NCBI RefSeq assembly: GCF_034661235.1
Contig: NZ_CP141059.1
Location: 620,001 to 684,000, forward strand
Direction of reading: 5' to 3'
DNA: 64,000 bases
From: Nocardioides bizhenqiangii
GTDB taxonomy: Bacteria > Actinomycetota > Actinomycetes > Propionibacteriales > Nocardioidaceae
This document shows, in pieces, positions 1 to 64,000 of this stretch; the first letter of the stretch is position 1, and every line of letters begins with the position of its first letter. The notes under the pieces were generated by a model. That model saw nothing but the letters and a program-made list of their open reading frames with translations, searched no databases and was not told the DNA's origin. The position numbers and the translations under genes are program-made.

Positions 1-289
1 GCTCGGACAGCTTGCCAACCCCGAGGAGCACCCCGAAGCCGACCGCCAGGAGGATCGCCGAGAACGCCATCTTGAGCGTCTCCAGCACGCCGTCGACCAG
101 CAGCGCCTCGATGTAGACCGGGCTGACGAAAGGCTCCCACTTCTGGTACTCGAACTGACCGTTCTGCTCGAGCCGGATCACGGCATAGGCGACTGCGCCG
201 GCCAGCAGCACGGCGGCGGCGACGGTGTACACGCGCTGGCGCGCGACCGCCCGTGGCCCGGGGACGTCGAAGAGGACACTGCCGCTCAT
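1..289 (-). CDS. gluD: Amino-acid ABC transporter permease, GluD-like (5' part only)
   Basis: Only the first 96 codons are visible; the gene runs off the left edge. It is the second inner-membrane permease of a polar amino-acid (glutamate-type) importer. A short cytoplasmic N-terminus is followed by a membrane segment at about residues 20-40, an external stretch, and the start of the permease domain (LETLKMAFSAILL, from residue 69). The ATG at 289 overlaps the TGA of the upstream permease in an ATGA, so the two are translationally coupled. The gluA-B-C-D order supports the name; the substrate is inferred from family and context, not shown by the sequence. Confidence 0.8.
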   Translation of the reverse strand, partial: MSGSVLFDVPGPRAVARQRVYTVAAAVLLAGAVAYAVIRLEQNGQFEYQKWEPFVSPVYIEALLVDGVLETLKMAFSAILLAVGFGVLLGVGKLSE

Positions 290-981
290 GTGATGCGCAC
301 CCGCCGTTCGAGCCGGTGCGCAACGAACGAGACCACTTCGACGAGGATCACGAAGATCAGCGCGAAACCGATGAACAGGGTCCACAGCTCGGCGGGATTG
401 TTCTTGATGAGGAGCCTCATCCGGATGAAGGCCTCGGCGACGCCGAGCGCTCCCGCGACCGTGGTGTTCTTGAGGAGCGCGATCTGCACGTTCGCGAGCG
501 GTGGGATCGTCGCGCGGAAGGCCTGGGGAAGGACGACCTGGGTCATCACGCCGGCGAACGGAAGCCCGATCGCCCGGGCCGCCTCCGCCTGGCCGAGGGC
601 CACGGCGTTGACCCCCGAGCGGAGCGCCTCGCACACGAAGGCGGCGGTGTAGACGGTGAGTCCCACCACGCACGCGGCAAAGATGTTGTTCAAACGGATG
701 TCGCCCACGGCGGTCGGGATCACGATGTCCACGAAGTTGAACTTGAGGTCGATCTTCGGCGCCGCGAGCCGGAAGAAGATGATCACGATGACCAGCGGCG
801 TGTTCCGGACGATGTGGACGTAACCGGCGCCTGCCCACCGCAGCACCGGGATCGGACCGACCCGCATCGCCGCGAGCACCGTTCCGAGGATCATCGACCC
901 GATCCCGGCGAGGACGAACAGGAGCACCGTGTAGGCGAACGCGAGCGCGATCGCCTCACGGTGCTCCCAGAAGAGGTCCAC
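286..981 (-). CDS. gluC: Amino-acid ABC transporter permease, GluC-like
   Basis: A 231-residue HisM/GluC-type permease. The first transmembrane helix lies at residues 9-38. The conserved loop that contacts the ATPase is seen as EAARAIGLPFAGVMTQVVLPQAFR near residues 133-157 (quoted only to locate it: EAARAIGLP, then QVVLPQAFR). Family members have five or so helices and heterodimerise with GluD. It begins 17 bases after the binding-protein gene and overlaps gluD by four bases, so all four genes should be one transcript. Length and hydropathy are normal for the family. Confidence 0.88.
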   Translation of the reverse strand: MDLFWEHREAIALAFAYTVLLFVLAGIGSMILGTVLAAMRVGPIPVLRWAGAGYVHIVRNTPLVIVIIFFRLAAPKIDLKFNFVDIVIPTAVGDIRLNNIFAACVVGLTVYTAAFVCEALRSGVNAVALGQAEAARAIGLPFAGVMTQVVLPQAFRATIPPLANVQIALLKNTTVAGALGVAEAFIRMRLLIKNNPAELWTLFIGFALIFVILVEVVSFVAHRLERRVRIT

Positions 982-998
982 TTCTTGCTATGCCCCGG

Positions 999-1892
999 CT
1001 ATGCCTGGCACTCGTCCAGCGTCGGCGGCTCCGGCGCTTCCTCGTCCTCGGACGCGAGGTGCGCGTTGAACGACTCCTCCCAGGTGCCGTCCTCGAAGGC
1101 CTCGGTCAGCACGTCGTTGATCCACTCGCACATCTCCGGGTAGTCCTTCGAGTAGCCGATGCCGATCCGCTCCTCGGAGAACTCCGGTCCGACGATCTTG
1201 ACGTCGCCTTCGTACTGCTGGGCGAGACCGCGCAGGATCGAGCCGTCGGTCGACATTGCCGGCACCGTGCCGTTGACGACGTCCTCGGCGCACTGTGCGT
1301 AGCTCGCCGACGGCACACCGACGGCGCCTTCCGCCTCGATGTTCTCCAGCGAGGTCGAGCCTTCCTGGGCGCACACCTCCTGGCCTTCCAGGTCCGCGAT
1401 CGACTCGACGTCGGAATCGGCCGGCACCAGTACCTGCTGGCCGGTGATCATGTAGGGACCGGCCTGGCCGACCAGCGCCCGCCGTTCGTCGGTGATGGAG
1501 TACGACGCCGCGACCAGGTCGACCACGCCGTCCTGGAGGAACGTCTCACGCTGTTCGGACGTTGCTTCGGTCCACGTCACCGAGTCGGACTCGGGGTCGA
1601 TGCAGAGATCGGCGATGAGCAGCTTCGCCATGTCGATGTCGAAGCCCACCGGCACAGAGTCCGGGGTGTCCTGCTGGCCGAGACCGGGCTGGTCGACCCG
1701 GTTGCCGATCGCGATCTCGCCGGCGTCGGCGAGATCGGCCATCCGGGAGCCTTCCTCGAACTTGTCGTCGCAGTCCTCCTCGGCCGCGACCTCGGGGGAG
1801 TCGTCGTCGTCATCGCCGGCGTCACCGCACGCGACCAATGTTCCTGCCAGGAGCACCGCAACTGCGGTCATCCCGAGCTTCATCCTGCGCAT
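999..1892 (-). CDS. gluB: Glutamate-type ABC transporter substrate-binding lipoprotein, GluB-like
   Basis: A 297-residue extracytoplasmic solute-binding protein of the SBP_bac_3 family. It has a lipoprotein signal (hydrophobic core then VACGD, with Cys near residue 22), an acidic linker rich in Asp/Glu, and then the two-lobe binding fold (GFDIDMAKLLIADL; DLVAASYSIT; VVNGTVPAMSTDGS). The ATG at 1892 is preceded by an AAGGAG ribosome site at 1902-1907; an internal ATG at 1883 is a less likely start. It lies between the ATPase gene, 11 bases upstream, and gluC. Glutamate or a related dicarboxylic amino acid is the probable ligand from operon type; the sequence does not prove it. Confidence 0.87.
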   Translation of the reverse strand: MRRMKLGMTAVAVLLAGTLVACGDAGDDDDDSPEVAAEEDCDDKFEEGSRMADLADAGEIAIGNRVDQPGLGQQDTPDSVPVGFDIDMAKLLIADLCIDPESDSVTWTEATSEQRETFLQDGVVDLVAASYSITDERRALVGQAGPYMITGQQVLVPADSDVESIADLEGQEVCAQEGSTSLENIEAEGAVGVPSASYAQCAEDVVNGTVPAMSTDGSILRGLAQQYEGDVKIVGPEFSEERIGIGYSKDYPEMCEWINDVLTEAFEDGTWEESFNAHLASEDEEAPEPPTLDECQA

Positions 1893-1903
1893 GTACCTAC
1901 TCC

Positions 1904-2686
1904 TTAGTGTTTGAGGATCTTGCCGAGGAAGTCCTTGGCTCGATCGCTCTCGGGGTTGGTGAAGAACGTCTCGGGGTCGGTCTGCTCGACGATCGCGCCG
2001 TCGGCCATGAAGACGACCCGGTTGGCCGCCGTGCGGGCGAAACCCATCTCGTGGGTGACGACGATCATCGTCATGCCGCGCTCGGCGAGGTCGACCATTA
2101 CGTCGAGGACCTCCTTGATCATCTCGGGATCGAGCGCCGAGGTCGGCTCGTCGAAGAGCATCACCTTCGGCTCCATCGCCAAGGCCCGCGCGATCGCGAC
2201 CCGCTGCTGCTGGCCGCCGGAGAGCTGGGCGGGGTACTTGTTCGCCTGATGTCCGACGCCGACCCGGTCCAGCAGCTCCTTGGCGCGCTTCTCCGCCTCG
2301 GCCTTCGACTGCTTGCGGACCTTGATCGGTCCGAGGGTGACGTTCTGCAGCACGGTCTTGTGCGCGAACAGGTTGAAGCTCTGGAACACCATGCCGACAT
2401 CGGCACGGAGCCGGGCCAGCGCCTTGCCCTCCAGCGGGAGCGGCTGGCCGTCGAGGAGGATCTCGCCCTCGTCGATGGTCTCGAGCCGGTTGATCGCACG
2501 GCACAGCGTCGACTTGCCGGCGCCGGAAGGCCCGATCACGACCACGACCTCGCGGCGGTCGACCTCGAGGTCGATGTCCTTGAGCACGTGAACGTTGCCG
2601 TAGTGCTTCTGGACCCCTGACAGCCGCACCAGCGGCTGATCGGTTCCACCTGCCGGCGTGGCAGCGTGTTCCTCCTGCACCGTCAT
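1904..2686 (-). CDS. gluA: Amino-acid ABC transporter ATP-binding protein, GluA-like
   Basis: A 260-residue ATPase subunit. After an N-terminal extension of about 20 residues it shows the A-loop region QKHYGN, Walker [10 protein letters not shown], the Q-loop VFQSFNLF, signature LSGGQQQR, Walker [15 protein letters not shown] and the switch His in VVTHEMGF. This is a complete GlnQ/GluA-type protein. It is the first gene of gluABCD. The region just upstream carries a threefold GCTAG repeat that may be its control site. Homologues power uptake of glutamate and similar amino acids. Confidence 0.92.
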
Positions 2687-2696
2687 GTCAGGCGAC

Positions 2697-2728
2697 GCTA
2701 GCCCTGCGCTAGACCATTCGGCTAGACC
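2697..2728 (-). promoter_or_regulatory. Threefold GCTAG(A)CC direct repeat upstream of gluA
   Basis: GCTAGCCC (2697-2704), GCTAGACC (2708-2715) and GCTAGACC (2721-2728) lie in tandem, 11 and 13 bases apart, ending 11 bases before the gluA start codon. Read on the gluA strand they are GGTCTAGC, GGTCTAGC, GGGCTAGC. The position fits an operator or leader element. No regulator gene is adjacent and no clear -35/-10 pair was found. Confidence 0.35.
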
Positions 2729-2782
2729 GCCACTCCGGACGGGATCATTCTGTGACCCGGCGCCCGCCCTCGACGTACCGGC

Positions 2783-3262
2783 TCAGAGATCCCGCACGTA
2801 GCGGTGGCACGGTACGGCGATCGGCCCGTCGGGACCGTCCGCCTGGTAGTCGAACCCACCGTCATCGACCCAGCCGCTGCGCTCGTAGAACCGCCGCGCG
2901 CGGGCGTTCCCGGCCGCGACCGCGAGCCAGGCTCGAGAGTGCCCGTTCGCGGCGATCTGCCGCTCCGCCTCGGCCAGCAGGAGGCCTGCGATCCCGGAGC
3001 CGCGGGCGGCGCGGTCGACGTACACCTGCTCGGCCTCGTCGTCCACGATCACCGTGAAGCCGACGACGTCGCCGTCGATCGTCGCCACCGTCGTCTGCGG
3101 CACCCGCTCCACCGCCCGGTGGTCGAACGACGCGTCGGTGCGCGCCTCGATCAGCGCCGGCGGCGTGTGCCCGAGGTGCCCGTCGCGCCACCCCTCTCGC
3201 CAGATCCGTGCGATCTCAGCCGCGTCCGCCAGCGTCGCCGGCCGGCGCTCGGGAGTGCTCAT
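2783..3262 (-). CDS. GNAT-family N-acetyltransferase
   Basis: A 159-residue acetyltransferase. The GNAT fold is recognised from the early segment PATLADAAEIARIWREGW, beta-4 VYVDRAARGSGIAGLLL, where RGSGIA is the acetyl-CoA pyrophosphate loop, and the C-terminal ARRFYERSGW motif. The ATG at 3262 is preferred; a TTG seven codons upstream is in frame but has no ribosome site. It stands alone between gluABCD and the hairpin that closes the large liv operon. The acceptor substrate cannot be predicted. Confidence 0.82.
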   Translation of the reverse strand: MSTPERRPATLADAAEIARIWREGWRDGHLGHTPPALIEARTDASFDHRAVERVPQTTVATIDGDVVGFTVIVDDEAEQVYVDRAARGSGIAGLLLAEAERQIAANGHSRAWLAVAAGNARARRFYERSGWVDDGGFDYQADGPDGPIAVPCHRYVRDL

Positions 3263-3287
3263 GCGGCGAGAGTACGACGGCAAATGC

Positions 3288-3320
3288 GCGCGGCCCCGCC
3301 AAGGACTGACGGGGCCGCGC
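3288..3320 (-). terminator. Strong GC hairpin after the GSDH-LamG gene
   Basis: A perfect 11-bp inverted repeat, GCGCGGCCCCG (3288-3298) and CGGGGCCGCGC (3310-3320), with an 11-base loop, begins 13 bases after the minus-strand stop at 3333. There is no T-tract, which is common for actinobacterial terminators. It probably ends the ten-gene liv operon. Confidence 0.7.
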
Positions 3321-3332
3321 TCGAGGGGTGGA

Positions 3333-5624
3333 TCAGCCTCCTCGGGTGAGGCGGCGGTACTGCCGCGCCACCTCTGACCCGCTGAGGTCGGTGTCGAAGA
3401 ACATCAGCGTGTCCATCCGGCAGTTGCACGGGTTGCGCTCGGTGCCGTTCTGGGGGAACGAGCCGCCGATCTTGATGCCGCGCGGGTCCGTCGGCGACGT
3501 ACCGCTGCCGTCGAGCTGCCAGGGGTCGCCCGCGTTGGTGTAGAAGCCGTCGAGGGCCTCACCGTTGCGGTAGAGCGCCATCTCACCGGTCGTGTAGTCG
3601 AAGGTCGCGGCGATGTGCACCCACTCGTCCTGCGGGAGCAGGTCCCGCCAGTCCTCCGACGCGGCGAACGTCTGCGACGCACCGGTGTCGATCCGCCGGC
3701 CGAGCGCGACGAGACGCAGCTCGCCGTTGACCTGGATCAGCTCCAGCAGGGCGCGGACGCCGTGTCCGTCGGAGTTGCCGCTGAGCACTCCGGCGAGACC
3801 GATGGCGTTGTAGCCGGCCGTGGGGTTGGTGCCGGTCATCTTGAACCAACCCATCACCGTGATGCCCTTCGCGCCGTTGAAGGCCGAGAGCGACTCCTCA
3901 CCGTCCGCGTCCCACACGCCGGCTTTCCACGCCTGGCCCGTGGGCGACTCGGCGGCACTGTGGATCTGCAGCGCGTTGTTGCTGCCCGGGTAGGCGCCGT
4001 CGTCGACGCGCATCCGCTCACCGCCGTTGATCAGCTGCAGCAGCGTCCCGGACGACCCCTGGTCCTCCTCGTAGGCGTCGTTGGCCGCGAACGGGTGCTC
4101 GAAGTCGTACGCCGCCACCAGGTCGTCGGCCAGGCCCGGCTCGATCTCCTTCGGGACGGGCGCCCGCTTGGTGTCGACGACCTTCCAGATCTTGCCGTTG
4201 CCCTTGGCGAGCAGGAACAGGTTGTTCTCGGAGTCGGTGCCGAACCGCAGGTCGATCCGACCGTCGCCGACGAAGTCGGGCATCCGCATCCGGGTGCCGT
4301 CGGTGTCGTACAGCGCGAGCTCGTGGATCGGCGCCTCGGTCGCGGCGTCGTCGTCCATCTCCTCCAGGTCGGTGTAGAAGACACGCCCCTCGACCAGGTC
4401 ACCGAAGACGTACTTGCCCTTCAGACCGCTGAGGTCGCCACGGTGGACGAGGCCACCCGAGATCGCGTGCCCGGAGTCGGAGTTGCACGGCCAGTTCGCC
4501 GGCGGGTCGTGGTCGTAGGAAGCGACCGGGTAGTCGTAACCGGCCTGCGCCATCTCATCGGTGAGCGGGTAGAGGTAGCACTGGTTCTCGTTCCGGTAGG
4601 CGAGCCGGCCCTCGATCACCGGCCAGCCGAAGTTGTCGCCGGCGTCGACGTCGTAGACCGCCTCGACCGCGTGCTGGCCGATGTGCCCGAGGAACATCCG
4701 GTGCTCACCGCCGACGTCCCAGCTGAACCGGTGCGGGTCGCGCATACCGACTGCGTAGATCTCGCCGAGCGCACCCGGCTCGTCGACGAACGGGTTCGTC
4801 TCAGGGATGCCGTACTGGCCGTTCGGGCTGTTGTCGCCCAGCGGGTCGATCCGCAGGATCTTGCCCGACGGGGTCGACATGTCCTGCGGCACGTCGCTGC
4901 TGACACCGATGCCGCCGTCGCCGACGGCGAGGTAGAGCAGGCCGTAGTCCTCGTCACCCGGAGCAGCGGTGTGGTTGAAGTCGATCTGCTGGATCGCGTG
5001 GATCTGGCCACCGAACCGGAACCGGAAGATCTCCCGGCTGGTGCCCGCGAAGGTGTCGGCCGACGGGTCGTCGGCGGTCCACTCCGTCACCACGCTGGTC
5101 ACCGAGCTCGACGTCAGCCGTTGCGGCGGGTACGTCGACTCGCCCGGCGCCGTCGGCACCTCGGTGTGGACGGTGTACAGCTTGCCGTTCTCACCGAACT
5201 CCGGGTGGAAGGCCGCGAAGCCGAAGCCGGACCCCAGTCCGCGCCAGGACAGGAAGTGGGGGAACCGCTGCTTCACGTCGAGGTAGACGTGCTGCTGCCC
5301 GTCCTCGAGCAGGTAGAGCGTGCCGTTGAGGTCCGGCACCTGCAGGCGGCCCGATCCGTCCGGCAGCTCGCCGACGTAGTTGATCCGGTTGTGACGGCTG
5401 CCGATCCGGCCATCGGTCACGGGCCCGTTCGGCGTCGATGCCGGCAGCTGGGCGTACTCCTCGAGGACGAGACCGAGCGTGGACGGCACCGGGTCCTGGG
5501 GGATCGGATCGGTGATGGGTGTGTCGAAGTGGTCGTCGGCGGTCGCCGGCGACGCGAGCGGGTTGAGGGTCGCGGCGAGCAGCAACGCTGCCGCGGCACC
5601 CACCCACGATCGGGTCGTGCGCAT
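3333..5624 (-). CDS. Secreted PQQ-type sugar dehydrogenase (GSDH fold) with C-terminal LamG domain
   Basis: A 763-residue exported protein. Residues 1-29 are a signal peptide ending about ASPATA. Residues about 45-470 form a glucose/sorbosone-dehydrogenase beta-propeller (PDLNGTLYLLEDG; GLGSGFGFAAFHP; GDGGIG; GKILRIDPLGD; VGMRDPHRFSWD). Residues about 510-763 are a concanavalin-like LamG module (VTVMGWFKMTG region, DEWVHIAATFDY, ALYRNGEAL). In the family the propeller oxidises aldoses or related sugars with PQQ, and LamG modules bind glycans. The ATG at 5624 has an AAAGGAA site at 5633-5640. It is the last gene of the operon and is followed by a strong hairpin. No PQQ synthesis genes are in the window, so cofactor supply is unknown and PQQ use itself is inferred. 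Confidence 0.82.
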   Translation of the reverse strand: MRTTRSWVGAAAALLLAATLNPLASPATADDHFDTPITDPIPQDPVPSTLGLVLEEYAQLPASTPNGPVTDGRIGSRHNRINYVGELPDGSGRLQVPDLNGTLYLLEDGQQHVYLDVKQRFPHFLSWRGLGSGFGFAAFHPEFGENGKLYTVHTEVPTAPGESTYPPQRLTSSSVTSVVTEWTADDPSADTFAGTSREIFRFRFGGQIHAIQQIDFNHTAAPGDEDYGLLYLAVGDGGIGVSSDVPQDMSTPSGKILRIDPLGDNSPNGQYGIPETNPFVDEPGALGEIYAVGMRDPHRFSWDVGGEHRMFLGHIGQHAVEAVYDVDAGDNFGWPVIEGRLAYRNENQCYLYPLTDEMAQAGYDYPVASYDHDPPANWPCNSDSGHAISGGLVHRGDLSGLKGKYVFGDLVEGRVFYTDLEEMDDDAATEAPIHELALYDTDGTRMRMPDFVGDGRIDLRFGTDSENNLFLLAKGNGKIWKVVDTKRAPVPKEIEPGLADDLVAAYDFEHPFAANDAYEEDQGSSGTLLQLINGGERMRVDDGAYPGSNNALQIHSAAESPTGQAWKAGVWDADGEESLSAFNGAKGITVMGWFKMTGTNPTAGYNAIGLAGVLSGNSDGHGVRALLELIQVNGELRLVALGRRIDTGASQTFAASEDWRDLLPQDEWVHIAATFDYTTGEMALYRNGEALDGFYTNAGDPWQLDGSGTSPTDPRGIKIGGSFPQNGTERNPCNCRMDTLMFFDTDLSGSEVARQYRRLTRGG

Positions 5625-5697
5625 GGAATGGTGTTCCTTTCCGAGAGGGTTTCAGCGAGCAGTGCCGACGACGGCCGGCAGCAGCGTGGCGGGAGGC

Positions 5698-6405
5698 TCA
5701 GCCGGAGACACGCTCGACCCCGATGACAGAGAAGTGCCTGGTGCGGCCGTAGTTGTCGAACGATCCGAAGCCGACGCGACCGCCGGCGTACGTCGTGTCG
5801 GTTGCGGTCATCAGTGGTTCGGACGAACCGTCGACGTAGACGGCGATCTCGCCGGTCGTCGCGTCGTAGTCGACCCGGACGTCGTGCCAGTCGGTGTCGT
5901 CGATGGCGGGCGGCGCGCCGACCGAGCCGTTCCATTGGTCGTCGATCCGCCGCCGGTCCGCGTTGTCGACCACGAAGATCCCGTTGTGCGGGTAGATCGT
6001 GTTGTCCTGCGAGAGGTGCGCGTAGTAGAAGCGGGTCGGTGACTGGTAGTTCCACACCACGATGACGTCGCGGTTGCTGAACTCGACCGGCTCGTCGATG
6101 CGCACCTCGGCGGTGATGCTGACCGAGGACAGCTCCGGACCCTGGGTGACGACGGCGTACTCGAACGGGCGTCGCGGTCCGCCGGGATTGGTGCCGCGCT
6201 CGGTGAGCACGACCTGGCCCCGCTCGAACGCCCACTTCGCGTCGGTGAGCGGGTCCCAGTGCTGCGGCGTGGGTGCGGCTTGCACCCGGACCGTGGGTGG
6301 GGCGACGACCTCGTCGGCCGCCGCCCCACCAGGGGCAACCACCAGTGCTGTCCCGAGAACGGCACCGGCGGCGAGGCCGGCGGCGCGCTTGCGTGTGCGA
6401 TGCAT
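5698..6405 (-). CDS. Secreted LamG/DUF1080-like glycan-binding or hydrolase-fold protein
   Basis: A 235-residue protein with a clear signal peptide (residues 1-28, basic MHRTRKR start, cleavage after GGAAA). The rest is a single jelly-roll domain (WDPLTDAKWAFERGQVVLTERG; VEFSNRDVIVVWNYQSP; DTDWHDVRVDYDATTGEIAVYVDG; GRVGFGSFDNYGR) typical of the concanavalin-like and 3-keto-disaccharide hydrolase (DUF1080) group. The ATG at 6405 is served by GGAAGGA at 6414-6420. It sits between the isomerase-fold gene and the secreted dehydrogenase in one operon, so it probably acts outside the cell on the same glycan substrate. Lectin versus hydrolase function cannot be settled by eye. Confidence 0.65.
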   Translation of the reverse strand: MHRTRKRAAGLAAGAVLGTALVVAPGGAAADEVVAPPTVRVQAAPTPQHWDPLTDAKWAFERGQVVLTERGTNPGGPRRPFEYAVVTQGPELSSVSITAEVRIDEPVEFSNRDVIVVWNYQSPTRFYYAHLSQDNTIYPHNGIFVVDNADRRRIDDQWNGSVGAPPAIDDTDWHDVRVDYDATTGEIAVYVDGSSEPLMTATDTTYAGGRVGFGSFDNYGRTRHFSVIGVERVSG

Positions 6406-6454
6406 TTGCTCAGTCCTTCCGAGTAGGCGAGATTCCCCCATGGGTCCGGGTTGG

Positions 6455-7366
6455 CTACACGTGCGGCTCCACGAGCTCGACGTAGCGGCGGGCGAGGGTG
6501 TCGAGGACGGCGTGGCCGTCGGCCTCCCACACCTCGGCGTTGAAGATCTCGACCTCGACGTCGCCGCGGTAACCGGCAGCGGCGACGCAGCGGGACAGAT
6601 GGGCGAAGTCGATGTGTCCGTCGCCCATCATCCCGCGGGAGAGCAGCGCGTCCGGGGGGAGCGGCGTGATCCACTCACACACCTGGTAGCTCGCGATCCG
6701 CCCGGCAGCACGGGCGATCTGGTCCTCGATGCCCGGCTCCCACCAGACGTGGAACGTGTCGACGACGACACCGACTGCCTCGGTGGGCAACGGCTCGGCG
6801 ATGTCGAGCGCCTGCGCGAGCGTGGAGACGACGCCGCGGTCGGCCGCGAAGATCGGGTGCATCGGTTCGATGGCGAGGCGCACGCCCACCTCGAGCGCGT
6901 GCGGCACCAGGTCCGCGACCGCCTGGGCGGCGCGGGCACGAGCACCGCGCAGGTCCCGGTCGCCGGCGGGCAGACCGCCCGGCACGAGCACCAGGCACGG
7001 TGCACCGAGGGCTGCCGCCTCGTCGAGCGCGCGGAGGTTGTCGTCGTGACGTGACCGCCGCTCCGCACCGTCCGCCGCCGTGAAGAACCCGCCCCGGCAC
7101 AGGGAGGAGACCCGCAGGCCGGCGTCGCGGATCATCGCCGCCGCAGCGTCGACGCCCGCTACGGCGAGCGGCTCGCGCCAGACGCCGATCGCCGGGATGC
7201 CGTGCGCGGCGCAGGCTTCCACGGCCGTCCGCAGCGACCACCCGTCGACGGTCTTCTGGTTGAGCGACAGCCGAGCCAGCCGCGGGTCGCCCGGTGCGGG
7301 TGTGTCCATCCGCGCGGGCGCACGCGACGGCACGTCGAGCGCGGTCGTGTCTTGTGGGGTGCTCAT
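6455..7366 (-). CDS. Sugar phosphate isomerase/epimerase-fold (AP-endonuclease-2 TIM barrel) protein
   Basis: A 303-residue Xylose-isomerase-like TIM-barrel protein. Metal-ligand type motifs are seen in RLAIEPMHP (Glu), VVDTFHVWWEP (Asp and His), MGDGHIDFAHL (His) and DVEVEIFN (Glu). Family members include hydroxypyruvate isomerase, IolE/IolI and 3-epimerases. The ATG at 7366 overlaps the preceding DUF993 stop (ATGA). With the oxidoreductase and DUF993 protein upstream, it probably isomerises or eliminates an oxidised sugar intermediate. With a glycerate kinase at the same locus, a hydroxypyruvate-isomerase-like step is one possibility (inference). Confidence 0.8.
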   Translation of the reverse strand: MSTPQDTTALDVPSRAPARMDTPAPGDPRLARLSLNQKTVDGWSLRTAVEACAAHGIPAIGVWREPLAVAGVDAAAAMIRDAGLRVSSLCRGGFFTAADGAERRSRHDDNLRALDEAAALGAPCLVLVPGGLPAGDRDLRGARARAAQAVADLVPHALEVGVRLAIEPMHPIFAADRGVVSTLAQALDIAEPLPTEAVGVVVDTFHVWWEPGIEDQIARAAGRIASYQVCEWITPLPPDALLSRGMMGDGHIDFAHLSRCVAAAGYRGDVEVEIFNAEVWEADGHAVLDTLARRYVELVEPHV

Positions 7367-8529
7367 CGTGCCGCCCCGGCGGACTCGAGCCACAGCCGCA
7401 TCCGGTGCGCCGCCAGTGCCGGGTCGGGCAGCAGCCGGGCGTCGTTGGCGAGTGCGAACAGCCGGCCGAGGTGGACCACGCTGCGCGCCGACTGCAGGCC
7501 GCCGACCATGGTGAAACCGGGCTGGTGGCCGCAGAGCCACGCGAGGAACGCGATGCCGGTCTTGTAGTGCCAGGTGGGCGTCTCGAACACATGCCGCGAG
7601 AGGGGCAGGGTGGGCGCCATCTCGGCGTCGTACGTCGCGAGGTCGCCGCGGTCGAGCGCGGCCAGCGCCGCCGAGGCTGCCGGGGCGATCGCCGCGAAAG
7701 CCCCGAGCAGGGCGTCGGAGTGGTGGCTGCCGTCGCCGCGGATGAGGTCGGGGTAGTTGAAGTCGTCGCCGGTGTAGAGCCGTACCCCGGCCGGCAGCGC
7801 GGCGCGGAGCGCCGTCTCGTGCTCCGCGGACAGCAGCGAGACCTTCACGCCGTCGACCCGGTCCGCGTGCGCCGCGACCAGCTCGAGGAAGGTCGCCGTC
7901 GCCTCCGCGACGACGGGCGACCCCCAGTACCCGCGCAGCTGCGGGTCGAACGCCTCGCCGAGCCAGTGCAGGATCACGGGCTCGCGCACCTGGCCGAGCA
8001 GGTCGGCGTAGACCTTGAGGTAGTCGTCGGGGCCGGTGGCGGCCGCGGCCAGCTGGCGTGACGCCATGACGATCACCTGCGACCCGGTCGACTCGACGAA
8101 CCCGACCTGGTCGAGGTAGGCCTCGCGCACGTCTGCCACCGTCCGCAGGTCGGCGCGGTGGTCGGTGCCCGCACCGGACGCGATCCGGGCGCCCAGGTCC
8201 TGTGCCTGCTCGGCGCTGCGCCGGACCAGCTCCTGGACCGCGGGCCAGTCCAGTCCCATGTTCCGTTGTGCGGTGTCCATCGCCTCGGCGACGCCGAAGC
8301 CGTAGCGGAACAGGTGGCGCCGGAAGCCGAGAGTGGCGTCCCAGTCGACGACCGCCGGCGCCCCGGGCACGTTCTCCCCGCGTGGATCGGCGACCACGTG
8401 GGCCGCGGCGAACGCGACCCTGCTGGTGAACGGCTGGGGGTGCTCGACCCACGCGCGGTGCTCGTTGAGCACGACGCCCTCCCACCCGCCGTCGGCGAGC
8501 GGGATGTCGACCCGGTCGGTGGGCGTCAT
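7363..8529 (-). CDS. DUF993 family protein (dihydrodipicolinate-synthase-like aldolase)
   Basis: A 388-residue protein matching the DUF993 group, distant relatives of dihydrodipicolinate synthase/N-acetylneuraminate lyase TIM barrels. Recognisable stretches are FRYGFGVAEAMDTAQRNMGLDW (about 74-95), VILHWLGEAFDPQLRGYWGS (185-204) and DGVKVSLLS (226-234). Lys229 sits where the Schiff-base lysine of the class I aldolase family would be. Its function is not established in what I know. ATGA overlaps with genes on both sides put it in a tightly coupled trio: dehydrogenase, DUF993, isomerase. A retro-aldol or dehydration step on a keto-sugar acid is the natural guess. Confidence 0.8.
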   Translation of the reverse strand: MTPTDRVDIPLADGGWEGVVLNEHRAWVEHPQPFTSRVAFAAAHVVADPRGENVPGAPAVVDWDATLGFRRHLFRYGFGVAEAMDTAQRNMGLDWPAVQELVRRSAEQAQDLGARIASGAGTDHRADLRTVADVREAYLDQVGFVESTGSQVIVMASRQLAAAATGPDDYLKVYADLLGQVREPVILHWLGEAFDPQLRGYWGSPVVAEATATFLELVAAHADRVDGVKVSLLSAEHETALRAALPAGVRLYTGDDFNYPDLIRGDGSHHSDALLGAFAAIAPAASAALAALDRGDLATYDAEMAPTLPLSRHVFETPTWHYKTGIAFLAWLCGHQPGFTMVGGLQSARSVVHLGRLFALANDARLLPDPALAAHRMRLWLESAGAAR

Positions 8530-9671
8530 CGCGCCGGCAGCTCGATCCGGCGGCCCTCCGCGGACGACCGGAGGCCGGCGTCGACGAGGCGCAGTCCGCG
8601 CACGCCCGCGGCGAAGTCGTACGGGTGCGGCCGGCCGTGGTGCACGTCGAGCAGGAACTGCTCCCACTGCGCGCGGAAGCCGTTGCCGAAGGTGCGGTTG
8701 TCCGGCACCTCCATCCACTGGGCACGGAAGTCCTCGGCGGTGGGGACGTCCGGGTTCCACACCGGCATCGGCGTCAGCTCCCGCGGCTGCACGCGGCAGC
8801 CGAACAGGCCCGCGACCGCCGAGCCGTGGGTGCCGTCGACCTGGAACTCGACCAGCTCCTTGCGATCGACCCGCACCGCCCAGGACGAGTTGATCTGGGC
8901 GATCACGCCACCGGCCAGCTCGAAGATGCCGTACGCCGCGTCGTCGGCCGTGGCTTCGTACCTCCGGCCCTCTTCGTCCCAGCGTTCGGAGATGTGGGTC
9001 ACGGCCTTGGCGGTGACCGCCTCGACCGCGCCGAACAGGTTCTCGAGCACGTAGTTCCAGTGGCAGAACATGTCGAGGACCATCCCGCCGCCGTCCTGGG
9101 CACGGTAGTTCCAGCTCGGCCGTTGGGCCGGCAGGTAGTCGCCCTCGAACACCCAGTAGCCGAACTCGCCGCGGACCGAGAGGATCTGGCCGAAGAAACC
9201 GCCGTCGATCAGCCTCTTCAGCTTGATCAGCCCGGGCAGGTAGAGCTTGTCGTGGACGACGCCGTTGACGATGCCGTGCTTCTCCGCGGCCGCGACCAGC
9301 TCCTCGCCCTCGGCGACGGACTCGGCGATGGGCTTCTCGGTGAAGACGTGCCTGCCGGTGGCGGCAGCCTTGAGGATCGCCTTCTTCCGCTCGGTGGTCA
9401 GCTGCGCGTCGAAGTAGATCGTCGCCGGGTCCTCGGCGAGCACGGCGTCGAGATCCGTCGACCAGTCCGCGATCCCGTGCTCGTCGGCCATCCGGGCCAG
9501 CTTGTCGGCGTTGCGGCCGACGAGCACCGGCTCCACCTGGAGCCGACCGCCGTCCGGCAGCGGGACCCCGCCGTCATCGCGGATCGCCAGGATCGAGCGG
9601 AGCAGGTGCTGGCGGTAGCCCATCCGGCCGGTGACGCCGTTCATCAGGATGCGGTAGGTGGTTTCAGGCAT
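8526..9671 (-). CDS. Gfo/Idh/MocA family NAD(P)-dependent oxidoreductase
   Basis: A 381-residue oxidoreductase. The N-terminal Rossmann domain begins RILMNGVTGRMGYRQHLLRS, with a GxxGRMG variant of the nucleotide loop. The family EKP motif appears as VFTEKPIAES near residue 100, and a C-terminal alpha/beta domain follows (GGMVLDMFCHWNYVLENLFG). The N-terminus is longer than usual before the first loop, as in the subgroup that travels with DUF993. It starts 33 bases after livF and overlaps the DUF993 gene by four bases. It probably oxidises a sugar, polyol or glycoside hydroxyl imported by the linked transporter; the substrate is unknown. Confidence 0.85.
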   Translation of the reverse strand: MPETTYRILMNGVTGRMGYRQHLLRSILAIRDDGGVPLPDGGRLQVEPVLVGRNADKLARMADEHGIADWSTDLDAVLAEDPATIYFDAQLTTERKKAILKAAATGRHVFTEKPIAESVAEGEELVAAAEKHGIVNGVVHDKLYLPGLIKLKRLIDGGFFGQILSVRGEFGYWVFEGDYLPAQRPSWNYRAQDGGGMVLDMFCHWNYVLENLFGAVEAVTAKAVTHISERWDEEGRRYEATADDAAYGIFELAGGVIAQINSSWAVRVDRKELVEFQVDGTHGSAVAGLFGCRVQPRELTPMPVWNPDVPTAEDFRAQWMEVPDNRTFGNGFRAQWEQFLLDVHHGRPHPYDFAAGVRGLRLVDAGLRSSAEGRRIELPAR

Positions 9672-9703
9672 GTCTGTCCTCGTCGTGGGTCCGGGGTCGC
9701 CGG

Positions 9704-10453
9704 TCAGCTCTTGGTGGTCACGGGCTTGGGTCGGCCGCCGAGGTAGAGCTCGGCCAGCTGCGGGTCCCGGAGCAGCTCGGCGGCGGGACCGGAGATGTGG
9801 ACCCGGCCCAGGTCGAGCACGCAGCCGAGGTCCGCGGTCTCGAGCGCCCGGCGGGCGTTCTGCTCGACGAGCAGCACGGCGGTCCCGGCATCCCGCATCC
9901 GCACCACCTGCTCGAACACGGTGGCGGTCGCCTTGGGGTCGAGGCCCATCGAAGGTTCGTCGAGCAGCACCACCCGCGGGCTGACCATGAGCGAACGGGC
10001 GAACTCCACCTGCTTCTGCTGCCCGCCCGACAGCGCGCCGGCGAGGGCACCCCACCGCTCCGCGACCACCGGGAACAGGTCCTTGACGAACCCGATCCGC
10101 TCGGCGATCTCGGCCTTGTCGGTCAGGGAGTAGGCGCCGAGGCGGACGTTCTCCTCGACCGTCATCTCCTTGAACACGCTGTGTCCCTGGAGGACGTGGG
10201 AGAGGCCGGCGTGCAGCATCTGCTGCGGATTGCGGTCGGTGACGTCCTTCCCGGCCACCCGGATCGTCCCTGCCCGGGGCCGCAGCATGCCGCTGGCGAC
10301 CTTGAGCACGGTCGACTTGCCGGCACCGTTGGGTCCGACCAGGCAGACCACCGCGCCCGGCGGCACCTTGACCGTGAGACCGCGGAGCACCAGCGCCGCG
10401 CGTCCGTAGCCCGCCTCGATGTCCTCGAGCTCGAGCAGGTACTCAGATGCCAA
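9704..10453 (-). CDS. livF: Branched-chain-type ABC transporter ATP-binding protein LivF
   Basis: A 249-residue ATPase with Walker A GPNGAGKST, signature LSGGQQKQ, Walker B VVLLDEPSMGLDP, and VLLVEQNARRAL in place of the usual switch-His stretch (LVEQN is the LivF hallmark). It overlaps livG by 11 bases. LivF partners LivG on the inner face of the LivHM channel. The name reflects family; here the cargo is probably not a branched-chain amino acid, since the operon continues into sugar-type catabolic genes. Confidence 0.9.
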   Translation of the reverse strand: MASEYLLELEDIEAGYGRAALVLRGLTVKVPPGAVVCLVGPNGAGKSTVLKVASGMLRPRAGTIRVAGKDVTDRNPQQMLHAGLSHVLQGHSVFKEMTVEENVRLGAYSLTDKAEIAERIGFVKDLFPVVAERWGALAGALSGGQQKQVEFARSLMVSPRVVLLDEPSMGLDPKATATVFEQVVRMRDAGTAVLLVEQNARRALETADLGCVLDLGRVHISGPAAELLRDPQLAELYLGGRPKPVTTKS

Positions 10454-11219
10454 GGTAGGCCTCCAGGACTCGGGGGTCGTTCTGCACGACCGATGGCGTT
10501 CCCTCGCAGATGGGCCGGCCCCGGTCGAAGACGACCACGTGGTCGGACAGGCTCATGACGAGCTCCATGTTGTGCTCGACGACGATGAACGTGCGGCCCT
10601 CGGCGTTGAGGGACCTGATCAGGCCGGCGATCCGGTCGATCAACGCCGGGTTCACACCGCCGGCGGGCTCGTCGAGCATGATCGTCTCCGGCTCGGCCAT
10701 CAGGACTCCTGCCAGCTCGAGCAGCTTCTGCTGCCCGTAGGACAGGTCACGCGCCTCCGTGCGCTCGAGGTGCTCGATCCCGACCCTGGTGAGCAGCTCC
10801 CGCGCCCGGTCGATGTCGGCGGGATGGTGGGCAGAACGGACCAGGCGCGGGAGGCTGGTCGCCCGCACGGCGGCGAGCACGTTCTCCAGCACGGTCATCC
10901 GCGGGAAGATCCGGCACAGCTGGAAGCTGCGCCCGATGCCCGCCCTGGCGATCCGGTGGGGAGCCCTGCCCGTGATGTCCGTGCCGTGGAACGTCACGGT
11001 GCCGGCGTCGGGTCGGATCATGCCGGTGACGCAGTTGAAGAACGTCGTCTTGCCCGAGCCGTTGGGCCCGATCAGGGCGTTGACCTTGCCGCGGTGGAAG
11101 CCGACCGATGCGCCGTCGACGGCCTTGACGCCGCCGTAGGACTTGCGGAGCCCGTCGGTCGCCAGGGCGATCTCGACCTCCGTTGCCGGCGTCGCGGGGT
11201 GTTCCTGGGCGGTGGTCAT
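10443..11219 (-). CDS. livG: Branched-chain-type ABC transporter ATP-binding protein LivG
   Basis: A 258-residue ATPase: Walker A GPNGSGKTT, the LivG-specific GIGRSFQLCRIFP stretch, signature LSYGQQKLLELA, Walker B TIMLDEPAGGVNP and the switch region FIVVEHNMELV. The ATG at 11219 overlaps livM's stop (ATGA), and its own end overlaps livF. It is full-length with all catalytic motifs intact. Confidence 0.9.
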   Translation of the reverse strand: MTTAQEHPATPATEVEIALATDGLRKSYGGVKAVDGASVGFHRGKVNALIGPNGSGKTTFFNCVTGMIRPDAGTVTFHGTDITGRAPHRIARAGIGRSFQLCRIFPRMTVLENVLAAVRATSLPRLVRSAHHPADIDRARELLTRVGIEHLERTEARDLSYGQQKLLELAGVLMAEPETIMLDEPAGGVNPALIDRIAGLIRSLNAEGRTFIVVEHNMELVMSLSDHVVVFDRGRPICEGTPSVVQNDPRVLEAYLGI

Positions 11220-12319
11220 GAGGGTGCCCCTTCCGTGACGCGCCGTGCGGTGCCGGGCTGCTCCTCGTCCTTGCGTCGCTCCTCGGCGAGCTCGGCCTGG
11301 CTGACCTCGCGGATCGATGAGGCCTGGGGCCGGAACCGTCGGATCTGCTGGCTCACCGCCGGGATGATGCCCTCCGGCATGAACAGCACGACGATGCCGA
11401 GCAGGAGCCCCATCGCGACGATGTGGAACTGCGAGTCGCCGTACTCGGCCTTGAAGAACTCGACGGCGTAGCCGACGATCACGGCTCCCAGCAGCGGACC
11501 GAAGAGGCTGCGGATCCCGCCGAGGAGACTCATCAGCACCATGTAGGCGCCGGCCAGGATCGAGAACTGGAACACCGGGTCGAGGAAGCCGAACCACAGC
11601 GCGTAGAGGCCGCCGCCGAGGGCGGTGATGAAGGCCGAGATCACGAACGCGACCAGCTTGTAGTTGAAGGTCGGGACGCCGAGGGCCTGCGCCTTGTCCT
11701 CGTCCTCGCGGATCGCCTTGAGGCCGATGCCGAACTGCGAGCGGTCGATGAGCCACCACAGCAGCAGCGCGCCGGCGAGGAGTGCCGCGTGAAGGTAGTA
11801 GAAACGCTCGTGCTGCTCGGGGCGGAGCACCTCCGGGCCGAAGGGGCGGGGGATCCGCAGGCCGTTGGAGCCACCGGTGAGCTCGCTCCAGGACTGGAAG
11901 ACCAGCAACAGGATCAGCACGAGTGCGATCGAGACGATCACGAACGACGCGCCGCGCACCCGGAGGCTGGCGATGCCGATGGGGACCGCCAGGACGGCGA
12001 CGAACAGGCTGCCGCCGACCAGCGCGACCCACGGGTCCCAACCGGTCTCGATGATCAGCAGGCCGGTGGCGTAGCCGCCGAGGCCCGAGTACGCCGCGTG
12101 CCCCAGCGACATGTAGCCGGTGAGCCCGCCCATGAAGTTCCAGCCGGTGGCGAGCACTGCGTAGCTCATGATCACGACGCCGACCGAGAGGATGAACGGG
12201 TTCGCGGCCATGCTCGGGAAGGACAGGATCGCGCCGGCGAGGACGAGCAGGCCGAGCACCTTGAGCGCCACGGCCAGGCCGTTGCGGGACGTGCGTGCGT
12301 GCTCAGAAGCGCTGGGCAA
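11216..12319 (-). CDS. livM: Branched-chain-type ABC transporter permease LivM
   Basis: A 367-residue permease with about ten hydrophobic segments. It contains the LivM family stretch NFMGGLTGYMSLGHAAYSGLG, of which GYMSLGHAA is the key part, and a cytoplasmic EAA-like loop around LGVPTFNYKL. It starts with TTG at 12319, 17 bases inside the end of livH; no ATG is available before the first membrane helix. The C-terminal 40 residues are a charged cytoplasmic tail (RREVSQAELAEERRKDEEQ type), longer than in classical LivM. Confidence 0.87.
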   Translation of the reverse strand: MPSASEHARTSRNGLAVALKVLGLLVLAGAILSFPSMAANPFILSVGVVIMSYAVLATGWNFMGGLTGYMSLGHAAYSGLGGYATGLLIIETGWDPWVALVGGSLFVAVLAVPIGIASLRVRGASFVIVSIALVLILLLVFQSWSELTGGSNGLRIPRPFGPEVLRPEQHERFYYLHAALLAGALLLWWLIDRSQFGIGLKAIREDEDKAQALGVPTFNYKLVAFVISAFITALGGGLYALWFGFLDPVFQFSILAGAYMVLMSLLGGIRSLFGPLLGAVIVGYAVEFFKAEYGDSQFHIVAMGLLLGIVVLFMPEGIIPAVSQQIRRFRPQASSIREVSQAELAEERRKDEEQPGTARRVTEGAPS

Positions 12320-13181
12320 GACGACCTCCGAAGAATCCCTGGGGACGGACCATCAGGGTGAGGAACAGGGCGATGTAGAAGAACGTCTGCGCCCAGGTGG
12401 TGCCGAGCGGGATCTGCAGCAGGCTCTGACCCAGACCGAGCAGCATCGCCGCGATCGCGGCGCCGGGGATGCTGCCGAGACCACCGACGACGATGATCGC
12501 CATCAGCGGGCCGATCCAGTGCCAGTGCAGCGAGGGGTAGATGGTCGCGTCGAGCGACAGCGCGGTGCCGCCGATCGCCGCAGTGGCCAGGCCGATGCCG
12601 AACCCGTAGCCGGCGATCCGGTCGGTGTTGATGCCGACCAGGCGGGCCGCCTCGGGGTGCTGGATCGTGGCCCGCAGCGCCTGTCCGAACTTGGTCCGCG
12701 TGAGCAGCAGGAAGAGCGCCAGCAGCGAGACGGCAGCAAGGCCGAAGGCGATCAGCTTGACGACGGCGATGTTGGCTCCGAAGATCTCGAAGTCGCCGCC
12801 GCCGTAGGACAGCCGCACGCGCCGCTGGGTGCCGGACCAGACGAAACCGAGCATCCCCTCGATCACCAGGGCGATCGAGAAGGTGAGCAGCACCGACATC
12901 ATCGTCAGGGACGACGGGTTGAGCCGGCTGATCAGGAGTCGCTGGACCGCGACACCCATGACGAAGAACAGGGGCACCGTCCCGATCAAGGACACCAGCG
13001 GATCGATCCCGGTCTCGGTGGAGAACCACCAGGCGAGGTAGGCGGCGAGGATCAGGAACGCGGAGTGCGCGATCATCACCACCCGCATCACGCCGAAGTA
13101 GAGGGTCAGCCCGGCCGCCAGGAGGGCGTAGAGCCCTCCCAGCAGCACGCCGAGCACGATGCTCTGCAGGAGCAGGGACAT
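12303..13181 (-). CDS. livH: Branched-chain-type ABC transporter permease LivH
   Basis: A 292-residue permease with eight or so membrane helices. Family marks include LGVLLGGLYALLAAGLTLYFGVMRVV at the N-terminus (GLYALLAAGLTL), SALSL-like segments and GGLGSIPGAAIAAMLLG near the C-terminus. It starts 22 bases after livK. It forms the channel with LivM. No anomalies were seen. Confidence 0.9.
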   Translation of the reverse strand: MSLLLQSIVLGVLLGGLYALLAAGLTLYFGVMRVVMIAHSAFLILAAYLAWWFSTETGIDPLVSLIGTVPLFFVMGVAVQRLLISRLNPSSLTMMSVLLTFSIALVIEGMLGFVWSGTQRRVRLSYGGGDFEIFGANIAVVKLIAFGLAAVSLLALFLLLTRTKFGQALRATIQHPEAARLVGINTDRIAGYGFGIGLATAAIGGTALSLDATIYPSLHWHWIGPLMAIIVVGGLGSIPGAAIAAMLLGLGQSLLQIPLGTTWAQTFFYIALFLTLMVRPQGFFGGRLAQRF

Positions 13182-13203
13182 GGGGTTCAGGCCTCGCTTC
13201 GGG

Positions 13204-14427
13204 TCACCAGCGGGGCTTGACCGGGATGAACTCGGCCTCGGCCAGGTCCTCGGGCAGGACGATCCGGATCTCCCCGTCGACCCACTGCTGGATCATGTGC
13301 GCGCCCTGCGGCCGGCCCTGGTCGTCCCACGTCAGGGGACCGACGACAGTGTCGACCTCGTTCTCACGGAGCCAGTCGATCAGCTGCTGCTGGCACTCCG
13401 GATCGGGGTCCGCACACTCGACAGCCTCGACTGCCGCCGCAACCACCTGGCCGGTGGTCCACGCGTTGGCCTGGTCCTCGGCCGGCGGCTCGCCGTGCAA
13501 CTCGGTGTAGAAGTCCACGAACTCCTTGTTGGTCGGGTAGTCCGAATGCGGCGTGTAGCCAGTGGGCGCGATGATGCCCTCGGTGTTGCCGCCGATCGCG
13601 CTCTCGAACTCCGGCTCGGTAGGCGCCGTCGAGAACGCGGCCATCTCCGGCTGGTAGTCGAGCTGCTGGAGCGCCAGGATCATGTTCACGGCGTCCTGGT
13701 ACTGCGTGCCGCCCACCACCATGTCGGCGTCGCTGTCGGCGATCTTGGCCGCGATGCTGTCGAAGTTGGTCGTGTTCGGCGGGTAGACCTCGTCGACCAC
13801 GATCTCGACGCCCATCTCCTCGAGCCGGTCCTTGAGTCCGTAGGCCGTGCCCATCGCGAACGGGTCGTCCATGGACGCGACCGCGGCGGTCTCGGGCCGC
13901 TGGTCGGCGGGCATCTGCTCGATGTGGTCGGCCAGGTAGTTGTAGTGGTCGTCCGCCACGGCCGGTGCCGCGTAGAAGAGGTTGTCGAAGCCCTGCTCGA
14001 AGACCTCCGGCGCGGCGCCCGCCGGCTCGACGAACAGGAACCCGTAGTCCTGCGCCACCTGGGCGGCGGGGATCACGAGGCGCGTCGAGAACGGGCCGAC
14101 GACGAGGTCGACCCCTTCCTGGTTGATCAGCCGCTCGTAGTCGGAGGCCACCCGGTCGGCGCTCGACTGGTCGTCGAGGATCTCGAGCTCGACCTGCTTG
14201 CCGAGCAGACCGCCGTTCTCGTTGATGTACGCGGCCCAGGCCTCGTAGCCGCGTTGGATGCCCTTGCCGGGTTCGGAGTAGTCACCCGTCAGCGGCAGGG
14301 AGATGCCGATGGTGATCGTGTCGTCGTCGCCGGACCCGCCTTCGTCACCGGAGCTGATGCAGCCGGTGAGGGCGAGGCTGCCGGTGACGGCGAGTGCGGT
14401 GAGCCGGAGGCGGGGGGAGACCTTCAT
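13204..14427 (-). CDS. livK: LivK-type substrate-binding lipoprotein
   Basis: A 407-residue extracytoplasmic receptor (Peripla_BP_6). It has a lipoprotein signal peptide with lipobox LTGC at about residues 20-23, then the type I two-lobe fold (TITIGISLPLTGDYSEPGKG; ILDDQSSADRVASDYERLI; VVGPFSTRLVIPAAQVA; VVVGGTQYQDA). The ATG at 14427 follows a GAGGAG site at 14433-14438. It is the first gene of the ten-gene operon, directly behind the tandem LacI-type operators. Its receptor class takes amino acids, but also aromatic acids, amides and polyols; the operon context favours a sugar-derived ligand (inference). Confidence 0.88.
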   Translation of the reverse strand: MKVSPRLRLTALAVTGSLALTGCISSGDEGGSGDDDTITIGISLPLTGDYSEPGKGIQRGYEAWAAYINENGGLLGKQVELEILDDQSSADRVASDYERLINQEGVDLVVGPFSTRLVIPAAQVAQDYGFLFVEPAGAAPEVFEQGFDNLFYAAPAVADDHYNYLADHIEQMPADQRPETAAVASMDDPFAMGTAYGLKDRLEEMGVEIVVDEVYPPNTTNFDSIAAKIADSDADMVVGGTQYQDAVNMILALQQLDYQPEMAAFSTAPTEPEFESAIGGNTEGIIAPTGYTPHSDYPTNKEFVDFYTELHGEPPAEDQANAWTTGQVVAAAVEAVECADPDPECQQQLIDWLRENEVDTVVGPLTWDDQGRPQGAHMIQQWVDGEIRIVLPEDLAEAEFIPVKPRW

Positions 14428-14451
14428 GTCGCTCCTCGAAGAGTGGGACGT

Positions 14452-14471
14452 AAGCGCTTTCGCAAGCGCTT
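14452..14471. promoter_or_regulatory. Tandem LacI-family operators AAGCGCTT x2
   Basis: Two identical 8-bp palindromes AAGCGCTT lie at 14452-14459 and 14464-14471, centres 12 bp apart. Each is part of a GAAAGCGCTT-type core like the consensus bound by LacI/GalR proteins. They cover the predicted liv transcription start, so the divergent LacI protein probably blocks livK transcription here. Confidence 0.8.
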
Positions 14472-14477
14472 TCAGGT

Positions 14478-14507
14478 ACTCTATGCACACCGATCGGCCT
14501 GTGGCAA
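14478..14507 (-). promoter_or_regulatory. Predicted promoter of the liv operon
   Basis: On the minus strand, TTGCCA (14507-14502) and TAGAGT (14483-14478) are separated by 18 bases. Transcription would begin about 14471, inside the operator pair. The match is by eye only. Confidence 0.5.
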
Positions 14508-14560
14508 GGGTCACAACCCCGTCCATGGACGCCGATCCTCTATCGCGAAGGGGTGGGGCG

Positions 14561-15592
14561 TTGGCCAAGCCGCAGTCGAGCGTCCGGCTCCAGGACGTCG
14601 CCGAGGAGGCGGGGGTCTCGATCGCCACGGCGTCCCGGAGCCTGTCCGGCACGGCCGGCGTGAGCGAGTCCGTGGCCGAGCGGGTCCGGGAGGTCGCGCA
14701 GCGGATGGGGTACGTCGTCAACGTGCACGCCCGCAGCCTGGCCGCGGGCACGTCTCGCTCGGTCGGGCTCGTCGTGCACGAGATCGGCGACCCCTACTTC
14801 GCGGAGATCGCGAGCGGTGTGCTCCGCGTCGGGACCCGCGAGGGACTGACCGTGCAGATCTGCCACAGCGGCCGCGACCCGGACCGCGAGCTCGAACAGA
14901 TCAGGATGCTCGTGGCCAACCGCGTGGGCGCCATCATCATCGCCGGGTCGGGGTTCGTCGACCCGGCGTTGCAGGCCGCCGCGAAGCGGGACCTGCAGGC
15001 CTACCGCGACCAGGGTGGCCGGGTCGCCGTCATCGGGCGGCACCACCTCGGGGTCGACGCCGTCCTCCCGGAGAACGTCAAGGGCGGGCGGGCGATCGCC
15101 GACCACCTGATCGGTCTGGGTCATCGGCGGATCGCCGTAGCCACGGGCTCGACCGCACTGACAACGATCGCCGACCGCCTCGCCGGTGTCGAAGAGGCGT
15201 GCGCGGAGGCCGGTATCAGCTTCGCCGACGTACCCGTGGTCGTCGCCGAGTTCACCCGCGAGGGCGGCAAGCTCGCGGCCGAGGAGATCCTGCGCGATCA
15301 CCCCGACGTCACGGCGGTGCTGTCGCTGAACGACGACATGGCCATCGGCGTCCTGTCCGTGCTCCGGGCACGCGGCGTCGCGGTGCCGGAGCGGATGTCG
15401 GTGTCGGGGTTCGACGACGTGGCAGTGGCCGGCGACCTCGCTCCTTCGCTCACCACGATCCGGCTGCCGATGGTCACGATGGGCGAGCTCGCCCTCGAGC
15501 TGGCGCTGAAGGCTCCGGGCAACCGACCGCGTCGTCGCTCGGCCGGCCACGAGCTCGTGGTGCGCGACTCGACGGCGCCGCCGCCGGCATGA
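14561..15592 (+). CDS. LacI-family transcriptional regulator
   Basis: A 343-residue repressor. The helix-turn-helix is at residues about 7-30 (VRLQDVAEEAGVSIATASR, hinge-proximal RSLAAGTSRSVGLV). A periplasmic-binding-like effector domain follows (VVHEIGDPYFAEIASGV; GRHHLGVDAV; VLSLNDDMAIGVLSVL; MSVSGFDDVAVAG). TTG at 14561 is chosen because AAGGGG lies 8 bases upstream; an in-frame ATG at 14525 would add 12 residues but lacks a ribosome site. It is divergent from livK, and the AAGCGCTT pair lies between. Its stop overlaps the glycerate kinase start (ATGA), so it is co-transcribed with that gene. It is the probable repressor of the liv catabolic operon, with autoregulation possible. Confidence 0.88.
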   Translation: MAKPQSSVRLQDVAEEAGVSIATASRSLSGTAGVSESVAERVREVAQRMGYVVNVHARSLAAGTSRSVGLVVHEIGDPYFAEIASGVLRVGTREGLTVQICHSGRDPDRELEQIRMLVANRVGAIIIAGSGFVDPALQAAAKRDLQAYRDQGGRVAVIGRHHLGVDAVLPENVKGGRAIADHLIGLGHRRIAVATGSTALTTIADRLAGVEEACAEAGISFADVPVVVAEFTREGGKLAAEEILRDHPDVTAVLSLNDDMAIGVLSVLRARGVAVPERMSVSGFDDVAVAGDLAPSLTTIRLPMVTMGELALELALKAPGNRPRRRSAGHELVVRDSTAPPPA

Positions 15593-16740
15593 CCGGACGG
15601 ACCGCGCGGGTGATGCTGGCGCCCGACAAGTTCAAGGGCTCCCTCGACGCGGCCGGGGTCGCGGCAGCCGTCGCCGGTGGGCTCCGGCGGACCCGGCCGG
15701 ACGTGGAGGTCCGCTGCCTCCCGGTCGCCGACGGCGGTGACGGCACCCTGTCGGCCGCGCGCGCCGCCGGCTTCGCGCTGGTGCCGGTGGCGGTGCACGG
15801 GCCGACGGGTGAGCCGGTCGACACCGCGTTCGCGCGGCGCGGCGCGACGGCGGTGGTCGAGATGGCCGACGCCTGCGGGCTGGGCCGGCTGCCGGGTGGG
15901 GTCGGCGCGCCGCTGACCGCGTCGTCCCGGGGGCTCGGTGAGGTCCTCGTCGCGGCACTCGACGCCGGCTGCCGGGAGCTGGTGGTGGGCATCGGCGGCA
16001 GCGCGAGCACGGACGGCGGCGCCGGGATGCTGGCGGCTCTCGGAGCACGGGTGCTGGACGAGACCGGAGAGGTCGTCGCCGACGGTGGAGCGGCGCTCGC
16101 AGCGGCGGTGACCCTGGACGTTGAGGACCTGCACCCCGGCCTCCGGGACGCCAGGATCCTCGTCGCCTGCGACGTCGACAACCCGCTGACCGGCCCCGAG
16201 GGTGCGGCCGCGGTCTACGGTCCCCAGAAGGGCTGCACGCCCGCGGACGTCGTCCTCCTCGACGCGGCCCTCGATCACTGGTCCGACGTCGTCGCCGACG
16301 CCGCCCCGGAGGTTGCCGACGCCCGCGACGTCCCGGGCGCCGGCGCCGCCGGCGGCGTCGGCTTCGGGCTGCTCGCCGTGCTCGGAGCGGAGCCGCGCCC
16401 CGGCATCGACCTGCTGCTCGAGCTGCTCGGTTTCGACGAGGCGCTGGAGGACGTCGACCTTGTCGTCACGGGCGAGGGCTCCTTGGACGACCAGAGCCTG
16501 CGAGGCAAGGCGCCCATCGGAGTGGCCACCCGCGCCCGGGCCGCCGGCATCCCCGTGGTCGCCGTCTGCGGCCGGCGTCTGCTGACCGACGCCGAGCTCC
16601 GTGCCGCAGGCATCCTCCGCGCCTACGCGCTGACGGACATCGAGCGCGATCTCGACACCTGTCTCCGCTCACCCACGCCTCTCCTGGAGCGCATCGGCCA
16701 GCAGATCGGGCACACCCACCTCCCCCCGACTGCCAACTAG
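15589..16740 (+). CDS. glxK: Glycerate kinase (type II, GarK/GlxK family)
   Basis: A 383-residue enzyme that phosphorylates D-glycerate with ATP, giving 2-phosphoglycerate in the GarK/GlxK family. Motifs are PDKFKGSLDA at residues 9-18, the substrate loop GIGGSASTDGGAG (about 131-143), ACDVDNPLTGPEGAA and the C-terminal GEGSLDDQS...GKAP. It is translationally coupled to the LacI gene. Its presence at this locus implies that the linked pathway delivers glycerate, for example via hydroxypyruvate or tartronate semialdehyde. The symbol follows family resemblance. Confidence 0.87.
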   Translation: MTGRTARVMLAPDKFKGSLDAAGVAAAVAGGLRRTRPDVEVRCLPVADGGDGTLSAARAAGFALVPVAVHGPTGEPVDTAFARRGATAVVEMADACGLGRLPGGVGAPLTASSRGLGEVLVAALDAGCRELVVGIGGSASTDGGAGMLAALGARVLDETGEVVADGGAALAAAVTLDVEDLHPGLRDARILVACDVDNPLTGPEGAAAVYGPQKGCTPADVVLLDAALDHWSDVVADAAPEVADARDVPGAGAAGGVGFGLLAVLGAEPRPGIDLLLELLGFDEALEDVDLVVTGEGSLDDQSLRGKAPIGVATRARAAGIPVVAVCGRRLLTDAELRAAGILRAYALTDIERDLDTCLRSPTPLLERIGQQIGHTHLPPTAN

Positions 16741-16826
16741 GTGGGGCCGCGGTGCGCCGACGGGGTCTCCGAGCGGCGACGGTCACGTCGCGCGACTCAC
16801 GAGAACAGGTCGGCTCTTCTCGCACT

Positions 16827-18041
16827 TCAGAGCGGGTCGCAGGGCGCGAGGTTGTCCGGCTCGTGCGCGATCTGCGGGCCGAGGAGCTTGTTGAGCCGGT
16901 TGTAGGCCCACCGGGAGTAGAGCCCGATCGTCACCTGGTCCGACTGGGAACCGCCGCCTCCGTTGCCCCAGTCGTCCGAGCCGAGCCAGGCGGCGTAGCG
17001 TGTCGTGCCGTCCTCCACCCAGGTCGCGGTCATCTCCTTGTTGTGGGTGAAGACATAGGGCCGGCTCCTGCGCCCGGTCCTCCAGCAGCCGTCCTCGAGC
17101 CTGGCGCCCGCCTCGCGCACTGTCCGCACGACCGAACGCGCGACGTCAGGTCCCACGACCACGGTCAGGCGGGCGCCCGCCTCGACCATCGCGGCCAGCT
17201 TGCGGGCCAGCCAGGCACCGCGGAAGCCCTGCCAGGAGTACATCGCGATGGTCATGCGGGTGCCGGAACGGGCGGGGATCGATCGGAGCCGTTCGAGGAC
17301 GGGGTCGTTCGCCCTGGTGATCGACGTCGACGGGAAGAAGTAGAGGTCCCAACCGTCACCGGACTTGCGCCTCTGGGGGTTCCCGCCGACGTACCGGTCC
17401 TTGGCCGAGACCTGGAAGATCCTCTGCACGGGGTCGTACAGCTCCGGACCGGGCAGGGTCACCATCGCGGAGTACGAACGGCTGTCCGGTGGGTCGCCGT
17501 TGTTGTACGAGCCGATCATCGTGACCTTCCTCGTCCGACCGACCCTCGAGAACTGCCAGACCTTCGCGTGCATCGCCGAATTGCCGATGTCGTTGCCGCG
17601 GGCGGTCTTGCGGGTCCACACCACCCAGGAGCCCCGGCGCCCACGGGCCCGGCCGGCGCGGATCATCTCGGTCAGCCGGGCGCCCTCCCAGGACACGGGG
17701 ATCGGGCGCCCGTCCGGTCCGCCGTACAGGACCGCACGGATGTTGACGCCCCGCCGGTACGCCGCCCGCAGGGCGGGCCAGGTGATCGACGACGACAGGA
17801 AGAACGACATGATCGAGATCGTCGAGCCCCGCGGCGCGTGCTCGATGTAGGTCCGGAGCTGCCGGGCGACGTTGCCGCGGCTGCGGATCGGGTCGCTCAT
17901 CGTCATCCTCGGGGCGACGGTGAAGGCGCGGTCCTGTGCCACGGACTTCGCTGCCTGCGGCAGGTCCCCGGCGGCAGGAGCCATCGTGGGCCCCGCCAGG
18001 AAAGGAAGCAGTACGGCGAGCGTGGCCGCCCATCGGATCAC
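16827..18041 (-). CDS. Secreted phospholipase-D-like (HxK) domain protein
   Basis: A 404-residue protein starting with GTG at 18041. Residues 1-25 are a signal peptide. Two PLD half-sites are visible: H158-A-K160 followed by GSYNNGD (177-183), and H333-N-K335 followed by GSDDWGN (354-360). The Asp six residues after Lys in a canonical HKD motif is Ser165 and Thr340 here, so the His and Lys are kept but the Asp is lost in both halves. PLD-fold proteins cleave phosphodiesters through a His nucleophile. A secreted phosphodiesterase or nuclease-like function is plausible. It stands alone, convergent with glycerate kinase and divergent from miaB. Confidence 0.72.
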   Translation of the reverse strand: MIRWAATLAVLLPFLAGPTMAPAAGDLPQAAKSVAQDRAFTVAPRMTMSDPIRSRGNVARQLRTYIEHAPRGSTISIMSFFLSSSITWPALRAAYRRGVNIRAVLYGGPDGRPIPVSWEGARLTEMIRAGRARGRRGSWVVWTRKTARGNDIGNSAMHAKVWQFSRVGRTRKVTMIGSYNNGDPPDSRSYSAMVTLPGPELYDPVQRIFQVSAKDRYVGGNPQRRKSGDGWDLYFFPSTSITRANDPVLERLRSIPARSGTRMTIAMYSWQGFRGAWLARKLAAMVEAGARLTVVVGPDVARSVVRTVREAGARLEDGCWRTGRRSRPYVFTHNKEMTATWVEDGTTRYAAWLGSDDWGNGGGGSQSDQVTIGLYSRWAYNRLNKLLGPQIAHEPDNLAPCDPL

Positions 18042-18140
18042 GACTGCGAGACTAGCCGCGTCGGAGAGTCCTTGGTTGCGCTCGGCTGACCTCTCCGAGT
18101 TCTTCCACGGGCCTACCCTCGCCGTACCCTGGAGGACGCC

Positions 18141-19634
18141 ATGACCACCACCGCAGCGCCCCGTACCTACGAGGTCCGCACCTACGGGTGCCAGATGAAC
18201 GTCCACGACTCCGAGCGACTCTCGGGGCTGCTCGAGGACGCGGGTTACGTCCCCTCGGGTGACGGTGACCAGGCCGACGTGGTCGTCTTCAACACCTGCG
18301 CCGTGCGGGAGAACGCGGACAACAAGCTCTACGGCAACCTGTCCCACCTGGCGCCGATCAAGGCCGCCAACCCCCACATGCAGATCGCCGTCGGCGGCTG
18401 CCTGGCCCAGAAGGACCGCTCGACCATCACGGCCAAGGCGCCGTACGTCGACGTCGTCTTCGGCACCCACAACATCGGGTCGCTGCCGGTGCTGCTCGAG
18501 CGCGCTCGGGTGCAGGAGGAGGCGCAGGTCGAGATCCTCGAGTCTCTCGAGGTCTTCCCGTCGACGTTGCCGACCAAGCGGGAGTCGGCGTACGCCGCCT
18601 GGGTGTCGGTGTCGGTCGGCTGCAACAACACCTGCACGTTCTGCATCGTCCCGAGCCTCCGCGGCAAGGAGAAGGACCGCCGGCCGGGCGAGATCCTCGC
18701 CGAGATCGAGGCGCTGGTGGCCGACGGCGTCTCCGAGGTCACCCTGCTGGGGCAGAACGTCAACAGCTATGGCGTGGAGTTCGGCGACCGGCAGGCGTTC
18801 TCCAAGCTGCTGCGCGCGTGCGGGCAGATCGAGGGGCTGGAGCGGGTGCGCTTCACGAGCCCGCACCCGGCCGAGTTCACCGACGACGTGATCGAGGCGA
18901 TGGCCGAGACGCCCAACGTGATGCCGCAGCTGCACATGCCGCTGCAGTCCGGCTCCGACCGGATCCTGAAGGCGATGCGCCGGTCCTACCGGCAGACCAG
19001 GTACCTCGGCATCATCGACCGGGTCCGTGCCGCGATGCCCGAGGCCGCGATCACGACCGACGTCATCGTCGGCTTCCCCGGCGAGACCGAGGACGACTTC
19101 CAGGCCACGCTCGACGTGGTGCGGGCGGCGAGGTTCTCCGGTGCGTTCACGTTCCAGTACTCCAAGCGCCCCGGCACCCCCGCCGCCGTCCTCGACGACC
19201 AGGTCCCGCCCGACGTCGTGAAGGATCGCTACAACCGCCTGGTCGACCTCGTCAACGAGATCGCGTGGGAGGAGAACAAGAGACTCATCGGCCGCGACGT
19301 CGAGCTCATGGTCTCCGAGGGCGAGGGCCGCAAGGACGCCGCGACCCACCGGCTCTCCGGACGCGGTCCCGACAACCGCCTCGTCCACTTCGAGGCCGAC
19401 TTCAGCCAGGTCGACGGTGAGGCCCGGCCCGGGGACCTGGTCACGGTCGGCATCACGTACGCCGCCCCGCACCACCTGGTCGCCGACGGACCGGTGCGCG
19501 CGCTGCGCCGTACTCGGTCGGGCGACGCGTGGGCCCTCCGCCAGGGCATGGCGCCCGAACCCGCAGGTGTCACGCTCGGCATGCCGTCCGTCGGCGTACC
19601 GGCCCCGCTGCCCGACGCGCCAGTCTGCGGCTGA
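18141..19634 (+). CDS. miaB: tRNA-2-methylthio-N6-dimethylallyladenosine synthase MiaB
   Basis: A 497-residue radical-SAM methylthiotransferase acting on i6A37 of tRNA. The auxiliary cluster ligands are C17 (YGCQMN), C53 (NTCAV) and C87 (GGCLAQ). The radical-SAM triad C161, C165, C168 is in [13 protein letters not shown] domain lies around residues 385-450. It starts 99 bases downstream of the divergent PLD-like gene's start. The substrate is made by MiaA, encoded 6 kb downstream. All catalytic cysteines are present. Confidence 0.97.
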
Positions 19635-19656
19635 ACGTCGGACCTAGGATCGGCGG

Positions 19657-20385
19657 GTGCCCGCTGACGCTCCCACGATCCTGGCCACCTCGGGTGGCGC
19701 CGTCGCCGCCGACCGGATCCGGTGGTCGGTCGGACCGCTGACCGACTACGCGATCGAGCTGTCCGGCGTGACCGGCCGCGCTCCGCGGGTCTGCTTCCTG
19801 GCGACCGCGACGGGCGACAACCCGCAGATGATCCGCGACTTCTACGACATGGCGCAGGAGGCGGGGATCCACGGCAGTCACCTCCAGCTGTTCACCATGC
19901 CGAACGTCGACGACATGCGGGAGCTGCTGCTCGGGCAGGACGTGATCTGGGTGTGGGGTGGCAGCGTCGCGGGGCTGCTGGCGATGTGGGAGCTGCACGG
20001 CGTCGACGACCTGATGCGGGAGGCCTGGCAGGCCGGCGTGGTGCTCACGGGCGTCTCGGCGGGCTCGATCTGCTGGCACGTCGGCGGCACGACGGATTCC
20101 TTCGGGCCGGACCTGCAGCCGATCACCAACGGGCTCGGTCTCGTGCCCTACTCCAACGGCGTGCACTACGACTCCGAGGAGCAGCGACGGCCGCTCTTCC
20201 AGTCCCTGGTCGCCGACGGCACGCTCCCGGCGGGCTACGCCACCGACGACGGCGTCGGCGTGATCTACCGCGGCACCGAGTTCGTGGAGGCGCTCGCCGA
20301 GCAGAAGGACAAGGCCGCCTACCTCGTGGAGCGCGGGCCGGACGGTGCCGTCGAGACCCGCCTCGAGACGCGACTCCTGCGCTGA
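19657..20385 (+). CDS. Peptidase-E-like (family S51) protein
   Basis: A 242-residue protein of the dipeptidase E/cyanophycinase fold. The serine elbow is GVSAGS with Ser134 as the likely nucleophile. Other family marks are RAPRVCFLATATGDNP, DVIWVWGGSVAGLL and GLGLVPYSNGVHYDSE (HYD). S51 peptidases cleave Asp-X dipeptides. The start is GTG at 19657. It lies 22 bases after miaB and shares one base with the next gene (TGATG), so the three are probably co-transcribed. Exact substrate specificity is not evident. Confidence 0.82.
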   Translation: MPADAPTILATSGGAVAADRIRWSVGPLTDYAIELSGVTGRAPRVCFLATATGDNPQMIRDFYDMAQEAGIHGSHLQLFTMPNVDDMRELLLGQDVIWVWGGSVAGLLAMWELHGVDDLMREAWQAGVVLTGVSAGSICWHVGGTTDSFGPDLQPITNGLGLVPYSNGVHYDSEEQRRPLFQSLVADGTLPAGYATDDGVGVIYRGTEFVEALAEQKDKAAYLVERGPDGAVETRLETRLLR

Positions 20386-21287
20386 TGGATCCGTTCCTCG
20401 AGGCGGGCATGTCGCTGACCCCGCTCGACGGCGGCTGGTCCGGGGAGACCTTCCTCGCCGACGCCGGCGGCGAGCGGACCGTCGTCCGCATCTATGCCGA
20501 CCCGCGGCACCCTGAGCACGCGGCCGAGATCACGGCGTCCCTGCTCCGACTGGTGCGCGGCCTGCTGCCGGTGCCCCAGGTCCGGGAGGTACGGCGCGCC
20601 GACTCCGTCGGCGGCACCCCCGCGCTGCTCGTGACCGAGCTGCTGCCCGGGGTCAGGGGAGACCTGCTGCTCCCGACGCTCGACGGGACGGGGCTCCGTC
20701 GTACCGGCGCCGCCGTCGGGGAGATCGCCGCCCGGCTCGCGGGGATGCCGACGCTGCGGGCCGGGATGTTCGTCGACGGCGACCTCACGATCGGGCCGTT
20801 CGACGCCGACCTCCAAGCGTGGGTCGACCGCAACCGCTCCGCGCTCGCAACACACGGCTGGACGGACGCCGACCTCACCCGGCTGGCGGCGCTCGCCGAT
20901 CGGGCCCAGGCGACGCTCGACACCGTCGTCCGCACCAGCCTCGTGCACTCCGACCTCAACCCGAAGAACCTGCTCCTCGACCCCGGCACCCTGGCCGTCA
21001 CCGGCGTCCTCGACTGGGAGTTCGCACACAGCGGCCATCCGTTCACCGACCTCGGCAACCTGCTGCGGTTCGACCGGCACCCCGACTACGTCGCCGGTGT
21101 CCTCGCCGCCTGGACGTCCCGGCACGGGACTCCCGACGACGAGGCGTTGGACCTCGCCCGCGCCGCTGACCTGGTGGCACTGGTCGACCTCGCCGCCCGC
21201 AGCGGGACGAACCCGGTCGCCACCGCCGCCGCGACGCTGCTCCACGCCATCGTCGACGCCGACGACTGGCACGCAGCGCCCGACTGA
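20385..21287 (+). CDS. Aminoglycoside-phosphotransferase-fold (APH) kinase
   Basis: A 300-residue small-molecule kinase. The catalytic loop HSDLNPKNLL begins at His188, with Asp190 as catalytic base and Asn195-type metal ligand. The DFG-equivalent is VLDWEFAHSG, followed by PFTDLGNLLRF. The glycine-rich N-lobe segment is LDGGWSGETFLAD. Family members phosphorylate aminoglycosides, choline, homoserine or fructosamines; no feature identifies which. The ATG overlaps the peptidase-E stop, and a strong hairpin follows at 21394-21435. Confidence 0.8.
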   Translation: MDPFLEAGMSLTPLDGGWSGETFLADAGGERTVVRIYADPRHPEHAAEITASLLRLVRGLLPVPQVREVRRADSVGGTPALLVTELLPGVRGDLLLPTLDGTGLRRTGAAVGEIAARLAGMPTLRAGMFVDGDLTIGPFDADLQAWVDRNRSALATHGWTDADLTRLAALADRAQATLDTVVRTSLVHSDLNPKNLLLDPGTLAVTGVLDWEFAHSGHPFTDLGNLLRFDRHPDYVAGVLAAWTSRHGTPDDEALDLARAADLVALVDLAARSGTNPVATAAATLLHAIVDADDWHAAPD

Positions 21288-21393
21288 CCGAAGACCGCGT
21301 CCACCGCGCGCGCTCGCGCCATCCAACCCGAGGCCGCCCCGCCCGAGCGATCCCCCGATCGACTCGGACGGGACGGCGGTCCCTCTCCCCGGT

Positions 21394-21435
21394 CCGCCCG
21401 ATCGAACGAGCCCCACACTCGCTCGATCTGGGCGG
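21394..21435. terminator. Long hairpin between convergent genes
   Basis: Arms 21394-21410 (CCGCCC then GATCGAACGAG) and 21418-21435 (CTCGCTCGATC, one bulged T, GGGCGG) pair over 17 bp with one mismatch and one bulge around a 7-base loop. It lies between the APH kinase and the XRE gene and can serve both strands. There is no T-tract. The remaining intergenic bases show nothing else. Confidence 0.6.
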
Positions 21436-21474
21436 CTTCTCGCTCCCTGTGTGTTGGCTGGGTTGGTTTCGTGT

Positions 21475-22608
21475 TCAGACCACCGAGAGGTGCGGCCGGG
21501 CCGGATCGAGCGCCCCCACGGTGCGCTCGGTCGGCCCGGCCGACCTGTCGGTCCCACCGTCGACGCCGGCCCGAGCGGCCCCCCAGCGCTGCTCGGACCT
21601 CGACGACGGGGTAGTTGGCACGTCTCGCTCCTGGAGCAAGCGGGAGGTGCGTGCCATCCGCAGCATCAGCGATGCCGACGGAGTGACGTTTCCCGAGATG
21701 TAGGTGGAGAGGCGAGACGGCGAGGTGCCCACCCAGAGGGCGAACTCCCGCTGGGTCACGCCACTGTGGGACACGATCCGGCGCACCTCGCCGGCGACCT
21801 GCTCGCGCTCGTGCTCCTTGTCGTGCTCGCGACACATCTCGGTGAACCGGTCGACGACCTCGGCCACCTCCGGCCGGGCCGCCTGCCGCGCGAGATCGAC
21901 GAGGAGACGGGAGTACGGCGACCACGGGGTGGCCGCGATCATGGCGAGGTGGTGGCGCCACTCGAGGACGCTGCCACCGTCGACCACCCCGACCAGCTCT
22001 GCCTCGGTGCGGATCACCGGGAGGTGGAGGTCGAGGTCGACACCCTCGAGCAGGAGGGCGATCGTCGAGTCGTGGATCGGTCCGGCGACCGGGTGCGGCG
22101 ACGCCGCGACCATCCGGCGGAGGGCGATCGTCGTGATCGGAAAGGTCGGGTTGGGCTCGATGAACCGCGCCGCACGGTGCTGGACAGCGGCGAGCCGTTC
22201 GACGCCGAGCAGGCAGCCGAGCTCCGTCAGGGTGACGAAGTCGGGGTCGTCGCCGAACGCTGCGATCCCGACCAGGTTGGCCAGGACCCCGCAGTTGAGC
22301 GATGCCTTCGGGTTCTGGCGGTGCCGCTCGACCAGACTCAGGAACCGGTTCCACTCCCGGCAGTGGGTGTCGGGCACCCGGTCGCTCCGGGCGAGCACCG
22401 CGGCCACCATCCGGTGGAACTCGCCGCCCCGGGAGTCGGACTCGGCGGCGGCGGCGTAGGAGGCGTGCAGAGCAGCCGCATCCAGCGTGGGACCAGCGAC
22501 GTCGGCGGGTCCCGGCTGCGGGCCACCTGCCGCGGCAGTGCGGGAGCGGGCACGGTAGGCAGCAAGGGACGCGGGTGCGGCCGCGGGTGCGCGGTGCGGA
22601 TTGACCAT
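21475..22608 (-). CDS. XRE-family helix-turn-helix regulator with large N-terminal region
   Basis: A 377-residue protein. A Ser/Ala/Pro-rich N-terminus is followed by a long helical region (about 50-270) that I do not recognise. A Cro/CI-type HTH follows at about 285-325 (VTQREFALWVGTSPSRLSTYISGNVTPS). The final 40 residues are disordered. The ATG at 22608 is chosen; an in-frame GTG start 14 codons upstream is possible. It is divergent from the ECF sigma fusion. Two inverted repeats between them are candidate operators for autoregulation. Function beyond DNA binding is unknown. Confidence 0.7.
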   Translation of the reverse strand: MVNPHRAPAAAPASLAAYRARSRTAAAGGPQPGPADVAGPTLDAAALHASYAAAAESDSRGGEFHRMVAAVLARSDRVPDTHCREWNRFLSLVERHRQNPKASLNCGVLANLVGIAAFGDDPDFVTLTELGCLLGVERLAAVQHRAARFIEPNPTFPITTIALRRMVAASPHPVAGPIHDSTIALLLEGVDLDLHLPVIRTEAELVGVVDGGSVLEWRHHLAMIAATPWSPYSRLLVDLARQAARPEVAEVVDRFTEMCREHDKEHEREQVAGEVRRIVSHSGVTQREFALWVGTSPSRLSTYISGNVTPSASLMLRMARTSRLLQERDVPTTPSSRSEQRWGAARAGVDGGTDRSAGPTERTVGALDPARPHLSVV

Positions 22609-22694
22609 CGGATCCCGTCCTCTTGCTGGTGCGGTGGCTCTGATGGCCACCGCGTTCTCCCACCAAGACGGGATGAGCCCGCGAACATCACGCT

Positions 22695-22725
22695 ATTTCC
22701 GAAATTGCTCCGAGAAACTTCTCGG
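22695..22725. promoter_or_regulatory. Two adjacent inverted repeats in the XRE/ECF divergent region
   Basis: ATTTC-C-GAAAT (22695-22705) and CCGAGAA-AC-TTCTCGG (22710-22725) are both perfect. They sit in an unusually AT-rich stretch 91 bases before the sigma gene and 87 bases before the XRE gene. They are likely regulator-binding sites over one or both promoters. Confidence 0.55.
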
Positions 22726-22815
22726 CAGGCATGATGGTGAGGTCCCTCGTTCCTCGGAGCGGGGGTCGCATCGTGGGGCGCATCGGGTGCCTCCCGGCTA
22801 TCACCGAGGCAACCC

Positions 22816-24981
22816 ATGGCTGATCTCCCTCCCAGCAGCGGGCACGACGCGCACACCGCGCTGCTCGAGCGCGCCCGCGCGGGGGACCGGGACGCCTTCG
22901 GTGAGCTCTACGCCCGCGAGGTCGACGCCGCCCGGCGGCTGGCCCGGATCCTCGTGGGGGAGCAGGGTGCCGACGAGCTGGTCTCCGAGTCGTTCGCGCG
23001 GGTGCTCACCCAGCTGCAGGCCGGCCGCGGGCCCACCGACGACTTCCGTGCCTACCTCCACGTCACCATCCGCAACGGCTTCCGTGACGGCCTCCGCGCT
23101 CCGAAGGAGTCGCCGTCCTCCGACCAGCCGTGGCTTCTCGACGACGTGCTGCCGCCGGTCGAGGAGCTGGTCGATGACCTCGACCGCGAGGTCGCGGTCA
23201 CCGCGCTGGCGACGCTGCCCCTGTCGTGGCAGCGGGTCTTGTGGCACCTCGAGGTCGAGGGCCGCAAGCCTGCCGAGGTCGCCAACATCCTCGACATGGA
23301 CGCCGGCGCGGTCTCGTCGCTGGCCTACCGCGCTCGCGAGGGCCTGAAGCGCGCCTACCTCGACCAGCACTTCCGGGCGGCGACGGGCGGGCAGTGCGGC
23401 TGGACGCAGAGTCGGCTGTCGCAGTACGTCCGCGGCGACCTCAGCCCCCGGGCCCAGCAGAAGGTCGCCGACCACCTCGACGACTGCGACGCATGCCGCG
23501 CGGCCTTGGCCACGCTCGACCGGGTCAACCGGAAGCTCGCGGCCTGGCTGTTCCCCGTCGTCCTCTGGGGTGCCGCGAGCGCGGACAAGGGCGCGCTGGC
23601 GTGGCTTGTCGCTGCGGGCGGTGCGGGCGCGGCCGGGGGAACGGCGACCACCGGTACGGCGACCAGCGGACCCGCCGGATGGGTCAGCGGCGCGACGTCC
23701 AATCCGATGGTCCTCGGCGCGGCCGCCGTCGTAGTCGCGGCGGCCGTCGTCGGTGGAGCCTTCGCCCTCGCGGGGGACGATGACGAGGGCGGACCGAGCG
23801 ACAGCATCGGTGCCGAGCCTTCTGCCACCGATGCTGCGGCGCCGCCGTCGAGCGAGCCCCCGACCCAGCAACCGCCAGGCAGTCGATCACCGGCCAACCG
23901 TCCGCCGACCGAGGCGGTGGCGCCGGCCGGGGTGCCGACGGATATCCCCTCCTCGCCGACGCCCCCCGTCGACCCGCGCCAGCCCATCGAGCCCACCGGC
24001 CCGATCGAGCCGACGGAGCCGACCGAGCCGACCGAGCCCACCGAGCCGACCGATCCCACCGGGCCTCCGACCGAGCCGCCCGTCATCGTCGTGCCGGAGT
24101 CACCGATCGCGATCGAGATCTCGCTGTGCGGTGTGCTCGGTTCGCTGGTCATCCCCGATACCGTTGGCGTGCACTACGAGCTCGTGCTCGGTGACGGCCT
24201 CGAGGGGCGCTGGGTGGTCGAGGCGACGGCGCTGAACGGCTACGTCCTGGCCGCGGGCTCGGTCAAGGTGTTCACGGGCAACCTCGGCGACTTCCTGCCG
24301 TGCCTGCGCATTCTCGGGACCGAGGCCACCCCGACCGCTGCTCCCGACGCGGACCCGTGGACCCTCACCGCGACGACGGACATCGTGGACCGCACGTCAC
24401 ATCACGTCGCTGCGACCTGGAACTTCTCCGACGACATGATCGTGCAAGCCGCGACTGCGGGATGGGCCTGCGATGCGCCCGGAGGTCTCTACTTCGTCTA
24501 CACCTGCACGTTCGACTACACGACTGATCCGCCGCCGCCGTTGAGCTTGACGGTGGTCGACGACCAGCCCGTGCCGAGGGACTCTCCCATCGGCACGGTC
24601 TCGCTTTTGGTGGACGGCTCCGTCGTCGACTCCTCCCTGTTCGACGGCGGCGCCGTGGCCGCCGTGCGGCAGAGCCGGCGCGGCCCCGGCGACGGCACGG
24701 AGCGGACGGTGACCGAACCGCCGCCGGCCGCAACCCCGACTCCGCAACCGGAGCCAGAGCAGGGGCCGGCGCCTTCGCCGGTCCCCGAGCCGGAGCCCGA
24801 GCCCGCGCCGCAGCCCGAGCCGGCACCCGAGCCGGCACCCGAGCCCGCACCGGAGCCGGAGCCCGCACCCGAGCCGGAGCCCGCACCCGAGCCCGAGCCT
24901 GAGGAGTCACCGGCACCACCGCCGCCATCGACCCCGGAGGAGTCGATGCCGCCGGACCAGCAGGTCGAGCCGGACGTCTAG
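22816..24981 (+). CDS. ECF-type sigma factor fused to zinc-finger anti-sigma, transmembrane and Pro/Glu-rich extracytoplasmic regions
   Basis: A 721-residue fusion. Residues about 12-180 are sigma region 2 ([18 protein letters not shown]) and region 4 ([30 protein letters not shown]). Residues 194-227 are an anti-sigma zinc finger, C194-x25-H220-x3-C224-x2-C227. Hydrophobic segments follow at about 241-275 and 298-320. An EPT repeat linker (398-415) leads to a Cys-containing domain of about 430-640 and a [12 protein letters not shown] tail (about 655-700). No LPXTG motif is seen. Related actinobacterial fusions are known among ECF classes with C-terminal anti-sigma domains. The sigma domain would be held at the membrane until a signal on the outer part frees it. 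Stop codons of this gene and the Nudix gene overlap. Confidence 0.82.
24007..24060 (+). repeat. Coding repeat (Glu-Pro-Thr)n
   Basis: Nine-base units of GAGCCGACC type encode five consecutive EPT triplets plus DPT in the linker of the ECF fusion. Copy number may vary between strains. Confidence 0.8.
24781..24906 (+). repeat. Coding low-complexity Pro-Glu/Pro-Ala tail
   Basis: GAGCCG/GAGCCC/GCACCC units encode alternating PEP and PAP near the C-terminus of the ECF fusion. This looks like a wall-spanning stalk or extended linker. Confidence 0.75.
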
Positions 24982-25463
24982 AAGCCGAAGTGCGTCAGCG
25001 GCGGCACCGTGCCCGCGCGCAGCGCATCGAGCACGAGCCGTTCGTGCGGCACGACCGGCTCGGGAAGCGCGTCGTAGGAGAACCAACGCAGGTCGGCGCA
25101 CTTGCCGGGTTCCACGATCCGCGGCTCACCGCTCCAGGAGCGGGCGGCGAAGAAGAAGTCGATGCGCTCGTCGATCGGGAGGTCGTGCGCCGTCCGTTGC
25201 ATCGCGGTGAGGAACTCGAGCTCGACGTCGGTCACGTCGACCTCCTCGGCGGCCTCGCGGCGCGCCGCGTCCTCCGCGGTCTCGCCGCGCTCGACGTGGC
25301 CGGCTGCCGCGGCGGCCCAGTGCTCGTCCATGTAGCCGGTGCCGCGCCGCAGCTGGAGCAGCACCTCGGTGCCGGCGCCGGGACCGGCACGCAGGAAGAA
25401 GACGTACGACGCCGGGACCACCACGAAGCGCTCCGCGCCCGTGGCAGGGTCGTGCACCGTCAC
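24978..25463 (-). CDS. Nudix hydrolase
   Basis: A 161-residue pyrophosphohydrolase with a complete Nudix box: G55, E61 and REAAEEV within [21 protein letters not shown] (positions about 55-75). Family members cleave nucleoside diphosphates linked to another moiety. The start is GTG at 25463, overlapping the stop of the small antitoxin-like gene, which makes a coupled pair. Its TAG stop overlaps the TAG of the convergent sigma gene within the four bases CTAG. The specific substrate is unknown. Confidence 0.88.
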
Positions 25464-25663
25464 CTGATGTCGTCGTTCTTGCCGTCGAGACGGTCGAGGG
25501 CGTCCTTCGCCTTGTCGGCACCGGTGTCGAGCTTGTCGCCGTGCTTGCCGCCGGTCTTCTTGTCGACCGCGTCGGCCGCCTTGTCGATGCCGTCGGCGAT
25601 CTTGTCACCGTGGCTGTCGACGGCCTTGGTCAGCTTGCCCTTGGCCTTGTCGAAGAAGCCCAC
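25460..25663 (-). CDS. MT0933/Rv0909-like antitoxin-family small protein
   Basis: A 67-residue, Lys/Asp-rich amphipathic protein. FFDKAKGKLTKAVD followed by HGDKIADGIDKAADAVDKKTGG is characteristic of the MT0933-like antitoxin family. It starts at GTG 25663, which has a very good AGGAGG site at 25668-25673. In Mycobacterium tuberculosis the family member is paired with a different toxin gene; here the only coupled gene is the Nudix hydrolase. An antitoxin role is therefore from family only; it may be a stress-related or DNA-associated small protein. Confidence 0.78.
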   Translation of the reverse strand: MGFFDKAKGKLTKAVDSHGDKIADGIDKAADAVDKKTGGKHGDKLDTGADKAKDALDRLDGKNDDIR

Positions 25664-25737
25664 GAGACACCTCCTGAGGTCGGCCGACCCGTCCGGGCCG
25701 CGTCCGATCAACATTATCGGGTTGGCAGACTGCGACC

Positions 25738-26682
25738 ATGGACGAGCGCGGCAGCCGACGAGCGGTCACCCCGATCGTCGCGATCGTCGGACCGACGGCG
25801 GCCGGCAAGACCAGCCTCTCGCTCGACCTCGCCGAGCGACTCGGCGGCGAGGTCGTCAACACCGACGCGATGCAGCTCTACCGCGGCATGGACATCGGTA
25901 CGGCGAAGCTCCCCGTCGCCGACCGTCGTGACATCCCGCACCACCTGCTCGACCTGCTGTCGGTCCGCCAGGCCGCCACGGTCGCAGAATTCCAGGGCTG
26001 GGCGCGCACGGTGATCGGCGACCTGCGGGCAGCGGGGAAGGCGCCGGTGCTGGTGGGCGGGTCGGCGCTCTACACCCGGGCGGTGCTCGACCGGTTCGAG
26101 TTCCCGGGCACCGACCCGGACCTGCGCGCGAAGTGGGAGGCCGAGCTCGCCGTACGCGGCTCCGCCGACCTCCACGCCCTCCTCGCCGAGCGCGACCCAG
26201 AGGCCGCCGGACGGATCCTTCCCGACAACGGCCGCCGGATCGTCCGCGCGCTCGAGGTTATCGAGCTCACGGGCCGGCCGTTCTCGGCGACCCTCCCGCG
26301 CCTGGAGTACGTCGATCCCGCCACCGTGCAGGTCGGCCTCCGGATCGACCGCGAGCTGCTGGAGCAGCGGATCGAGCAGCGGGTGGCGGAGATGTTCGAC
26401 GGCGGGCTGGTCGACGAGGTGCGCCGACTACTCGCCGAGGGCCTCGCCGACGGCCGGACGGCGTCCCGCGCGATCGGCTACCAGCAGGTGATCGCCCACC
26501 TGGCCGGTGATCTCACCCTCGACGAGGCCCGCGCCCGCACGGTGATCGCGACCCGTCAGTTCGCCCGCAGGCAGCTGGCCTGGTGGAAGGACGACCCCCG
26601 GATCACCTGGGTCGAGCACGACGCCCCCGACCGGGTGGAGCAGGCGCTCGCAGCAGTGCGAGCCCTTCCGGTGGTCGAGTAG
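25738..26682 (+). CDS. miaA: tRNA dimethylallyltransferase MiaA
   Basis: A 314-residue enzyme that transfers the dimethylallyl group to A37 of tRNAs reading UNN codons, the step before MiaB. P-loop GPTAAGKTS is at residues 18-26, followed by DAMQLYRGMDIGTAKLP, DIPHHLLDLL, the KAPVLVGGSALY stretch and GLVDEVRRLL...SRAIGYQQ. It has normal family length. The last 12 bases (Val-Val-Glu-stop, GTGGTCGAGTAG) are identical to the start of the dispersed repeat that follows, so the C-terminus and stop codon lie inside a repeat copy. Confidence 0.97.
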   Translation: MDERGSRRAVTPIVAIVGPTAAGKTSLSLDLAERLGGEVVNTDAMQLYRGMDIGTAKLPVADRRDIPHHLLDLLSVRQAATVAEFQGWARTVIGDLRAAGKAPVLVGGSALYTRAVLDRFEFPGTDPDLRAKWEAELAVRGSADLHALLAERDPEAAGRILPDNGRRIVRALEVIELTGRPFSATLPRLEYVDPATVQVGLRIDRELLEQRIEQRVAEMFDGGLVDEVRRLLAEGLADGRTASRAIGYQQVIAHLAGDLTLDEARARTVIATRQFARRQLAWWKDDPRITWVEHDAPDRVEQALAAVRALPVVE

Positions 26683-26843
26683 GCCGAGCGCCCTGGCGCG
26701 AGGCCGTATCGAGACCCCGCGACCGGAACCGGTGGTCGAGTAGCCCGAGCCGCCAGGCGAGGGCGTATCGAGACCCCGCGACCGGAACCGGTGGTCGAGT
26801 AGCCCGAGCCGCCAGGCGAGGGCGTATCGAGACCCCGCGACCG
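26671..26843. repeat. Three tandem copies of a 59-61 bp GTGGTCGAGTAG repeat
   Basis: Units start at 26671, 26732 and 26791. Each runs GTGGTCGAGTAG, a variable GC-rich part, CGTATCGAGACCCCGCGACCGG. Units 2 and 3 are nearly identical. The first supplies the miaA stop codon. With the next entry, this occupies most of the 360-base gap between miaA and the AraC gene. Confidence 0.85.
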
Positions 26844-26861
26844 TGCCTGCTCGCGGTGGGT

Positions 26862-26982
26862 TGGTCGCGTAGCGGCGTCTCGATACGTCGCTCGCTGCGC
26901 TCGCTCCTACTCGACGACCGGAACCGGTGGTCGAGTAGCGGCGTCTCGATACGTCGCTCGACTGCGCTCGCTCCTACTCGAC
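26862..26982. repeat. Two inverted-type copies of the same repeat family
   Basis: Copies at about 26862-26916 and 26928-26982 each run from GGTCG(A/C)GTAG through GCGTCTCGATACGTCGCTCG to CTACTCGAC. They can fold because GTCGAGTAG and CTACTCGAC are complementary. The stretch 26983-27042 holds only the AraC gene's leader. Confidence 0.8.
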
Positions 26983-27042
26983 GAGCGGAGCGGAGCAAGA
27001 ACGGTCAGGCGCACACCAGCCCGTCGGGGTGAGACTGGGTGC

Positions 27043-27972
27043 ATGACCGACACCCCGCGCGACCGGCTGCGCGAGCTGCTCGATGCCGTGCTCGACGAGG
27101 ACAACCGCACCCTCGACGACATGGCGGGCGACGCCTACGCGTCGCCGTACCACTTCAACCGGCTCCTCTCCCGCAACGCCTACGAGGCACCGGTGACGAT
27201 GCGCCGCCGGGTGATGCTCGAACGGGCGGCGTGGCAGATCCGGCAGGGCATGAGCGTCACGGACGCGGCGTGGGAGGCGGGGTACGAGTCGGTCGAGGGC
27301 TTCAGCCGCGCCTTCACCCGGGCGTTCGGGCATCCGCCGAGCGCCCCCGCTGACACCCACTGGCTGCCGGCGAAGAACGGGATCCACTTCCACCCACCGA
27401 TGTCGCTGTGGGTGCACACCACGGAGCAACCGATGAACCCACTGACCGGACAGCTCGTCGAGCACGACCTCGACGACACCCGCCAACTGCTCGAGATCGC
27501 CAAGGGCCTGCCCGACGAGGAGTACCGCAAGGAGCGCTTCCCCGCCCACACCGTGCTCCGCTGGGACGGCGAGGACTCCTCCATCGTCAACGTCCTCGAG
27601 CACCAGGTCTTCACCAAGGAGGTCTGGCTGGCCGCGATCGAGGGCACCGACTTCCCGCAGGAGAGGGCCAACGACCCGGCCACGCTGCTGGAGCGGCACG
27701 ACGCTGCCGCCGCACGCTGGCTCGGCTTCGTCCGTGACACCGAGAGCCGCGGCGCCTGGGACGACCGGCTGATCGACGCGCTCTGCGACCCGCCGGAGAG
27801 CTTCCAGATTGGCAGCGTGGTCGCGCACGTGCTGACCTTCGCGGCGCACCGGCGCCAGCTGGCGCGGCAGATGCTGCGCGGCGCCGGCGTCGACGTCGAC
27901 GACGGCGACCCGATCAACTGGCTCCGCGCCCGCCGCGGGGAGGACCGAGGAGACGGAGCAGACGGAGCATGA
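27043..27972 (+). CDS. AraC-type HTH regulator fused to a DinB-like domain
   Basis: A 309-residue protein. The N-terminal third is an AraC double HTH (LDDMAGDAYASPYHFNRLLS; GMSVTDAAWEAGYESVEGFSRAFTRAFG). Residues about 135-300 resemble a DinB four-helix bundle, with histidines in VLEHQVFTKEVWL and VVAHVLTFAAHRRQ where DinB proteins bind metal. It ends in an ATGA overlap with the reductase gene, so it may regulate its own two-gene unit. The inducer is unknown. Confidence 0.8.
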   Translation: MTDTPRDRLRELLDAVLDEDNRTLDDMAGDAYASPYHFNRLLSRNAYEAPVTMRRRVMLERAAWQIRQGMSVTDAAWEAGYESVEGFSRAFTRAFGHPPSAPADTHWLPAKNGIHFHPPMSLWVHTTEQPMNPLTGQLVEHDLDDTRQLLEIAKGLPDEEYRKERFPAHTVLRWDGEDSSIVNVLEHQVFTKEVWLAAIEGTDFPQERANDPATLLERHDAAAARWLGFVRDTESRGAWDDRLIDALCDPPESFQIGSVVAHVLTFAAHRRQLARQMLRGAGVDVDDGDPINWLRARRGEDRGDGADGA

Positions 27973-28541
27973 CGAAGCTGACCTACTACACCGCCACCAC
28001 CCTCGACGGCTACATCGCCGACCCCGACGACTCGCTCGAGTGGCTGTTCCGGCAGGACCAGGACGAGAAGGGCCCGCTCAACTACGACGAGTTCATCAAG
28101 GACATCGGCGCGATCGTCATGGGCGCGACGACGTACGAATGGGTCCGGGCGAAGCACCCCGACCAGTGGTTCTACTCGATGCCGTCGTGGGTGATGACCC
28201 ATCGCGACCTGAAGCCGCCGGTCATCGAGGGCGTGGACGCCGACGTGCGGTTTGCGTCCGGCAGCGTCCGCGAGGTGTACGACGCGATGGTGGCTGCCGC
28301 GGGTGGCAAGGACCTGTGGGTGGTCGGTGGAGGCGAACTGGTCGGCCAGTTCGCCGACGAGGGGCTGCTCGACGAGGTGATCACCTACATCGCGCCGGTC
28401 ACGCTGGGCGCCGGCCGGCCGATCCTCCCGCGCCGGCTCGACCTGGAGCTCCTCGAAGCCACCCAGAACAAGGCGTTCATCGCCGCCCGCTACCGCTACG
28501 TCGGGCCGCTCACCGAGGACCGTCGACCGGCCGCTGACTGA
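27969..28541 (+). CDS. Dihydrofolate-reductase-family (RibD C-terminal domain) protein
   Basis: A 190-residue RibD-C fold protein: TYYTATTLDGYIADPDDSLEWL at the N-terminus, IGAIVMGATTYEWV, DLWVVGGGELVGQFADEGLLDE and YIAPVTLGAGRPILP. Family members reduce pteridine or pyrimidine compounds with NADPH. Many copies in actinobacteria are stand-alone and uncharacterised. It is translationally coupled to the AraC/DinB regulator. Confidence 0.83.
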   Translation: MTKLTYYTATTLDGYIADPDDSLEWLFRQDQDEKGPLNYDEFIKDIGAIVMGATTYEWVRAKHPDQWFYSMPSWVMTHRDLKPPVIEGVDADVRFASGSVREVYDAMVAAAGGKDLWVVGGGELVGQFADEGLLDEVITYIAPVTLGAGRPILPRRLDLELLEATQNKAFIAARYRYVGPLTEDRRPAAD

Positions 28542-28616
28542 GCCGCGAACGCCCTCGACATCCGGGGCGCCCGGGAGCAAGGTAGGGGCCACGGCTTCGA
28601 TCTCTCGGGAGGATCC

Positions 28617-30455
28617 ATGCTCCGTCGTACCGCCGCGCTGGTTGCTTGCGGCGCCCTCACCACGACCCTGCTCACGTCTCAGGTCGCCGACGGCAGCAGC
28701 CCCGGCGCGACGCAGGTGGCCGTCCAACGGCCCGCGCCGCCGAAGGACCCCGTCGCGGTCGGGCGGGGCGGAGCAGTGAGCTCGGTCGACCCCTACGCCT
28801 CGCGGATCGGACGCGGCGTGCTGGCCCGCGGCGGCAACGCGGTCGACGCGGCGGTCGCGATGGCGGCAGCCCTCGGCGTGACCGAGCCCTACAGCGCAGG
28901 GATCGGCGGGGGCGGCTACTTCGTGTTCTACAACGCGAAGACCGGCCGGGTGACCACCATCGACGGCCGCGAGACCGCACCCGCGGCGATGGAGCCCGAT
29001 GCGTTCATCGACCCCGCGACCGGCGAGCCGTACCCGTTCTCCCCGGACCTGGTCACCAGCGGCGTCTCCGTCGGTGTGCCCGGGACACCGGCGACCTGGG
29101 CGACGGCGCTCCGCCGGTGGGGCACGCTCTCACTGCGGTCGGCGCTCCGGCCCGCCGCCGGGCTGGCCCGCGACGGCTTCGTCGTCGACCGGACCTTCCG
29201 GCTCCAGACCAAGGAGAACGCGGCAAGGTTCCGCACCTTCGAGCCGACGTTCGACCTGTTCCTCGACGACGGCCTGCCGGTGGTCGGCAGCCGGTTCCGC
29301 AACCCCGACCTCGCCCGCACCTACGAGCGACTCGGCAACCAAGGGACCGACTGGTTCTACCGAGGTCGGCTGGCAGCGGAGATCGCGGCAACCGTCCAGG
29401 ACCCGCCGCTGAGCGGCCGGACCGACCTGCCGGCACCGCCGGGAAGCATGACGAGAGCTGACCTCGCTGCGTACGAGGCGCTGCTGCAGGCGCCGACCCG
29501 GGTCGGCTACCGCGGCTACGACGTCTACGGCATGGCGCCGTCGTCTTCCGGCGGGACGACGGTCGGCGAGTCGCTCAACATCCTCGAGCAGTTCGACCTC
29601 GGCGCGATGCGGCGGCGGGACGTGCTCCACCACTACCTGGAGGCGACCGCGCTCGCGTTCGCCGACCGCGGTGCGTACGTCGGCGACCCGGCGTACGTCG
29701 ACGTCCCGACCGAGGAGCTTCTCGACGACACCTTCGCCAGGGAGCGGGCCTGTCTCATCGACCCCGACACCGCCGCCACCAAGCCGGTCCCGCCCGGCGA
29801 CGTGTCGTCGTACGACGGGGTCTGCGCAACGCCGCGTGACGGTGCGACCGATCGCGACACCGAGGGCCGGTCGACGACCCACCTGACGGTGGCCGACCGC
29901 TGGGGCAACGTGGTCGCCTACACGCTGACCATCGAGCAGACCGGGGGTTCGGGGATCGTGGTGCCGGGCCGCGGGTTCATCCTCAACAACGAGCTGACCG
30001 ACTTCTCGACGGTCTACGACCCGGACGACCCCAACCGGATCCAGCCCGGCAAGCGGCCGCGCAGCTCGATGTCGCCGACGATCGTGCTGCGTGAGGGGCG
30101 CCCGGTGCTGGCGCTCGGATCGCCCGGCGGGTCGACCATCATCACCACCGTCCTCCAGGTGCTCGTCAACCGGCTGGACCTCGGCATGACGCTGCCCAAC
30201 GCCGTGGCCGCGCCGCGCGCCTCCCAGCGCAACACTGCCGCCGTGACCGCCGAGCAGGCCTTCATCGACACGTGGGGCCCGGTGCTCGAGGACTACGGGC
30301 ACCAGCTCGTGGTCGCGGGGCCACCCGGCACCAGCCGCGCGGAGATCGGGGCGGTGGCCGCGATCGAGCTCGGCCGGCGGGGGGCGATGACCGCCGTCGC
30401 CGAGCCGACGCGGCGGGGCGGTGGCGCGGCGTACGTCGTCCGCCCTGCCGGATGA
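28617..30455 (+). CDS. ggt: Secreted gamma-glutamyltransferase
   Basis: A 612-residue precursor that hydrolyses or transfers the gamma-glutamyl group of glutathione-like compounds outside the cytoplasm. A signal peptide covers residues 1-26. GRGVLARGGNAVDAAVAMAAALGV begins the large subunit. The autoprocessing nucleophile is Thr420 in ST-T-H-L-T (420-TTH-422), which becomes the N-terminus of the small subunit. RPRSSMSPTIV and LGSPGGSTI are typical active-site loops. The ATG at 28617 has a GGGAGG site. A repeat hairpin follows at 30464. Confidence 0.93.
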   Translation: MLRRTAALVACGALTTTLLTSQVADGSSPGATQVAVQRPAPPKDPVAVGRGGAVSSVDPYASRIGRGVLARGGNAVDAAVAMAAALGVTEPYSAGIGGGGYFVFYNAKTGRVTTIDGRETAPAAMEPDAFIDPATGEPYPFSPDLVTSGVSVGVPGTPATWATALRRWGTLSLRSALRPAAGLARDGFVVDRTFRLQTKENAARFRTFEPTFDLFLDDGLPVVGSRFRNPDLARTYERLGNQGTDWFYRGRLAAEIAATVQDPPLSGRTDLPAPPGSMTRADLAAYEALLQAPTRVGYRGYDVYGMAPSSSGGTTVGESLNILEQFDLGAMRRRDVLHHYLEATALAFADRGAYVGDPAYVDVPTEELLDDTFARERACLIDPDTAATKPVPPGDVSSYDGVCATPRDGATDRDTEGRSTTHLTVADRWGNVVAYTLTIEQTGGSGIVVPGRGFILNNELTDFSTVYDPDDPNRIQPGKRPRSSMSPTIVLREGRPVLALGSPGGSTIITTVLQVLVNRLDLGMTLPNAVAAPRASQRNTAAVTAEQAFIDTWGPVLEDYGHQLVVAGPPGTSRAEIGAVAAIELGRRGAMTAVAEPTRRGGGAAYVVRPAG

Positions 30456-30463
30456 CCACCCCT

Positions 30464-30506
30464 GTGGTCGAGTGCGAGGCCGCCCGCGGCCGAGCCTCGA
30501 AACCAC
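30464..30506. repeat. Dispersed hairpin repeat (GGTTGAGGTGCGAGG family)
   Basis: GTGGTCGAGTGCGAGGCCGC with its complement GCGGCCGAGCCTCGAAACCAC forms a long imperfect hairpin between ggt and the PPOX gene. The same element recurs at 49350 and 58837. Confidence 0.8.
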
Positions 30507-30516
30507 CTACCCTTGA

Positions 30517-31146
30517 GTGGTGACCTGGACCGAGATCTCCTCCGAGGCCGAGCTGACCGCCCTGCTGGGCGAGCCCACTGCTGCTGCGCTCGGGAAGGAG
30601 CGGTCCGCGTTGGCCGACGTGGATCGGGCCTGGTTGGCGGCTTCGCCGTTCTGCGTCGTCGCGACCGCGGACGCCGCCGGCAACCTCGACGTCTCGCCCA
30701 AGGGTGATCCGGCCGGCCTGCTCGCCCACGTCGTCGATGACACGACGATCGCGATCGCCGAGCGGCCCGGCAACCGCCGTGCCGACGGCTACCGCAACAT
30801 CCTCAGCAACCCGCACGTCGGCCTGAGCTTCCTCATTCCCGGCCGCGGCGACACGCTCCGGATCAACGGCCGCGCCCGGCTGGTCAGCGACGCCCCGTTC
30901 TTCGACGCGATGGTCGTGAAGGGTCACCGGCCGCTGCTCGCGGTGGTCGTCGAGATCGACACCGTCTTCTTCCACTGCGCGAAGGCGTTCCTGCGCTCGC
31001 AGCTCTGGGACCCGGAGACCTGGGATCCCGACGGCGTCGTCCCGCGCCGCGCCGTGATCTCGCACCGGATGGAGAAGAAGGACAAGAGCGTCGCCGAGCT
31101 CGACGCCTACTACGGCGAGAGCTATCTCAAGGGGCTGTACGGATAG
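30517..31146 (+). CDS. PPOX-class FMN-dependent flavoprotein (pyridoxamine-oxidase-like)
   Basis: A 209-residue split-barrel flavoprotein: FCVVATADAAGNLDVSPKGDPAGL is the FMN/substrate strand region, with NILSNPHVGLSFLIPGRGDTLRINGRARLV and the C-terminal WDPDGVVPRR. It fits the MSMEG_1061 / DR_2398 type of probable FMN enzymes. Starts at GTG 30517 or GTG 30520 are equally possible. The dapF start follows two bases after its stop, so the pair is co-transcribed. The substrate is unknown. Confidence 0.82.
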   Translation: MVTWTEISSEAELTALLGEPTAAALGKERSALADVDRAWLAASPFCVVATADAAGNLDVSPKGDPAGLLAHVVDDTTIAIAERPGNRRADGYRNILSNPHVGLSFLIPGRGDTLRINGRARLVSDAPFFDAMVVKGHRPLLAVVVEIDTVFFHCAKAFLRSQLWDPETWDPDGVVPRRAVISHRMEKKDKSVAELDAYYGESYLKGLYG

Positions 31147-31148
31147 CA

Positions 31149-31994
31149 ATGGACAGCTATCCCTTCCTCAAGGGGCACGGCACCGAGAACGACTTCGTGC
31201 TGCTGCCCGACCACGACGGCACCGTGCACGGCGAGCTCGGCGCGGAGCGGGTGCGCGCGCTGTGCGACCGGCGGGCCGGCATCGGCGGTGACGGCGTGCT
31301 GCGCGTGATCCGCACCGAGCAGATCGACGCGGGCCGGGGCCAGCCCGCCGAGTGGTTCATGGACTACCGCAACGCCGACGGGTCGCTGTCGGAGATGTGC
31401 GGCAACGGCATCCGGCTCTTCGGGCGCCACCTCGCCCTGGACGGTCTGGTCGACCCGGCCCAGCCGGTGCCGATCGGCACCCGCGACGGCATCAAGACGC
31501 TCACCTTCGCCGGCGGCCGCGCCGACGGCGAGATCACCGTCGACATGGGTACGCCGAAGGTGCTCGAGGAAACCGAGGTCTCCGTCGTCGTGGCCGGCGT
31601 GGAGCGCCGCTGGCCGGCGCTGCACGTCGACATGGGCAACCCGCACGCCGTTGCCTGGGTCGACGACCTCTCCGACGTCGGGCCGCTCCACGACGCACCC
31701 GTCCACGACGATGCGGTCTATCCCGACGGCGTCAACGTGGAGTTCGTCGTACGGCGCGGGCCGGCCCACGTCGCGATGCGCGTCCACGAGCGCGGCTCCG
31801 GCGAGACCCGTTCCTGCGGCACCGGAGCGTGCGCGGTGATGGTCGCGGCGGCCTTCGCCGACGACGCGGCACGCGACACCGACTACCGCATCGACCTCCC
31901 CGGCGGCTCCCTGCGGGTCAGCTGGACCGCCGACGACCGGGTCCTGATGACCGGCCCCGCCGTCCTCGTCGCCCGCGGCAGCACCGACCTGTAG
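31149..31994 (+). CDS. dapF: Diaminopimelate epimerase DapF
   Basis: A 281-residue enzyme that converts LL- to meso-diaminopimelate for lysine and peptidoglycan synthesis. The two catalytic cysteines are C84 in EMCGNGIR and C223 in RSCGTGACAV. KGHGTENDF at residues 8-16 and VDMGNPHAV match the family. It follows miaA in the conserved actinobacterial order, with a five-gene insertion between. Length and motifs are complete. Confidence 0.96.
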   Translation: MDSYPFLKGHGTENDFVLLPDHDGTVHGELGAERVRALCDRRAGIGGDGVLRVIRTEQIDAGRGQPAEWFMDYRNADGSLSEMCGNGIRLFGRHLALDGLVDPAQPVPIGTRDGIKTLTFAGGRADGEITVDMGTPKVLEETEVSVVVAGVERRWPALHVDMGNPHAVAWVDDLSDVGPLHDAPVHDDAVYPDGVNVEFVVRRGPAHVAMRVHERGSGETRSCGTGACAVMVAAAFADDAARDTDYRIDLPGGSLRVSWTADDRVLMTGPAVLVARGSTDL

Positions 31995-32120
31995 CCGAGA
32001 GCTAGGGACCTTGGTCCTGCCGGATTCCCGAGACGGTTCTCACACGTCCATGGGATTATCGGAAGCGGCACCGAGGGTGCTGGCGCGTCCGGACCACGGG
32101 CGGTCAAAGGGGGAAGCGGC

Positions 32121-34265
32121 ATGGATGCCGAGAGGAATGCAGGCGGGGCGTACGTCGCTCTCGGCGGTGGCCTCGCGATCATCGCGCTGTTCGGCGTGCT
32201 CATGGGCAGCACCGCCGGCACGGTCGTCTACCTGCTCGGCGGGGCGTACGGGACGACGTTGTCGATCGTGGGGGCCCGGCGGATGCCTCCGGCGCGCCGA
32301 CACATCTGGTGGGCGTTCGCCGTCGCACAGATGATGTGCCTGCTCGGAGACTCCCTCTTCTCGCTCTACGAGGACGTCCTGCACATCGATCCCTTCCCCT
32401 CGATCGCAGACCTCGCCTATCTGGCTCAGTACCCGGCGCTCGCGCTCGGCATGTTGTGGCTGATCCGGAAGCGCCGACGAGGACGTGACCGAGCGGCGTT
32501 CCTCGACGCCGCCATCCTCACCACCGGGCTGACGGTCGTCGGGACCGTCTTCCTCGTCACGCCGGCGGCCGCCCTGGGAGGGACGACCCGGCTGAGCCAG
32601 TTCGTCGCCGCGGCGTACCCCGCCGGTGACCTGCTGGTCCTGGCGCTGGCGGTTGGCATGCTCACGGCAGGCATTGCGCGTAACGGCGCCCTCTGGACGC
32701 TGGTCGTGGCGATGGCAGCGCTGCTGGTCGCCGATGTCGTCTATGTAGCGAGCGTCGTCAACGAATCGGCCTATCCCAGCTGGATCGACTTCGGCTACCT
32801 GATCTCCTACATGGCGCTGGGCTTCGCTGCTCTCCACCCGTCCGCCGACCTGCTCTCCGAACCGGGACCCGACCGGCCGTCGCAGGTCACCGTGCTGCGG
32901 CTGGCCATGCTCGGCGGCGCGCTCATGATGGCGCCGCTCACCAGCCACGTCGCCCACCTGACCGGCGTCAGCCACGGCAAGTGGGTGGTCTTCGTCGGTG
33001 GCTGCGTCGCTGCGTTGCTCGTGGTGCTCCGTCTCGGGGACCTGGTGCAGGACCTCCAGCGCAAGGCGATCCAGCTGGCCGCCCTCGCCCGGCGGGACAG
33101 CCTCACCGGCGTGCCCAACCGTCGTACCTGGGACCACGAGCTGTCCCGTGCCTGCGCCATCGCGCGCGAGGAGGGAACGCCGTTGACGGTGGCCGTTCTC
33201 GACATGGACAACTTCAAGCGGTTCAACGACACCTTCGGTCACCTGAAGGGCGACCTGGTCCTGAAGGAGACGGCGGCGGCGTGGTCCTCGATCCTCCAGG
33301 GCCGGGGTGTCCTGGCGCGGTTCGGGGGCGAGGAGTTCACGGCGCTCATCCCGAACGTCGCGGCGCACGACTCGACGGCGGTGCTCGAGGAGCTGCGGCG
33401 AGCGGTGTCGCACGGTCAGACCTGCTCGATCGGCGCGGCCACCTGGGACGGCGTCGAGACCCCGGGGGGCCTCGTGTCCCGCGCCGACCAGGCGCTCTAC
33501 CACGCCAAGCGCTCGGGCCGGGACCGGATCGCGATGGCAGAGGGACAGTCGGCCGCGGTCGTCGCCCAGATCGATCTCGCCGACCCGGCACTGCCCTCGC
33601 TGCGTTCGGTCTACCAACCCATCGTGGACCTGCGGTCGGGGGAGATGGTGGGGCGTGAGGCACTCAGCCGGTTCGCCGGCCAGGAAGCGGGCGAGGTCTT
33701 CGCCCGCGCCGCTCGCGACGGCACCGGGAGCTGGTTGGAGACGGCGGCGATCCGGTCCGCTCTTGCCGGCTGGGACGGTGAGGGGTTGCTGGCTCTGAAC
33801 GTCAGCCCGCACGCCTTGCTGAAGCCGCACGTGCGCGACGCGTTGCCTCCGGACCTCGACGGGATCGTCATCGAGATCACCGAGGCCGACCTCGACACCT
33901 ACACGACCGAGGTGATGCTCGTGATCGACGAACTGAGGGCCGCCGGCGCGCTGATCGCGATCGACGACTTCGGGGTCGGCTTCTCCAACATCCACCGGGT
34001 CGTCACCATCCGCCCCGACATCGTCAAGCTGGACATGTCGCTGATCCGCGGCATCGACGCGGACTCGGGGCGGCAGGCCGTGATCGCCGGCGCGATGGTC
34101 TTCGCCACGCAGACGAAGTCGCAGGTCGTCGCCGAAGGCATCGAGACCCCCGCGGAGCTGGACTGCCTCATCCGCCTCGGCGTCCGGTTCGGCCAGGGCT
34201 ACCTGCTCGGCATGCCGGAGCCGCTCCTCATCACCCCGCAGCAGGCAGATCCCGCCATCCGGTAG
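32121..34265 (+). CDS. Membrane diguanylate cyclase/phosphodiesterase (GGDEF-EAL)
   Basis: A 714-residue c-di-GMP protein. Residues 11-305 contain about nine membrane helices. GGDEF domain is about 320-475, with GGEEF intact at 402-406. EAL domain is about 495-714, with E513 of EAL, N560, E585, D615-D616 of DDFG, K636 and E672 all in place. The inhibitory RxxD site upstream of GGEEF is missing (Gln/Gly instead). Both activities therefore look possible. AAAGGGGG precedes the ATG. A 126-base leader separates it from dapF; nothing else was seen in it. Confidence 0.9.
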   Translation: MDAERNAGGAYVALGGGLAIIALFGVLMGSTAGTVVYLLGGAYGTTLSIVGARRMPPARRHIWWAFAVAQMMCLLGDSLFSLYEDVLHIDPFPSIADLAYLAQYPALALGMLWLIRKRRRGRDRAAFLDAAILTTGLTVVGTVFLVTPAAALGGTTRLSQFVAAAYPAGDLLVLALAVGMLTAGIARNGALWTLVVAMAALLVADVVYVASVVNESAYPSWIDFGYLISYMALGFAALHPSADLLSEPGPDRPSQVTVLRLAMLGGALMMAPLTSHVAHLTGVSHGKWVVFVGGCVAALLVVLRLGDLVQDLQRKAIQLAALARRDSLTGVPNRRTWDHELSRACAIAREEGTPLTVAVLDMDNFKRFNDTFGHLKGDLVLKETAAAWSSILQGRGVLARFGGEEFTALIPNVAAHDSTAVLEELRRAVSHGQTCSIGAATWDGVETPGGLVSRADQALYHAKRSGRDRIAMAEGQSAAVVAQIDLADPALPSLRSVYQPIVDLRSGEMVGREALSRFAGQEAGEVFARAARDGTGSWLETAAIRSALAGWDGEGLLALNVSPHALLKPHVRDALPPDLDGIVIEITEADLDTYTTEVMLVIDELRAAGALIAIDDFGVGFSNIHRVVTIRPDIVKLDMSLIRGIDADSGRQAVIAGAMVFATQTKSQVVAEGIETPAELDCLIRLGVRFGQGYLLGMPEPLLITPQQADPAIR

Positions 34266-34294
34266 CGGAATCTGTTCTCGATACAGTCCGCGCC

Positions 34295-35071
34295 ATGGAA
34301 CTCACCGGATCATCCGCCATCGTCACGGGGGGCGCGTCGGGCATCGGCGCCGCCTGCGCCCGTCAGCTCGCCGCACGCGGAGCGACCGTGGTCGTCGCCG
34401 ACCTGCAGGCCGACAAGGGCGAGGCCCTCGCCGAGGAGATCAAGGGCGTCTTCGCCCAGGTCGACGTCACCAGCACCGAGCAGATCGCGGCGTCGGTCAA
34501 GGCCGCTGCCGAGATCGCCCCGCTGCGCGCACTGGTCAACTCGGCCGGCATCGGCTGGGCCCAGCGCACCATCGGCCGCGACGGCACCGTCGAGTCCGCG
34601 CACTCGCTCGAGGCCTTCCAGAAGGTGATCGCGATCAACCTGGTCGGCACCTTCGACATGGTGCGCCAGGCCGCGACCGCGATGAGCACCAACGAGCCCG
34701 ACGCCGACGGCTGCCGCGGCGCGATCGTCAACCTGGCGAGCGTGGCCGCGTTCGACGGCCAGATCGGCCAGGCGTCGTACTCCGCCTCGAAGGGTGGTGT
34801 CGTCGGCATGACACTTCCGGTCGCCCGTGACCTGGCCGCATCCGGCATCCGGCTCAACACCGTTGCTCCCGGGCTCATCGACACCCCGATCTACGGCGAG
34901 GGCGAGGCGTCGGAGGCGTTCAAGGCCAAGCTCGGCGAGAGCGTGCTCTTCCCGAAGCGCCTCGGCGTCCCGGACGAGCTCGCGTCGATGGTGATGGAGT
35001 GCCTCACCAACTCCTACATGAACGGCGAGGTCGTCCGCGTCGACGGCGGCATCCGGATGCCACCGAAGTAA
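34295..35071 (+). CDS. Short-chain dehydrogenase/reductase (HSD17B10-like 3-hydroxyacyl-CoA dehydrogenase type)
   Basis: A 258-residue SDR with cofactor loop TGGASGIG at residues 11-18, NSAGIG, the catalytic Ser in NLASVAAF and YSASK (Tyr-x3-Lys). VADLQAD after the second strand predicts NAD rather than NADP. The lid region GLIDTPIYGEGEASEAFKAKLGESVLFPKRLG resembles type II 3-hydroxyacyl-CoA dehydrogenases of fatty-acid or branched-chain catabolism. It is probably monocistronic. Confidence 0.85.
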   Translation: MELTGSSAIVTGGASGIGAACARQLAARGATVVVADLQADKGEALAEEIKGVFAQVDVTSTEQIAASVKAAAEIAPLRALVNSAGIGWAQRTIGRDGTVESAHSLEAFQKVIAINLVGTFDMVRQAATAMSTNEPDADGCRGAIVNLASVAAFDGQIGQASYSASKGGVVGMTLPVARDLAASGIRLNTVAPGLIDTPIYGEGEASEAFKAKLGESVLFPKRLGVPDELASMVMECLTNSYMNGEVVRVDGGIRMPPK

Positions 35072-35123
35072 ACCCGGAGGTTTCCCGGCGCGGGGGACCA
35101 AACAGGGCGACCATGGGCGCAAG

Positions 35124-37373
35124 ATGTCGCGCGCAGGACGGTTTCTCGTGGTCACCGCGGCCTGGGCGATCCCGCTCGCCTGGATCGTGGTCGCGTTGCT
35201 GTCCGGACCCTCCGACGGCACGGCCGTGTCGGTGAGCGCCACCGACGAGGACCAGCGCTCGGGCTCGGGCGTCAAGGTGCTCCGTGCGTACGGCGACACG
35301 CCCCTGGCCGAGGGCGACACCGTCCTGGGGATCGGGGGACGCGCTGTCGACGACTGGCTGTCGGCGGGCGGCTCCGGCAACTGGGCGTCAGGCGAGACCG
35401 TGAGCTACGAGATCCGGCGCCCGGCAGCCGAGATCGACCACATCATCGATGTCGAGGTGACGCTCACCCGGTACCCGATCGCTGATGCGGTCGGAGCGAA
35501 CCTGTCCACGATCTCGCTCGCACCGATGCTGCTCGCGTTCGCCTCGTTCGCCTTCTGGCGCCGACCCGGGTCGATCGCCGCGTGTGCGTTCCTTGCCGCC
35601 GCGGCCCTGTTGCCGGCCGGGTTGACGTCGTGGCCCCTCGGCCCGGGTGCCATCGACCTCGCCGGCTCTCGCGGGACCTGGCCGCGGATGGTCGGCGAGG
35701 GGGCCTTCGCGCTGGGGTGCGGAGCGTTGCTGCTGGCGGCGCTCGCACTCGGCCCCCCGGCGGAATGGTTCCGGCGCCGGCCGTGGGTGGTCCCGGCCGT
35801 GGTCGCGGTGCCGTTCGGCGGGTACCTCGCCTGGGTGCTGGCCGTCGCGAACCGACATGACGCGCAACCCGATCGCCTGCCCGTGCTCATCTCGGCCGCG
35901 GTCCCGGCGTTGGTGGTCGTCCTCGTGCTGACCTACGTCCGCGCGGAGCGACTCGAGGAGCGGCTCGCCCTCAGGCTGCTGCTCCTTGCCGTGGTCGGCG
36001 GGGTCGCAGTCCGCATCCTCCTCGTCGACGTGCCCTCCCGCCTCGGTGACTCGGCACTCGTGCCGTGGGAGATCCTCGGCCCTCCACTGGTGGCGGCGGT
36101 GCTGGCCAGCGGAGTCGTCGCGGTGCTGCACTACCGGCTCGAGGAGGTCGAGCCGACGGTACGGCGGGCGCTCGTCCAGGCCTTGCTCGCGACGCTGGTC
36201 GGCAGCGTGTTCGTGGCGCTCGTCGGCGCGGTGAACCTCGCCTCGGACACGTCCTTCGAGGCGATGGTCGCCGGCGGAGTCCTCGCCCTGTTGATGCTGC
36301 CCGTCGCCGTGGCGCTGCGGCAGACGGTCCGGCGACTTGTCTACGGCGACCGGGCGTTCCCGGGCCGCGTGGTGTCGGAGCTGCGGCGGCTCGACCCGCT
36401 GACCGTGCCGGCGGAGGCGCTCGAGGAGATGCTCCGGCTCCTCGCCCGGCGTCTTCAGCTCGCCTATGCGTCGATCGAGGTCTTCGGCGAGAGCGGGCTC
36501 GACCCGATCGAGGCATCGATCGGCGAGAAACGGGGGCGGACGACGGACATCGACCTGGTTGCGGGCGGCGCCACGCTGGGCCGGATGCAGCTCCAGGTCG
36601 CCGCCGGCCGTGACCCCTTCGGGCCGGGCGACCGCCGACTCCTGGCGGACGTGGGTAACCAGGTGGGCGCCCTGGTCCAGGCGGTGTCGATCAACCGGGA
36701 GCTCCAGCGCTCGCGGCAGCGCATCGTGAGCGCGCGGGAGGAGGAGCGTCGCCGGGTGCGACGCGACCTCCACGACGGCCTCGGGCCTTCCCTGGCGACG
36801 CTCGCGATGGGCATCGACGCCGCCCGCGACCTGGTCGCCGACGATCCCGCGAAGGCTGCGGCTCTGCTCGGCCAGCTGTCGGACCAGACCCGCGCGGAGA
36901 TCACGGAGGTGCGCCGGCTCGTCGACGGCCTGCGACCCCCTGCGCTCGACCAGCTCGGGCTGGTCACGGCGCTCCGGCAGCGCGCCGACCAGCACAACCT
37001 GACGGCCGGCTCGACGCCGCGGGGCGGGCTCACCTGGTCGGTCGAGGCCGACGACGACGTCGAGCCACTGCCCGCGGCGGTCGAGGTGGCGGCCTACCGG
37101 ATCGTGATCGAGGCGGTCGCCAACGCCGTCCGGCACAGCTCGGCGGGGAGCTGCGTCGTGACCCTCCACCGGGACGACGACGCGCTCCGGATCGAGGTGC
37201 GGGACACCGGCGTCGGCATCCCGTCGGATCCCGTGCCAGGCGTCGGCCTCGGCTCGATGCGGGAGCGCGCCGAGGAGCTCGGCGGCACCTGCACGTTCTC
37301 GCCAGGTCCCGACGGCACGGTCGTCACCGTGCGGCTCCCTCTGGAGCCGCCGTCACACGGAAGCACGAGGTAG
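35124..37373 (+). CDS. Sensor histidine kinase (NarL-type partner) with PDZ-like external segment
   Basis: A 749-residue membrane kinase. Helix 1 is at residues 8-27, followed by an external PDZ-like segment at about 45-118 (YGDTPLAEGDTVLGIGGRAVDDWL). Further membrane helices lie between about 128 and 400, then a GAF-like linker (about 425-520). HisKA_3 has His550 in RRDLHDGLGPSLA, and the HATPase part has NAVRHSSAG, DTGVGI and GLGSMRERAEEL. The response regulator follows two bases after its stop. Confidence 0.9.
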   Translation: MSRAGRFLVVTAAWAIPLAWIVVALLSGPSDGTAVSVSATDEDQRSGSGVKVLRAYGDTPLAEGDTVLGIGGRAVDDWLSAGGSGNWASGETVSYEIRRPAAEIDHIIDVEVTLTRYPIADAVGANLSTISLAPMLLAFASFAFWRRPGSIAACAFLAAAALLPAGLTSWPLGPGAIDLAGSRGTWPRMVGEGAFALGCGALLLAALALGPPAEWFRRRPWVVPAVVAVPFGGYLAWVLAVANRHDAQPDRLPVLISAAVPALVVVLVLTYVRAERLEERLALRLLLLAVVGGVAVRILLVDVPSRLGDSALVPWEILGPPLVAAVLASGVVAVLHYRLEEVEPTVRRALVQALLATLVGSVFVALVGAVNLASDTSFEAMVAGGVLALLMLPVAVALRQTVRRLVYGDRAFPGRVVSELRRLDPLTVPAEALEEMLRLLARRLQLAYASIEVFGESGLDPIEASIGEKRGRTTDIDLVAGGATLGRMQLQVAAGRDPFGPGDRRLLADVGNQVGALVQAVSINRELQRSRQRIVSAREEERRRVRRDLHDGLGPSLATLAMGIDAARDLVADDPAKAAALLGQLSDQTRAEITEVRRLVDGLRPPALDQLGLVTALRQRADQHNLTAGSTPRGGLTWSVEADDDVEPLPAAVEVAAYRIVIEAVANAVRHSSAGSCVVTLHRDDDALRIEVRDTGVGIPSDPVPGVGLGSMRERAEELGGTCTFSPGPDGTVVTVRLPLEPPSHGSTR

Positions 37374-37375
37374 CC

Positions 37376-38020
37376 ATGGAACGGGTGCGCGTCATGGTGG
37401 TCGACGACCACGACAACTTCCGGCGGGGCCTGGAGGCGATGCTCTCCTCCGCCGACGGGTTCGAGCTCGTCGGCACAGCCGCGGACGGGCGTACGGCGGT
37501 CGAGCTGGCGCTCGAGCAGCAGCCCGACGTCATCCTGATGGACCTCCACATGCCGCGGCTCAACGGGGTCGAGGCAACGGCCCGGATCGTGCAGTCGTCA
37601 CCACACATCGGCGTCCTGGTGCTGACGATGATGGAGGACGGGGACTCGGTCTTCGCGGCAGTCCGGGCCGGGGCACGGGGCTACCTGCTCAAGGGAGCCA
37701 GGCGCATCGAGATCCTCCGTTCGATCGAGGCGGTCTGCGACGGCGAGGTGATCTTCGGGCCCGGCATCGCGGACCGGATGATGACGTACTTCCGCGGGGT
37801 CCGGATCAAGCCCACGACGCAGGCCTTCCCGCAGCTCACCGAGCGGGAGCGGGTCATCCTCGGCCGGATCGCCGAGGGCCTGGAGAACGCTGAGATCGCC
37901 CGTGAGCTCGGGTTGTCGGTCAAGACGGTCCGCAACCACGCCAGCAACATCTTCGCCAAGCTGCAGGTCGCACATCGGGCGCAGGCGATCATCCTCGCCC
38001 GCGAGGCCGGCCTCGAGTGA
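37376..38020 (+). CDS. LuxR/NarL-family response regulator
   Basis: A 214-residue regulator. In the receiver domain the phosphoacceptor is Asp56 (ILMDLHMP), the acidic pair D10-D11 is present, and the switch Lys is in LLKGA. The LuxR HTH is at about 149-210 (LTERERVILGRIAEGLENAEIA, SVKTVRNHASNIFAKL). It is co-transcribed with the kinase immediately upstream. Targets cannot be read from the sequence. Confidence 0.93.
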   Translation: MERVRVMVVDDHDNFRRGLEAMLSSADGFELVGTAADGRTAVELALEQQPDVILMDLHMPRLNGVEATARIVQSSPHIGVLVLTMMEDGDSVFAAVRAGARGYLLKGARRIEILRSIEAVCDGEVIFGPGIADRMMTYFRGVRIKPTTQAFPQLTERERVILGRIAEGLENAEIARELGLSVKTVRNHASNIFAKLQVAHRAQAIILAREAGLE

Positions 38021-38028
38021 CGGACCCG

Positions 38029-38895
38029 CTAGCAGCCGCGGTCGACGCGGGCGTCGTTGCGGACGTCGTCGCCGATGCGTTGAGCCGCTGCCTCGTCCGG
38101 GATCAGCACCTGCGCGCCGCCCGACGTGATGTCGTCGGTGCCGGTGAGGACGCACGTGGTGACCCGGTCGGGGCGGATCTGCGTCACGGCCTGGGCGAGC
38201 CGGTAGAGGTCGGTCGGGGCGAGATTGGTGTCCAGACCCTGAAGGGCCGCCAGCGCGCCGCCCTCGATGAACCCTTCCTCGTCCTCGCGGGCCAGGAGCC
38301 GGCGCAGGATCCCCATCATGATGTCCTGCTGATGGGCGGAGCGGGCGAAGTCGTCGCCGGTGACGTCGCGGGTGCGGGCGTAGGCAAGCGCTTCGGCGCC
38401 GTCGAAGTCGTTGGGTCCCCGTCGTACGCCGAGGTCGGGAACCGGCTCGTCGGCCTCGACGGTGACGCCGTCGACGGTGTCCACCAGGTCGCGGAAGCCG
38501 TCGAACCCGGCGATCACGAGGTAGTGCGGCGTGATGCCCACCAGCCCGGCCACCAGGTCCAGGACCAGCCCCTCGCCGCCTACTTTCAGCGCGGCGTTGA
38601 TTCGGTCGGACCCGTCCGGGAACTCCATCCAGAAGTCGCGGGGGATGCCGATGCCGGCCGCCCGGCGGGACGGGATGTTCAGCCCGACGAGGTGGATGGC
38701 GTCGGTGTTGCCCTCCTCGTCCGAGCCGAGCACCAGGATCCAGACGACGTCGTCGGCGAAGTCGACGGTCCGGGCGGTCTCGACCTCGGTGAGGCTGATC
38801 CGGGTCGGATGCACTGCCGAGTCCGGCACGACCAGGCCACCGATGGCGAGCACCGCCGCGAGTGACACCAGTCGGGTCAGGGCGCGACCGCTCAT
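38029..38895 (-). CDS. LytR-CpsA-Psr (LCP) family protein
   Basis: A 288-residue, membrane-anchored protein with an uncleaved N-terminal helix at residues 5-25. LCP marks are ILVLGSDEEGNTDAIHLVGLN, the Arg/Asp-rich IGIPRDFWMEFPDGSDRINAAL and FDGAEALAYARTRDV. LCP enzymes attach polymers to peptidoglycan from lipid carriers. It is shorter than most because the region after the core is reduced. Its ATG overlaps the preceding lipoprotein stop by one base; a GTG one codon earlier is possible. Confidence 0.83.
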   Translation of the reverse strand: MSGRALTRLVSLAAVLAIGGLVVPDSAVHPTRISLTEVETARTVDFADDVVWILVLGSDEEGNTDAIHLVGLNIPSRRAAGIGIPRDFWMEFPDGSDRINAALKVGGEGLVLDLVAGLVGITPHYLVIAGFDGFRDLVDTVDGVTVEADEPVPDLGVRRGPNDFDGAEALAYARTRDVTGDDFARSAHQQDIMMGILRRLLAREDEEGFIEGGALAALQGLDTNLAPTDLYRLAQAVTQIRPDRVTTCVLTGTDDITSGGAQVLIPDEAAAQRIGDDVRNDARVDRGC

Positions 38896-39515
38896 CACGA
38901 GACCGCTCCCTCGACGGTCCCGCCGTCGTCGAGCGCGACGTCGTACCCGAAGACCGACCAGGCACCCCGCTCGCGGACCAGCATCAGCCGACCCTGGAGC
39001 GTGGCCGTCGACGTCGTGCCGTCCTGGGTCACTTCGAACCGGAAGTCGACGGCGGCCGTGGCTGCCACGACCCCCTCCGGCGGCGCGAACAGGGACAGCC
39101 GGGCGCTGAGGGATGAGGCCCGCACCGAGGAGGCGTCGTCGAACCCGGTGCCGGTGAGGACCTCGATGTGGGTCGTCGCGGAGCGGGCCGCTCGCGGTGT
39201 GAAGTCCTCGAAGGACCCGATGAAGTCCTGCCGCGGATAGTCACCGAGGAAGGCGCCCGAGACGTAGCGGGACAGCACGTCACCGACCTCGGTCTCGACC
39301 TCGATCCGGGCGTCGCCGTCGAGGTCGTCGGCGCCGTAGGCCAGCTCGAGGTGGAGGGCGACCTCGTCGTCCGTCGGGGTGCTGTCCTCGGGGTCGTCCC
39401 CCGAGCAGGACGAGAGCGCCAGCAGGCATGCGGCCGACGCCACGGCGACGCGGGTCAGCATCCCGGCGGAGCCGGTGCCGCGGTTGCTTCCCGGCGTGCG
39501 GGCCATGGCAGCCAT
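38895..39515 (-). CDS. Hypothetical lipoprotein upstream of the LCP gene
   Basis: A 206-residue protein with a lipoprotein signal (core AVASAACLLALSSC; Cys near residue 37) and a low-complexity Asp/Thr linker. The mixed alpha/beta domain ends GRLMLVRERGAWSVFGYDVALDDGG, reminiscent of NTF2-like or DUF4878 proteins. I do not recognise a named family. ATG 39515 is chosen; ATG 39506 is an alternative. It is co-transcribed with the LCP gene, so a cell-envelope role is likely. Confidence 0.65.
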   Translation of the reverse strand: MAAMARTPGSNRGTGSAGMLTRVAVASAACLLALSSCSGDDPEDSTPTDDEVALHLELAYGADDLDGDARIEVETEVGDVLSRYVSGAFLGDYPRQDFIGSFEDFTPRAARSATTHIEVLTGTGFDDASSVRASSLSARLSLFAPPEGVVAATAAVDFRFEVTQDGTTSTATLQGRLMLVRERGAWSVFGYDVALDDGGTVEGAVS

Positions 39516-39541
39516 GATGACGCATGCTCCCAGGCCCGGGA

Positions 39542-41116
39542 TCAACTCGCCGACACTGTGTTGTAGGTCGGCAGGTCGAACTCGTCGAGATTGTCGTGGG
39601 CCGGGTGCCGGAGGCCGACCGGGCCCACGGCGTACCCCCGCAGCAGGTTCTCGGTCACGGTGCCCACGAAGCTCCTCGCCCGGTCGCCGAGCGGGTCCTC
39701 GCAGGAGTCGATGAGGGCGCAGCCCCACCGCAGCGTGCCCGCCGCGAAGACGCCGGCGCCGGACGGAGTGGTGTAGTAGACGGACTGGCTCGACGTGATG
39801 ACGCCACGGCAGTCGTACGTCGTGTGGCTGAGCACCTGCATCGGGCGCGGCGTGAGCCGGTCCGGATACACCCGGTCGGCCTCGAGCCCGACGAGCTCCT
39901 CGATCCGGTCGCCGCGCTCCATGCCGGTCCCGCGGAACGCCCACCAGCCCGGCGTGACCACGACGTAGTCCTCCTCGACGGGGTAGCACTCGTACTGCAT
40001 GCCGACCAGGTCGTGCTCGGGACGAGCGACCGGCGGATCGCGGAACCGCGACGTGGCGTTGGCGGGATCCCGGTCCCGCAGCGGATCGAGGTAGGCGTCG
40101 CTCCGGTAGCCGACGACGGTCCGGTTCGCTCCCGACGGACCTGACGAGAGCCGGATCCTCCAGTACATCGTGTTGGCACCGAGGAACGCGAGGTTGGTGC
40201 CGGCGTCGCGAGCCTGCATGACGGTCCGGCGCATCCCGGTCGTCCAGTACTCGTCGTGGCCCATCGAGACGTACCCGCGGGCACCCGCCAGGACGGCCGG
40301 ACGGGCATCGAGGTCGATGTTCGCGAAGTACGAGAGCGGGATCCCGAGGCTCTCGGCGCGCACCACGATCGGCAGGGCCGCAGAGCGGTAGTCGTTGGCG
40401 CCCGGCGCGCCGTTGTAGGGCCGGTCGAAGCTGACGGCCCAGCTCCGCGCGCCGCCGTCGGGACCCTCGTACAGGCTGTAGCCGCCCCACTTGTTGTACG
40501 CCTGCCAGGTGGTCACCGGTGCCACCAGCGCAACAGTCCCCTCGGCGGATCGCGAGGACACGACGTAAGGCACCTGCGTCTCGGACCCGGTGCCGGTGCG
40601 GAGCTTGAGCACGTAGTAGCCCTCCGGCCAGCCGGTCGTGTCGAGGACCAGGCTGCGGCGCCAGGGGGCGACCACGGTCCGGGTGGCCGCCGGAAAGAGG
40701 ACCGCCTCCGCCTGCCGCTGGCCCTGCTGACGCCTCGATCGCCAGACGAGGTGTCCCCAGCCGTGCCGGTAGGCGCCGATGCGGTACGCCGACACCCGCC
40801 AGGTGTCCGCGGACGTCGAGACCTTGAGACCGACCCGGGTCCCCGCGGGCGCGCTGGCGCGCGTCGCGTACGCCTCGATCCGGCCGTCGAACGCACCGGG
40901 ACCCAGTCGCCAGTCGTCACTACCGACGAAGTCCTCGGCCGATTCGTCGTCCGGAGCGTCGGCATCCACGACCGGTCGTTCTCCGTCAGGTCCGGCCGCC
41001 CGCTCCGCGCGCTCCGCCTGCTCCGCCCGCTCCGTCGGACCCGCGGACGACCCGGATCCGCAGCCGGAGACCAGGAGAGCTGCCGCAACGCCCGCCGCCA
41101 CCATCGACGTCCTCAT
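39542..41116 (-). CDS. Lipoprotein with N,N-dimethylformamidase large-subunit-like domain
   Basis: A 524-residue exported protein with lipobox VSGC at about residues 16-19 and a low-complexity Ala/Glu/Arg region. A beta-rich domain follows (about 75-170; YRIGAYRHGWGHLVW), then the dimethylformamidase-type core (VTTWQAYNKWGGYSLYEGPD; SFDRPYN; SYFANIDLD; GHDEYWTTGMRRTV; LAFLGANTMYWRIRL). Related domains hydrolyse amides, but many secreted actinobacterial members have no known substrate. ATG 41116 has an AGGAGG site at 41126-41131. It is divergent from the PhoD gene. Confidence 0.8.
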   Translation of the reverse strand: MRTSMVAAGVAAALLVSGCGSGSSAGPTERAEQAERAERAAGPDGERPVVDADAPDDESAEDFVGSDDWRLGPGAFDGRIEAYATRASAPAGTRVGLKVSTSADTWRVSAYRIGAYRHGWGHLVWRSRRQQGQRQAEAVLFPAATRTVVAPWRRSLVLDTTGWPEGYYVLKLRTGTGSETQVPYVVSSRSAEGTVALVAPVTTWQAYNKWGGYSLYEGPDGGARSWAVSFDRPYNGAPGANDYRSAALPIVVRAESLGIPLSYFANIDLDARPAVLAGARGYVSMGHDEYWTTGMRRTVMQARDAGTNLAFLGANTMYWRIRLSSGPSGANRTVVGYRSDAYLDPLRDRDPANATSRFRDPPVARPEHDLVGMQYECYPVEEDYVVVTPGWWAFRGTGMERGDRIEELVGLEADRVYPDRLTPRPMQVLSHTTYDCRGVITSSQSVYYTTPSGAGVFAAGTLRWGCALIDSCEDPLGDRARSFVGTVTENLLRGYAVGPVGLRHPAHDNLDEFDLPTYNTVSAS

Positions 41117-41338
41117 CAGGACCACCTCCTCGCGGTGGCTGGTCCACCGCTGAGGTGACGCTGCGCCGCGGGCGTGTCCCGCGAGATGAGCCCGCAGTCC
41201 CGGTCGTCCCGGGAGGATCGGTCAGCGGCGTCCCGGGTCCGGGACCGAAGCGCCAAGAGTTGCCCGGCCGGTCATCCGGCTTTCCGCCGCCGCATCCCAC
41301 CCGGTCGCTCGCCGCCGATTTCGTCGGGGCACGTGGGA

Positions 41339-42958
41339 ATGCTCTGGGACCACCAGTCCACTCTCGGCGAACTGCGGGTCGGGCGACGGGCGACCGTCGC
41401 GAGCGGCCTCGGTGTGACCGCGGTCCCCCTGCTCGGGCTGATGGGCCGGGGTCCGTCGCTGGTCAGCCGCCGTCGCGACCTGACCTCCGGCGCCCGGAGC
41501 GGCGAGGTCACCACGAGCTCCGCCGTGCTGTGGTCGCGCGCGGCCGAGCCGGGCCGGATGATGGTCCGGCTCGGCAGCGGCGCGCGGCGCCGTACGATCC
41601 GCGGGCCGTGGACCGACGGCCGCACCGACCTCACCGCGCGGATCCACCTGACCGACCTCGCGCCGGGCCGCGAGTACGACGCCACGGTGTGGTTCGAGGA
41701 CCACGACGGCTCGAGGAGCGTGCCGCACCCGCTGACGTTCCGCACCGCGCCGATCCACGCCGCCGCGCAGTCGATCGCCTGGGCGGGCGACATGAACGGC
41801 CAGGGCTGGGGCATCGACCGGGCGCGCGGCGGCATGACCACGTTCCGCCGGATGCTCGACGTCCGGCCCGACCTCTTCGTCCACGTCGGCGACACGATCT
41901 ACGCCGACGAGCCGATGGTGGAGTCGGTGGAGGTCGAGGACGGCTCGACCTGGCGCAACGAGCTGACCGCCGAGGTGATGGTGGTGGCGCAGACGCTGGC
42001 GGAGTTCCGCGGCCGGCACCGCTACCCGCTGCGCGACGACAACGTGCGCGACTTCTACGCGGCCGTGCCGTCGGCGGTGCAGTGGGACGACCACGAGACC
42101 TGCAACAACTGGTGGCCGGGGGAGATCATCGACGACGAGAGGTACGACGAACGCCGCGCCGACGTCCTCGCGACCCGCGGGCGGCGGGCCTGGCAGGAGT
42201 ACCAGCCCGTCCCGGTGCGGCGCCTGGTCCCGCGCGACGGCGACGGGTTCGTGCCGACCCGGATCTACCGGAGGATCCCGCGCGGGCAGCACCTCGACCT
42301 GTTCCTGCTCGACACGCGCAGCTTCCGCGGACCGAACCCGGACGTCGACCCGGCCGTCGTGCGTCGCCGGCTCCAGGTCGGCCTGCTGGGGACCGAGCAG
42401 GAGGACTGGCTGATCCGGGAGCTCCGCGCGTCGACCGCGACCTGGAAGATCATCTCGGTCGACCAGCCGCTGTCCGCGCCGCCGTCGCGGACCTACGACC
42501 TCGACGGCGTCTCCAACGGCGACGACGGCCGGCCGCTGGGACGCGAGCACGAGATCGGGCGGGTGCTCTCGGCGATCAAGCGCCATGGGATCAAGAACGT
42601 CGTCTGGATCACCGCCGACGTGCACTACACCGCCGCTCACCACTACGCGCCGGAGCGAGCGACGTTCACCGACTTCGAGCCGTTCTGGGAGTTCATCTCC
42701 GGTCCGCTGCAGTGCTCGCCGTTCACGTTCCGCAGCGACGAGATCGACCGCACCTTCGGCCCGGAGACGGTCTTCGCCCACGGCAAGGTGGAGGACCTGG
42801 ACGTGATGATCGCGCCCCGGCCCGACAACCAGCACTTCGGCGCCCTCGACCTCGCGGCGAGCGGCGATCTCACCGTCCGGCTGCACGACGGGACGGGAGC
42901 GGTGCTGTGGCAGACCACGTTGGAGCCCGAGCCCGGGTCCCGGCAATCGTCGGTCTGA
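41339..42958 (+). CDS. PhoD-like alkaline phosphatase/phosphodiesterase
   Basis: A 539-residue metallophosphatase with an N-terminal RR-containing hydrophobic segment (VGRRATVASGLGVTAVPLLG), compatible with Tat export. A fibronectin-like N-domain is at about 45-145. The catalytic domain shows WAGDMNG, HVGDTIYADEP, WDDHETCNNW, DTRSFRGPN and the metal-binding WITADVHYTAAHHY. PhoD enzymes release phosphate from mono- or diesters using Ca/Fe. ATG 41339 is chosen over GTG 41333. The 222-base divergent region with the previous gene holds both promoters; no clear motif was identified. Confidence 0.85.
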   Translation: MLWDHQSTLGELRVGRRATVASGLGVTAVPLLGLMGRGPSLVSRRRDLTSGARSGEVTTSSAVLWSRAAEPGRMMVRLGSGARRRTIRGPWTDGRTDLTARIHLTDLAPGREYDATVWFEDHDGSRSVPHPLTFRTAPIHAAAQSIAWAGDMNGQGWGIDRARGGMTTFRRMLDVRPDLFVHVGDTIYADEPMVESVEVEDGSTWRNELTAEVMVVAQTLAEFRGRHRYPLRDDNVRDFYAAVPSAVQWDDHETCNNWWPGEIIDDERYDERRADVLATRGRRAWQEYQPVPVRRLVPRDGDGFVPTRIYRRIPRGQHLDLFLLDTRSFRGPNPDVDPAVVRRRLQVGLLGTEQEDWLIRELRASTATWKIISVDQPLSAPPSRTYDLDGVSNGDDGRPLGREHEIGRVLSAIKRHGIKNVVWITADVHYTAAHHYAPERATFTDFEPFWEFISGPLQCSPFTFRSDEIDRTFGPETVFAHGKVEDLDVMIAPRPDNQHFGALDLAASGDLTVRLHDGTGAVLWQTTLEPEPGSRQSSV

Positions 42959-42972
42959 GGCACACTGCTCCG

Positions 42973-43710
42973 GTGCACCCGGGAGTCGTCGCCGTCACCG
43001 GAGCGACCGGTCGGGTCGGCGGCCGCGCCGTCTCACGCCTCGCCGCGGCCGGCGTGCCGGTGGTCGCACTCGCCCGGGATCCGTCCCAGGTCGCGGGCGG
43101 CGTCGCGTGCCGGCTGTTCGACTACGACGACCCGGACTCGATGAGGATCGCGTTGGCGGAGGTCGCGGCCCTGGTCTTCGTGTCGAGCGACGGTGAGGCG
43201 GACGTCGTGCTCCGGCAGCACCTGGCGGTCGTCACCGCGGCCGCCGACGCCGGCGTACGACGGGTCGCCTACCTGAGCAGCATCGACGCCGATCCCGGCT
43301 CGCCGTTCTGCTACGGCCGCACCAACGGGGCGACCGAGCGGGCGCTCCTCGCCGCGATCGAGGACGTCCGGGTCGTGCGGGCTGGGCTGTTCATCGACTT
43401 CGTCCACGCGCTGATGGGCGACGGTGCGGTCCGGCTCCCGGACGCCGGCCGGTTCGCCACGGTGACCCGCGACGAAGCGGCCGACGCGCTGGCCGACGCC
43501 GTGCTCGAGGACGGTCCGACGATCCGGACCGCCGCCGCGCCGGGCGACCGCAGCTTCGCGGAGATCGCCGCCGAGCTCGACCGGGAGTTCGTCGCCGTCA
43601 CCCTCGACGACTACCGCACCGCATTGATCGCCTCCGGGGAGGACCCGTGGTGGTGCTACGCCTACACCTCGATGATGCAGTCGATCGCGGAGGGCCGCTG
43701 CGTGCCGTGA
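42973..43710 (+). CDS. NmrA-like NAD(P)-binding Rossmann protein
   Basis: A 245-residue atypical SDR. VTGATGRVGGRAVSRL at residues 8-23 is the nucleotide loop GATGRVG, followed by LVFVSSDGE, VAYLSSIDADPGSPFCYGRTNGATERAL and a C-terminal TLDDYRTAL segment. The catalytic Tyr/Lys of classical SDRs is not evident, as in NmrA/HSCARG redox-sensing proteins or quinone reductases. It starts with GTG 14 bases after the PhoD gene. Confidence 0.8.
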   Translation: MHPGVVAVTGATGRVGGRAVSRLAAAGVPVVALARDPSQVAGGVACRLFDYDDPDSMRIALAEVAALVFVSSDGEADVVLRQHLAVVTAAADAGVRRVAYLSSIDADPGSPFCYGRTNGATERALLAAIEDVRVVRAGLFIDFVHALMGDGAVRLPDAGRFATVTRDEAADALADAVLEDGPTIRTAAAPGDRSFAEIAAELDREFVAVTLDDYRTALIASGEDPWWCYAYTSMMQSIAEGRCVP

Positions 43711-43717
43711 CGAGCGC

Positions 43718-44380
43718 TCACTCGGCCAGCTCGGCCCGCTCCGCGTCGGTGTAGGCCTCCATCATCGGCGCGGGGGCGGCGGACCCGGCCGCGGCGTGGG
43801 CCGCGCGGGAGGTCCGGAGCTTCGCCATCTTCTGCGAGCTCATCGCCATCGCCTCCTTGGTCTTCCCGCGCCCGTAGGTGACCGAAGCGGCGGCGGAGAC
43901 GCCGAGGCTGACCCCGACCTCGATCGCGTCCTGGTCGGCGCCCATGTAGAGGAACTGCCAGGAATAGTCCTTGGTCTGCTGCTCGACCAGCGCCTTGATC
44001 GCGGGGTGGGTCCACTCCTGGCTGGCGTTCTCGTAGCCGTCGGTCATCACCGCGACGATGACGGTGCCGGGCCGCTGGTCTTCGGGCAGCGCGGCCAGCT
44101 CGGCGCCGGCCGTCGTGATCAGGCGGCCCATCGCGTCGAGCAGCGCGGTCGAGCCGCGGGGCTGCAGGTCGAGCGGGGGTACGTCGGCGATCGGGCGGTC
44201 CGAGTAGACGACGCCGTACTCGTTGTCGAACTGCGCCAGCGTCACCCGGCACTCGCCGGCGGTCTTGCGCTGCTCGTCGACGAACGCGGCGAATCCGCCC
44301 TCGGTGTCGGTCTTGATCGACTGCATCGACCCGCTGCGATCGAGGAGGAAGTAGAGGTGGGTGAGGTCCGCTCGGGTCAT
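43718..44380 (-). CDS. von Willebrand factor A-domain protein
   Basis: A 220-residue, soluble VWA protein. The MIDAS metal site is complete: DRSGSM (residues 14-19), the Thr in RGSTALLDAMG and Asp in MTDGYEN. The C-terminal 50 residues are helical and Ala/Met-rich. Such small VWA proteins act as metal-dependent binding modules; partner unknown. It is convergent with the NmrA-like gene, with seven bases between the stops. Confidence 0.83.
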   Translation of the reverse strand: MTRADLTHLYFLLDRSGSMQSIKTDTEGGFAAFVDEQRKTAGECRVTLAQFDNEYGVVYSDRPIADVPPLDLQPRGSTALLDAMGRLITTAGAELAALPEDQRPGTVIVAVMTDGYENASQEWTHPAIKALVEQQTKDYSWQFLYMGADQDAIEVGVSLGVSAAASVTYGRGKTKEAMAMSSQKMAKLRTSRAAHAAAGSAAPAPMMEAYTDAERAELAE

Positions 44381-44416
44381 CGTGACTCCGTCCCGGGAGC
44401 GAGCGTTCCCCGCTCC

Positions 44417-44851
44417 CTACTTGGTGGGTCGACGCGGCTTGAACCGCATCGGGGCCGGTGCCGCCGCCGGTTGCCGCGGCACCCCTGACTCCAGGTCGTA
44501 CTTCGCTCTCTCGACGCCCGAGGCGGTCACCCGGCCCCGGTCGTCGGCGTAAGCGCTGAGGGTGCGGGTCCGGGCCAGCCGCGGGCCGACGGCGTTCTCC
44601 GTCAGCCCGGCCTGCGCCCCGGCACTCCGGAGCGACGCCTGGCCGGTCAGCACGGCGGCCGCCATCGACTCGTCGATCAGCTCGGTCAGCCGGTCGGCCG
44701 CTTCCCGGAGGTAGGGGAGGGCTCCGACGGAATCCTTGCCCTCTGCTTCGTCGAGAGCGCGGCGTACGCCCGCCAGTTGAGCCGACCCCACCCTGTCGGG
44801 CCCTTCCGCAACATCCGACGGGTGCGGGTCGACCGGTTGATCCTGGGTCAT
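44417..44851 (-). CDS. Hypothetical protein, possible winged-helix/DNA-binding type
   Basis: A 144-residue protein of no family I can name. The N-terminal 30 residues are acidic and disordered. Helices follow at about 35-90. The segment LRSAGAQAGLTENAVGPRLARTRTLSAYADDRGRVTASG (about 82-120) reads like an HTH followed by a small wing. A basic C-terminus (MRFKPRRPTK) ends it. It lies upstream of the VWA gene on the same strand, 36 bases away, and is divergent from hflX. Confidence 0.55.
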   Translation of the reverse strand: MTQDQPVDPHPSDVAEGPDRVGSAQLAGVRRALDEAEGKDSVGALPYLREAADRLTELIDESMAAAVLTGQASLRSAGAQAGLTENAVGPRLARTRTLSAYADDRGRVTASGVERAKYDLESGVPRQPAAAPAPMRFKPRRPTK

Positions 44852-44979
44852 GCCGGCGACGGTACCGCACAAACTGCGGATACGCAAGAAATGCGGTAGC
44901 GCACTTCGTGCGGGCTTCCGCGATCCAGCCGATAATCGGGAAGCCATTACCGTGCCCCGTGGTTACGCTGGACAGACTT

Positions 44980-46482
44980 ATGACGAACCACGCAGAAGAC
45001 TTCTCGCTCGACGCCGAGCTCAGGCAGACCGCCGACTGGGAGGCCGACGACATCGACCTCGCCGCCGACGGCGACGAAAGCTGGCAGTCCGGCTACGCAG
45101 ACCCCGACCCCGAAGAGGTCACCAGCGGTGACCTCGACCTCGCCGCGCGCCACGAGCTGCGCCGCGTCGCCGGGCTCCGCACCGAGCTCGAGGACATCAG
45201 CGAAGTCGAGTACCGCCAGCTCCGCCTCGAGCGCGTCGTGCTGGTCGGCGTCTGGACCGACGGCACGATCGAGGACGCCGAGAACTCCATGGCCGAGCTC
45301 GCGCTGCTCGCCGAGACCGCGGGCTCGGAGGTGCTGGACGCGATCTACCAGCGCCGCCAGAACCCCGACCCGGCGACGTACGTCGGTCGCGGCAAGGTCG
45401 ACGGCATCCGCGAGATCGTGCAAGCGACCGGCGCCGACACGGTGATCTGCGACGGCGAGCTCGCACCGAGCCAGCTGCGCAACCTCGAGGACAAGCTCAA
45501 GGTCAAGGTGGTCGACCGCACTGCGCTGATCCTCGACATCTTCGCCCAGCACGCGAAGTCCAAGGAGGGCAAGGCCCAGGTCGAGCTGGCCCAGCTCAAC
45601 TACATGAAGCAGCGGCTCCGCGGCTGGGGTGGCAACCTCTCCCGCCAGGTCGGTGGCCGGGTCGCCGGCGGTGCCGGCATCGGTGGCCGCGGTCCTGGCG
45701 AGACCAAGATCGAGACCGACCGGCGGCGGATCAACGACCGGATCGCCAAGCTGCGCCGCGAGCTGAAGGCGATGACCGGGACCCGCACCACGATGCGCCA
45801 GGAGCGGCGGCGCAACCTCGTGCCTTCCGTCGCGATCGCCGGCTACACCAACGCCGGCAAGTCCTCGCTGCTCAACCGGCTGACCGGGGCGGGCATCCTC
45901 GTCGACGACTCGCTGTTCGCCACGCTGGACCCGACCACCCGGCGCACCCAGGCGTCGGACGGCCGGGTCTACACGTTGAGCGACACCGTCGGCTTCGTCC
46001 GCCACCTCCCGCACCAGCTGGTCGAGGCGTTCCGCTCGACCCTCGAGGAGGTCGCCGAGTCCGACCTGATCGTGCACGTGGTCGACGGCTCCCACGTCGA
46101 TCCAGAGGGACAGATCAGTGCCGTGCGCGAGGTGCTGGCCGAGATCGGCGCCGCGGGGATCCCCGAGCTGGTCGTGATCAACAAGGCCGACGTCGCCGAC
46201 CCGCTGGTCGTGGCCCGGCTCCAGCAGCGCGAGCCGCACTCCGTCGTGGTCTCCGCCCGCACCGGCGAGGGCATCGACGACGCGCTGGCGGCCATCGAGG
46301 CCGACCTGCCGCGGCCGCAGGTCGAGTTCGACGCCCTGGTTCCCTACGCCCGCGGCGACCTCGTCGACCAGATCCACCGGCTCGGTGAGATCGACAAGCT
46401 CGAGCACACCGCCGACGGCACCCGGATCGCCGGGCGGGCCACCGCGGCACTGGCGGGCGAGCTCGCGGCGTACGCCGTCTGA
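44980..46482 (+). CDS. hflX: Ribosome-associated GTPase HflX
   Basis: A 500-residue GTPase that splits stalled or hibernating ribosomes in known bacteria. The N-terminal HflX domain contains NPDPATYVGRGKVDGI, and the linker GRGPGETKIETDRR is diagnostic. G motifs are G1 GYTNAGKSS (about 288), G3 DTVGF and G4 NKAD. The N-terminus carries an acidic extension of about 60 residues. A TACGCT -10-like box at 44964-44969 lies just before ATG 44980, so a leaderless transcript is possible. Confidence 0.95.
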   Translation: MTNHAEDFSLDAELRQTADWEADDIDLAADGDESWQSGYADPDPEEVTSGDLDLAARHELRRVAGLRTELEDISEVEYRQLRLERVVLVGVWTDGTIEDAENSMAELALLAETAGSEVLDAIYQRRQNPDPATYVGRGKVDGIREIVQATGADTVICDGELAPSQLRNLEDKLKVKVVDRTALILDIFAQHAKSKEGKAQVELAQLNYMKQRLRGWGGNLSRQVGGRVAGGAGIGGRGPGETKIETDRRRINDRIAKLRRELKAMTGTRTTMRQERRRNLVPSVAIAGYTNAGKSSLLNRLTGAGILVDDSLFATLDPTTRRTQASDGRVYTLSDTVGFVRHLPHQLVEAFRSTLEEVAESDLIVHVVDGSHVDPEGQISAVREVLAEIGAAGIPELVVINKADVADPLVVARLQQREPHSVVVSARTGEGIDDALAAIEADLPRPQVEFDALVPYARGDLVDQIHRLGEIDKLEHTADGTRIAGRATAALAGELAAYAV

Positions 46483-46496
46483 ACCAATCAGCCGGC

Positions 46497-46524
46497 TTGA
46501 CTTCAAGTTCGGTTGAACTTGAAG
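46497..46524 (+). promoter_or_regulatory. MerR-style operator/promoter upstream of the MFS gene
   Basis: TTGACT (46497-46502, a good -35) merges into a perfect inverted repeat CTTCAAGTTC-GGTT-GAACTTGAAG (46501-46524). The palindrome lies where MerR-family regulators bind between -35 and -10. The MFS start codon is 10 bases beyond it, so any transcript has a very short leader. It has no T-tract, which argues against a simple hflX terminator. Confidence 0.65.
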
Positions 46525-46534
46525 ACTCGTCCGC

Positions 46535-48016
46535 ATGACGACGACAGCCGACACTGCCGCAGCTGTTCCGACCGCTTCCGAGCGATCGGGCCGACGGGCG
46601 ACGATCGTGGCGCTGACGGTGATCGCGGGGACGGTCATGATCCCGCTCGACGTGACCGTGGTCGCCATCGCACTGGCGCGGCTCTCGGAGGAGACGGGCG
46701 CGTCGCTGCCGGTGATCCAGTGGGTCAGCACGGGCTACACGCTCGCGCTGGCCACCGTGATCCCGGCGGCGGCCTGGGCGATGGGGAGGTACGGCGCGCG
46801 CGGCGTGTTCCTCGGCGCGATCGGAGTGTTCACCGCCGGCTCGCTGCTCGTGGCCTGCTCGTGGGACGCGGGGAGCCTGATCGCGTTCCGGGTGGTCCAG
46901 GGGCTCGGCGGCGGGTTCGTGATGCCGGCCGCGATGACGCTGGCCCTGCGCGCAGCGCCGGAGGGTGAGCGCGGCCGGGTGATGTCGCTGCTCGGCCTGC
47001 CGATCCTGGTGGGTCCGGTGCTCGGGCCGCCGCTCGGCGGCTGGCTCCTCGACAACCTCTCGTGGCGGTGGATGTTCCTGGTCAACCTCCCGGTCGGGCT
47101 GCTCGCGATCTGGCTGGCCCGCCGCAACCTCCCGAAGCTGCCGGGCGACCGCTCGGTCGGCCTCGACCAGCGGGGCCTGCTGCTGCTCGCGCCGGCGATG
47201 GCGCTCCTGGTCCTCGGCACGTCCCTCGCGGACGGGTCCCTGGTCACGGTCGGCGTGCTCCTGCCCGTCGTCGCTGGATTGATCCTGCTCGTCGGGTTCG
47301 CCCGGCACTCGCTCCGTGCCCGGCATCCGCTGCTCAAGGTGCGGCTGCTCGGCAACCGGCTCACCGGAGGCGGCGCGCTCGTGCTCGTGCTGTTCGTCGG
47401 CGGCTACTTCTCGACGCTGCTGCTGGTGCCGCTCTACTTCCAGGTGGCGCGCGGTGAGTCGGCCACCACCGCCGGGCTGCTGATGGTGCCGCAGGCGGTG
47501 CTCGCCGGTCTCTCGATCCAGGTCTCGGGCCGCCTGGTCGACCGGGTCCCCGCGCTGCGGGTCATCGGCACCGGCATCGCCCTCGCCGCGGCCGGCTACG
47601 GCGGCTTCGCACTCATGCTCGGGGCCGAGACGTCGTACTGGGTGCTGGTGCCGTTCCTCATGCTGGGCACGACCGGAGCGGGCGCCACGATGCTGCCGAC
47701 CATCACGATGGCGACGCGGCACCTCGCGGACGCCGACATCCCGTCCGGCAGCACCACGATCAACGTGCTCAACCAGCTCTCGACCTCGCTGGTCACCGCG
47801 GCGGTCGCGGTCGTCCTCGCCGCCGCCCTCGCGTCCCGGCTGCCCGCGCTGGCCGACGGCGGGATCGGCGATCTCCAAGCACTTCCCGCGGCCGCGCGGC
47901 TCGCCGCCGCCCCTCAGGTGAGCGACGCCGTCCAGGTCGCGATGCTCCTCCCCGTCGGACTGATGCTCGCCTCGCTCGTCGTGGCGGTCGGCGTGTTCCG
48001 CAGTGCCGGCCGATGA
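46535..48016 (+). CDS. DHA2-family (EmrB/QacA-type) MFS drug exporter
   Basis: A 493-residue, 14-helix proton-driven exporter. Marks are PLDVTVVAIALARL in helix 1, WVSTGYTLALATVIPAAAWAMGRYGAR (motif A region), RVVQGLGGGFVMPAA (motif B) and LPILVGPVLGPPLGGWL (motif C, antiporter signature). The palindrome just upstream implies control by a MerR-type ligand sensor. It is followed at 48090 by a secreted esterase gene, perhaps in the same transcript. Confidence 0.88.
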   Translation: MTTTADTAAAVPTASERSGRRATIVALTVIAGTVMIPLDVTVVAIALARLSEETGASLPVIQWVSTGYTLALATVIPAAAWAMGRYGARGVFLGAIGVFTAGSLLVACSWDAGSLIAFRVVQGLGGGFVMPAAMTLALRAAPEGERGRVMSLLGLPILVGPVLGPPLGGWLLDNLSWRWMFLVNLPVGLLAIWLARRNLPKLPGDRSVGLDQRGLLLLAPAMALLVLGTSLADGSLVTVGVLLPVVAGLILLVGFARHSLRARHPLLKVRLLGNRLTGGGALVLVLFVGGYFSTLLLVPLYFQVARGESATTAGLLMVPQAVLAGLSIQVSGRLVDRVPALRVIGTGIALAAAGYGGFALMLGAETSYWVLVPFLMLGTTGAGATMLPTITMATRHLADADIPSGSTTINVLNQLSTSLVTAAVAVVLAAALASRLPALADGGIGDLQALPAAARLAAAPQVSDAVQVAMLLPVGLMLASLVVAVGVFRSAGR

Positions 48017-48089
48017 CGGGCTGCGGCGGGCTGACAACGATTCGGGGATTCGGCGGACAGGAGAGGCCCGGCCGTCGGACCATCTCCGG

Positions 48090-48773
48090 GTGCGCATCCG
48101 GGGAGCATGGTTGGTCGCGGTCGGCCTGACCGTCGCCGTTGCGACGACCGGACTCCTCGTGATGACACACGCCGGTGCCGACACCGACCGGTGCACCGAG
48201 TTCCGCGCGGCGGCGAGGGAGCGAGCGGAGCTTGTGACCGGCACCGGGGACGACGTGCTCGTGATCGGCGACTCCTACTCGGTCGGACTCGGGGTCCGGG
48301 CGGCCGAGAGCTGGCCGACCCGGCTGGCCGGCCGGGTCGAGGTGGACGGGTTCTCCGGGTCGGGCTTCAGCCGCGACGCGAGCTCGTGCGGTTACCTCTC
48401 GTACGCCGTTCGCGCCGCCCGCTCTCTCCCCGACGAACCGGGACTGGTGGTCGTCGAGGGCGGTCTCAACGACGTCGACCAGCCCCGGCAGGCGATCAGG
48501 GAGGGCTTCGCTGCCCTGGTGTCGGCACTGCGCGGACGACAGGTGCTGGTGGTCGGCCCCGCGCCCGCGCCGGACCGGGCCGCCGCCGTCCCCGCTGTCG
48601 ACCGGCTGCTCGCCCGCCTCTCCGAGGAGCACGGCGTCGGTTATCTCTCGATGCTCGACACCGACCTGCACTACCTGCCCGACGGCCTCCACCTGACCGC
48701 GGACGGCCACCGGGAGTTCGGCGACCGTGTCGCCGCGGCGCTGTCTGCCGGCGCCGCTAGGTTGACCGGGTGA
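48090..48773 (+). CDS. Exported SGNH/GDSL-type esterase
   Basis: A 227-residue protein with a signal anchor at residues 3-24. The SGNH blocks are seen: GDSYSVG (nucleophile Ser), GFSGSGF (Gly block), GGLNDV (Asn) and DGLHLTADGH (Asp/His). Family members deacylate lipids or polysaccharides. GTG 48090 is preferred because it places the signal sequence at the start; GTG 48003 is in frame and would overlap the MFS gene. Its stop overlaps the next start (GTGA). Confidence 0.78.
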   Translation: MRIRGAWLVAVGLTVAVATTGLLVMTHAGADTDRCTEFRAAARERAELVTGTGDDVLVIGDSYSVGLGVRAAESWPTRLAGRVEVDGFSGSGFSRDASSCGYLSYAVRAARSLPDEPGLVVVEGGLNDVDQPRQAIREGFAALVSALRGRQVLVVGPAPAPDRAAAVPAVDRLLARLSEEHGVGYLSMLDTDLHYLPDGLHLTADGHREFGDRVAAALSAGAARLTG

Positions 48774-49270
48774 ACGAGACCCTCCAGCTCACCGCGCTCG
48801 TCGCTGCCACGATCACGATGGGCCTGTCCGCGGGCGTCTTCTTGCTCTATGCGCACACGATCATGCCCGGGCTCAAGACCACTGACGACCGAACCTTCGT
48901 GGTCGCCTTCGGCGCGATCGACCGGGCGATCATCAACCCGGTCTTCATGGTGTCCGCGTTCTTCGGCGCGCTGGTCTTCACCACCGCGGCCGCGCTGCTG
49001 CAGCTCGACGAGGAAGCGTTCGGCTGGATCGCTGCCGCGCTCGTGCTCTACGCCGCCCTGGTGGGCATCACCGTGCGGGTGCACCTGCCCCGCAACGACG
49101 CCCTGAAGGCGGCCGTCGCCGAGGGCGAGCCGGACGACCCGGCTGCGACGCGGTCGGCGTTCGGCGAGGCGACCTGGGTGCGCTGGAACTGGGTGCGGGT
49201 GGCGCTCAACCTCAGCGCCTTCGGCCTGCTCTGCTGGGCGCTGGTGGTCGCCGGCGACGCCGCTGGTTGA
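48770..49270 (+). CDS. DUF1772 (anthrone-oxygenase-like) membrane protein
   Basis: A 166-residue protein with four membrane helices (about 8-30, 55-78, 83-102, 140-160). The typical motif WVRWNWVRVALNLSAF near the end, with NPVFMVSAF earlier, matches DUF1772. Its last codons and stop (GCTGGTTGA) are the first bases of the dispersed GGTTGAGG repeat. Function is unknown; some relatives take part in anthrone oxidation. Confidence 0.8.
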   Translation: MNETLQLTALVAATITMGLSAGVFLLYAHTIMPGLKTTDDRTFVVAFGAIDRAIINPVFMVSAFFGALVFTTAAALLQLDEEAFGWIAAALVLYAALVGITVRVHLPRNDALKAAVAEGEPDDPAATRSAFGEATWVRWNWVRVALNLSAFGLLCWALVVAGDAAG

Positions 49271-49289
49271 GGACGGCCTCTGTCCGTGA

Positions 49290-49334
49290 GGTGGTTTCGA
49301 GGCTCCTCGCTGCGCTCGTCGCACCTCAACCACC
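49290..49334. repeat. Dispersed hairpin repeat, copy with GGTGGTT/AACCACC ends
   Basis: GGTGGTTTCGAGG at the left and CACCTCAACCACC at the right pair around a GCTGCGCTCG-containing centre. It lies between convergent genes and may act as a two-way terminator. Confidence 0.75.
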
Positions 49335-49349
49335 GGGCGGTGCGCCGCT

Positions 49350-49390
49350 GGTTGAGGCGTGAGGCCGCCCGCGGCCGAACCTCGAAACCA
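49350..49390. repeat. Dispersed hairpin repeat (GGTTGAGG...CCTCGAAACC)
   Basis: GGTTGAGGCGTGAGGCCGCC and GCGGCCGAACCTCGAAACC form a long imperfect hairpin 12 bases from the stop of the 49402 gene. It is the same element as at 30464 and 58837. Confidence 0.8.
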
Positions 49391-49401
49391 AGGCCCGTCG
49401 G

Positions 49402-50418
49402 TCAGTTCGCTGTCTCGCTCTGCTTGCTGAACACTGCGTCGAACGCCGTCGCGGGCGGGTCGTAGTCGAACCTCCGGAGGAACGCCAGCGCCTCCGGAGC
49501 GCCGTGGAGCCGGTCCATCCGGGCGTCCTCCCACTCGACCGAGACCGGCCCGTCGTACCCGACCGCGGTGAGCGCGCGGAAGCAGTCCTCCCACGGCACG
49601 TCGCCGCGGCCGGTCGACACGAAGTCCCAGCCGCGGTGCTGGTCGCCCCACGGCAGGTGGGAGGACAGGATGCCGTTGCGGCCGCCGCCCATCCGCATCC
49701 GGGTGTCCTTGCAGTCGACGTGGTAGATCCGGTCGGCGAAGTCGGTGATGAACGCGACCGGGTCCAGGCCCTGCCACATCATGTGGCTCGGGTCCCAGTT
49801 GAGGCCGAACGCCGGCCGGTGCTCGATCGCCTCGAGCGTCCGCACGGTGGTCCAGTAGTCGTAGGCCATCTCGTTGGGGTGCACCTCGTGCGCGAACCGC
49901 ACGCCGCACTCGTCGAAGACGTCGAGGATCGGGTGCCACCGGTCCGCGAAGTCCTGGTAGCCGGCCTCGATCCGGTCGGCGGGCGCCGGCGGGAACATCG
50001 CGACGTACCGCCAGACCGACGACCCGGTGAACCCGACGACGGTGTCGACGCCCATCTTCTGCGCGAGCCGCGCGGTCAGCCGCATCTCTTCCGCGGCCCG
50101 CTGCCGCACGCCCTCGGGGTCGCCGTCGCCCCACACCCGGTCGCGCACGATCGCCTGGTGGCGGAAGTCGATCGGGTCGTCGCAGATCGCCTGTCCGGTC
50201 AGATGGTTCGAGATCGCCCAGCAGCCGAGCCCGTGCTTGCGCAGAATCTCGAGGCGCCCCTCGACGTAGCCCTCCTCGTCGACCCGCCACGCGTCGAGGT
50301 GCTCGCCGGACACGGCGATCTCGAGCCCGTCGTACCCCCACCCGGCCGCCAGCTCCGCGACCTCCTCGAGCGTGAGGTCGATCCACTGGCCGGTGAAGAG
50401 CGTGAAGCGCTTGCCCAT
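49402..50418 (-). CDS. Sugar phosphate isomerase/epimerase-fold protein (last gene of the CUT2 operon)
   Basis: A 338-residue TIM-barrel protein. Likely metal ligands are in HEVHPNEMAYD (His/Glu), NWDPSHMMWQG (Asp, His), VDCKDTRMR and VSVEWED (Glu). It begins MGKRFTLFTGQWIDLTLEEV and is longer than IolE/Hyi. GGAGG precedes ATG 50418. It closes a seven-gene operon with a second isomerase-fold gene and an oxidoreductase. A role in isomerising or eliminating a keto-sugar is likely (inference). Confidence 0.83.
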   Translation of the reverse strand: MGKRFTLFTGQWIDLTLEEVAELAAGWGYDGLEIAVSGEHLDAWRVDEEGYVEGRLEILRKHGLGCWAISNHLTGQAICDDPIDFRHQAIVRDRVWGDGDPEGVRQRAAEEMRLTARLAQKMGVDTVVGFTGSSVWRYVAMFPPAPADRIEAGYQDFADRWHPILDVFDECGVRFAHEVHPNEMAYDYWTTVRTLEAIEHRPAFGLNWDPSHMMWQGLDPVAFITDFADRIYHVDCKDTRMRMGGGRNGILSSHLPWGDQHRGWDFVSTGRGDVPWEDCFRALTAVGYDGPVSVEWEDARMDRLHGAPEALAFLRRFDYDPPATAFDAVFSKQSETAN

Positions 50419-50446
50419 CGGTCCTCCTCGTGTTCTGCGGCTCGGT

Positions 50447-51601
50447 CTACGGCTGAGTGTGTACGACGTCCACGCGCCCGCCGCGTTGCCCGGCCGACTC
50501 CTCGATCGCTCCGAGCACCTTCTGCACCGCGAGGCCGTCCGCGAACGACGGGGCCGGGTCGGTGTCGGACGCGATCGCTGTCAGCAGCTCGGCGGCCTGG
50601 ATCGTGAACGTGTGGTCCCACCCGAGCACGTGGCCGGGCGGCCACCACGCGCCGACCCAGGGGTGGTGCGGCTCGGTGACGACGACCCGGCGCGCGCCGG
50701 CCGCCTCGCCGCCGGGGCCTTCGAGCACCTGCAGCTCGTTGAGCCGTTCGAGGTCGAACGTGATCGACCCGTGGTCGCCGTACACCTCGAGGGCCAGGGC
50801 GTTCTTGCGCCCGGTCGCCATCCGGCTGACCTCGACGCTCGCCACCACGCCGTTCGTGGTCTCGAGCGTTGCCCACGCCGCGTCGTCGACGGTGACCCGC
50901 TCCGGACCGTTCGGCCCCGGGCGGGTCGGCACGAACGTCCGCAGGTGGCCGGCCGCCGACACCACGCGATCGCCGAGCAGGTGCTGCACCTGGTCGACGA
51001 CGTGCGAGCCGAGGTCACCGAGCACGCCGGAACCGGCGGACTCCTTGCGCAGCCGCCAGGTCATCGGAGCTGCGGGATCGGTCAGCCAGTCCTGGAGGTA
51101 CGACGCTCGCACCTGCCGCACGCTGCCGATCCGGCCCTCCGCGATCAGTCGTCTGGCGAGCTCGAGCGCGGGCACCCGCCGGTAGTTGAAGCCGACCATC
51201 GTCCGCTGTCCGTGCTCGCGCGCGGCCTCGGCCGCGGCGACCATCCGCTCGGCCTCGGCGACGGTGTTGGCCACGGGCTTCTCGACCAGCACGTGCTTGC
51301 CGGCCTCGAGCGCGGCGAGCGTGATCTCGGCGTGGGTGTCGCCGGGCGTACAGATGTCGACCACGTCGACGTCGTCGCGGGCGATCGCCGCGCGCCAGTC
51401 GGTCTCGGCGTCGGCCCAGCCGTACCGCGTCGCGGCGGCCTTCACCGCCGCGGCGTCCCGGCCGACGAGCACCTGCTGCCGGACCGCCGGGGTGTCGGGA
51501 AAGAACGCGCCGACGTTGCGCCAGGCGTTGGAGTGGGCCTTACCCATGAATGAGTAGCCGACGACGGCGACCCCGAGCGGCTTGCCATGTCTGCCGGTCA
51601 T
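50447..51601 (-). CDS. Gfo/Idh/MocA family oxidoreductase
   Basis: A 384-residue enzyme: VAVVGYSFMGKAHSNAWRNV (GxxxMG nucleotide loop, residues 11-30), VDICTPGDTHAEI and HVLVEKPVANT, the family EKP motif with the catalytic Lys. The C-terminal half has MTWRLRKESAGSGVLGDLGSHVVDQV (GDLGSH). It shares the operon with CUT2 sugar transport genes and two isomerase-fold genes. It overlaps the start of the preceding isomerase end (ATGA). It probably oxidises an inositol, sugar or glycoside hydroxyl with NAD; the substrate is undetermined. Confidence 0.87.
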   Translation of the reverse strand: MTGRHGKPLGVAVVGYSFMGKAHSNAWRNVGAFFPDTPAVRQQVLVGRDAAAVKAAATRYGWADAETDWRAAIARDDVDVVDICTPGDTHAEITLAALEAGKHVLVEKPVANTVAEAERMVAAAEAAREHGQRTMVGFNYRRVPALELARRLIAEGRIGSVRQVRASYLQDWLTDPAAPMTWRLRKESAGSGVLGDLGSHVVDQVQHLLGDRVVSAAGHLRTFVPTRPGPNGPERVTVDDAAWATLETTNGVVASVEVSRMATGRKNALALEVYGDHGSITFDLERLNELQVLEGPGGEAAGARRVVVTEPHHPWVGAWWPPGHVLGWDHTFTIQAAELLTAIASDTDPAPSFADGLAVQKVLGAIEESAGQRGGRVDVVHTQP

Positions 51602-52473
51602 CGGGTGCCTCCGGTCGGTGCGGCGGGCTGGACGGCGCGCAGGAAGGCGAGGCCGTCGCGGGCGAGGTCGTCGGGGGAGGCGGCCAGCGGCCGCCAGATC
51701 GACGCGGCCACGGCGATCGCGGCGTTGTCGGGGGTGAAGCTCTCGATGTTCAGCGGGCCGTCGTAGCCGACCTCGTCCAGCGCCGCGAGCAGCGCCGGCC
51801 AGTCGGTCTGGTCGCCGCCGGGGGCTCCGCGGTCGCTGCCGCAGACCTGGACGTGGACGAGGTGCTCGCCCGCGCGCCGCACGGCGTCGGCGCTCGATCG
51901 CTCCTCGACGTTGAGGTGGTAGCTGTCGAGCGCGAGCCCGAGGCCGGGCCCGAGCAGCGGACCGAGGCCCTCCAGCGCCTGGTCGACGGTGTTGACCAGC
52001 GAGGTCTCGTAGCGGTTGAGCGGCTCGATCCCGATCCGCACGCCGCGCTCGCCGGCGTACGCGACGACCGGCGCGAGATTCGTCCGCCACTCGTCGTACG
52101 CCGCCGCGCGCGTGTCGTCGTCGAGCCGCCAGACCCGTCCTGTCTGGGCGTAGAACGGCCCGCACACAGCCGCTGCTCCGACGCCCTCGGCGAGGTCGAC
52201 GCAGGCTCGCAGGTAGTCCTGGGTGCTGGTGACGGTCTCCGGGGAGGTGGAGACCAGGTCGCGTCCGGGAGCCATCGCCCCGACGACGTACGGCGTCAGA
52301 CCGGTCTCGGCGAGCACGTCCCGCGTCGGACCGGCGCTGATGTCGCCGTCGTTCTCCAGCGGCAACTCGACCGCGTCGAAGCCGAGCGCGGCGATGTGCC
52401 GGAGCAGGTCGGGGAGGTTCGCGTCCGTGAGCGGGGAGGTCCACACCCACGTGTTGACGCCGATGGCTCTCAC
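51598..52473 (-). CDS. Sugar phosphate isomerase/epimerase-fold protein (3-epimerase-like)
   Basis: A 291-residue TIM barrel close in style to D-tagatose/D-psicose 3-epimerases: GVNTWVWTSPLTDANL at the start, GIEPLNRYETSLVNT (Glu metal ligand), LDSYHLNVEE (Asp, His), HVQVCGSDRGAPG and LNIESFTP (Glu). GTG 52473 is the start, with AAAGG upstream. It follows the binding-protein gene after a 114-base spacer carrying a strong hairpin. The substrate is not evident. Confidence 0.83.
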   Translation of the reverse strand: MRAIGVNTWVWTSPLTDANLPDLLRHIAALGFDAVELPLENDGDISAGPTRDVLAETGLTPYVVGAMAPGRDLVSTSPETVTSTQDYLRACVDLAEGVGAAAVCGPFYAQTGRVWRLDDDTRAAAYDEWRTNLAPVVAYAGERGVRIGIEPLNRYETSLVNTVDQALEGLGPLLGPGLGLALDSYHLNVEERSSADAVRRAGEHLVHVQVCGSDRGAPGGDQTDWPALLAALDEVGYDGPLNIESFTPDNAAIAVAASIWRPLAASPDDLARDGLAFLRAVQPAAPTGGTR

Positions 52474-52515
52474 GGTGAGGCCTTTCTTGGGGGGAAGGTG
52501 CTCGACGGGCGGCCC

Positions 52516-52554
52516 CGCACCTCAGCCACCGATGGAGCCGATGGCTGAGGTGCG
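52516..52554 (-). other. Intra-operon stem-loop after the binding-protein gene
   Basis: A perfect 13-bp inverted repeat, CGCACCTCAGCCA (52516-52528) and TGGCTGAGGTGCG (52542-52554), has a 13-base loop. It starts 34 bases after the binding-protein stop. It probably protects the upstream mRNA or attenuates downstream genes. Its core resembles the dispersed GGTTGAGGTGCG repeats. Confidence 0.7.
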
Positions 52555-52587
52555 AGCGCCGAGCCCGCTACTGGCGTCTTACGGGAT

Positions 52588-53799
52588 CTACCGGTCCTGC
52601 CACGCGTCGGGATAACCCGGCAGGTCCTCGCCGCCGAACTTGGCGTAGTGGCCCTCGGGCATGCCCTCGTTGGCCTCGAGGTACTGCGCGCGCTCGTCCT
52701 CGGTGATCGGCTCCTGCGGGAGCACCCACTCGGCGGGGATCTCCTCGCCCTTGGCGATCTTCTCCACGGCCAGCAGCGGGGTGCGCCACTGGAAGTTGGA
52801 GTAGACGGGGGCCAGGCCGGTCAGGCCGGTCTCCTCCCACGCCCGGAGGAAGCTCATCTCGTCCTCACCGGTCATCACCGGGTACTCGACGCCCTGGTCC
52901 TCGAACGCCTCGATCGCCGCGACGGCGCCGTCGCCGGCGTCCATCCACACCCCGTGGACCTCGCCCTGCACGAGCGCGTCGGTGATGATCTTCTTGATCT
53001 CGGCCGGGTCGGCTCCGGTGAAGTGGTCCTCCGCCTCGATGCCGTTCTCCTCGAAGATCTTCTCCGCGGCGGCCCAGCGGGTCTCGAGCACGTCGACGCC
53101 CGGGAGGATGCGCAGCGCGATCACCCGGTCACCTTCCTCGAGGTTGTCCACGAGGAAGTTCGCCGTCGCGATGCCCCACGCGTAGCCACCGATCGGGTGG
53201 ATGAACGTGGTCGCGCAGTCGGTCTCGACACCACGGTCGAAGACGATCACCGGCTTGCCGGTGTCGCACGCCCGCTCGACCGCCGGGGTCAGCGCCGCCG
53301 TCGAGTTCGGCGAGATGATGAAGACGTCGCAGTTGCCCTCGCTGATGAAGTAATCGATGTCGGCGATCTGGGTGTTGTCGTCGTCACCGGCGTCGCGGGT
53401 CTCCATCTCGGAGATGACACCGCTCTCCTCCAGCACCTCGAGCTGCTGGTTCATGGTGATCCAGCCGGTCTGGCGCCACGGGTTGGAGATCGACGCGTTG
53501 GCGAAGCACACCTTCATCGCCTCCTGCGTGGCGAACTGCGAGGTGTCGGTCATCGGCCCGTCGATGTACTGCAGCCACGGCTCGTCGGGGTTGCCCTCGA
53601 ACGTGGCGGTCATCTGCTGTTCCTGCTCGTCGTAGTCCGCCTGGACGAACCACTCGTCGCTGGAGGACTCACCACCCTCCTCCTCCGACGTGCTGTCGGT
53701 GGCGCCGGTCTCCTCGTCCGGCTCCTCGGTCGAGCACGCAGTGAGCACGGCTAGCACCGCCACCCCCGCGAGCACGCCAGTGATCTTCGATCTCCTCAT
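52588..53799 (-). CDS. Sugar ABC transporter substrate-binding lipoprotein (CUT2, RbsB-like)
   Basis: A 403-residue receptor with lipobox LTAC near residue 22, a long Glu/Ser/Asp-rich tether (about 23-50), then a Peripla_BP_4 fold (MKVCFANASISNPWRQTGW; IDYFISEGNCDVFIISPNSTAAL; KPVIVFDRGVETDCATTF; GVWMDAGDGAVAAIEAF). It is longer than RbsB because of the tether and C-terminal tail. AGGAGA precedes ATG 53799, which overlaps the permease stop. A sugar or polyol ligand is expected from the class. Confidence 0.87.
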   Translation of the reverse strand: MRRSKITGVLAGVAVLAVLTACSTEEPDEETGATDSTSEEEGGESSSDEWFVQADYDEQEQQMTATFEGNPDEPWLQYIDGPMTDTSQFATQEAMKVCFANASISNPWRQTGWITMNQQLEVLEESGVISEMETRDAGDDDNTQIADIDYFISEGNCDVFIISPNSTAALTPAVERACDTGKPVIVFDRGVETDCATTFIHPIGGYAWGIATANFLVDNLEEGDRVIALRILPGVDVLETRWAAAEKIFEENGIEAEDHFTGADPAEIKKIITDALVQGEVHGVWMDAGDGAVAAIEAFEDQGVEYPVMTGEDEMSFLRAWEETGLTGLAPVYSNFQWRTPLLAVEKIAKGEEIPAEWVLPQEPITEDERAQYLEANEGMPEGHYAKFGGEDLPGYPDAWQDR

Positions 53800-54887
53800 C
53801 GGTTTTCTCCTGTGTTCGTGCCCGGGGCGGGCGGTGTGGGTTCGGTGGGTGTGGGGGTCGAGGGACGACGCCCGAACGTCCAGGCGCGGGCCGCGACGGC
53901 GACCGCGACGATGATGATCAGGCCCTGCACGGTGTCGCGCCACGTGGACTCGACCTCGAGGACCGTGAGGAGCGTGAAGAGCAGCTCGAGCGCGAACGCG
54001 CCGGCCGCGGCGGAGAGCACCCACCCGCGTCCGCCGCCGAGGACGACGCCGCCGAGGACGACGGCCGTGATGGCGGCGAACTCGTAGCCCTGACCAACGC
54101 TCGGGTGGACGCCGGCGTACCCCACGAGAAGCACCCCGGAGACGGTGGCGGCGATCGAGGAGAGCATGAAGGCCCGGGTCTTGACCCACCACACGCGGGA
54201 ACCGGCGACGTGCGCGGCTTCGGGGTTGTCCCCGACGGCGAGCAGGGTCCGGCCGAACGGGCGGCGCATCAGCCAGGCGGCCGCGACGGACAGCACGGCC
54301 AGGATGATCAACGGGTAGGGGATGACCTCGACGACGGGCACGTCCTCGATGACGCCCCGGCCGAGCTGACGGAAGTCGTCGTTGGGCGGGGCGTCCGCGG
54401 CGCCACCGGACTGGTAGCGGACCAGGCCGGTCAGGGCGAGCATCATCGCGAGCGTCACGATGAAGCTGGGCACCCGGAGCAATGTGGTGACCAGTCCGTT
54501 GACCAGGCCGATGAACGCCCCGAACCCCAGCATGATCACGAGCCCGGTCAGGTTGCGGCCGGTGTCGTCGCCGATGTAGTTGCCCGCGATCACGACCTGC
54601 GCGGCGATCACCGCGCCCATCGAGAGGTCGAACTCGCCGGAGACGATCACGTAGTACTGACCGATGGCGGCGATGGCGATCGGCGCGGTGCGGCCGAAGA
54701 AGCGGATGATGACGCCGGGGTCGCCGAAGTTGGGGTTGGCGATGATCGTCGCGACGAGGAGGGCGATCGCGAGGAGGAACACCGCGCCGCCCGGCATGCT
54801 GACCGCGGCCAGCGTGCGAACGGCGAGCCCGTGCGCGTGGTTGGGGAGGACATCGCGCGGCGGCGTCGTCGTACCGGTGGTGCTCAC
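53796..54887 (-). CDS. CUT2 sugar ABC transporter permease (second)
   Basis: A 363-residue RbsC-type permease with about nine helices. The family stretch IAAIGQYYVIVSGEFDLSMGAVI (SGEFDLSMG) is clear, together with LLAVGDNPEAAHVAGSRV and the C-terminal Pro/Thr-rich tail. The start is GTG 54887 with AGGAGG at 54892-54897. It overlaps genes on both sides (GTGA, ATGA). Confidence 0.88.
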   Translation of the reverse strand: MSTTGTTTPPRDVLPNHAHGLAVRTLAAVSMPGGAVFLLAIALLVATIIANPNFGDPGVIIRFFGRTAPIAIAAIGQYYVIVSGEFDLSMGAVIAAQVVIAGNYIGDDTGRNLTGLVIMLGFGAFIGLVNGLVTTLLRVPSFIVTLAMMLALTGLVRYQSGGAADAPPNDDFRQLGRGVIEDVPVVEVIPYPLIILAVLSVAAAWLMRRPFGRTLLAVGDNPEAAHVAGSRVWWVKTRAFMLSSIAATVSGVLLVGYAGVHPSVGQGYEFAAITAVVLGGVVLGGGRGWVLSAAAGAFALELLFTLLTVLEVESTWRDTVQGLIIIVAVAVAARAWTFGRRPSTPTPTEPTPPAPGTNTGENR

Positions 54888-55930
54888 TTCGCCTCCTGGA
54901 GCGCCGCGTCGAGGACTCCTGGCCGCTCGAACCGAGCGGGTCTGCGGTCGATGTCGCGGCGGGCGTAGACCGCGACCGCGGCGACGATGACGACCCCGCG
55001 CACCACGTTGCGCAGGAACGAGTCGGTCTGCATGACCGCCATCACGTTGTCCATGACGGCGAAGATGGTGACGCCGGCGATGGTGCCGGTGATGTTGCCC
55101 TTGCCGCCGGCGAGCAGGGTGCCGCCGAGGACGACCGCAGCGATCGACATCAGGTCGTACTGGCCCTGGCTTCCGATGGTCGGGTTGCCGACCGAGAGCC
55201 GAGCCAGGAGCAGCAGGCCGGCGACGGCGGCGAGCAACGAACAGAGCACGTGGGCCGTGATGATCGGCACCGACGTGCGGATGCCCGACAGCCGCGCGAC
55301 CTCGGCGTTGCCGCCGACGGCGTAGAGGTGGAGGCCGGTGCGGGTGCGTCGCAGCAGGACGATCGCCACCGCGGCGCACCCCAGCATGATCAGTGTCGAG
55401 ACCGGCACCGGACCGATGAAGGAGATGCCGATGGTGCGGAACGACTGCGGCGCGGAGCCGTGGTTGCCCTGGTAGTTGGTGGCGATGTAGCCGCTGATGA
55501 TCAGCCCCATGCCGAGCGTCGCGATGAAGCCGTGGACGTGCAGCAGGCTGACGAGCATGCCGTTGACGAGCCCGATCGCCGCGGCGATGGCGAGCGCCAG
55601 GAGCACCGCGGGCAGCACGTTGCCCGGCTGGCCGTCCATGGTGCCGGCCGCGATCACGCCGGTCAGGCTCGCGACGAAGGGCACCGACAGGTCGAGGCTG
55701 CCACCGAGGACGACGAGGGTCTGTCCGATGGCGATGAAGCCGAGGATGCTGGTGGCGGTCAGGATGTCGCGCAGGTTGCCGGTGCTGAAGAAGTTGCGGC
55801 CCTCGATCGCAGTGAGGACGAAGCCGAGGACCACGGCGGCGACCAGCACCAGCAGCACGATCCCGGTCGAGGTGAGCCGTGCGGAACGGCTGGCGAGGCG
55901 TGTGCGTTCGGACGCGTGGGTCGCGCTCAT
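54884..55930 (-). CDS. CUT2 sugar ABC transporter permease (first)
   Basis: A 348-residue RbsC-type permease: IAIGQTLVVLGGSLDLSVPFVASLTG, NGMLVSLLHVHGFIATLGM and LYAVGGNAEVARLSGIRTSV are family marks. It would pair with the second permease as a heterodimer rather than the homodimer usual in ribose transporters. ATG 55930 overlaps the ATPase stop. Confidence 0.88.
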   Translation of the reverse strand: MSATHASERTRLASRSARLTSTGIVLLVLVAAVVLGFVLTAIEGRNFFSTGNLRDILTATSILGFIAIGQTLVVLGGSLDLSVPFVASLTGVIAAGTMDGQPGNVLPAVLLALAIAAAIGLVNGMLVSLLHVHGFIATLGMGLIISGYIATNYQGNHGSAPQSFRTIGISFIGPVPVSTLIMLGCAAVAIVLLRRTRTGLHLYAVGGNAEVARLSGIRTSVPIITAHVLCSLLAAVAGLLLLARLSVGNPTIGSQGQYDLMSIAAVVLGGTLLAGGKGNITGTIAGVTIFAVMDNVMAVMQTDSFLRNVVRGVVIVAAVAVYARRDIDRRPARFERPGVLDAALQEAK

Positions 55931-57483
55931 CGGTCCTCTCCCTTCGAGGCCGCGGCGCCGGTCGCCAGCTGCAGGACCGTCTCCTCCGAGGAGCCGGCCG
56001 GCAGCTCCCCGGCGAGGCGCCCGTCGCGCATGACGAGGATCCGGTCGGCCATGCCGATCACCTCCGGCAGCTCGCTGGAGACCATGAGGATCGCGACCCC
56101 CTCCTTCGCCAGCACCCGCATCAGCTCGTAGATCGCGTGCTTCGCTCCGACGTCGATGCCGCGGGTCGGCTCGTCCATCAGCACGACCTCGGGCCGGGTG
56201 GCGAGCCAGCGGGCGAGCACGACCTTCTGCTGGTTGCCGCCGGAGAGGAACTGCACCTCCTGGTCGAGCGCGCGCGCCGCGACCGCGAGGTTGCTCAGCA
56301 GGCCCGGGACCTCCCGCCGCGCCCGCCCGGTGCGGCGCGGGAAGACCGCGCGGACGGGGCCGAGCGCGTTGTCGAGGATCGACTGGTTGAGCGCGAGACC
56401 GGTGGCCTTGCGGTCCTCGGTGATCAGCGCGATCCCCGCCCGGACAGCCGATCGTGGCGACCTCGGTCGGACCGCCCGCTCGTTCACCTTCATGGTGCCG
56501 CGGGTGAACGGGGTGACGCCGAAGACCGCCTCCATCAGCTCGGTGCGACCCGAGCCCTGGAGGCCGGCGATGCCGATGATCTCGCCGGCGCGGAGGGTGA
56601 GGTCGATGCCGTCGACGTAGCCGTTGCCGGCGCCGTGCAGCTCGAGTCGGGTAGTGCCGACCTCGGTGCCGGCGACCGGGTCGGGGAAGAACGACGACAT
56701 CTCCCGGCCGACCATCAGCCGCACCAGCTCGGCCTCGTCGTACTGGGACGCCGGCCGGGTGGCGACGTGCCGGCCGTCCTTGAGCACGGTGATCGTCTCG
56801 CAGAGGTCGAAGATCTCCTTCAGCCGGTGGGAGACGTAGAGGATCGCGACCCCGCGGGCCGTCAGGCCGCGGATGATCGAGTAGAGGAGGCCGACCTCGT
56901 GGTCGGCCAGCGCTGCCGTCGGCTCGTCCATGGCGATGATCCGCGCGTCGAAGCTGACCGCCTTGGCGATCTCGACGATCTGCTGCTCCGCGACGGAGAG
57001 GCTGCGCACCCGCTGCTGCGGGCGGAGGCCGGTCACGCCGAGGTCGTCGAGCAGCGTCTGGGTGTCACGCTGCATCCGGCCGACGTCGACGAACCCGCGT
57101 CGACGCGGCTCGCGGCCCAGCCAGATGTTCTCGGCGACGGTGCGCTCGGGGAGCAGGTTGAACTCCTGGAACACCGTGGAGATGCCCGCGCCCTGGGCCT
57201 GCGTCGGGTGGTGGAAGCTCACGGTGCGGCCGTCGAGCTCGACGGTGCCGCGATCGGCGGTGTGCACCCCGGCGAGGATCTTCATCAGCGTCGACTTGCC
57301 GGCGCCGTTCTCGCCGACCAGGCCGTGCACCTGCCCGGCGCGCAGGTCGAGGTCGACGTCGGCCAGGACGGTGTTGCCGACGAAGCTCTTCGTGAGTCCC
57401 CGGGCACGGAGCACGACGGGGGCCTCGTCGACGCGAGCGGGATCGGTCTCGGTGGGCCGATCGGTCTGCAGCGGGTGCGGCAC
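55927..57483 (-). CDS. CUT2 sugar ABC transporter duplicated ATPase (RbsA-like)
   Basis: A 518-residue double ATPase. The first half has Walker A GENGAGKST, signature LSVAEQQIVEIA and Walker B IIAMDEPTAAL. The second half has the degenerate GLQGSGRTE loop, intact LSGGNQQKV and VVLMDEPTRGIDVGA. This asymmetry is normal for RbsA/XylG. GTG 57483 is the start. It is the first gene of the operon; a minus-strand TTGACA lies at 57530-57525, 42 bases upstream. Confidence 0.9.
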   Translation of the reverse strand: MPHPLQTDRPTETDPARVDEAPVVLRARGLTKSFVGNTVLADVDLDLRAGQVHGLVGENGAGKSTLMKILAGVHTADRGTVELDGRTVSFHHPTQAQGAGISTVFQEFNLLPERTVAENIWLGREPRRRGFVDVGRMQRDTQTLLDDLGVTGLRPQQRVRSLSVAEQQIVEIAKAVSFDARIIAMDEPTAALADHEVGLLYSIIRGLTARGVAILYVSHRLKEIFDLCETITVLKDGRHVATRPASQYDEAELVRLMVGREMSSFFPDPVAGTEVGTTRLELHGAGNGYVDGIDLTLRAGEIIGIAGLQGSGRTELMEAVFGVTPFTRGTMKVNERAVRPRSPRSAVRAGIALITEDRKATGLALNQSILDNALGPVRAVFPRRTGRARREVPGLLSNLAVAARALDQEVQFLSGGNQQKVVLARWLATRPEVVLMDEPTRGIDVGAKHAIYELMRVLAKEGVAILMVSSELPEVIGMADRILVMRDGRLAGELPAGSSEETVLQLATGAAASKGEDR

Positions 57484-57524
57484 GCGGTCACTGTGGCACG
57501 CGTCACCCACTTCTGTCGAGAGGT

Positions 57525-57537
57525 TGTCAAAAGTTGA
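57525..57537 (-). promoter_or_regulatory. -35 box and small palindrome in the ROK/ABC divergent region
   Basis: On the minus strand a consensus TTGACA is at 57530-57525. It overlaps a palindrome TCAA-AAG-TTGA (57527-57537). The divergent ROK protein may bind here to control the sugar operon. No good -10 was found. Confidence 0.4.
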
Positions 57538-57576
57538 TTGCTGGACGTACTGAAGTCCGCGTGGTTGACTCCTGGC

Positions 57577-58761
57577 GTGCGGCCCAGCGACATCTTCGAC
57601 CTCCTCAGGGACGGTCAGCCGCGGACCCGGGCCCAGCTGGTCGAGGCCACCGGACTGGCCCGATCGACCATCTCCGCCCGGCTGGACGCGCTGATGCGCC
57701 TCGGCCTGGTGGTGCCGTTCGGCGGGGTCTCGACGGGCGGTCGCCCGCCCTCGCTGCTGGCGTTCAACCCCGGTGCCCGGGTGGTGGTCGGCGTCGACCT
57801 CGGCGCCACCCACGCGACCGCCGCGATCGCCGATCTCGACGGCCGGATCCTCGCCGAGCGGTCGGTGCAGCTCGACATCGCGCTCGGGCCGGAGCGGGTG
57901 CTCGGCTGGGTCGACGACGTGGTCCGGGAGCTGCTCGCCGACCAGGGCCGCGACGTCGCCGAGCTGGCCGCGATCGGGATCGGGCTCCCCGGGCCGGTCG
58001 AGCACTCCACCGGCCGCGCCATCAACCCGCCGATCATGCCGGGATGGGACCGGTACGACGTGCCGGGCCACGTGCAGCGGGCGTTCGCCGTACCCGTGCT
58101 CGTCGACAACGACGTCAACATCATGGCTCTGGGCGAGCAGCACGCGCACCTGCGGGAGGTCTCCGACCTGGTGTTCATCAAGGTCGGCACCGGCATCGGC
58201 GCCGGCATCATCTCCGGCGGCACGCTGCAGCGTGGCGCCCAGGGCACCGCCGGCGACCTCGGCCACGTCCACCTGCCCCGCGCTGCCCACGTGACCTGCC
58301 GGTGCGGCAACCAGGGCTGCCTGGAGGCGATCGCGGCGGTGCCGGCGCTGGCCGCGGCGGTCCGCAGCGCCGGCGTCGAGCTGGCCCACGACCACGACGT
58401 CGTGGCCCTGGTCCGCGGCGGCGACCAGCAGGCGATCCAGGTGGTGCGCCAGTCCGGCCGGGATCTCGGCGAGGTCCTCGCCACCCTCGTCAACCTGGTG
58501 AACCCCTCGGTCATCGTGATCGGCGGTGGCCTGGCGGCCGCCGGTGAGGGGCTGCTCGCCGGGATCCGCGAGGTGGTCTACCAGCGGTCGCTCCCGCTGG
58601 CGACCGAGCACCTCCGCATCGTCACGTCCCGCGCCGGTGAGCGGGCCGGCGTGATCGGCGCCGCCGCGCTCGCCATCGGACACGTGCTGGCGCCCGAGTC
58701 GATCGACCGGGCCGTCGAGCGTGCCGCCACCGCGGAGATGTCCGGCGTGTCCGCTGGTTGA
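57577..58761 (+). CDS. ROK-family transcriptional regulator
   Basis: A 394-residue repressor with an N-terminal winged HTH (RTRAQLVEATGLARSTISARLDALMRLGLV) and a ROK sugar-kinase-like domain: VGVDLGATHATAAIAD, DNDVN, GDLGHVHL and zinc motif CRCGNQGCLEA. GTG 57577 is chosen because the only longer start, TTG 57538, would lie inside the putative promoter. It is divergent from the sugar ABC operon and is its probable regulator. Its final codons and stop (GCTGGTTGA) are the start of a dispersed repeat. Confidence 0.87.
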   Translation: MRPSDIFDLLRDGQPRTRAQLVEATGLARSTISARLDALMRLGLVVPFGGVSTGGRPPSLLAFNPGARVVVGVDLGATHATAAIADLDGRILAERSVQLDIALGPERVLGWVDDVVRELLADQGRDVAELAAIGIGLPGPVEHSTGRAINPPIMPGWDRYDVPGHVQRAFAVPVLVDNDVNIMALGEQHAHLREVSDLVFIKVGTGIGAGIISGGTLQRGAQGTAGDLGHVHLPRAAHVTCRCGNQGCLEAIAAVPALAAAVRSAGVELAHDHDVVALVRGGDQQAIQVVRQSGRDLGEVLATLVNLVNPSVIVIGGGLAAAGEGLLAGIREVVYQRSLPLATEHLRIVTSRAGERAGVIGAAALAIGHVLAPESIDRAVERAATAEMSGVSAG

Positions 58762-58882
58762 GCTGTCGCCGCTGGTTGAGGTGCGAGCGCAGTCCGCTGG
58801 TTGAGCTGTCGCCGCTGGTTGAGGTGCGAGCGCAGTCCGCTGGTTGAGGTGCGAGGCCGCCCGCGGCCGAGCCTCGAAACCA
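58751..58882. repeat. Tandem 43-bp duplication leading into a dispersed hairpin repeat
   Basis: CCGCTGGTTGAGCTGTCGCC plus 23 more bases occurs at 58751-58793 and exactly again at 58794-58836. A third, diverging copy (58837-58882) becomes the GGTTGAGGTGCGAGGCC...CCTCGAAACC hairpin. The first copy contains the ROK stop codon. Confidence 0.85.
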
Positions 58883-58940
58883 AGAACTCCTTGTGGAGGC
58901 GGCGCTGTAGGTGTCCGCGTCAGCGCCTAGGGTTCCGGGC

Positions 58941-60947
58941 ATGCCTGGGGTCGACCACGAAGCGCTGCGCGCCACGCTCGCCGCGGCCGTCGAGGCGCTC
59001 GGCGGCAGCGAGCGGCTGGGTCAGATCGCGATGGCCGAGGCGGTGGCCGAGTCGATGGCGGCACCATCGGGGCGCCGTCACCTCCTGGTCCAGGCCGGCA
59101 CCGGCACCGGCAAGTCGCTCGGCTACCTCGTCCCCGCCCTGCATCACAACAAGCGGGTCGTCGTCGCCACCGCGACCCTGGCGCTGCAGCACCAACTCGT
59201 TGAACGTGACCTGCCGCGGCTGACCAAGGCGGTCGAGGGCCGGACCGGCGTCGACACGTCTTACGCCGTGCTGAAGGGCCGTTCCAACTACGCCTGCCTC
59301 CACCGGATCCGCGAGGGCGTGCCGGACGAGCAGGGCGAGCTGATCAAGGCGGAGGCCGCGCTCGGCGCGCTCGGCAAGAAGGTGCTCGCGCTGCGGGAGT
59401 GGGCCGAGGGCGAGGCGAAGGCCGAGGGCACCGGCGAGAAGGACGCCGCCCCGCGCCACACCGACCGTGAGTGGCGGCAGGTCAGCGTCACCGCGCGCGA
59501 GTGCCTCGGCGCCACGAAGTGCCCGTTCGGCGAGGAGTGCTTCGCCGAGCGCGCGCGGGAGAAGGCCCATCGCTCCCACCTGATCGTCACCAACCACAGC
59601 CTGCTCGCCATCGACGCGATCGAGGGCGTGCCGATGATCCCCGACTACGACGTCGTGGTGATCGACGAGGCGCACGAGCTCACGGCCCGGGTGACCCAGG
59701 CGGCCACCGACGAGCTCTGGGCGTCGGAGGTCGAACGGGCGGCCCGCCGCTCGGCGCGGCACGTGAAGTCCGACTCCGGCGACCCGGCCGGCGACCTCGA
59801 GGACGCCGCCGGCGCGCTGCGGGCCGCAATCGGCGAGGCCCGGCCGGGCCGGTTCGACGCGGTGCCCGACGACCTCGCCGACGCGCTGTCGCTGGTGCGC
59901 GACGCGGCCCGTGCCTTGGCCAGCGCCTTCCCCAAGGCCGACGCGAGCGACGAGGCCGACGCGGGGCTCACCCAGGCCAAGGGCAACGTGCAGGAGCTGT
60001 TCGCGACCGCCGACCGGATGGCGGCCAACGCCGACTCCGACGTGCTGTGGCTGACCGAGGGCACCGACCGATTGCCGCCCCGGCTCTGCATCGCGCCGCT
60101 CCAGGTGTGGGGTCCGCTGCGCGACATGTTGCTCGCCGACAAGACCGTGGTGATGACGTCGGCGACCCTGATGCTGGGTGGCGACTTCACCTCCGTCGCC
60201 ACCTCGGTCGGCCTGAAGGCCAGCGAGCGGGTGCCGCTCGGATCGGTCGAGGAGATGGAGGACGACGCCGAGCCCTGGGTTGGCCTCGACGTCGGCAGCC
60301 CGTTCGACTACGGCAAGCAGTCGATCCTGTACGTCGCCCGCCACCTGCCGCAGCCCGGGCGCGACGGCCTCGGCACCGCCCAGCTCGACGAGATCACCGA
60401 GCTGGTCGACGCCGCCGACGGCCGCACTCTCGGCCTGTTCTCGAGCCGGCGAGCGGCGGAGACGGCGGCCGACTACGTCCGCGAGAAGTTGCCCCACCTC
60501 ACGACGCTGGCCCAGGGCGACGCGCAGCTGCCCGAGCTCGCGCGGCAGTTCGTTGAGGACCCGCACACCTGCCTGTTCGGCACTCTCGGCCTGTGGCAGG
60601 GGCTCGACGTCCCGGGCGACACCTGCCAGCTGGTGATCATCGACCGGATCCCGTTCCCCCGCCCCGACGACCCTCTGATGAGCGCCCGTCAGAAGGCGGC
60701 CGACCAGGCAGGCGGCAACGGCTTCATGCAGGTCGCCGCGACCCACGCGGCCCTGCTGCTCGCGCAGGGGTCCGGCCGGTTGATCCGCACCCACGAGGAC
60801 AGAGGTGTGGTCGCCGTACTCGACCCGCGGCTGGTCACCGCCCGCTACGGCAGCTTCCTCAAGGCCAGCCTGCCGCCGATGTGGACCACGACCGATCCGG
60901 CCGTCGTCCGCAAGGCGCTGACCCGTCTGTCCGGGACGACGGAGTGA
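58941..60947 (+). CDS. dinG: DinG/XPD-family ATP-dependent helicase
   Basis: A 668-residue superfamily 2 helicase. Walker A AGTGTGKS is at residues 52-59. Four cysteines for an iron-sulphur cluster are C119, C188, C194 and C200. DEAH is at 242-245, with later motifs MTSATLML, GLFSSRRAAE, LWQGLDVPGD and QGSGRLIR. DinG/XPD enzymes unwind damaged or R-loop DNA 5' to 3'. It lies beside lexA, as in other actinobacteria. No LexA-type box was seen upstream. Confidence 0.88.
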   Translation: MPGVDHEALRATLAAAVEALGGSERLGQIAMAEAVAESMAAPSGRRHLLVQAGTGTGKSLGYLVPALHHNKRVVVATATLALQHQLVERDLPRLTKAVEGRTGVDTSYAVLKGRSNYACLHRIREGVPDEQGELIKAEAALGALGKKVLALREWAEGEAKAEGTGEKDAAPRHTDREWRQVSVTARECLGATKCPFGEECFAERAREKAHRSHLIVTNHSLLAIDAIEGVPMIPDYDVVVIDEAHELTARVTQAATDELWASEVERAARRSARHVKSDSGDPAGDLEDAAGALRAAIGEARPGRFDAVPDDLADALSLVRDAARALASAFPKADASDEADAGLTQAKGNVQELFATADRMAANADSDVLWLTEGTDRLPPRLCIAPLQVWGPLRDMLLADKTVVMTSATLMLGGDFTSVATSVGLKASERVPLGSVEEMEDDAEPWVGLDVGSPFDYGKQSILYVARHLPQPGRDGLGTAQLDEITELVDAADGRTLGLFSSRRAAETAADYVREKLPHLTTLAQGDAQLPELARQFVEDPHTCLFGTLGLWQGLDVPGDTCQLVIIDRIPFPRPDDPLMSARQKAADQAGGNGFMQVAATHAALLLAQGSGRLIRTHEDRGVVAVLDPRLVTARYGSFLKASLPPMWTTTDPAVVRKALTRLSGTTE

Positions 60948-60969
60948 GACCGGGCCGCCCAGACCCGGA

Positions 60970-61884
60970 TCACGCCACGTTGCGCCGGCGGAGGTAGGCG
61001 GTGAGCGGTGCGGGCAGCTCCGCGGGACGATCGCCCCAGTCGTAGACCACGACGGTGCCGGCGAGCACGTCGTGCAGTGCGCGATGCCGACTACTGGTCA
61101 GGATGGGCAGCAGGCCGAGGCCGAGGAGCGCCGTGCTGAAGGGGAAGGTCAGCGCCCGGAGGGCCGCGGCCCCTGGCCGTAGTGGCGAGGTGTCGCGGCT
61201 GACGATCTTCAGGCCGACCAGGGCCTTGCCGACGGTGCGACCGGTGATGGTCGTCGCCGTCACGATGTAGACGACGGCCCAGGCGCCGAGTGCGATCGCC
61301 GCGACGAGCCCGGAAGCACCGCGCACCGAGACGTCGAACAGCGCCTGGCCCACGAACTCCGTCAGGCCGACCAGCGCCGAGTAGGACAGCAGGATGACAC
61401 CGAGGTCCACGCCGGCGGCGACCGCGCGACTGGCCGCTCCCGCGAACCGACCGCTCACCTGCTCCCTGTGCGATGAACGGGATCCGGGCACGACCGCCGG
61501 CGCGACCGGGTCGGGTGGCCGGCGGCGCATCGCCCGGATGAAGATCCGCTCCAGCAGGGTGTCGACACCCACGAGCTGCCGGCGCGCAGAGTCCAGCACG
61601 CCTCCGGCGAGCTGGCCCGACGTCTCGGCAACCAGCTCGGGGATGCCGGCCCGACGGACCAGCTCAGCCAGCTGGACATCACTGAGCAACGCATTGAGAT
61701 CGACCCTGGCCAACAGCCGGTCGACGTCGATCCGGTCGAGCAGGTGGTTGATGTCGATGCGGTCCAGGAACGCGTCGAGGTCGAGGTGATCCAGGATCAC
61801 CTCCGGCGGTACGGCGTCGACCACCCGGCCGGTCACCGCACCGGCCATCCGCCCGATGAGCCCGGGTCCCTCCGCCGACGCCAT
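60970..61884 (-). CDS. RDD-family membrane protein with four 9-residue N-terminal repeats
   Basis: A 304-residue protein. Residues 35-70 contain four tandem nonapeptides (DLDAFLDRI, DINHLLDRI, DVDRLLARV, DLNALLSDV), probably an amphipathic helix. The RDD domain covers about 155-290: ASRAVAAGVDLGVILL, TGRTVGKALVGLKIV and SRHRALHDVLAGTVVV. RDD proteins are small membrane proteins of mostly unknown or transport function. ATG 61884 or GTG 61890 can start it. It is convergent with the helicase. Confidence 0.78.
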   Translation of the reverse strand: MASAEGPGLIGRMAGAVTGRVVDAVPPEVILDHLDLDAFLDRIDINHLLDRIDVDRLLARVDLNALLSDVQLAELVRRAGIPELVAETSGQLAGGVLDSARRQLVGVDTLLERIFIRAMRRRPPDPVAPAVVPGSRSSHREQVSGRFAGAASRAVAAGVDLGVILLSYSALVGLTEFVGQALFDVSVRGASGLVAAIALGAWAVVYIVTATTITGRTVGKALVGLKIVSRDTSPLRPGAAALRALTFPFSTALLGLGLLPILTSSRHRALHDVLAGTVVVYDWGDRPAELPAPLTAYLRRRNVA

Positions 61885-61928
61885 GGACACAGCCTCCCAC
61901 GCCCGTTCCGGTGTAGTTTCCGAAAGCG

Positions 61929-62765
61929 ATGAGTCGTTCCGCGGCGGGTCCTACCGCCTTCGTCCTGGGCGGAGGCGGGCTGCTGGGCGCGGTCGAGGTG
62001 GGGATGGTCCGAGCCCTGTTCGAGCGCGGGATCGTCCCTGACCTGGTGGTGGGCACCTCGGTCGGTGCGCTCAACGGCCTGGTGGTGGCGAACGACCCGA
62101 CGTCCGCCTGCGTCGACCGGCTGCGTGACCTCTGGACCGAGATCGCCGAGGGGGGCGACGTCTACGCCGATCGGGCGTGGACGCAGCTGCGCCGCGCGTG
62201 GCGGACCGGCACTCACCTGCACTCGGCGGAGCCGTTGCGTCAACGCCTGGAGAGGGAGTTCGCGGGCGTCCGGTTCGAGGACCTCGCGGTCCCGTTCCAG
62301 TGCTGTGCGTCCCACATCGAGCGGGCGTCGGAGCACTGGTTCACGACGGGCCCGGTCGTCCCGGCGGTGCTGGCCTCGGCCGCCGTACCAGGGCTGTTGC
62401 CGCCGGCGGAGGTCGACGGCGAGCACTACCTCGACGGTGGGATCGTGAACTCGATCCCGGTCGGGCGCGCTGCCGAGCTGGGCGCGCGCCGGATCTTCGT
62501 GCTCCAGGTCGGTCGCGCCGAGCGGCGGTTGAGCCCGCCACGCCGGCCCTGGGAGGTCGCCCGGGTGTCCTTCGAGATCGCCCGCCGGCACCGGTTCCAT
62601 CGCGAGCTGGACGCGTTGCCGGCCGACGTCGACGCCTATGTCCTGCCGTCCGCCGTCACCGCGGACGACGACTCGCCGTTGGCCTACCGGGACGCCTCGG
62701 CAGTCCACCGGCGGATCGAGGCGGCCTACCGGGCCGGACTCACCTATCTTGCGGAGGTCGCATGA
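61929..62765 (+). CDS. Patatin-like phospholipase (RssA/NTE type)
   Basis: A 278-residue lipid acyl hydrolase with oxyanion loop GGGGLLG at residues 14-20, nucleophile elbow GTSVG with Ser44, and dyad Asp170 in DGGIV. LPPAEVDGEHYLDGG is typical. It has no signal peptide, so it is intracellular. It is divergent from the RDD gene, and its stop overlaps the acyltransferase start (ATGA), suggesting joint lipid turnover. Confidence 0.88.
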   Translation: MSRSAAGPTAFVLGGGGLLGAVEVGMVRALFERGIVPDLVVGTSVGALNGLVVANDPTSACVDRLRDLWTEIAEGGDVYADRAWTQLRRAWRTGTHLHSAEPLRQRLEREFAGVRFEDLAVPFQCCASHIERASEHWFTTGPVVPAVLASAAVPGLLPPAEVDGEHYLDGGIVNSIPVGRAAELGARRIFVLQVGRAERRLSPPRRPWEVARVSFEIARRHRFHRELDALPADVDAYVLPSAVTADDDSPLAYRDASAVHRRIEAAYRAGLTYLAEVA

Positions 62766-63781
62766 TCCATCCCGCGATCGCCTGGGTCATCCGACGGTTC
62801 GTCCTCGCGCCGCTGCTCATCCTGCTGACCGTGACCCTGTGGACCAGCCTGCCGCTGTGGTTGCTGGCGACCGGGATCGCGTCGGCGTTCGTCCCCGGCT
62901 GGTTGCGACCGGTGCGCCTGCTCTGGGTCGGGCTGCTGCACCTGACGCTGGAGACCCTGGCCCTGGTCGCCCTGTTCGCGCTGTGGATCGGCTCGGGATT
63001 CGGTTGGCGGCTACGCCGGCCGTGGTTCGAGCGGATGCACTACGCGATCATGCGGACCTACCTGGTGGTCTTCTTCCGGGAGGCGCGGCGCGTGCTGCGG
63101 CTGAAGATCGAGACGGTCGGCACGGCGCCGGACGCGTTCCCAGGGCATCCGCTGCTGGTGTTCTGTCGTCACGCCGGCGTGGGCGACTCGTTCTCGATCA
63201 TGTACGCGTTGATGCACTGGTACCACCGCGAGCCGCGGATCGTGCTCAAGGAGATGCTCGCCTGGGACCCGGCGCTGGGCGTGATGCTCGCGCGGGTGCC
63301 GAGCCGGTTCGTGTCGCACCGTCCCGGTCGGGATCTCGAGGCCGAGGTCGGCGACCTCGCCCGCCACCTCGACGCCAACGACGCGTTCGTGATCTTCCCC
63401 GAGGGAGGCAACTTCACGAAGGGGCGGCGCACCCGGTCCATCGCCCGGCTCCGGAAGCTCGGCCGCGAGGACATGGCTGTCCGCGCCGAGGCGATGTCCC
63501 ACGTCCTCGCGCCGCGACCGGGCGGCGCGCTCGCAGCGCTCGAAGCATCGCCCGAGGCAGACGTCCTGCTGGTCGCGCACACCGGGCTCGACCACATCGA
63601 CTCGCTCGGCGACATCTGGCGCGAGCTGCCGATGGACAAACGGCTGCAGATGGGGTGGTGGCGCGTGCCCCGGGATGAGATCCCCACGGGTCGCGAGGAG
63701 CAGATCACCTGGCTCTTCGACTGGTGGCAACGGATCGACGACTGGGTCGACGAGCACAAGCCGGAAGAGCTACCGCGCTAG
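62762..63781 (+). CDS. PlsC-like 1-acylglycerol-3-phosphate acyltransferase family protein
   Basis: A 339-residue membrane acyltransferase. Two N-terminal helices are at about 13-45 and 52-80. The catalytic H(x4)D motif is H137-AGVG-D142. The acceptor-binding motif is FPEGGNF with the later basic stretch TKGRRTRS. It transfers acyl chains to lysophospholipid or a similar acceptor. It is coupled to the patatin gene upstream and convergent with lexA, three bases apart. Confidence 0.82.
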   Translation: MIHPAIAWVIRRFVLAPLLILLTVTLWTSLPLWLLATGIASAFVPGWLRPVRLLWVGLLHLTLETLALVALFALWIGSGFGWRLRRPWFERMHYAIMRTYLVVFFREARRVLRLKIETVGTAPDAFPGHPLLVFCRHAGVGDSFSIMYALMHWYHREPRIVLKEMLAWDPALGVMLARVPSRFVSHRPGRDLEAEVGDLARHLDANDAFVIFPEGGNFTKGRRTRSIARLRKLGREDMAVRAEAMSHVLAPRPGGALAALEASPEADVLLVAHTGLDHIDSLGDIWRELPMDKRLQMGWWRVPRDEIPTGREEQITWLFDWWQRIDDWVDEHKPEELPR

Positions 63782-63784
63782 CGA

Positions 63785-64000
63785 TCACACCCGCCGGAGG
63801 ACCGCCGTCACCTTGCCGAGGATCGTCGCGTCGGTGCCGTCGATCGGCTCGAACGCGTCGTTGTGCGGGAGCAGCCAGACCCTGCCGTCCTTGCGCTGGA
63901 AGGTCTTCACGGTGGCCTCGCCGTCGATCATCGCGGCGACGATCTCGCCGTTCTCGGCGGTCGGCTGCTGGCGGATCACGACGTAGTCGCCGTGGCAGAT
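63785..64000 (-). CDS. lexA: LexA repressor, C-terminal part
   Basis: Only the last 71 codons are in the window; the gene continues past the right edge. The S24 peptidase segment is clear: [29 protein letters not shown] with the catalytic-dyad Lys in VKTF, and LLPHNDAF. LexA represses SOS genes and cleaves itself when bound by RecA filaments. The DNA-binding domain and active-site Ser lie outside the window. Confidence 0.93.

Follow-up and report, generated by a model that had tools for sequence, protein, structure and literature searches.

Several described systems share parts with the locus studied here. The usual cargo of LIV-type (HAAT) importers is amino acids or amides. All five of their components, a substrate-binding protein, two permeases and two ATPases, were present by Pfam, but among the matches listed, the curated cut-offs for Liv and Urt proteins were reached by none of the liv genes. 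Class I aldolases of the DHDPS/NAL type have a TIM barrel fold, and the Schiff-base lysine of the DHDPS superfamily lies on the sixth barrel strand. The DUF993 protein of the locus resembles these aldolases in the TIM barrel fold of its predicted model and in a lysine on the sixth strand, but it belongs to its own Pfam family (PF06187), is 388 aa long and gave no significant profile match to three members of the DHDPS family. The canonical myo-inositol cluster (iolBCDEG and iolJ) has Gfo/Idh and AP_endonuc_2 TIM barrel proteins in common with the locus, and it adjoins the same genes in one family of relatives (f23). However, the locus is devoid of iolB, iolC and iolD, and its genome encodes no IolD over the cut-off. 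We know of no DUF993 step in the canonical inositol pathway. Gfo/Idh and AP_endonuc_2 proteins are also common to the locus and the levoglucosan dehydrogenase and 3-keto-sugar pathways; the latter have DUF1080 hydratases.

We analyzed a 64,000-nt stretch (positions 620,001 to 684,000), referred to as the window, of the 4.55 Mb single-contig genome of Nocardioides bizhenqiangii. A block of ten genes runs on the minus strand from livK (14427) to a GSDH-LamG gene (3333). The first five were assigned by Pfam to a LivK-type lipoprotein with a Peripla_BP_6 domain (13204..14427), LivH-type (12303..13181) and LivM-type (11216..12319) permeases, and LivG-type (10443..11219) and LivF-type (9704..10453) ATPases; the TTG starts of livM and livF are uncertain. 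These are followed by a Gfo/Idh/MocA NAD(P) dehydrogenase (8526..9671, Pfam), the DUF993 protein of the class I aldolase type (7363..8529; 580.7 bits, gathering score 24) and an AP_endonuc_2 xylose-isomerase-like TIM barrel protein of the isomerase or epimerase type (6455..7366; PF01261, 123.7 bits). We call these three genes the trio. The last two genes encode secreted proteins, namely a LamG/ConA-like protein of 235 aa recognized by its predicted fold (5698..6405) and a 763-aa protein consisting of a GSDH domain (PF07995, 73.2 bits) and a C-terminal LamG domain (PF13385, 41.1 bits; 3333..5624). A LacI-family repressor (14561..15592) and a glycerate kinase (PF02595, 423.7 bits; 15589..16740) are encoded divergently on the plus strand.

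The ten genes likely form a single transcript. ATGA overlaps join livM to livG, gfo to the DUF993 gene and the DUF993 gene to the isomerase gene, and the TTG starts, if used, give overlaps of 17 bases between livH and livM and 11 bases between livG and livF. The gaps are 22 bases between livK and livH, 32 bases between livF and gfo, 49 bases between the isomerase and LamG-like genes (13 bases with an earlier ATG) and, the largest, 73 bases between the LamG-like and GSDH genes. These coordinates agree with the earlier note, which described same-strand genes with ATGA overlaps or short gaps, none exceeding 73 bases. The note also placed a perfect 11-bp hairpin at the end of the operon. A GC-rich hairpin is indeed predicted after the last stop codon (3288..3320, minus strand; −33.3 kcal/mol, z −3.9, none of 200 shuffles as good), with 14 pairs in the predicted fold in place of 11. 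It has no T tract and a terminator scan found none, so we regard it as a putative terminator.

To evaluate conservation, relatives were collected by a DUF993 scan with one genome per species, and the best 80 of at least 573 confirmed relatives were kept. Because these are the best DUF993 matches, the sample leans to close relatives. Gene presence was scored from tblastn matches, with identity thresholds of our choosing, in the 67 loci of at least 17 kb. The trio was present in every one of them. All five liv genes were also found in 47 of the 67, and thus the case named in the earlier note as refuting, in which DUF993 and liv genes never co-occur, did not arise. All ten operon genes were kept in 28 of the 67 loci, which upholds the claim of a dedicated gene set. 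The counts for the other parts were 33 for GSDH, 31 for the LamG-like protein, 53 for LacI and only 20 for glycerate kinase, and the last count gives no support to the proposal that glycerate is a necessary end product. When 55 further loci were added, 130 of the 135 had the trio. Of the other five loci, four break off where the absent gene would fall, and in the fifth (L077) the isomerase was not found in the stretch. DUF993 was present in 120 of the 394 genomes sampled from the class. On a quick DUF993 tree of 134 of the 135 rows, one having been dropped by the length or stop rule, the liv link needs at least eight changes, four of which are forced.

The sequence AAGCGCTTTCGCAAGCGCTT (14452..14471) between lacI and livK comprises two LacI-type palindromes 12 bases apart, giving a tandem operator of the form AAGCGCTT-N4-AAGCGCTT. 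It is placed just downstream of the promoter-like TTGCCA-N18-TAGAGT (14478..14507, minus strand; one consensus match found against 0.4 expected). The repressor has the HTH and periplasmic-binding domains of the LacI family and a palindromic operator near its own gene, which starts with TTG at 14561 and has an in-frame ATG at 14525. Judging from the sequence, this tandem site is the putative binding site of LacI. The operator has one exact copy in the genome. When up to three mismatches were allowed, it had two matches in the whole genome against nine for a reversed control pattern, and therefore only the exact copy counts.

Of the 80 relatives, 39 carry exact copies of the operator, which to judge from their positions lie where livK or gfo begins. 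The operator was also exact in nine of the 394 genomes of the class, all nine with DUF993, and the reversed control had no exact match in these 394 genomes. In five of the nine, the site is away from DUF993, at a separate LacI-liv operon that in three cases also has GSDH; the trio is encoded at another genomic position. This arrangement indicates two modules, one for uptake with the secreted proteins and one being the catabolic trio, which are joined in one operon in N. bizhenqiangii. In four Micromonospora loci (L093, L098, L100 and L101), the liv-GSDH-LamG block and the trio are adjacent as two units.

The secreted proteins track DUF993 also where their genes are not linked to it. Orthologs were called in the 394 genomes at E ≤ 1e-60 for GSDH-LamG and E ≤ 1e-20 for the LamG-like protein. 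A GSDH-LamG ortholog was present in 17 genomes, the 16 others being 52–77% identical to the protein of the window. DUF993 was present in 16 of these 17 genomes and in 10 of the 10 with a LamG-like ortholog, against the background of 120 in 394 (hypergeometric probabilities of 3e-8 and 5e-6, respectively, with relatedness ignored). The sole exception, G421, lacks DUF993, and its GSDH ortholog is interrupted by an internal stop. At another locus (L199), the trio, LacI, GSDH and the LamG-like protein occur with an NMT1-type importer that replaces liv. The gene set is far beyond chance. The odd mix of families, and nothing further, would favor a chance neighborhood of unrelated genes, and we consider this explanation extremely improbable in view of the 28 loci with all ten genes, the unique operator and the co-occurrence of unlinked parts.

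The earlier note proposed outside oxidation or binding as a first step, and external oxidation by the GSDH protein did not find support. The candidate for the catalytic histidine, the invariant His209, could be matched to the HFGGRL motif of E. coli YliI only by visual inspection, and the aligner places another residue there. No PqqE over the curated cut-off was found in the host genome; none of 14 control genomes exceeded this cut-off either, so the test is without a positive control. There is a substantial chance, somewhat short of even, that the GSDH protein is a binding protein or a non-redox propeller and not a PQQ dehydrogenase. Its best PDB sequence match, the Hedgehog-interacting protein, points in this direction, as does the PqqE result with the same reservation, whereas a PF07995 score well over the cut-off of 25, the possible alignment of His209 by eye and the possibility of PQQ scavenging speak for the dehydrogenase. 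The LamG-like protein matched no Pfam family at E 0.001, and its predicted fold, of low model confidence, is of the ConA/LamG type. Among many ConA-like folds, it may resemble that of 3-keto-glycoside hydratases of the BT2157 type. PF06439, the family of 3-keto-disaccharide hydrolases/hydratases, was absent from the matches of 11 LamG-like members at E up to 1, a level at which HMMER filters can drop weak matches.

The closest named relative of the DUF993 protein among the matches listed was that of Nocardioides sp. HM23 (98% identical). The structure was modeled from 14 sequences (pLDDT 86.8), and the best structural match was 4dnh (52% identity), followed by dihydrodipicolinate synthases with E values of 9e-10 and weaker. 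The entry 4dnh is SMc04132 of Sinorhizobium meliloti, a relative of DUF993 with the PDB name uncharacterized protein. A table in a study on PhaR lists SMc04132 as uncharacterized and SMc04133 as a putative oxidoreductase (PMC12542648).

Lys229 was invariant in all 22 aligned DUF993 sequences, which we chose from a larger set. In the model it lies in the strand 225–230, by our count the sixth of the barrel, and it may therefore correspond to the Schiff-base lysine. When profiles of DUF993 and three DHDPS-family proteins were aligned, also with regard to the T-T/G-E carboxylate-binding motif, the match was not significant, so the link to DHDPS rests on the fold and the lysine position. These two features agree with the aldolase-like character that had been proposed for DUF993. 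Alternatively, DUF993 might be a dehydratase or hydro-lyase of this superfamily, like ketodeoxyglucarate dehydratase, with the C–C cut made elsewhere. Both reaction types occur in the superfamily, and a second DHDPS-family enzyme with an MR-type enolase lies near the trio in five loci of one family (f20) and in L155, a pairing that resembles sugar-acid dehydration routes. We consider a dehydratase possible but rather unlikely, as there is no other aldolase among the ten operon genes; this argues only weakly for cleavage by DUF993, since the role could be filled by aldolases encoded outside the operon.

The Gfo/Idh protein has the nucleotide motif GxxGxxG and K113 (in EKP), D200 and H204, all invariant in nine of nine aligned sequences; we take the last three to be catalytic. 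Levoglucosan dehydrogenase (NF052479) was its best NCBIfam match, yet its score of 61.6 bits fell short of the cut-off (650), and the cut-off of the inositol dehydrogenase IolG (TIGR04380) was not reached either (54.7 against 355 bits). Its solved relative 3oqb has the PDB name oxidoreductase. In the isomerase, E167, D203 and E273 were invariant in 11 of 11 aligned sequences. The fourth expected metal-ligand site is His in six and Gln in five, the protein of the window having Gln; these residues may correspond to an E-D-H-E set of metal ligands. The isomerase scored 20.3–35.8 bits against the models for IolO, Hyi, OtnI and D-psicose epimerase and reached none of their cut-offs (300–353 bits). 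The solved relatives 3ju2, 3qc0 and 7vpf are named sugar or xylose isomerases in the PDB. The families of the sugar-type oxidation enzymes proposed in the operon were borne out.

The importer is interchangeable, and liv is not a fixed part of the system, since its place near the trio is taken in relatives by transporters of the NMT1/SsuA-like, sugar, TTT or MFS types. NMT1/SsuA-like importers were found in all five fetched loci of family f7, sugar-type ABC importers in several loci and TTT transporters in three proteobacterial plasmid loci. We examined 19 plasmid regions, two of them without annotation. Seven of the 19, from Roseateles, Sinorhizobium, Rhizobium, Paracoccus and Janthinobacterium, encode a short-chain dehydrogenase and an acyl-CoA dehydrogenase alongside DUF993 and the isomerase. 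A CoA-transferase accompanies them in six of these seven and glycerate kinase in four, and the annotation of these stretches includes no Gfo gene.

These observations bear on the substrate class. If the Liv importer tells the class, the substrate may be an amino-acid-like or acidic compound whose polyol part is handled by the sugar-type enzymes. Consistent with this, the best PDB matches of livK were Leu/Ile/Val-binding proteins, the trio is accompanied in relatives by transporters typical of acids (NMT1/SsuA-like and tricarboxylate, TTT), and some relatives add acyl-CoA dehydrogenase, mostly with CoA-transferase. However, the regulator is LacI-type and other relatives have sugar-type ABC importers near the trio, and we think an acidic or amino-acid-like substrate doubtful. 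Further sugar-type neighbors in relatives are GH30, PfkB and ROK kinases, and the MR-type enolase with the DHDPS-family enzyme. Many of the neighbors scanned in loci without liv, such as PEPCK, NUDIX, P450, BCCT and cell-wall binding proteins, look unrelated.

Inositol genes are found near the trio in part of the relatives. In family f23, matches to iolC, iolJ-like genes, iolD or iolA were near the trio in 17 of 18 loci, with IolD 6–10 kb from DUF993. One of these loci (L167) was read over its whole length, and there an iolB-iolD-iolA-iolE-iolG series is convergent to the trio. IolB and IolD of L167 and IolC of another locus (L154) were over the curated cut-offs, and the IolE- and IolG-like proteins were below them. 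Among the matches listed for 350 genomes, 77 of the 104 that have DUF993 also had IolD, as did 66 of the 246 that lack DUF993, with relatedness ignored. In 38 of the 77, IolD lay within 50 kb of DUF993 (20 in f22, 17 in f23 and one in f39). The 350 genomes were taken to be the lower-numbered of the 394, an assumption that fits all 143 IolD positives. In two f22 regions that we read, housekeeping-type genes lie between the trio and the iol genes. The adjacency of iol genes requires two changes on the DUF993 tree, and the f23 arrangement forms one clade. In the host genome, the best IolD match scored 207.7 bits against a cut-off of 715, which was exceeded in three of 14 control genomes. Two congeners with DUF993 (G135 and G213) are likewise without IolD. 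Because IolD is absent from the host, the operon does not feed into the canonical inositol pathway here.

Taken together, the locus is a real, conserved and undescribed-looking catabolic operon of known folds. It is probably a substrate-induced, LacI-controlled operon for a polyhydroxylated compound, such as a cyclitol, sugar or sugar-acid derivative, with DUF993 as the C–C cleaving enzyme. We infer the reactions and their order from the protein families. LacI would occupy the tandem operator, where the livK transcript begins, until the substrate or an early intermediate releases it. The compound would be imported by the Liv-type importer, a hydroxyl group oxidized to a ketone by Gfo/Idh, and the keto compound epimerized or isomerized by the metal-dependent TIM barrel enzyme. 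DUF993 would then split a C–C bond via a Schiff base on Lys229, and in this host the C3 product could be converted to 2-phosphoglycerate by the divergent glycerate kinase. The GSDH-LamG and LamG-like proteins may prepare or capture the compound outside the cell. Inositol-like cyclitols are our leading guess for the substrate class, and sugar acids come next. The catabolic system outlined in the earlier note therefore stands in its gene set, aldolase-like DUF993 and oxidation enzymes, and finds no support in the order of its route, external oxidation by GSDH and glycerate as a necessary end product; the tandem operator, the division into two modules and the nearby inositol genes in relatives are new here.

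A broader and more speculative proposal, which we consider improbable, is that inositol-type cyclitols, or a derived keto acid, are degraded by an undescribed route that is IolD-independent and unphosphorylated, with C–C cleavage by DUF993. In such a route, Gfo/Idh would form an inosose-like ketone, the TIM barrel enzyme would rearrange it and DUF993 would split the product by Schiff-base chemistry. The route would extend across Actinomycetota and Pseudomonadota with swappable importers, and the secreted GSDH and LamG proteins would be accessories in part of the group.

In a partial literature search, which is a weak test of absence from print, we found no paper naming DUF993 or PF06187. The same partial search yielded no relevant paper for the PDB codes of the trio relatives and no description of the system, in line with the claim that it is undescribed. 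DUF993 is a large family without known function, having at least 7998 members (all 7998 scored candidates matched), and solved structures related to all three trio enzymes exist, none with a specific function named. As the gene set is compact and the operator unique, a reporter screen could reveal the substrate. The identity of this substrate would give function to all three trio families at once.

The tandem operator of the window, a LacI-type palindrome pair upstream of livK, also heads stand-alone LacI-liv operons in five related loci (L143, L144, L145, L146 and L147), and in all of these the trio of Gfo/Idh dehydrogenase, DUF993 protein and AP_endonuc_2 isomerase is located at another genome site. 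In L147, AAGCGCTT is present in three consecutive copies. A GSDH gene accompanies the LacI-liv operon in L143, L144 and L145. A GSDH orthologue interrupted by an internal TGA was found in one sampled genome (G421:C1:34405-35784) that is without DUF993, perhaps reflecting decay following loss of the trio. In the window, the minus-strand genes at 999-2686, read by eye as the binding protein and ATPase of a polar amino acid ABC transporter, apparently have no relation to the operon.

At L067:13101-18213, genes for SIS, ROK, PfkB, class II aldolase and sulfatase proteins come after the trio and glycerate kinase, a gene neighbourhood resembling those for sulfated sugars or amino sugars. Six loci (L117, L118, L120, L121, L126 and L128) are located on plasmids, with Roseateles, Sinorhizobium, Rhizobium and Paracoccus as hosts. 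They represent a CoA-linked version of the DUF993 system with no annotated Gfo gene: DUF993 and the isomerase lie with a short-chain dehydrogenase gene on one side and ETF genes on the other, acyl-CoA dehydrogenase is present, and CoA-transferase with enoyl-CoA hydratase (five of six) and glycerate kinase (four of six) also occur.

An MR-type enolase and a second DHDPS-family enzyme are encoded near the trio in the family f20 loci L148, L193, L194, L195 and L197 and in L155, which suggests that these genomes encode a step of sugar-acid dehydration.
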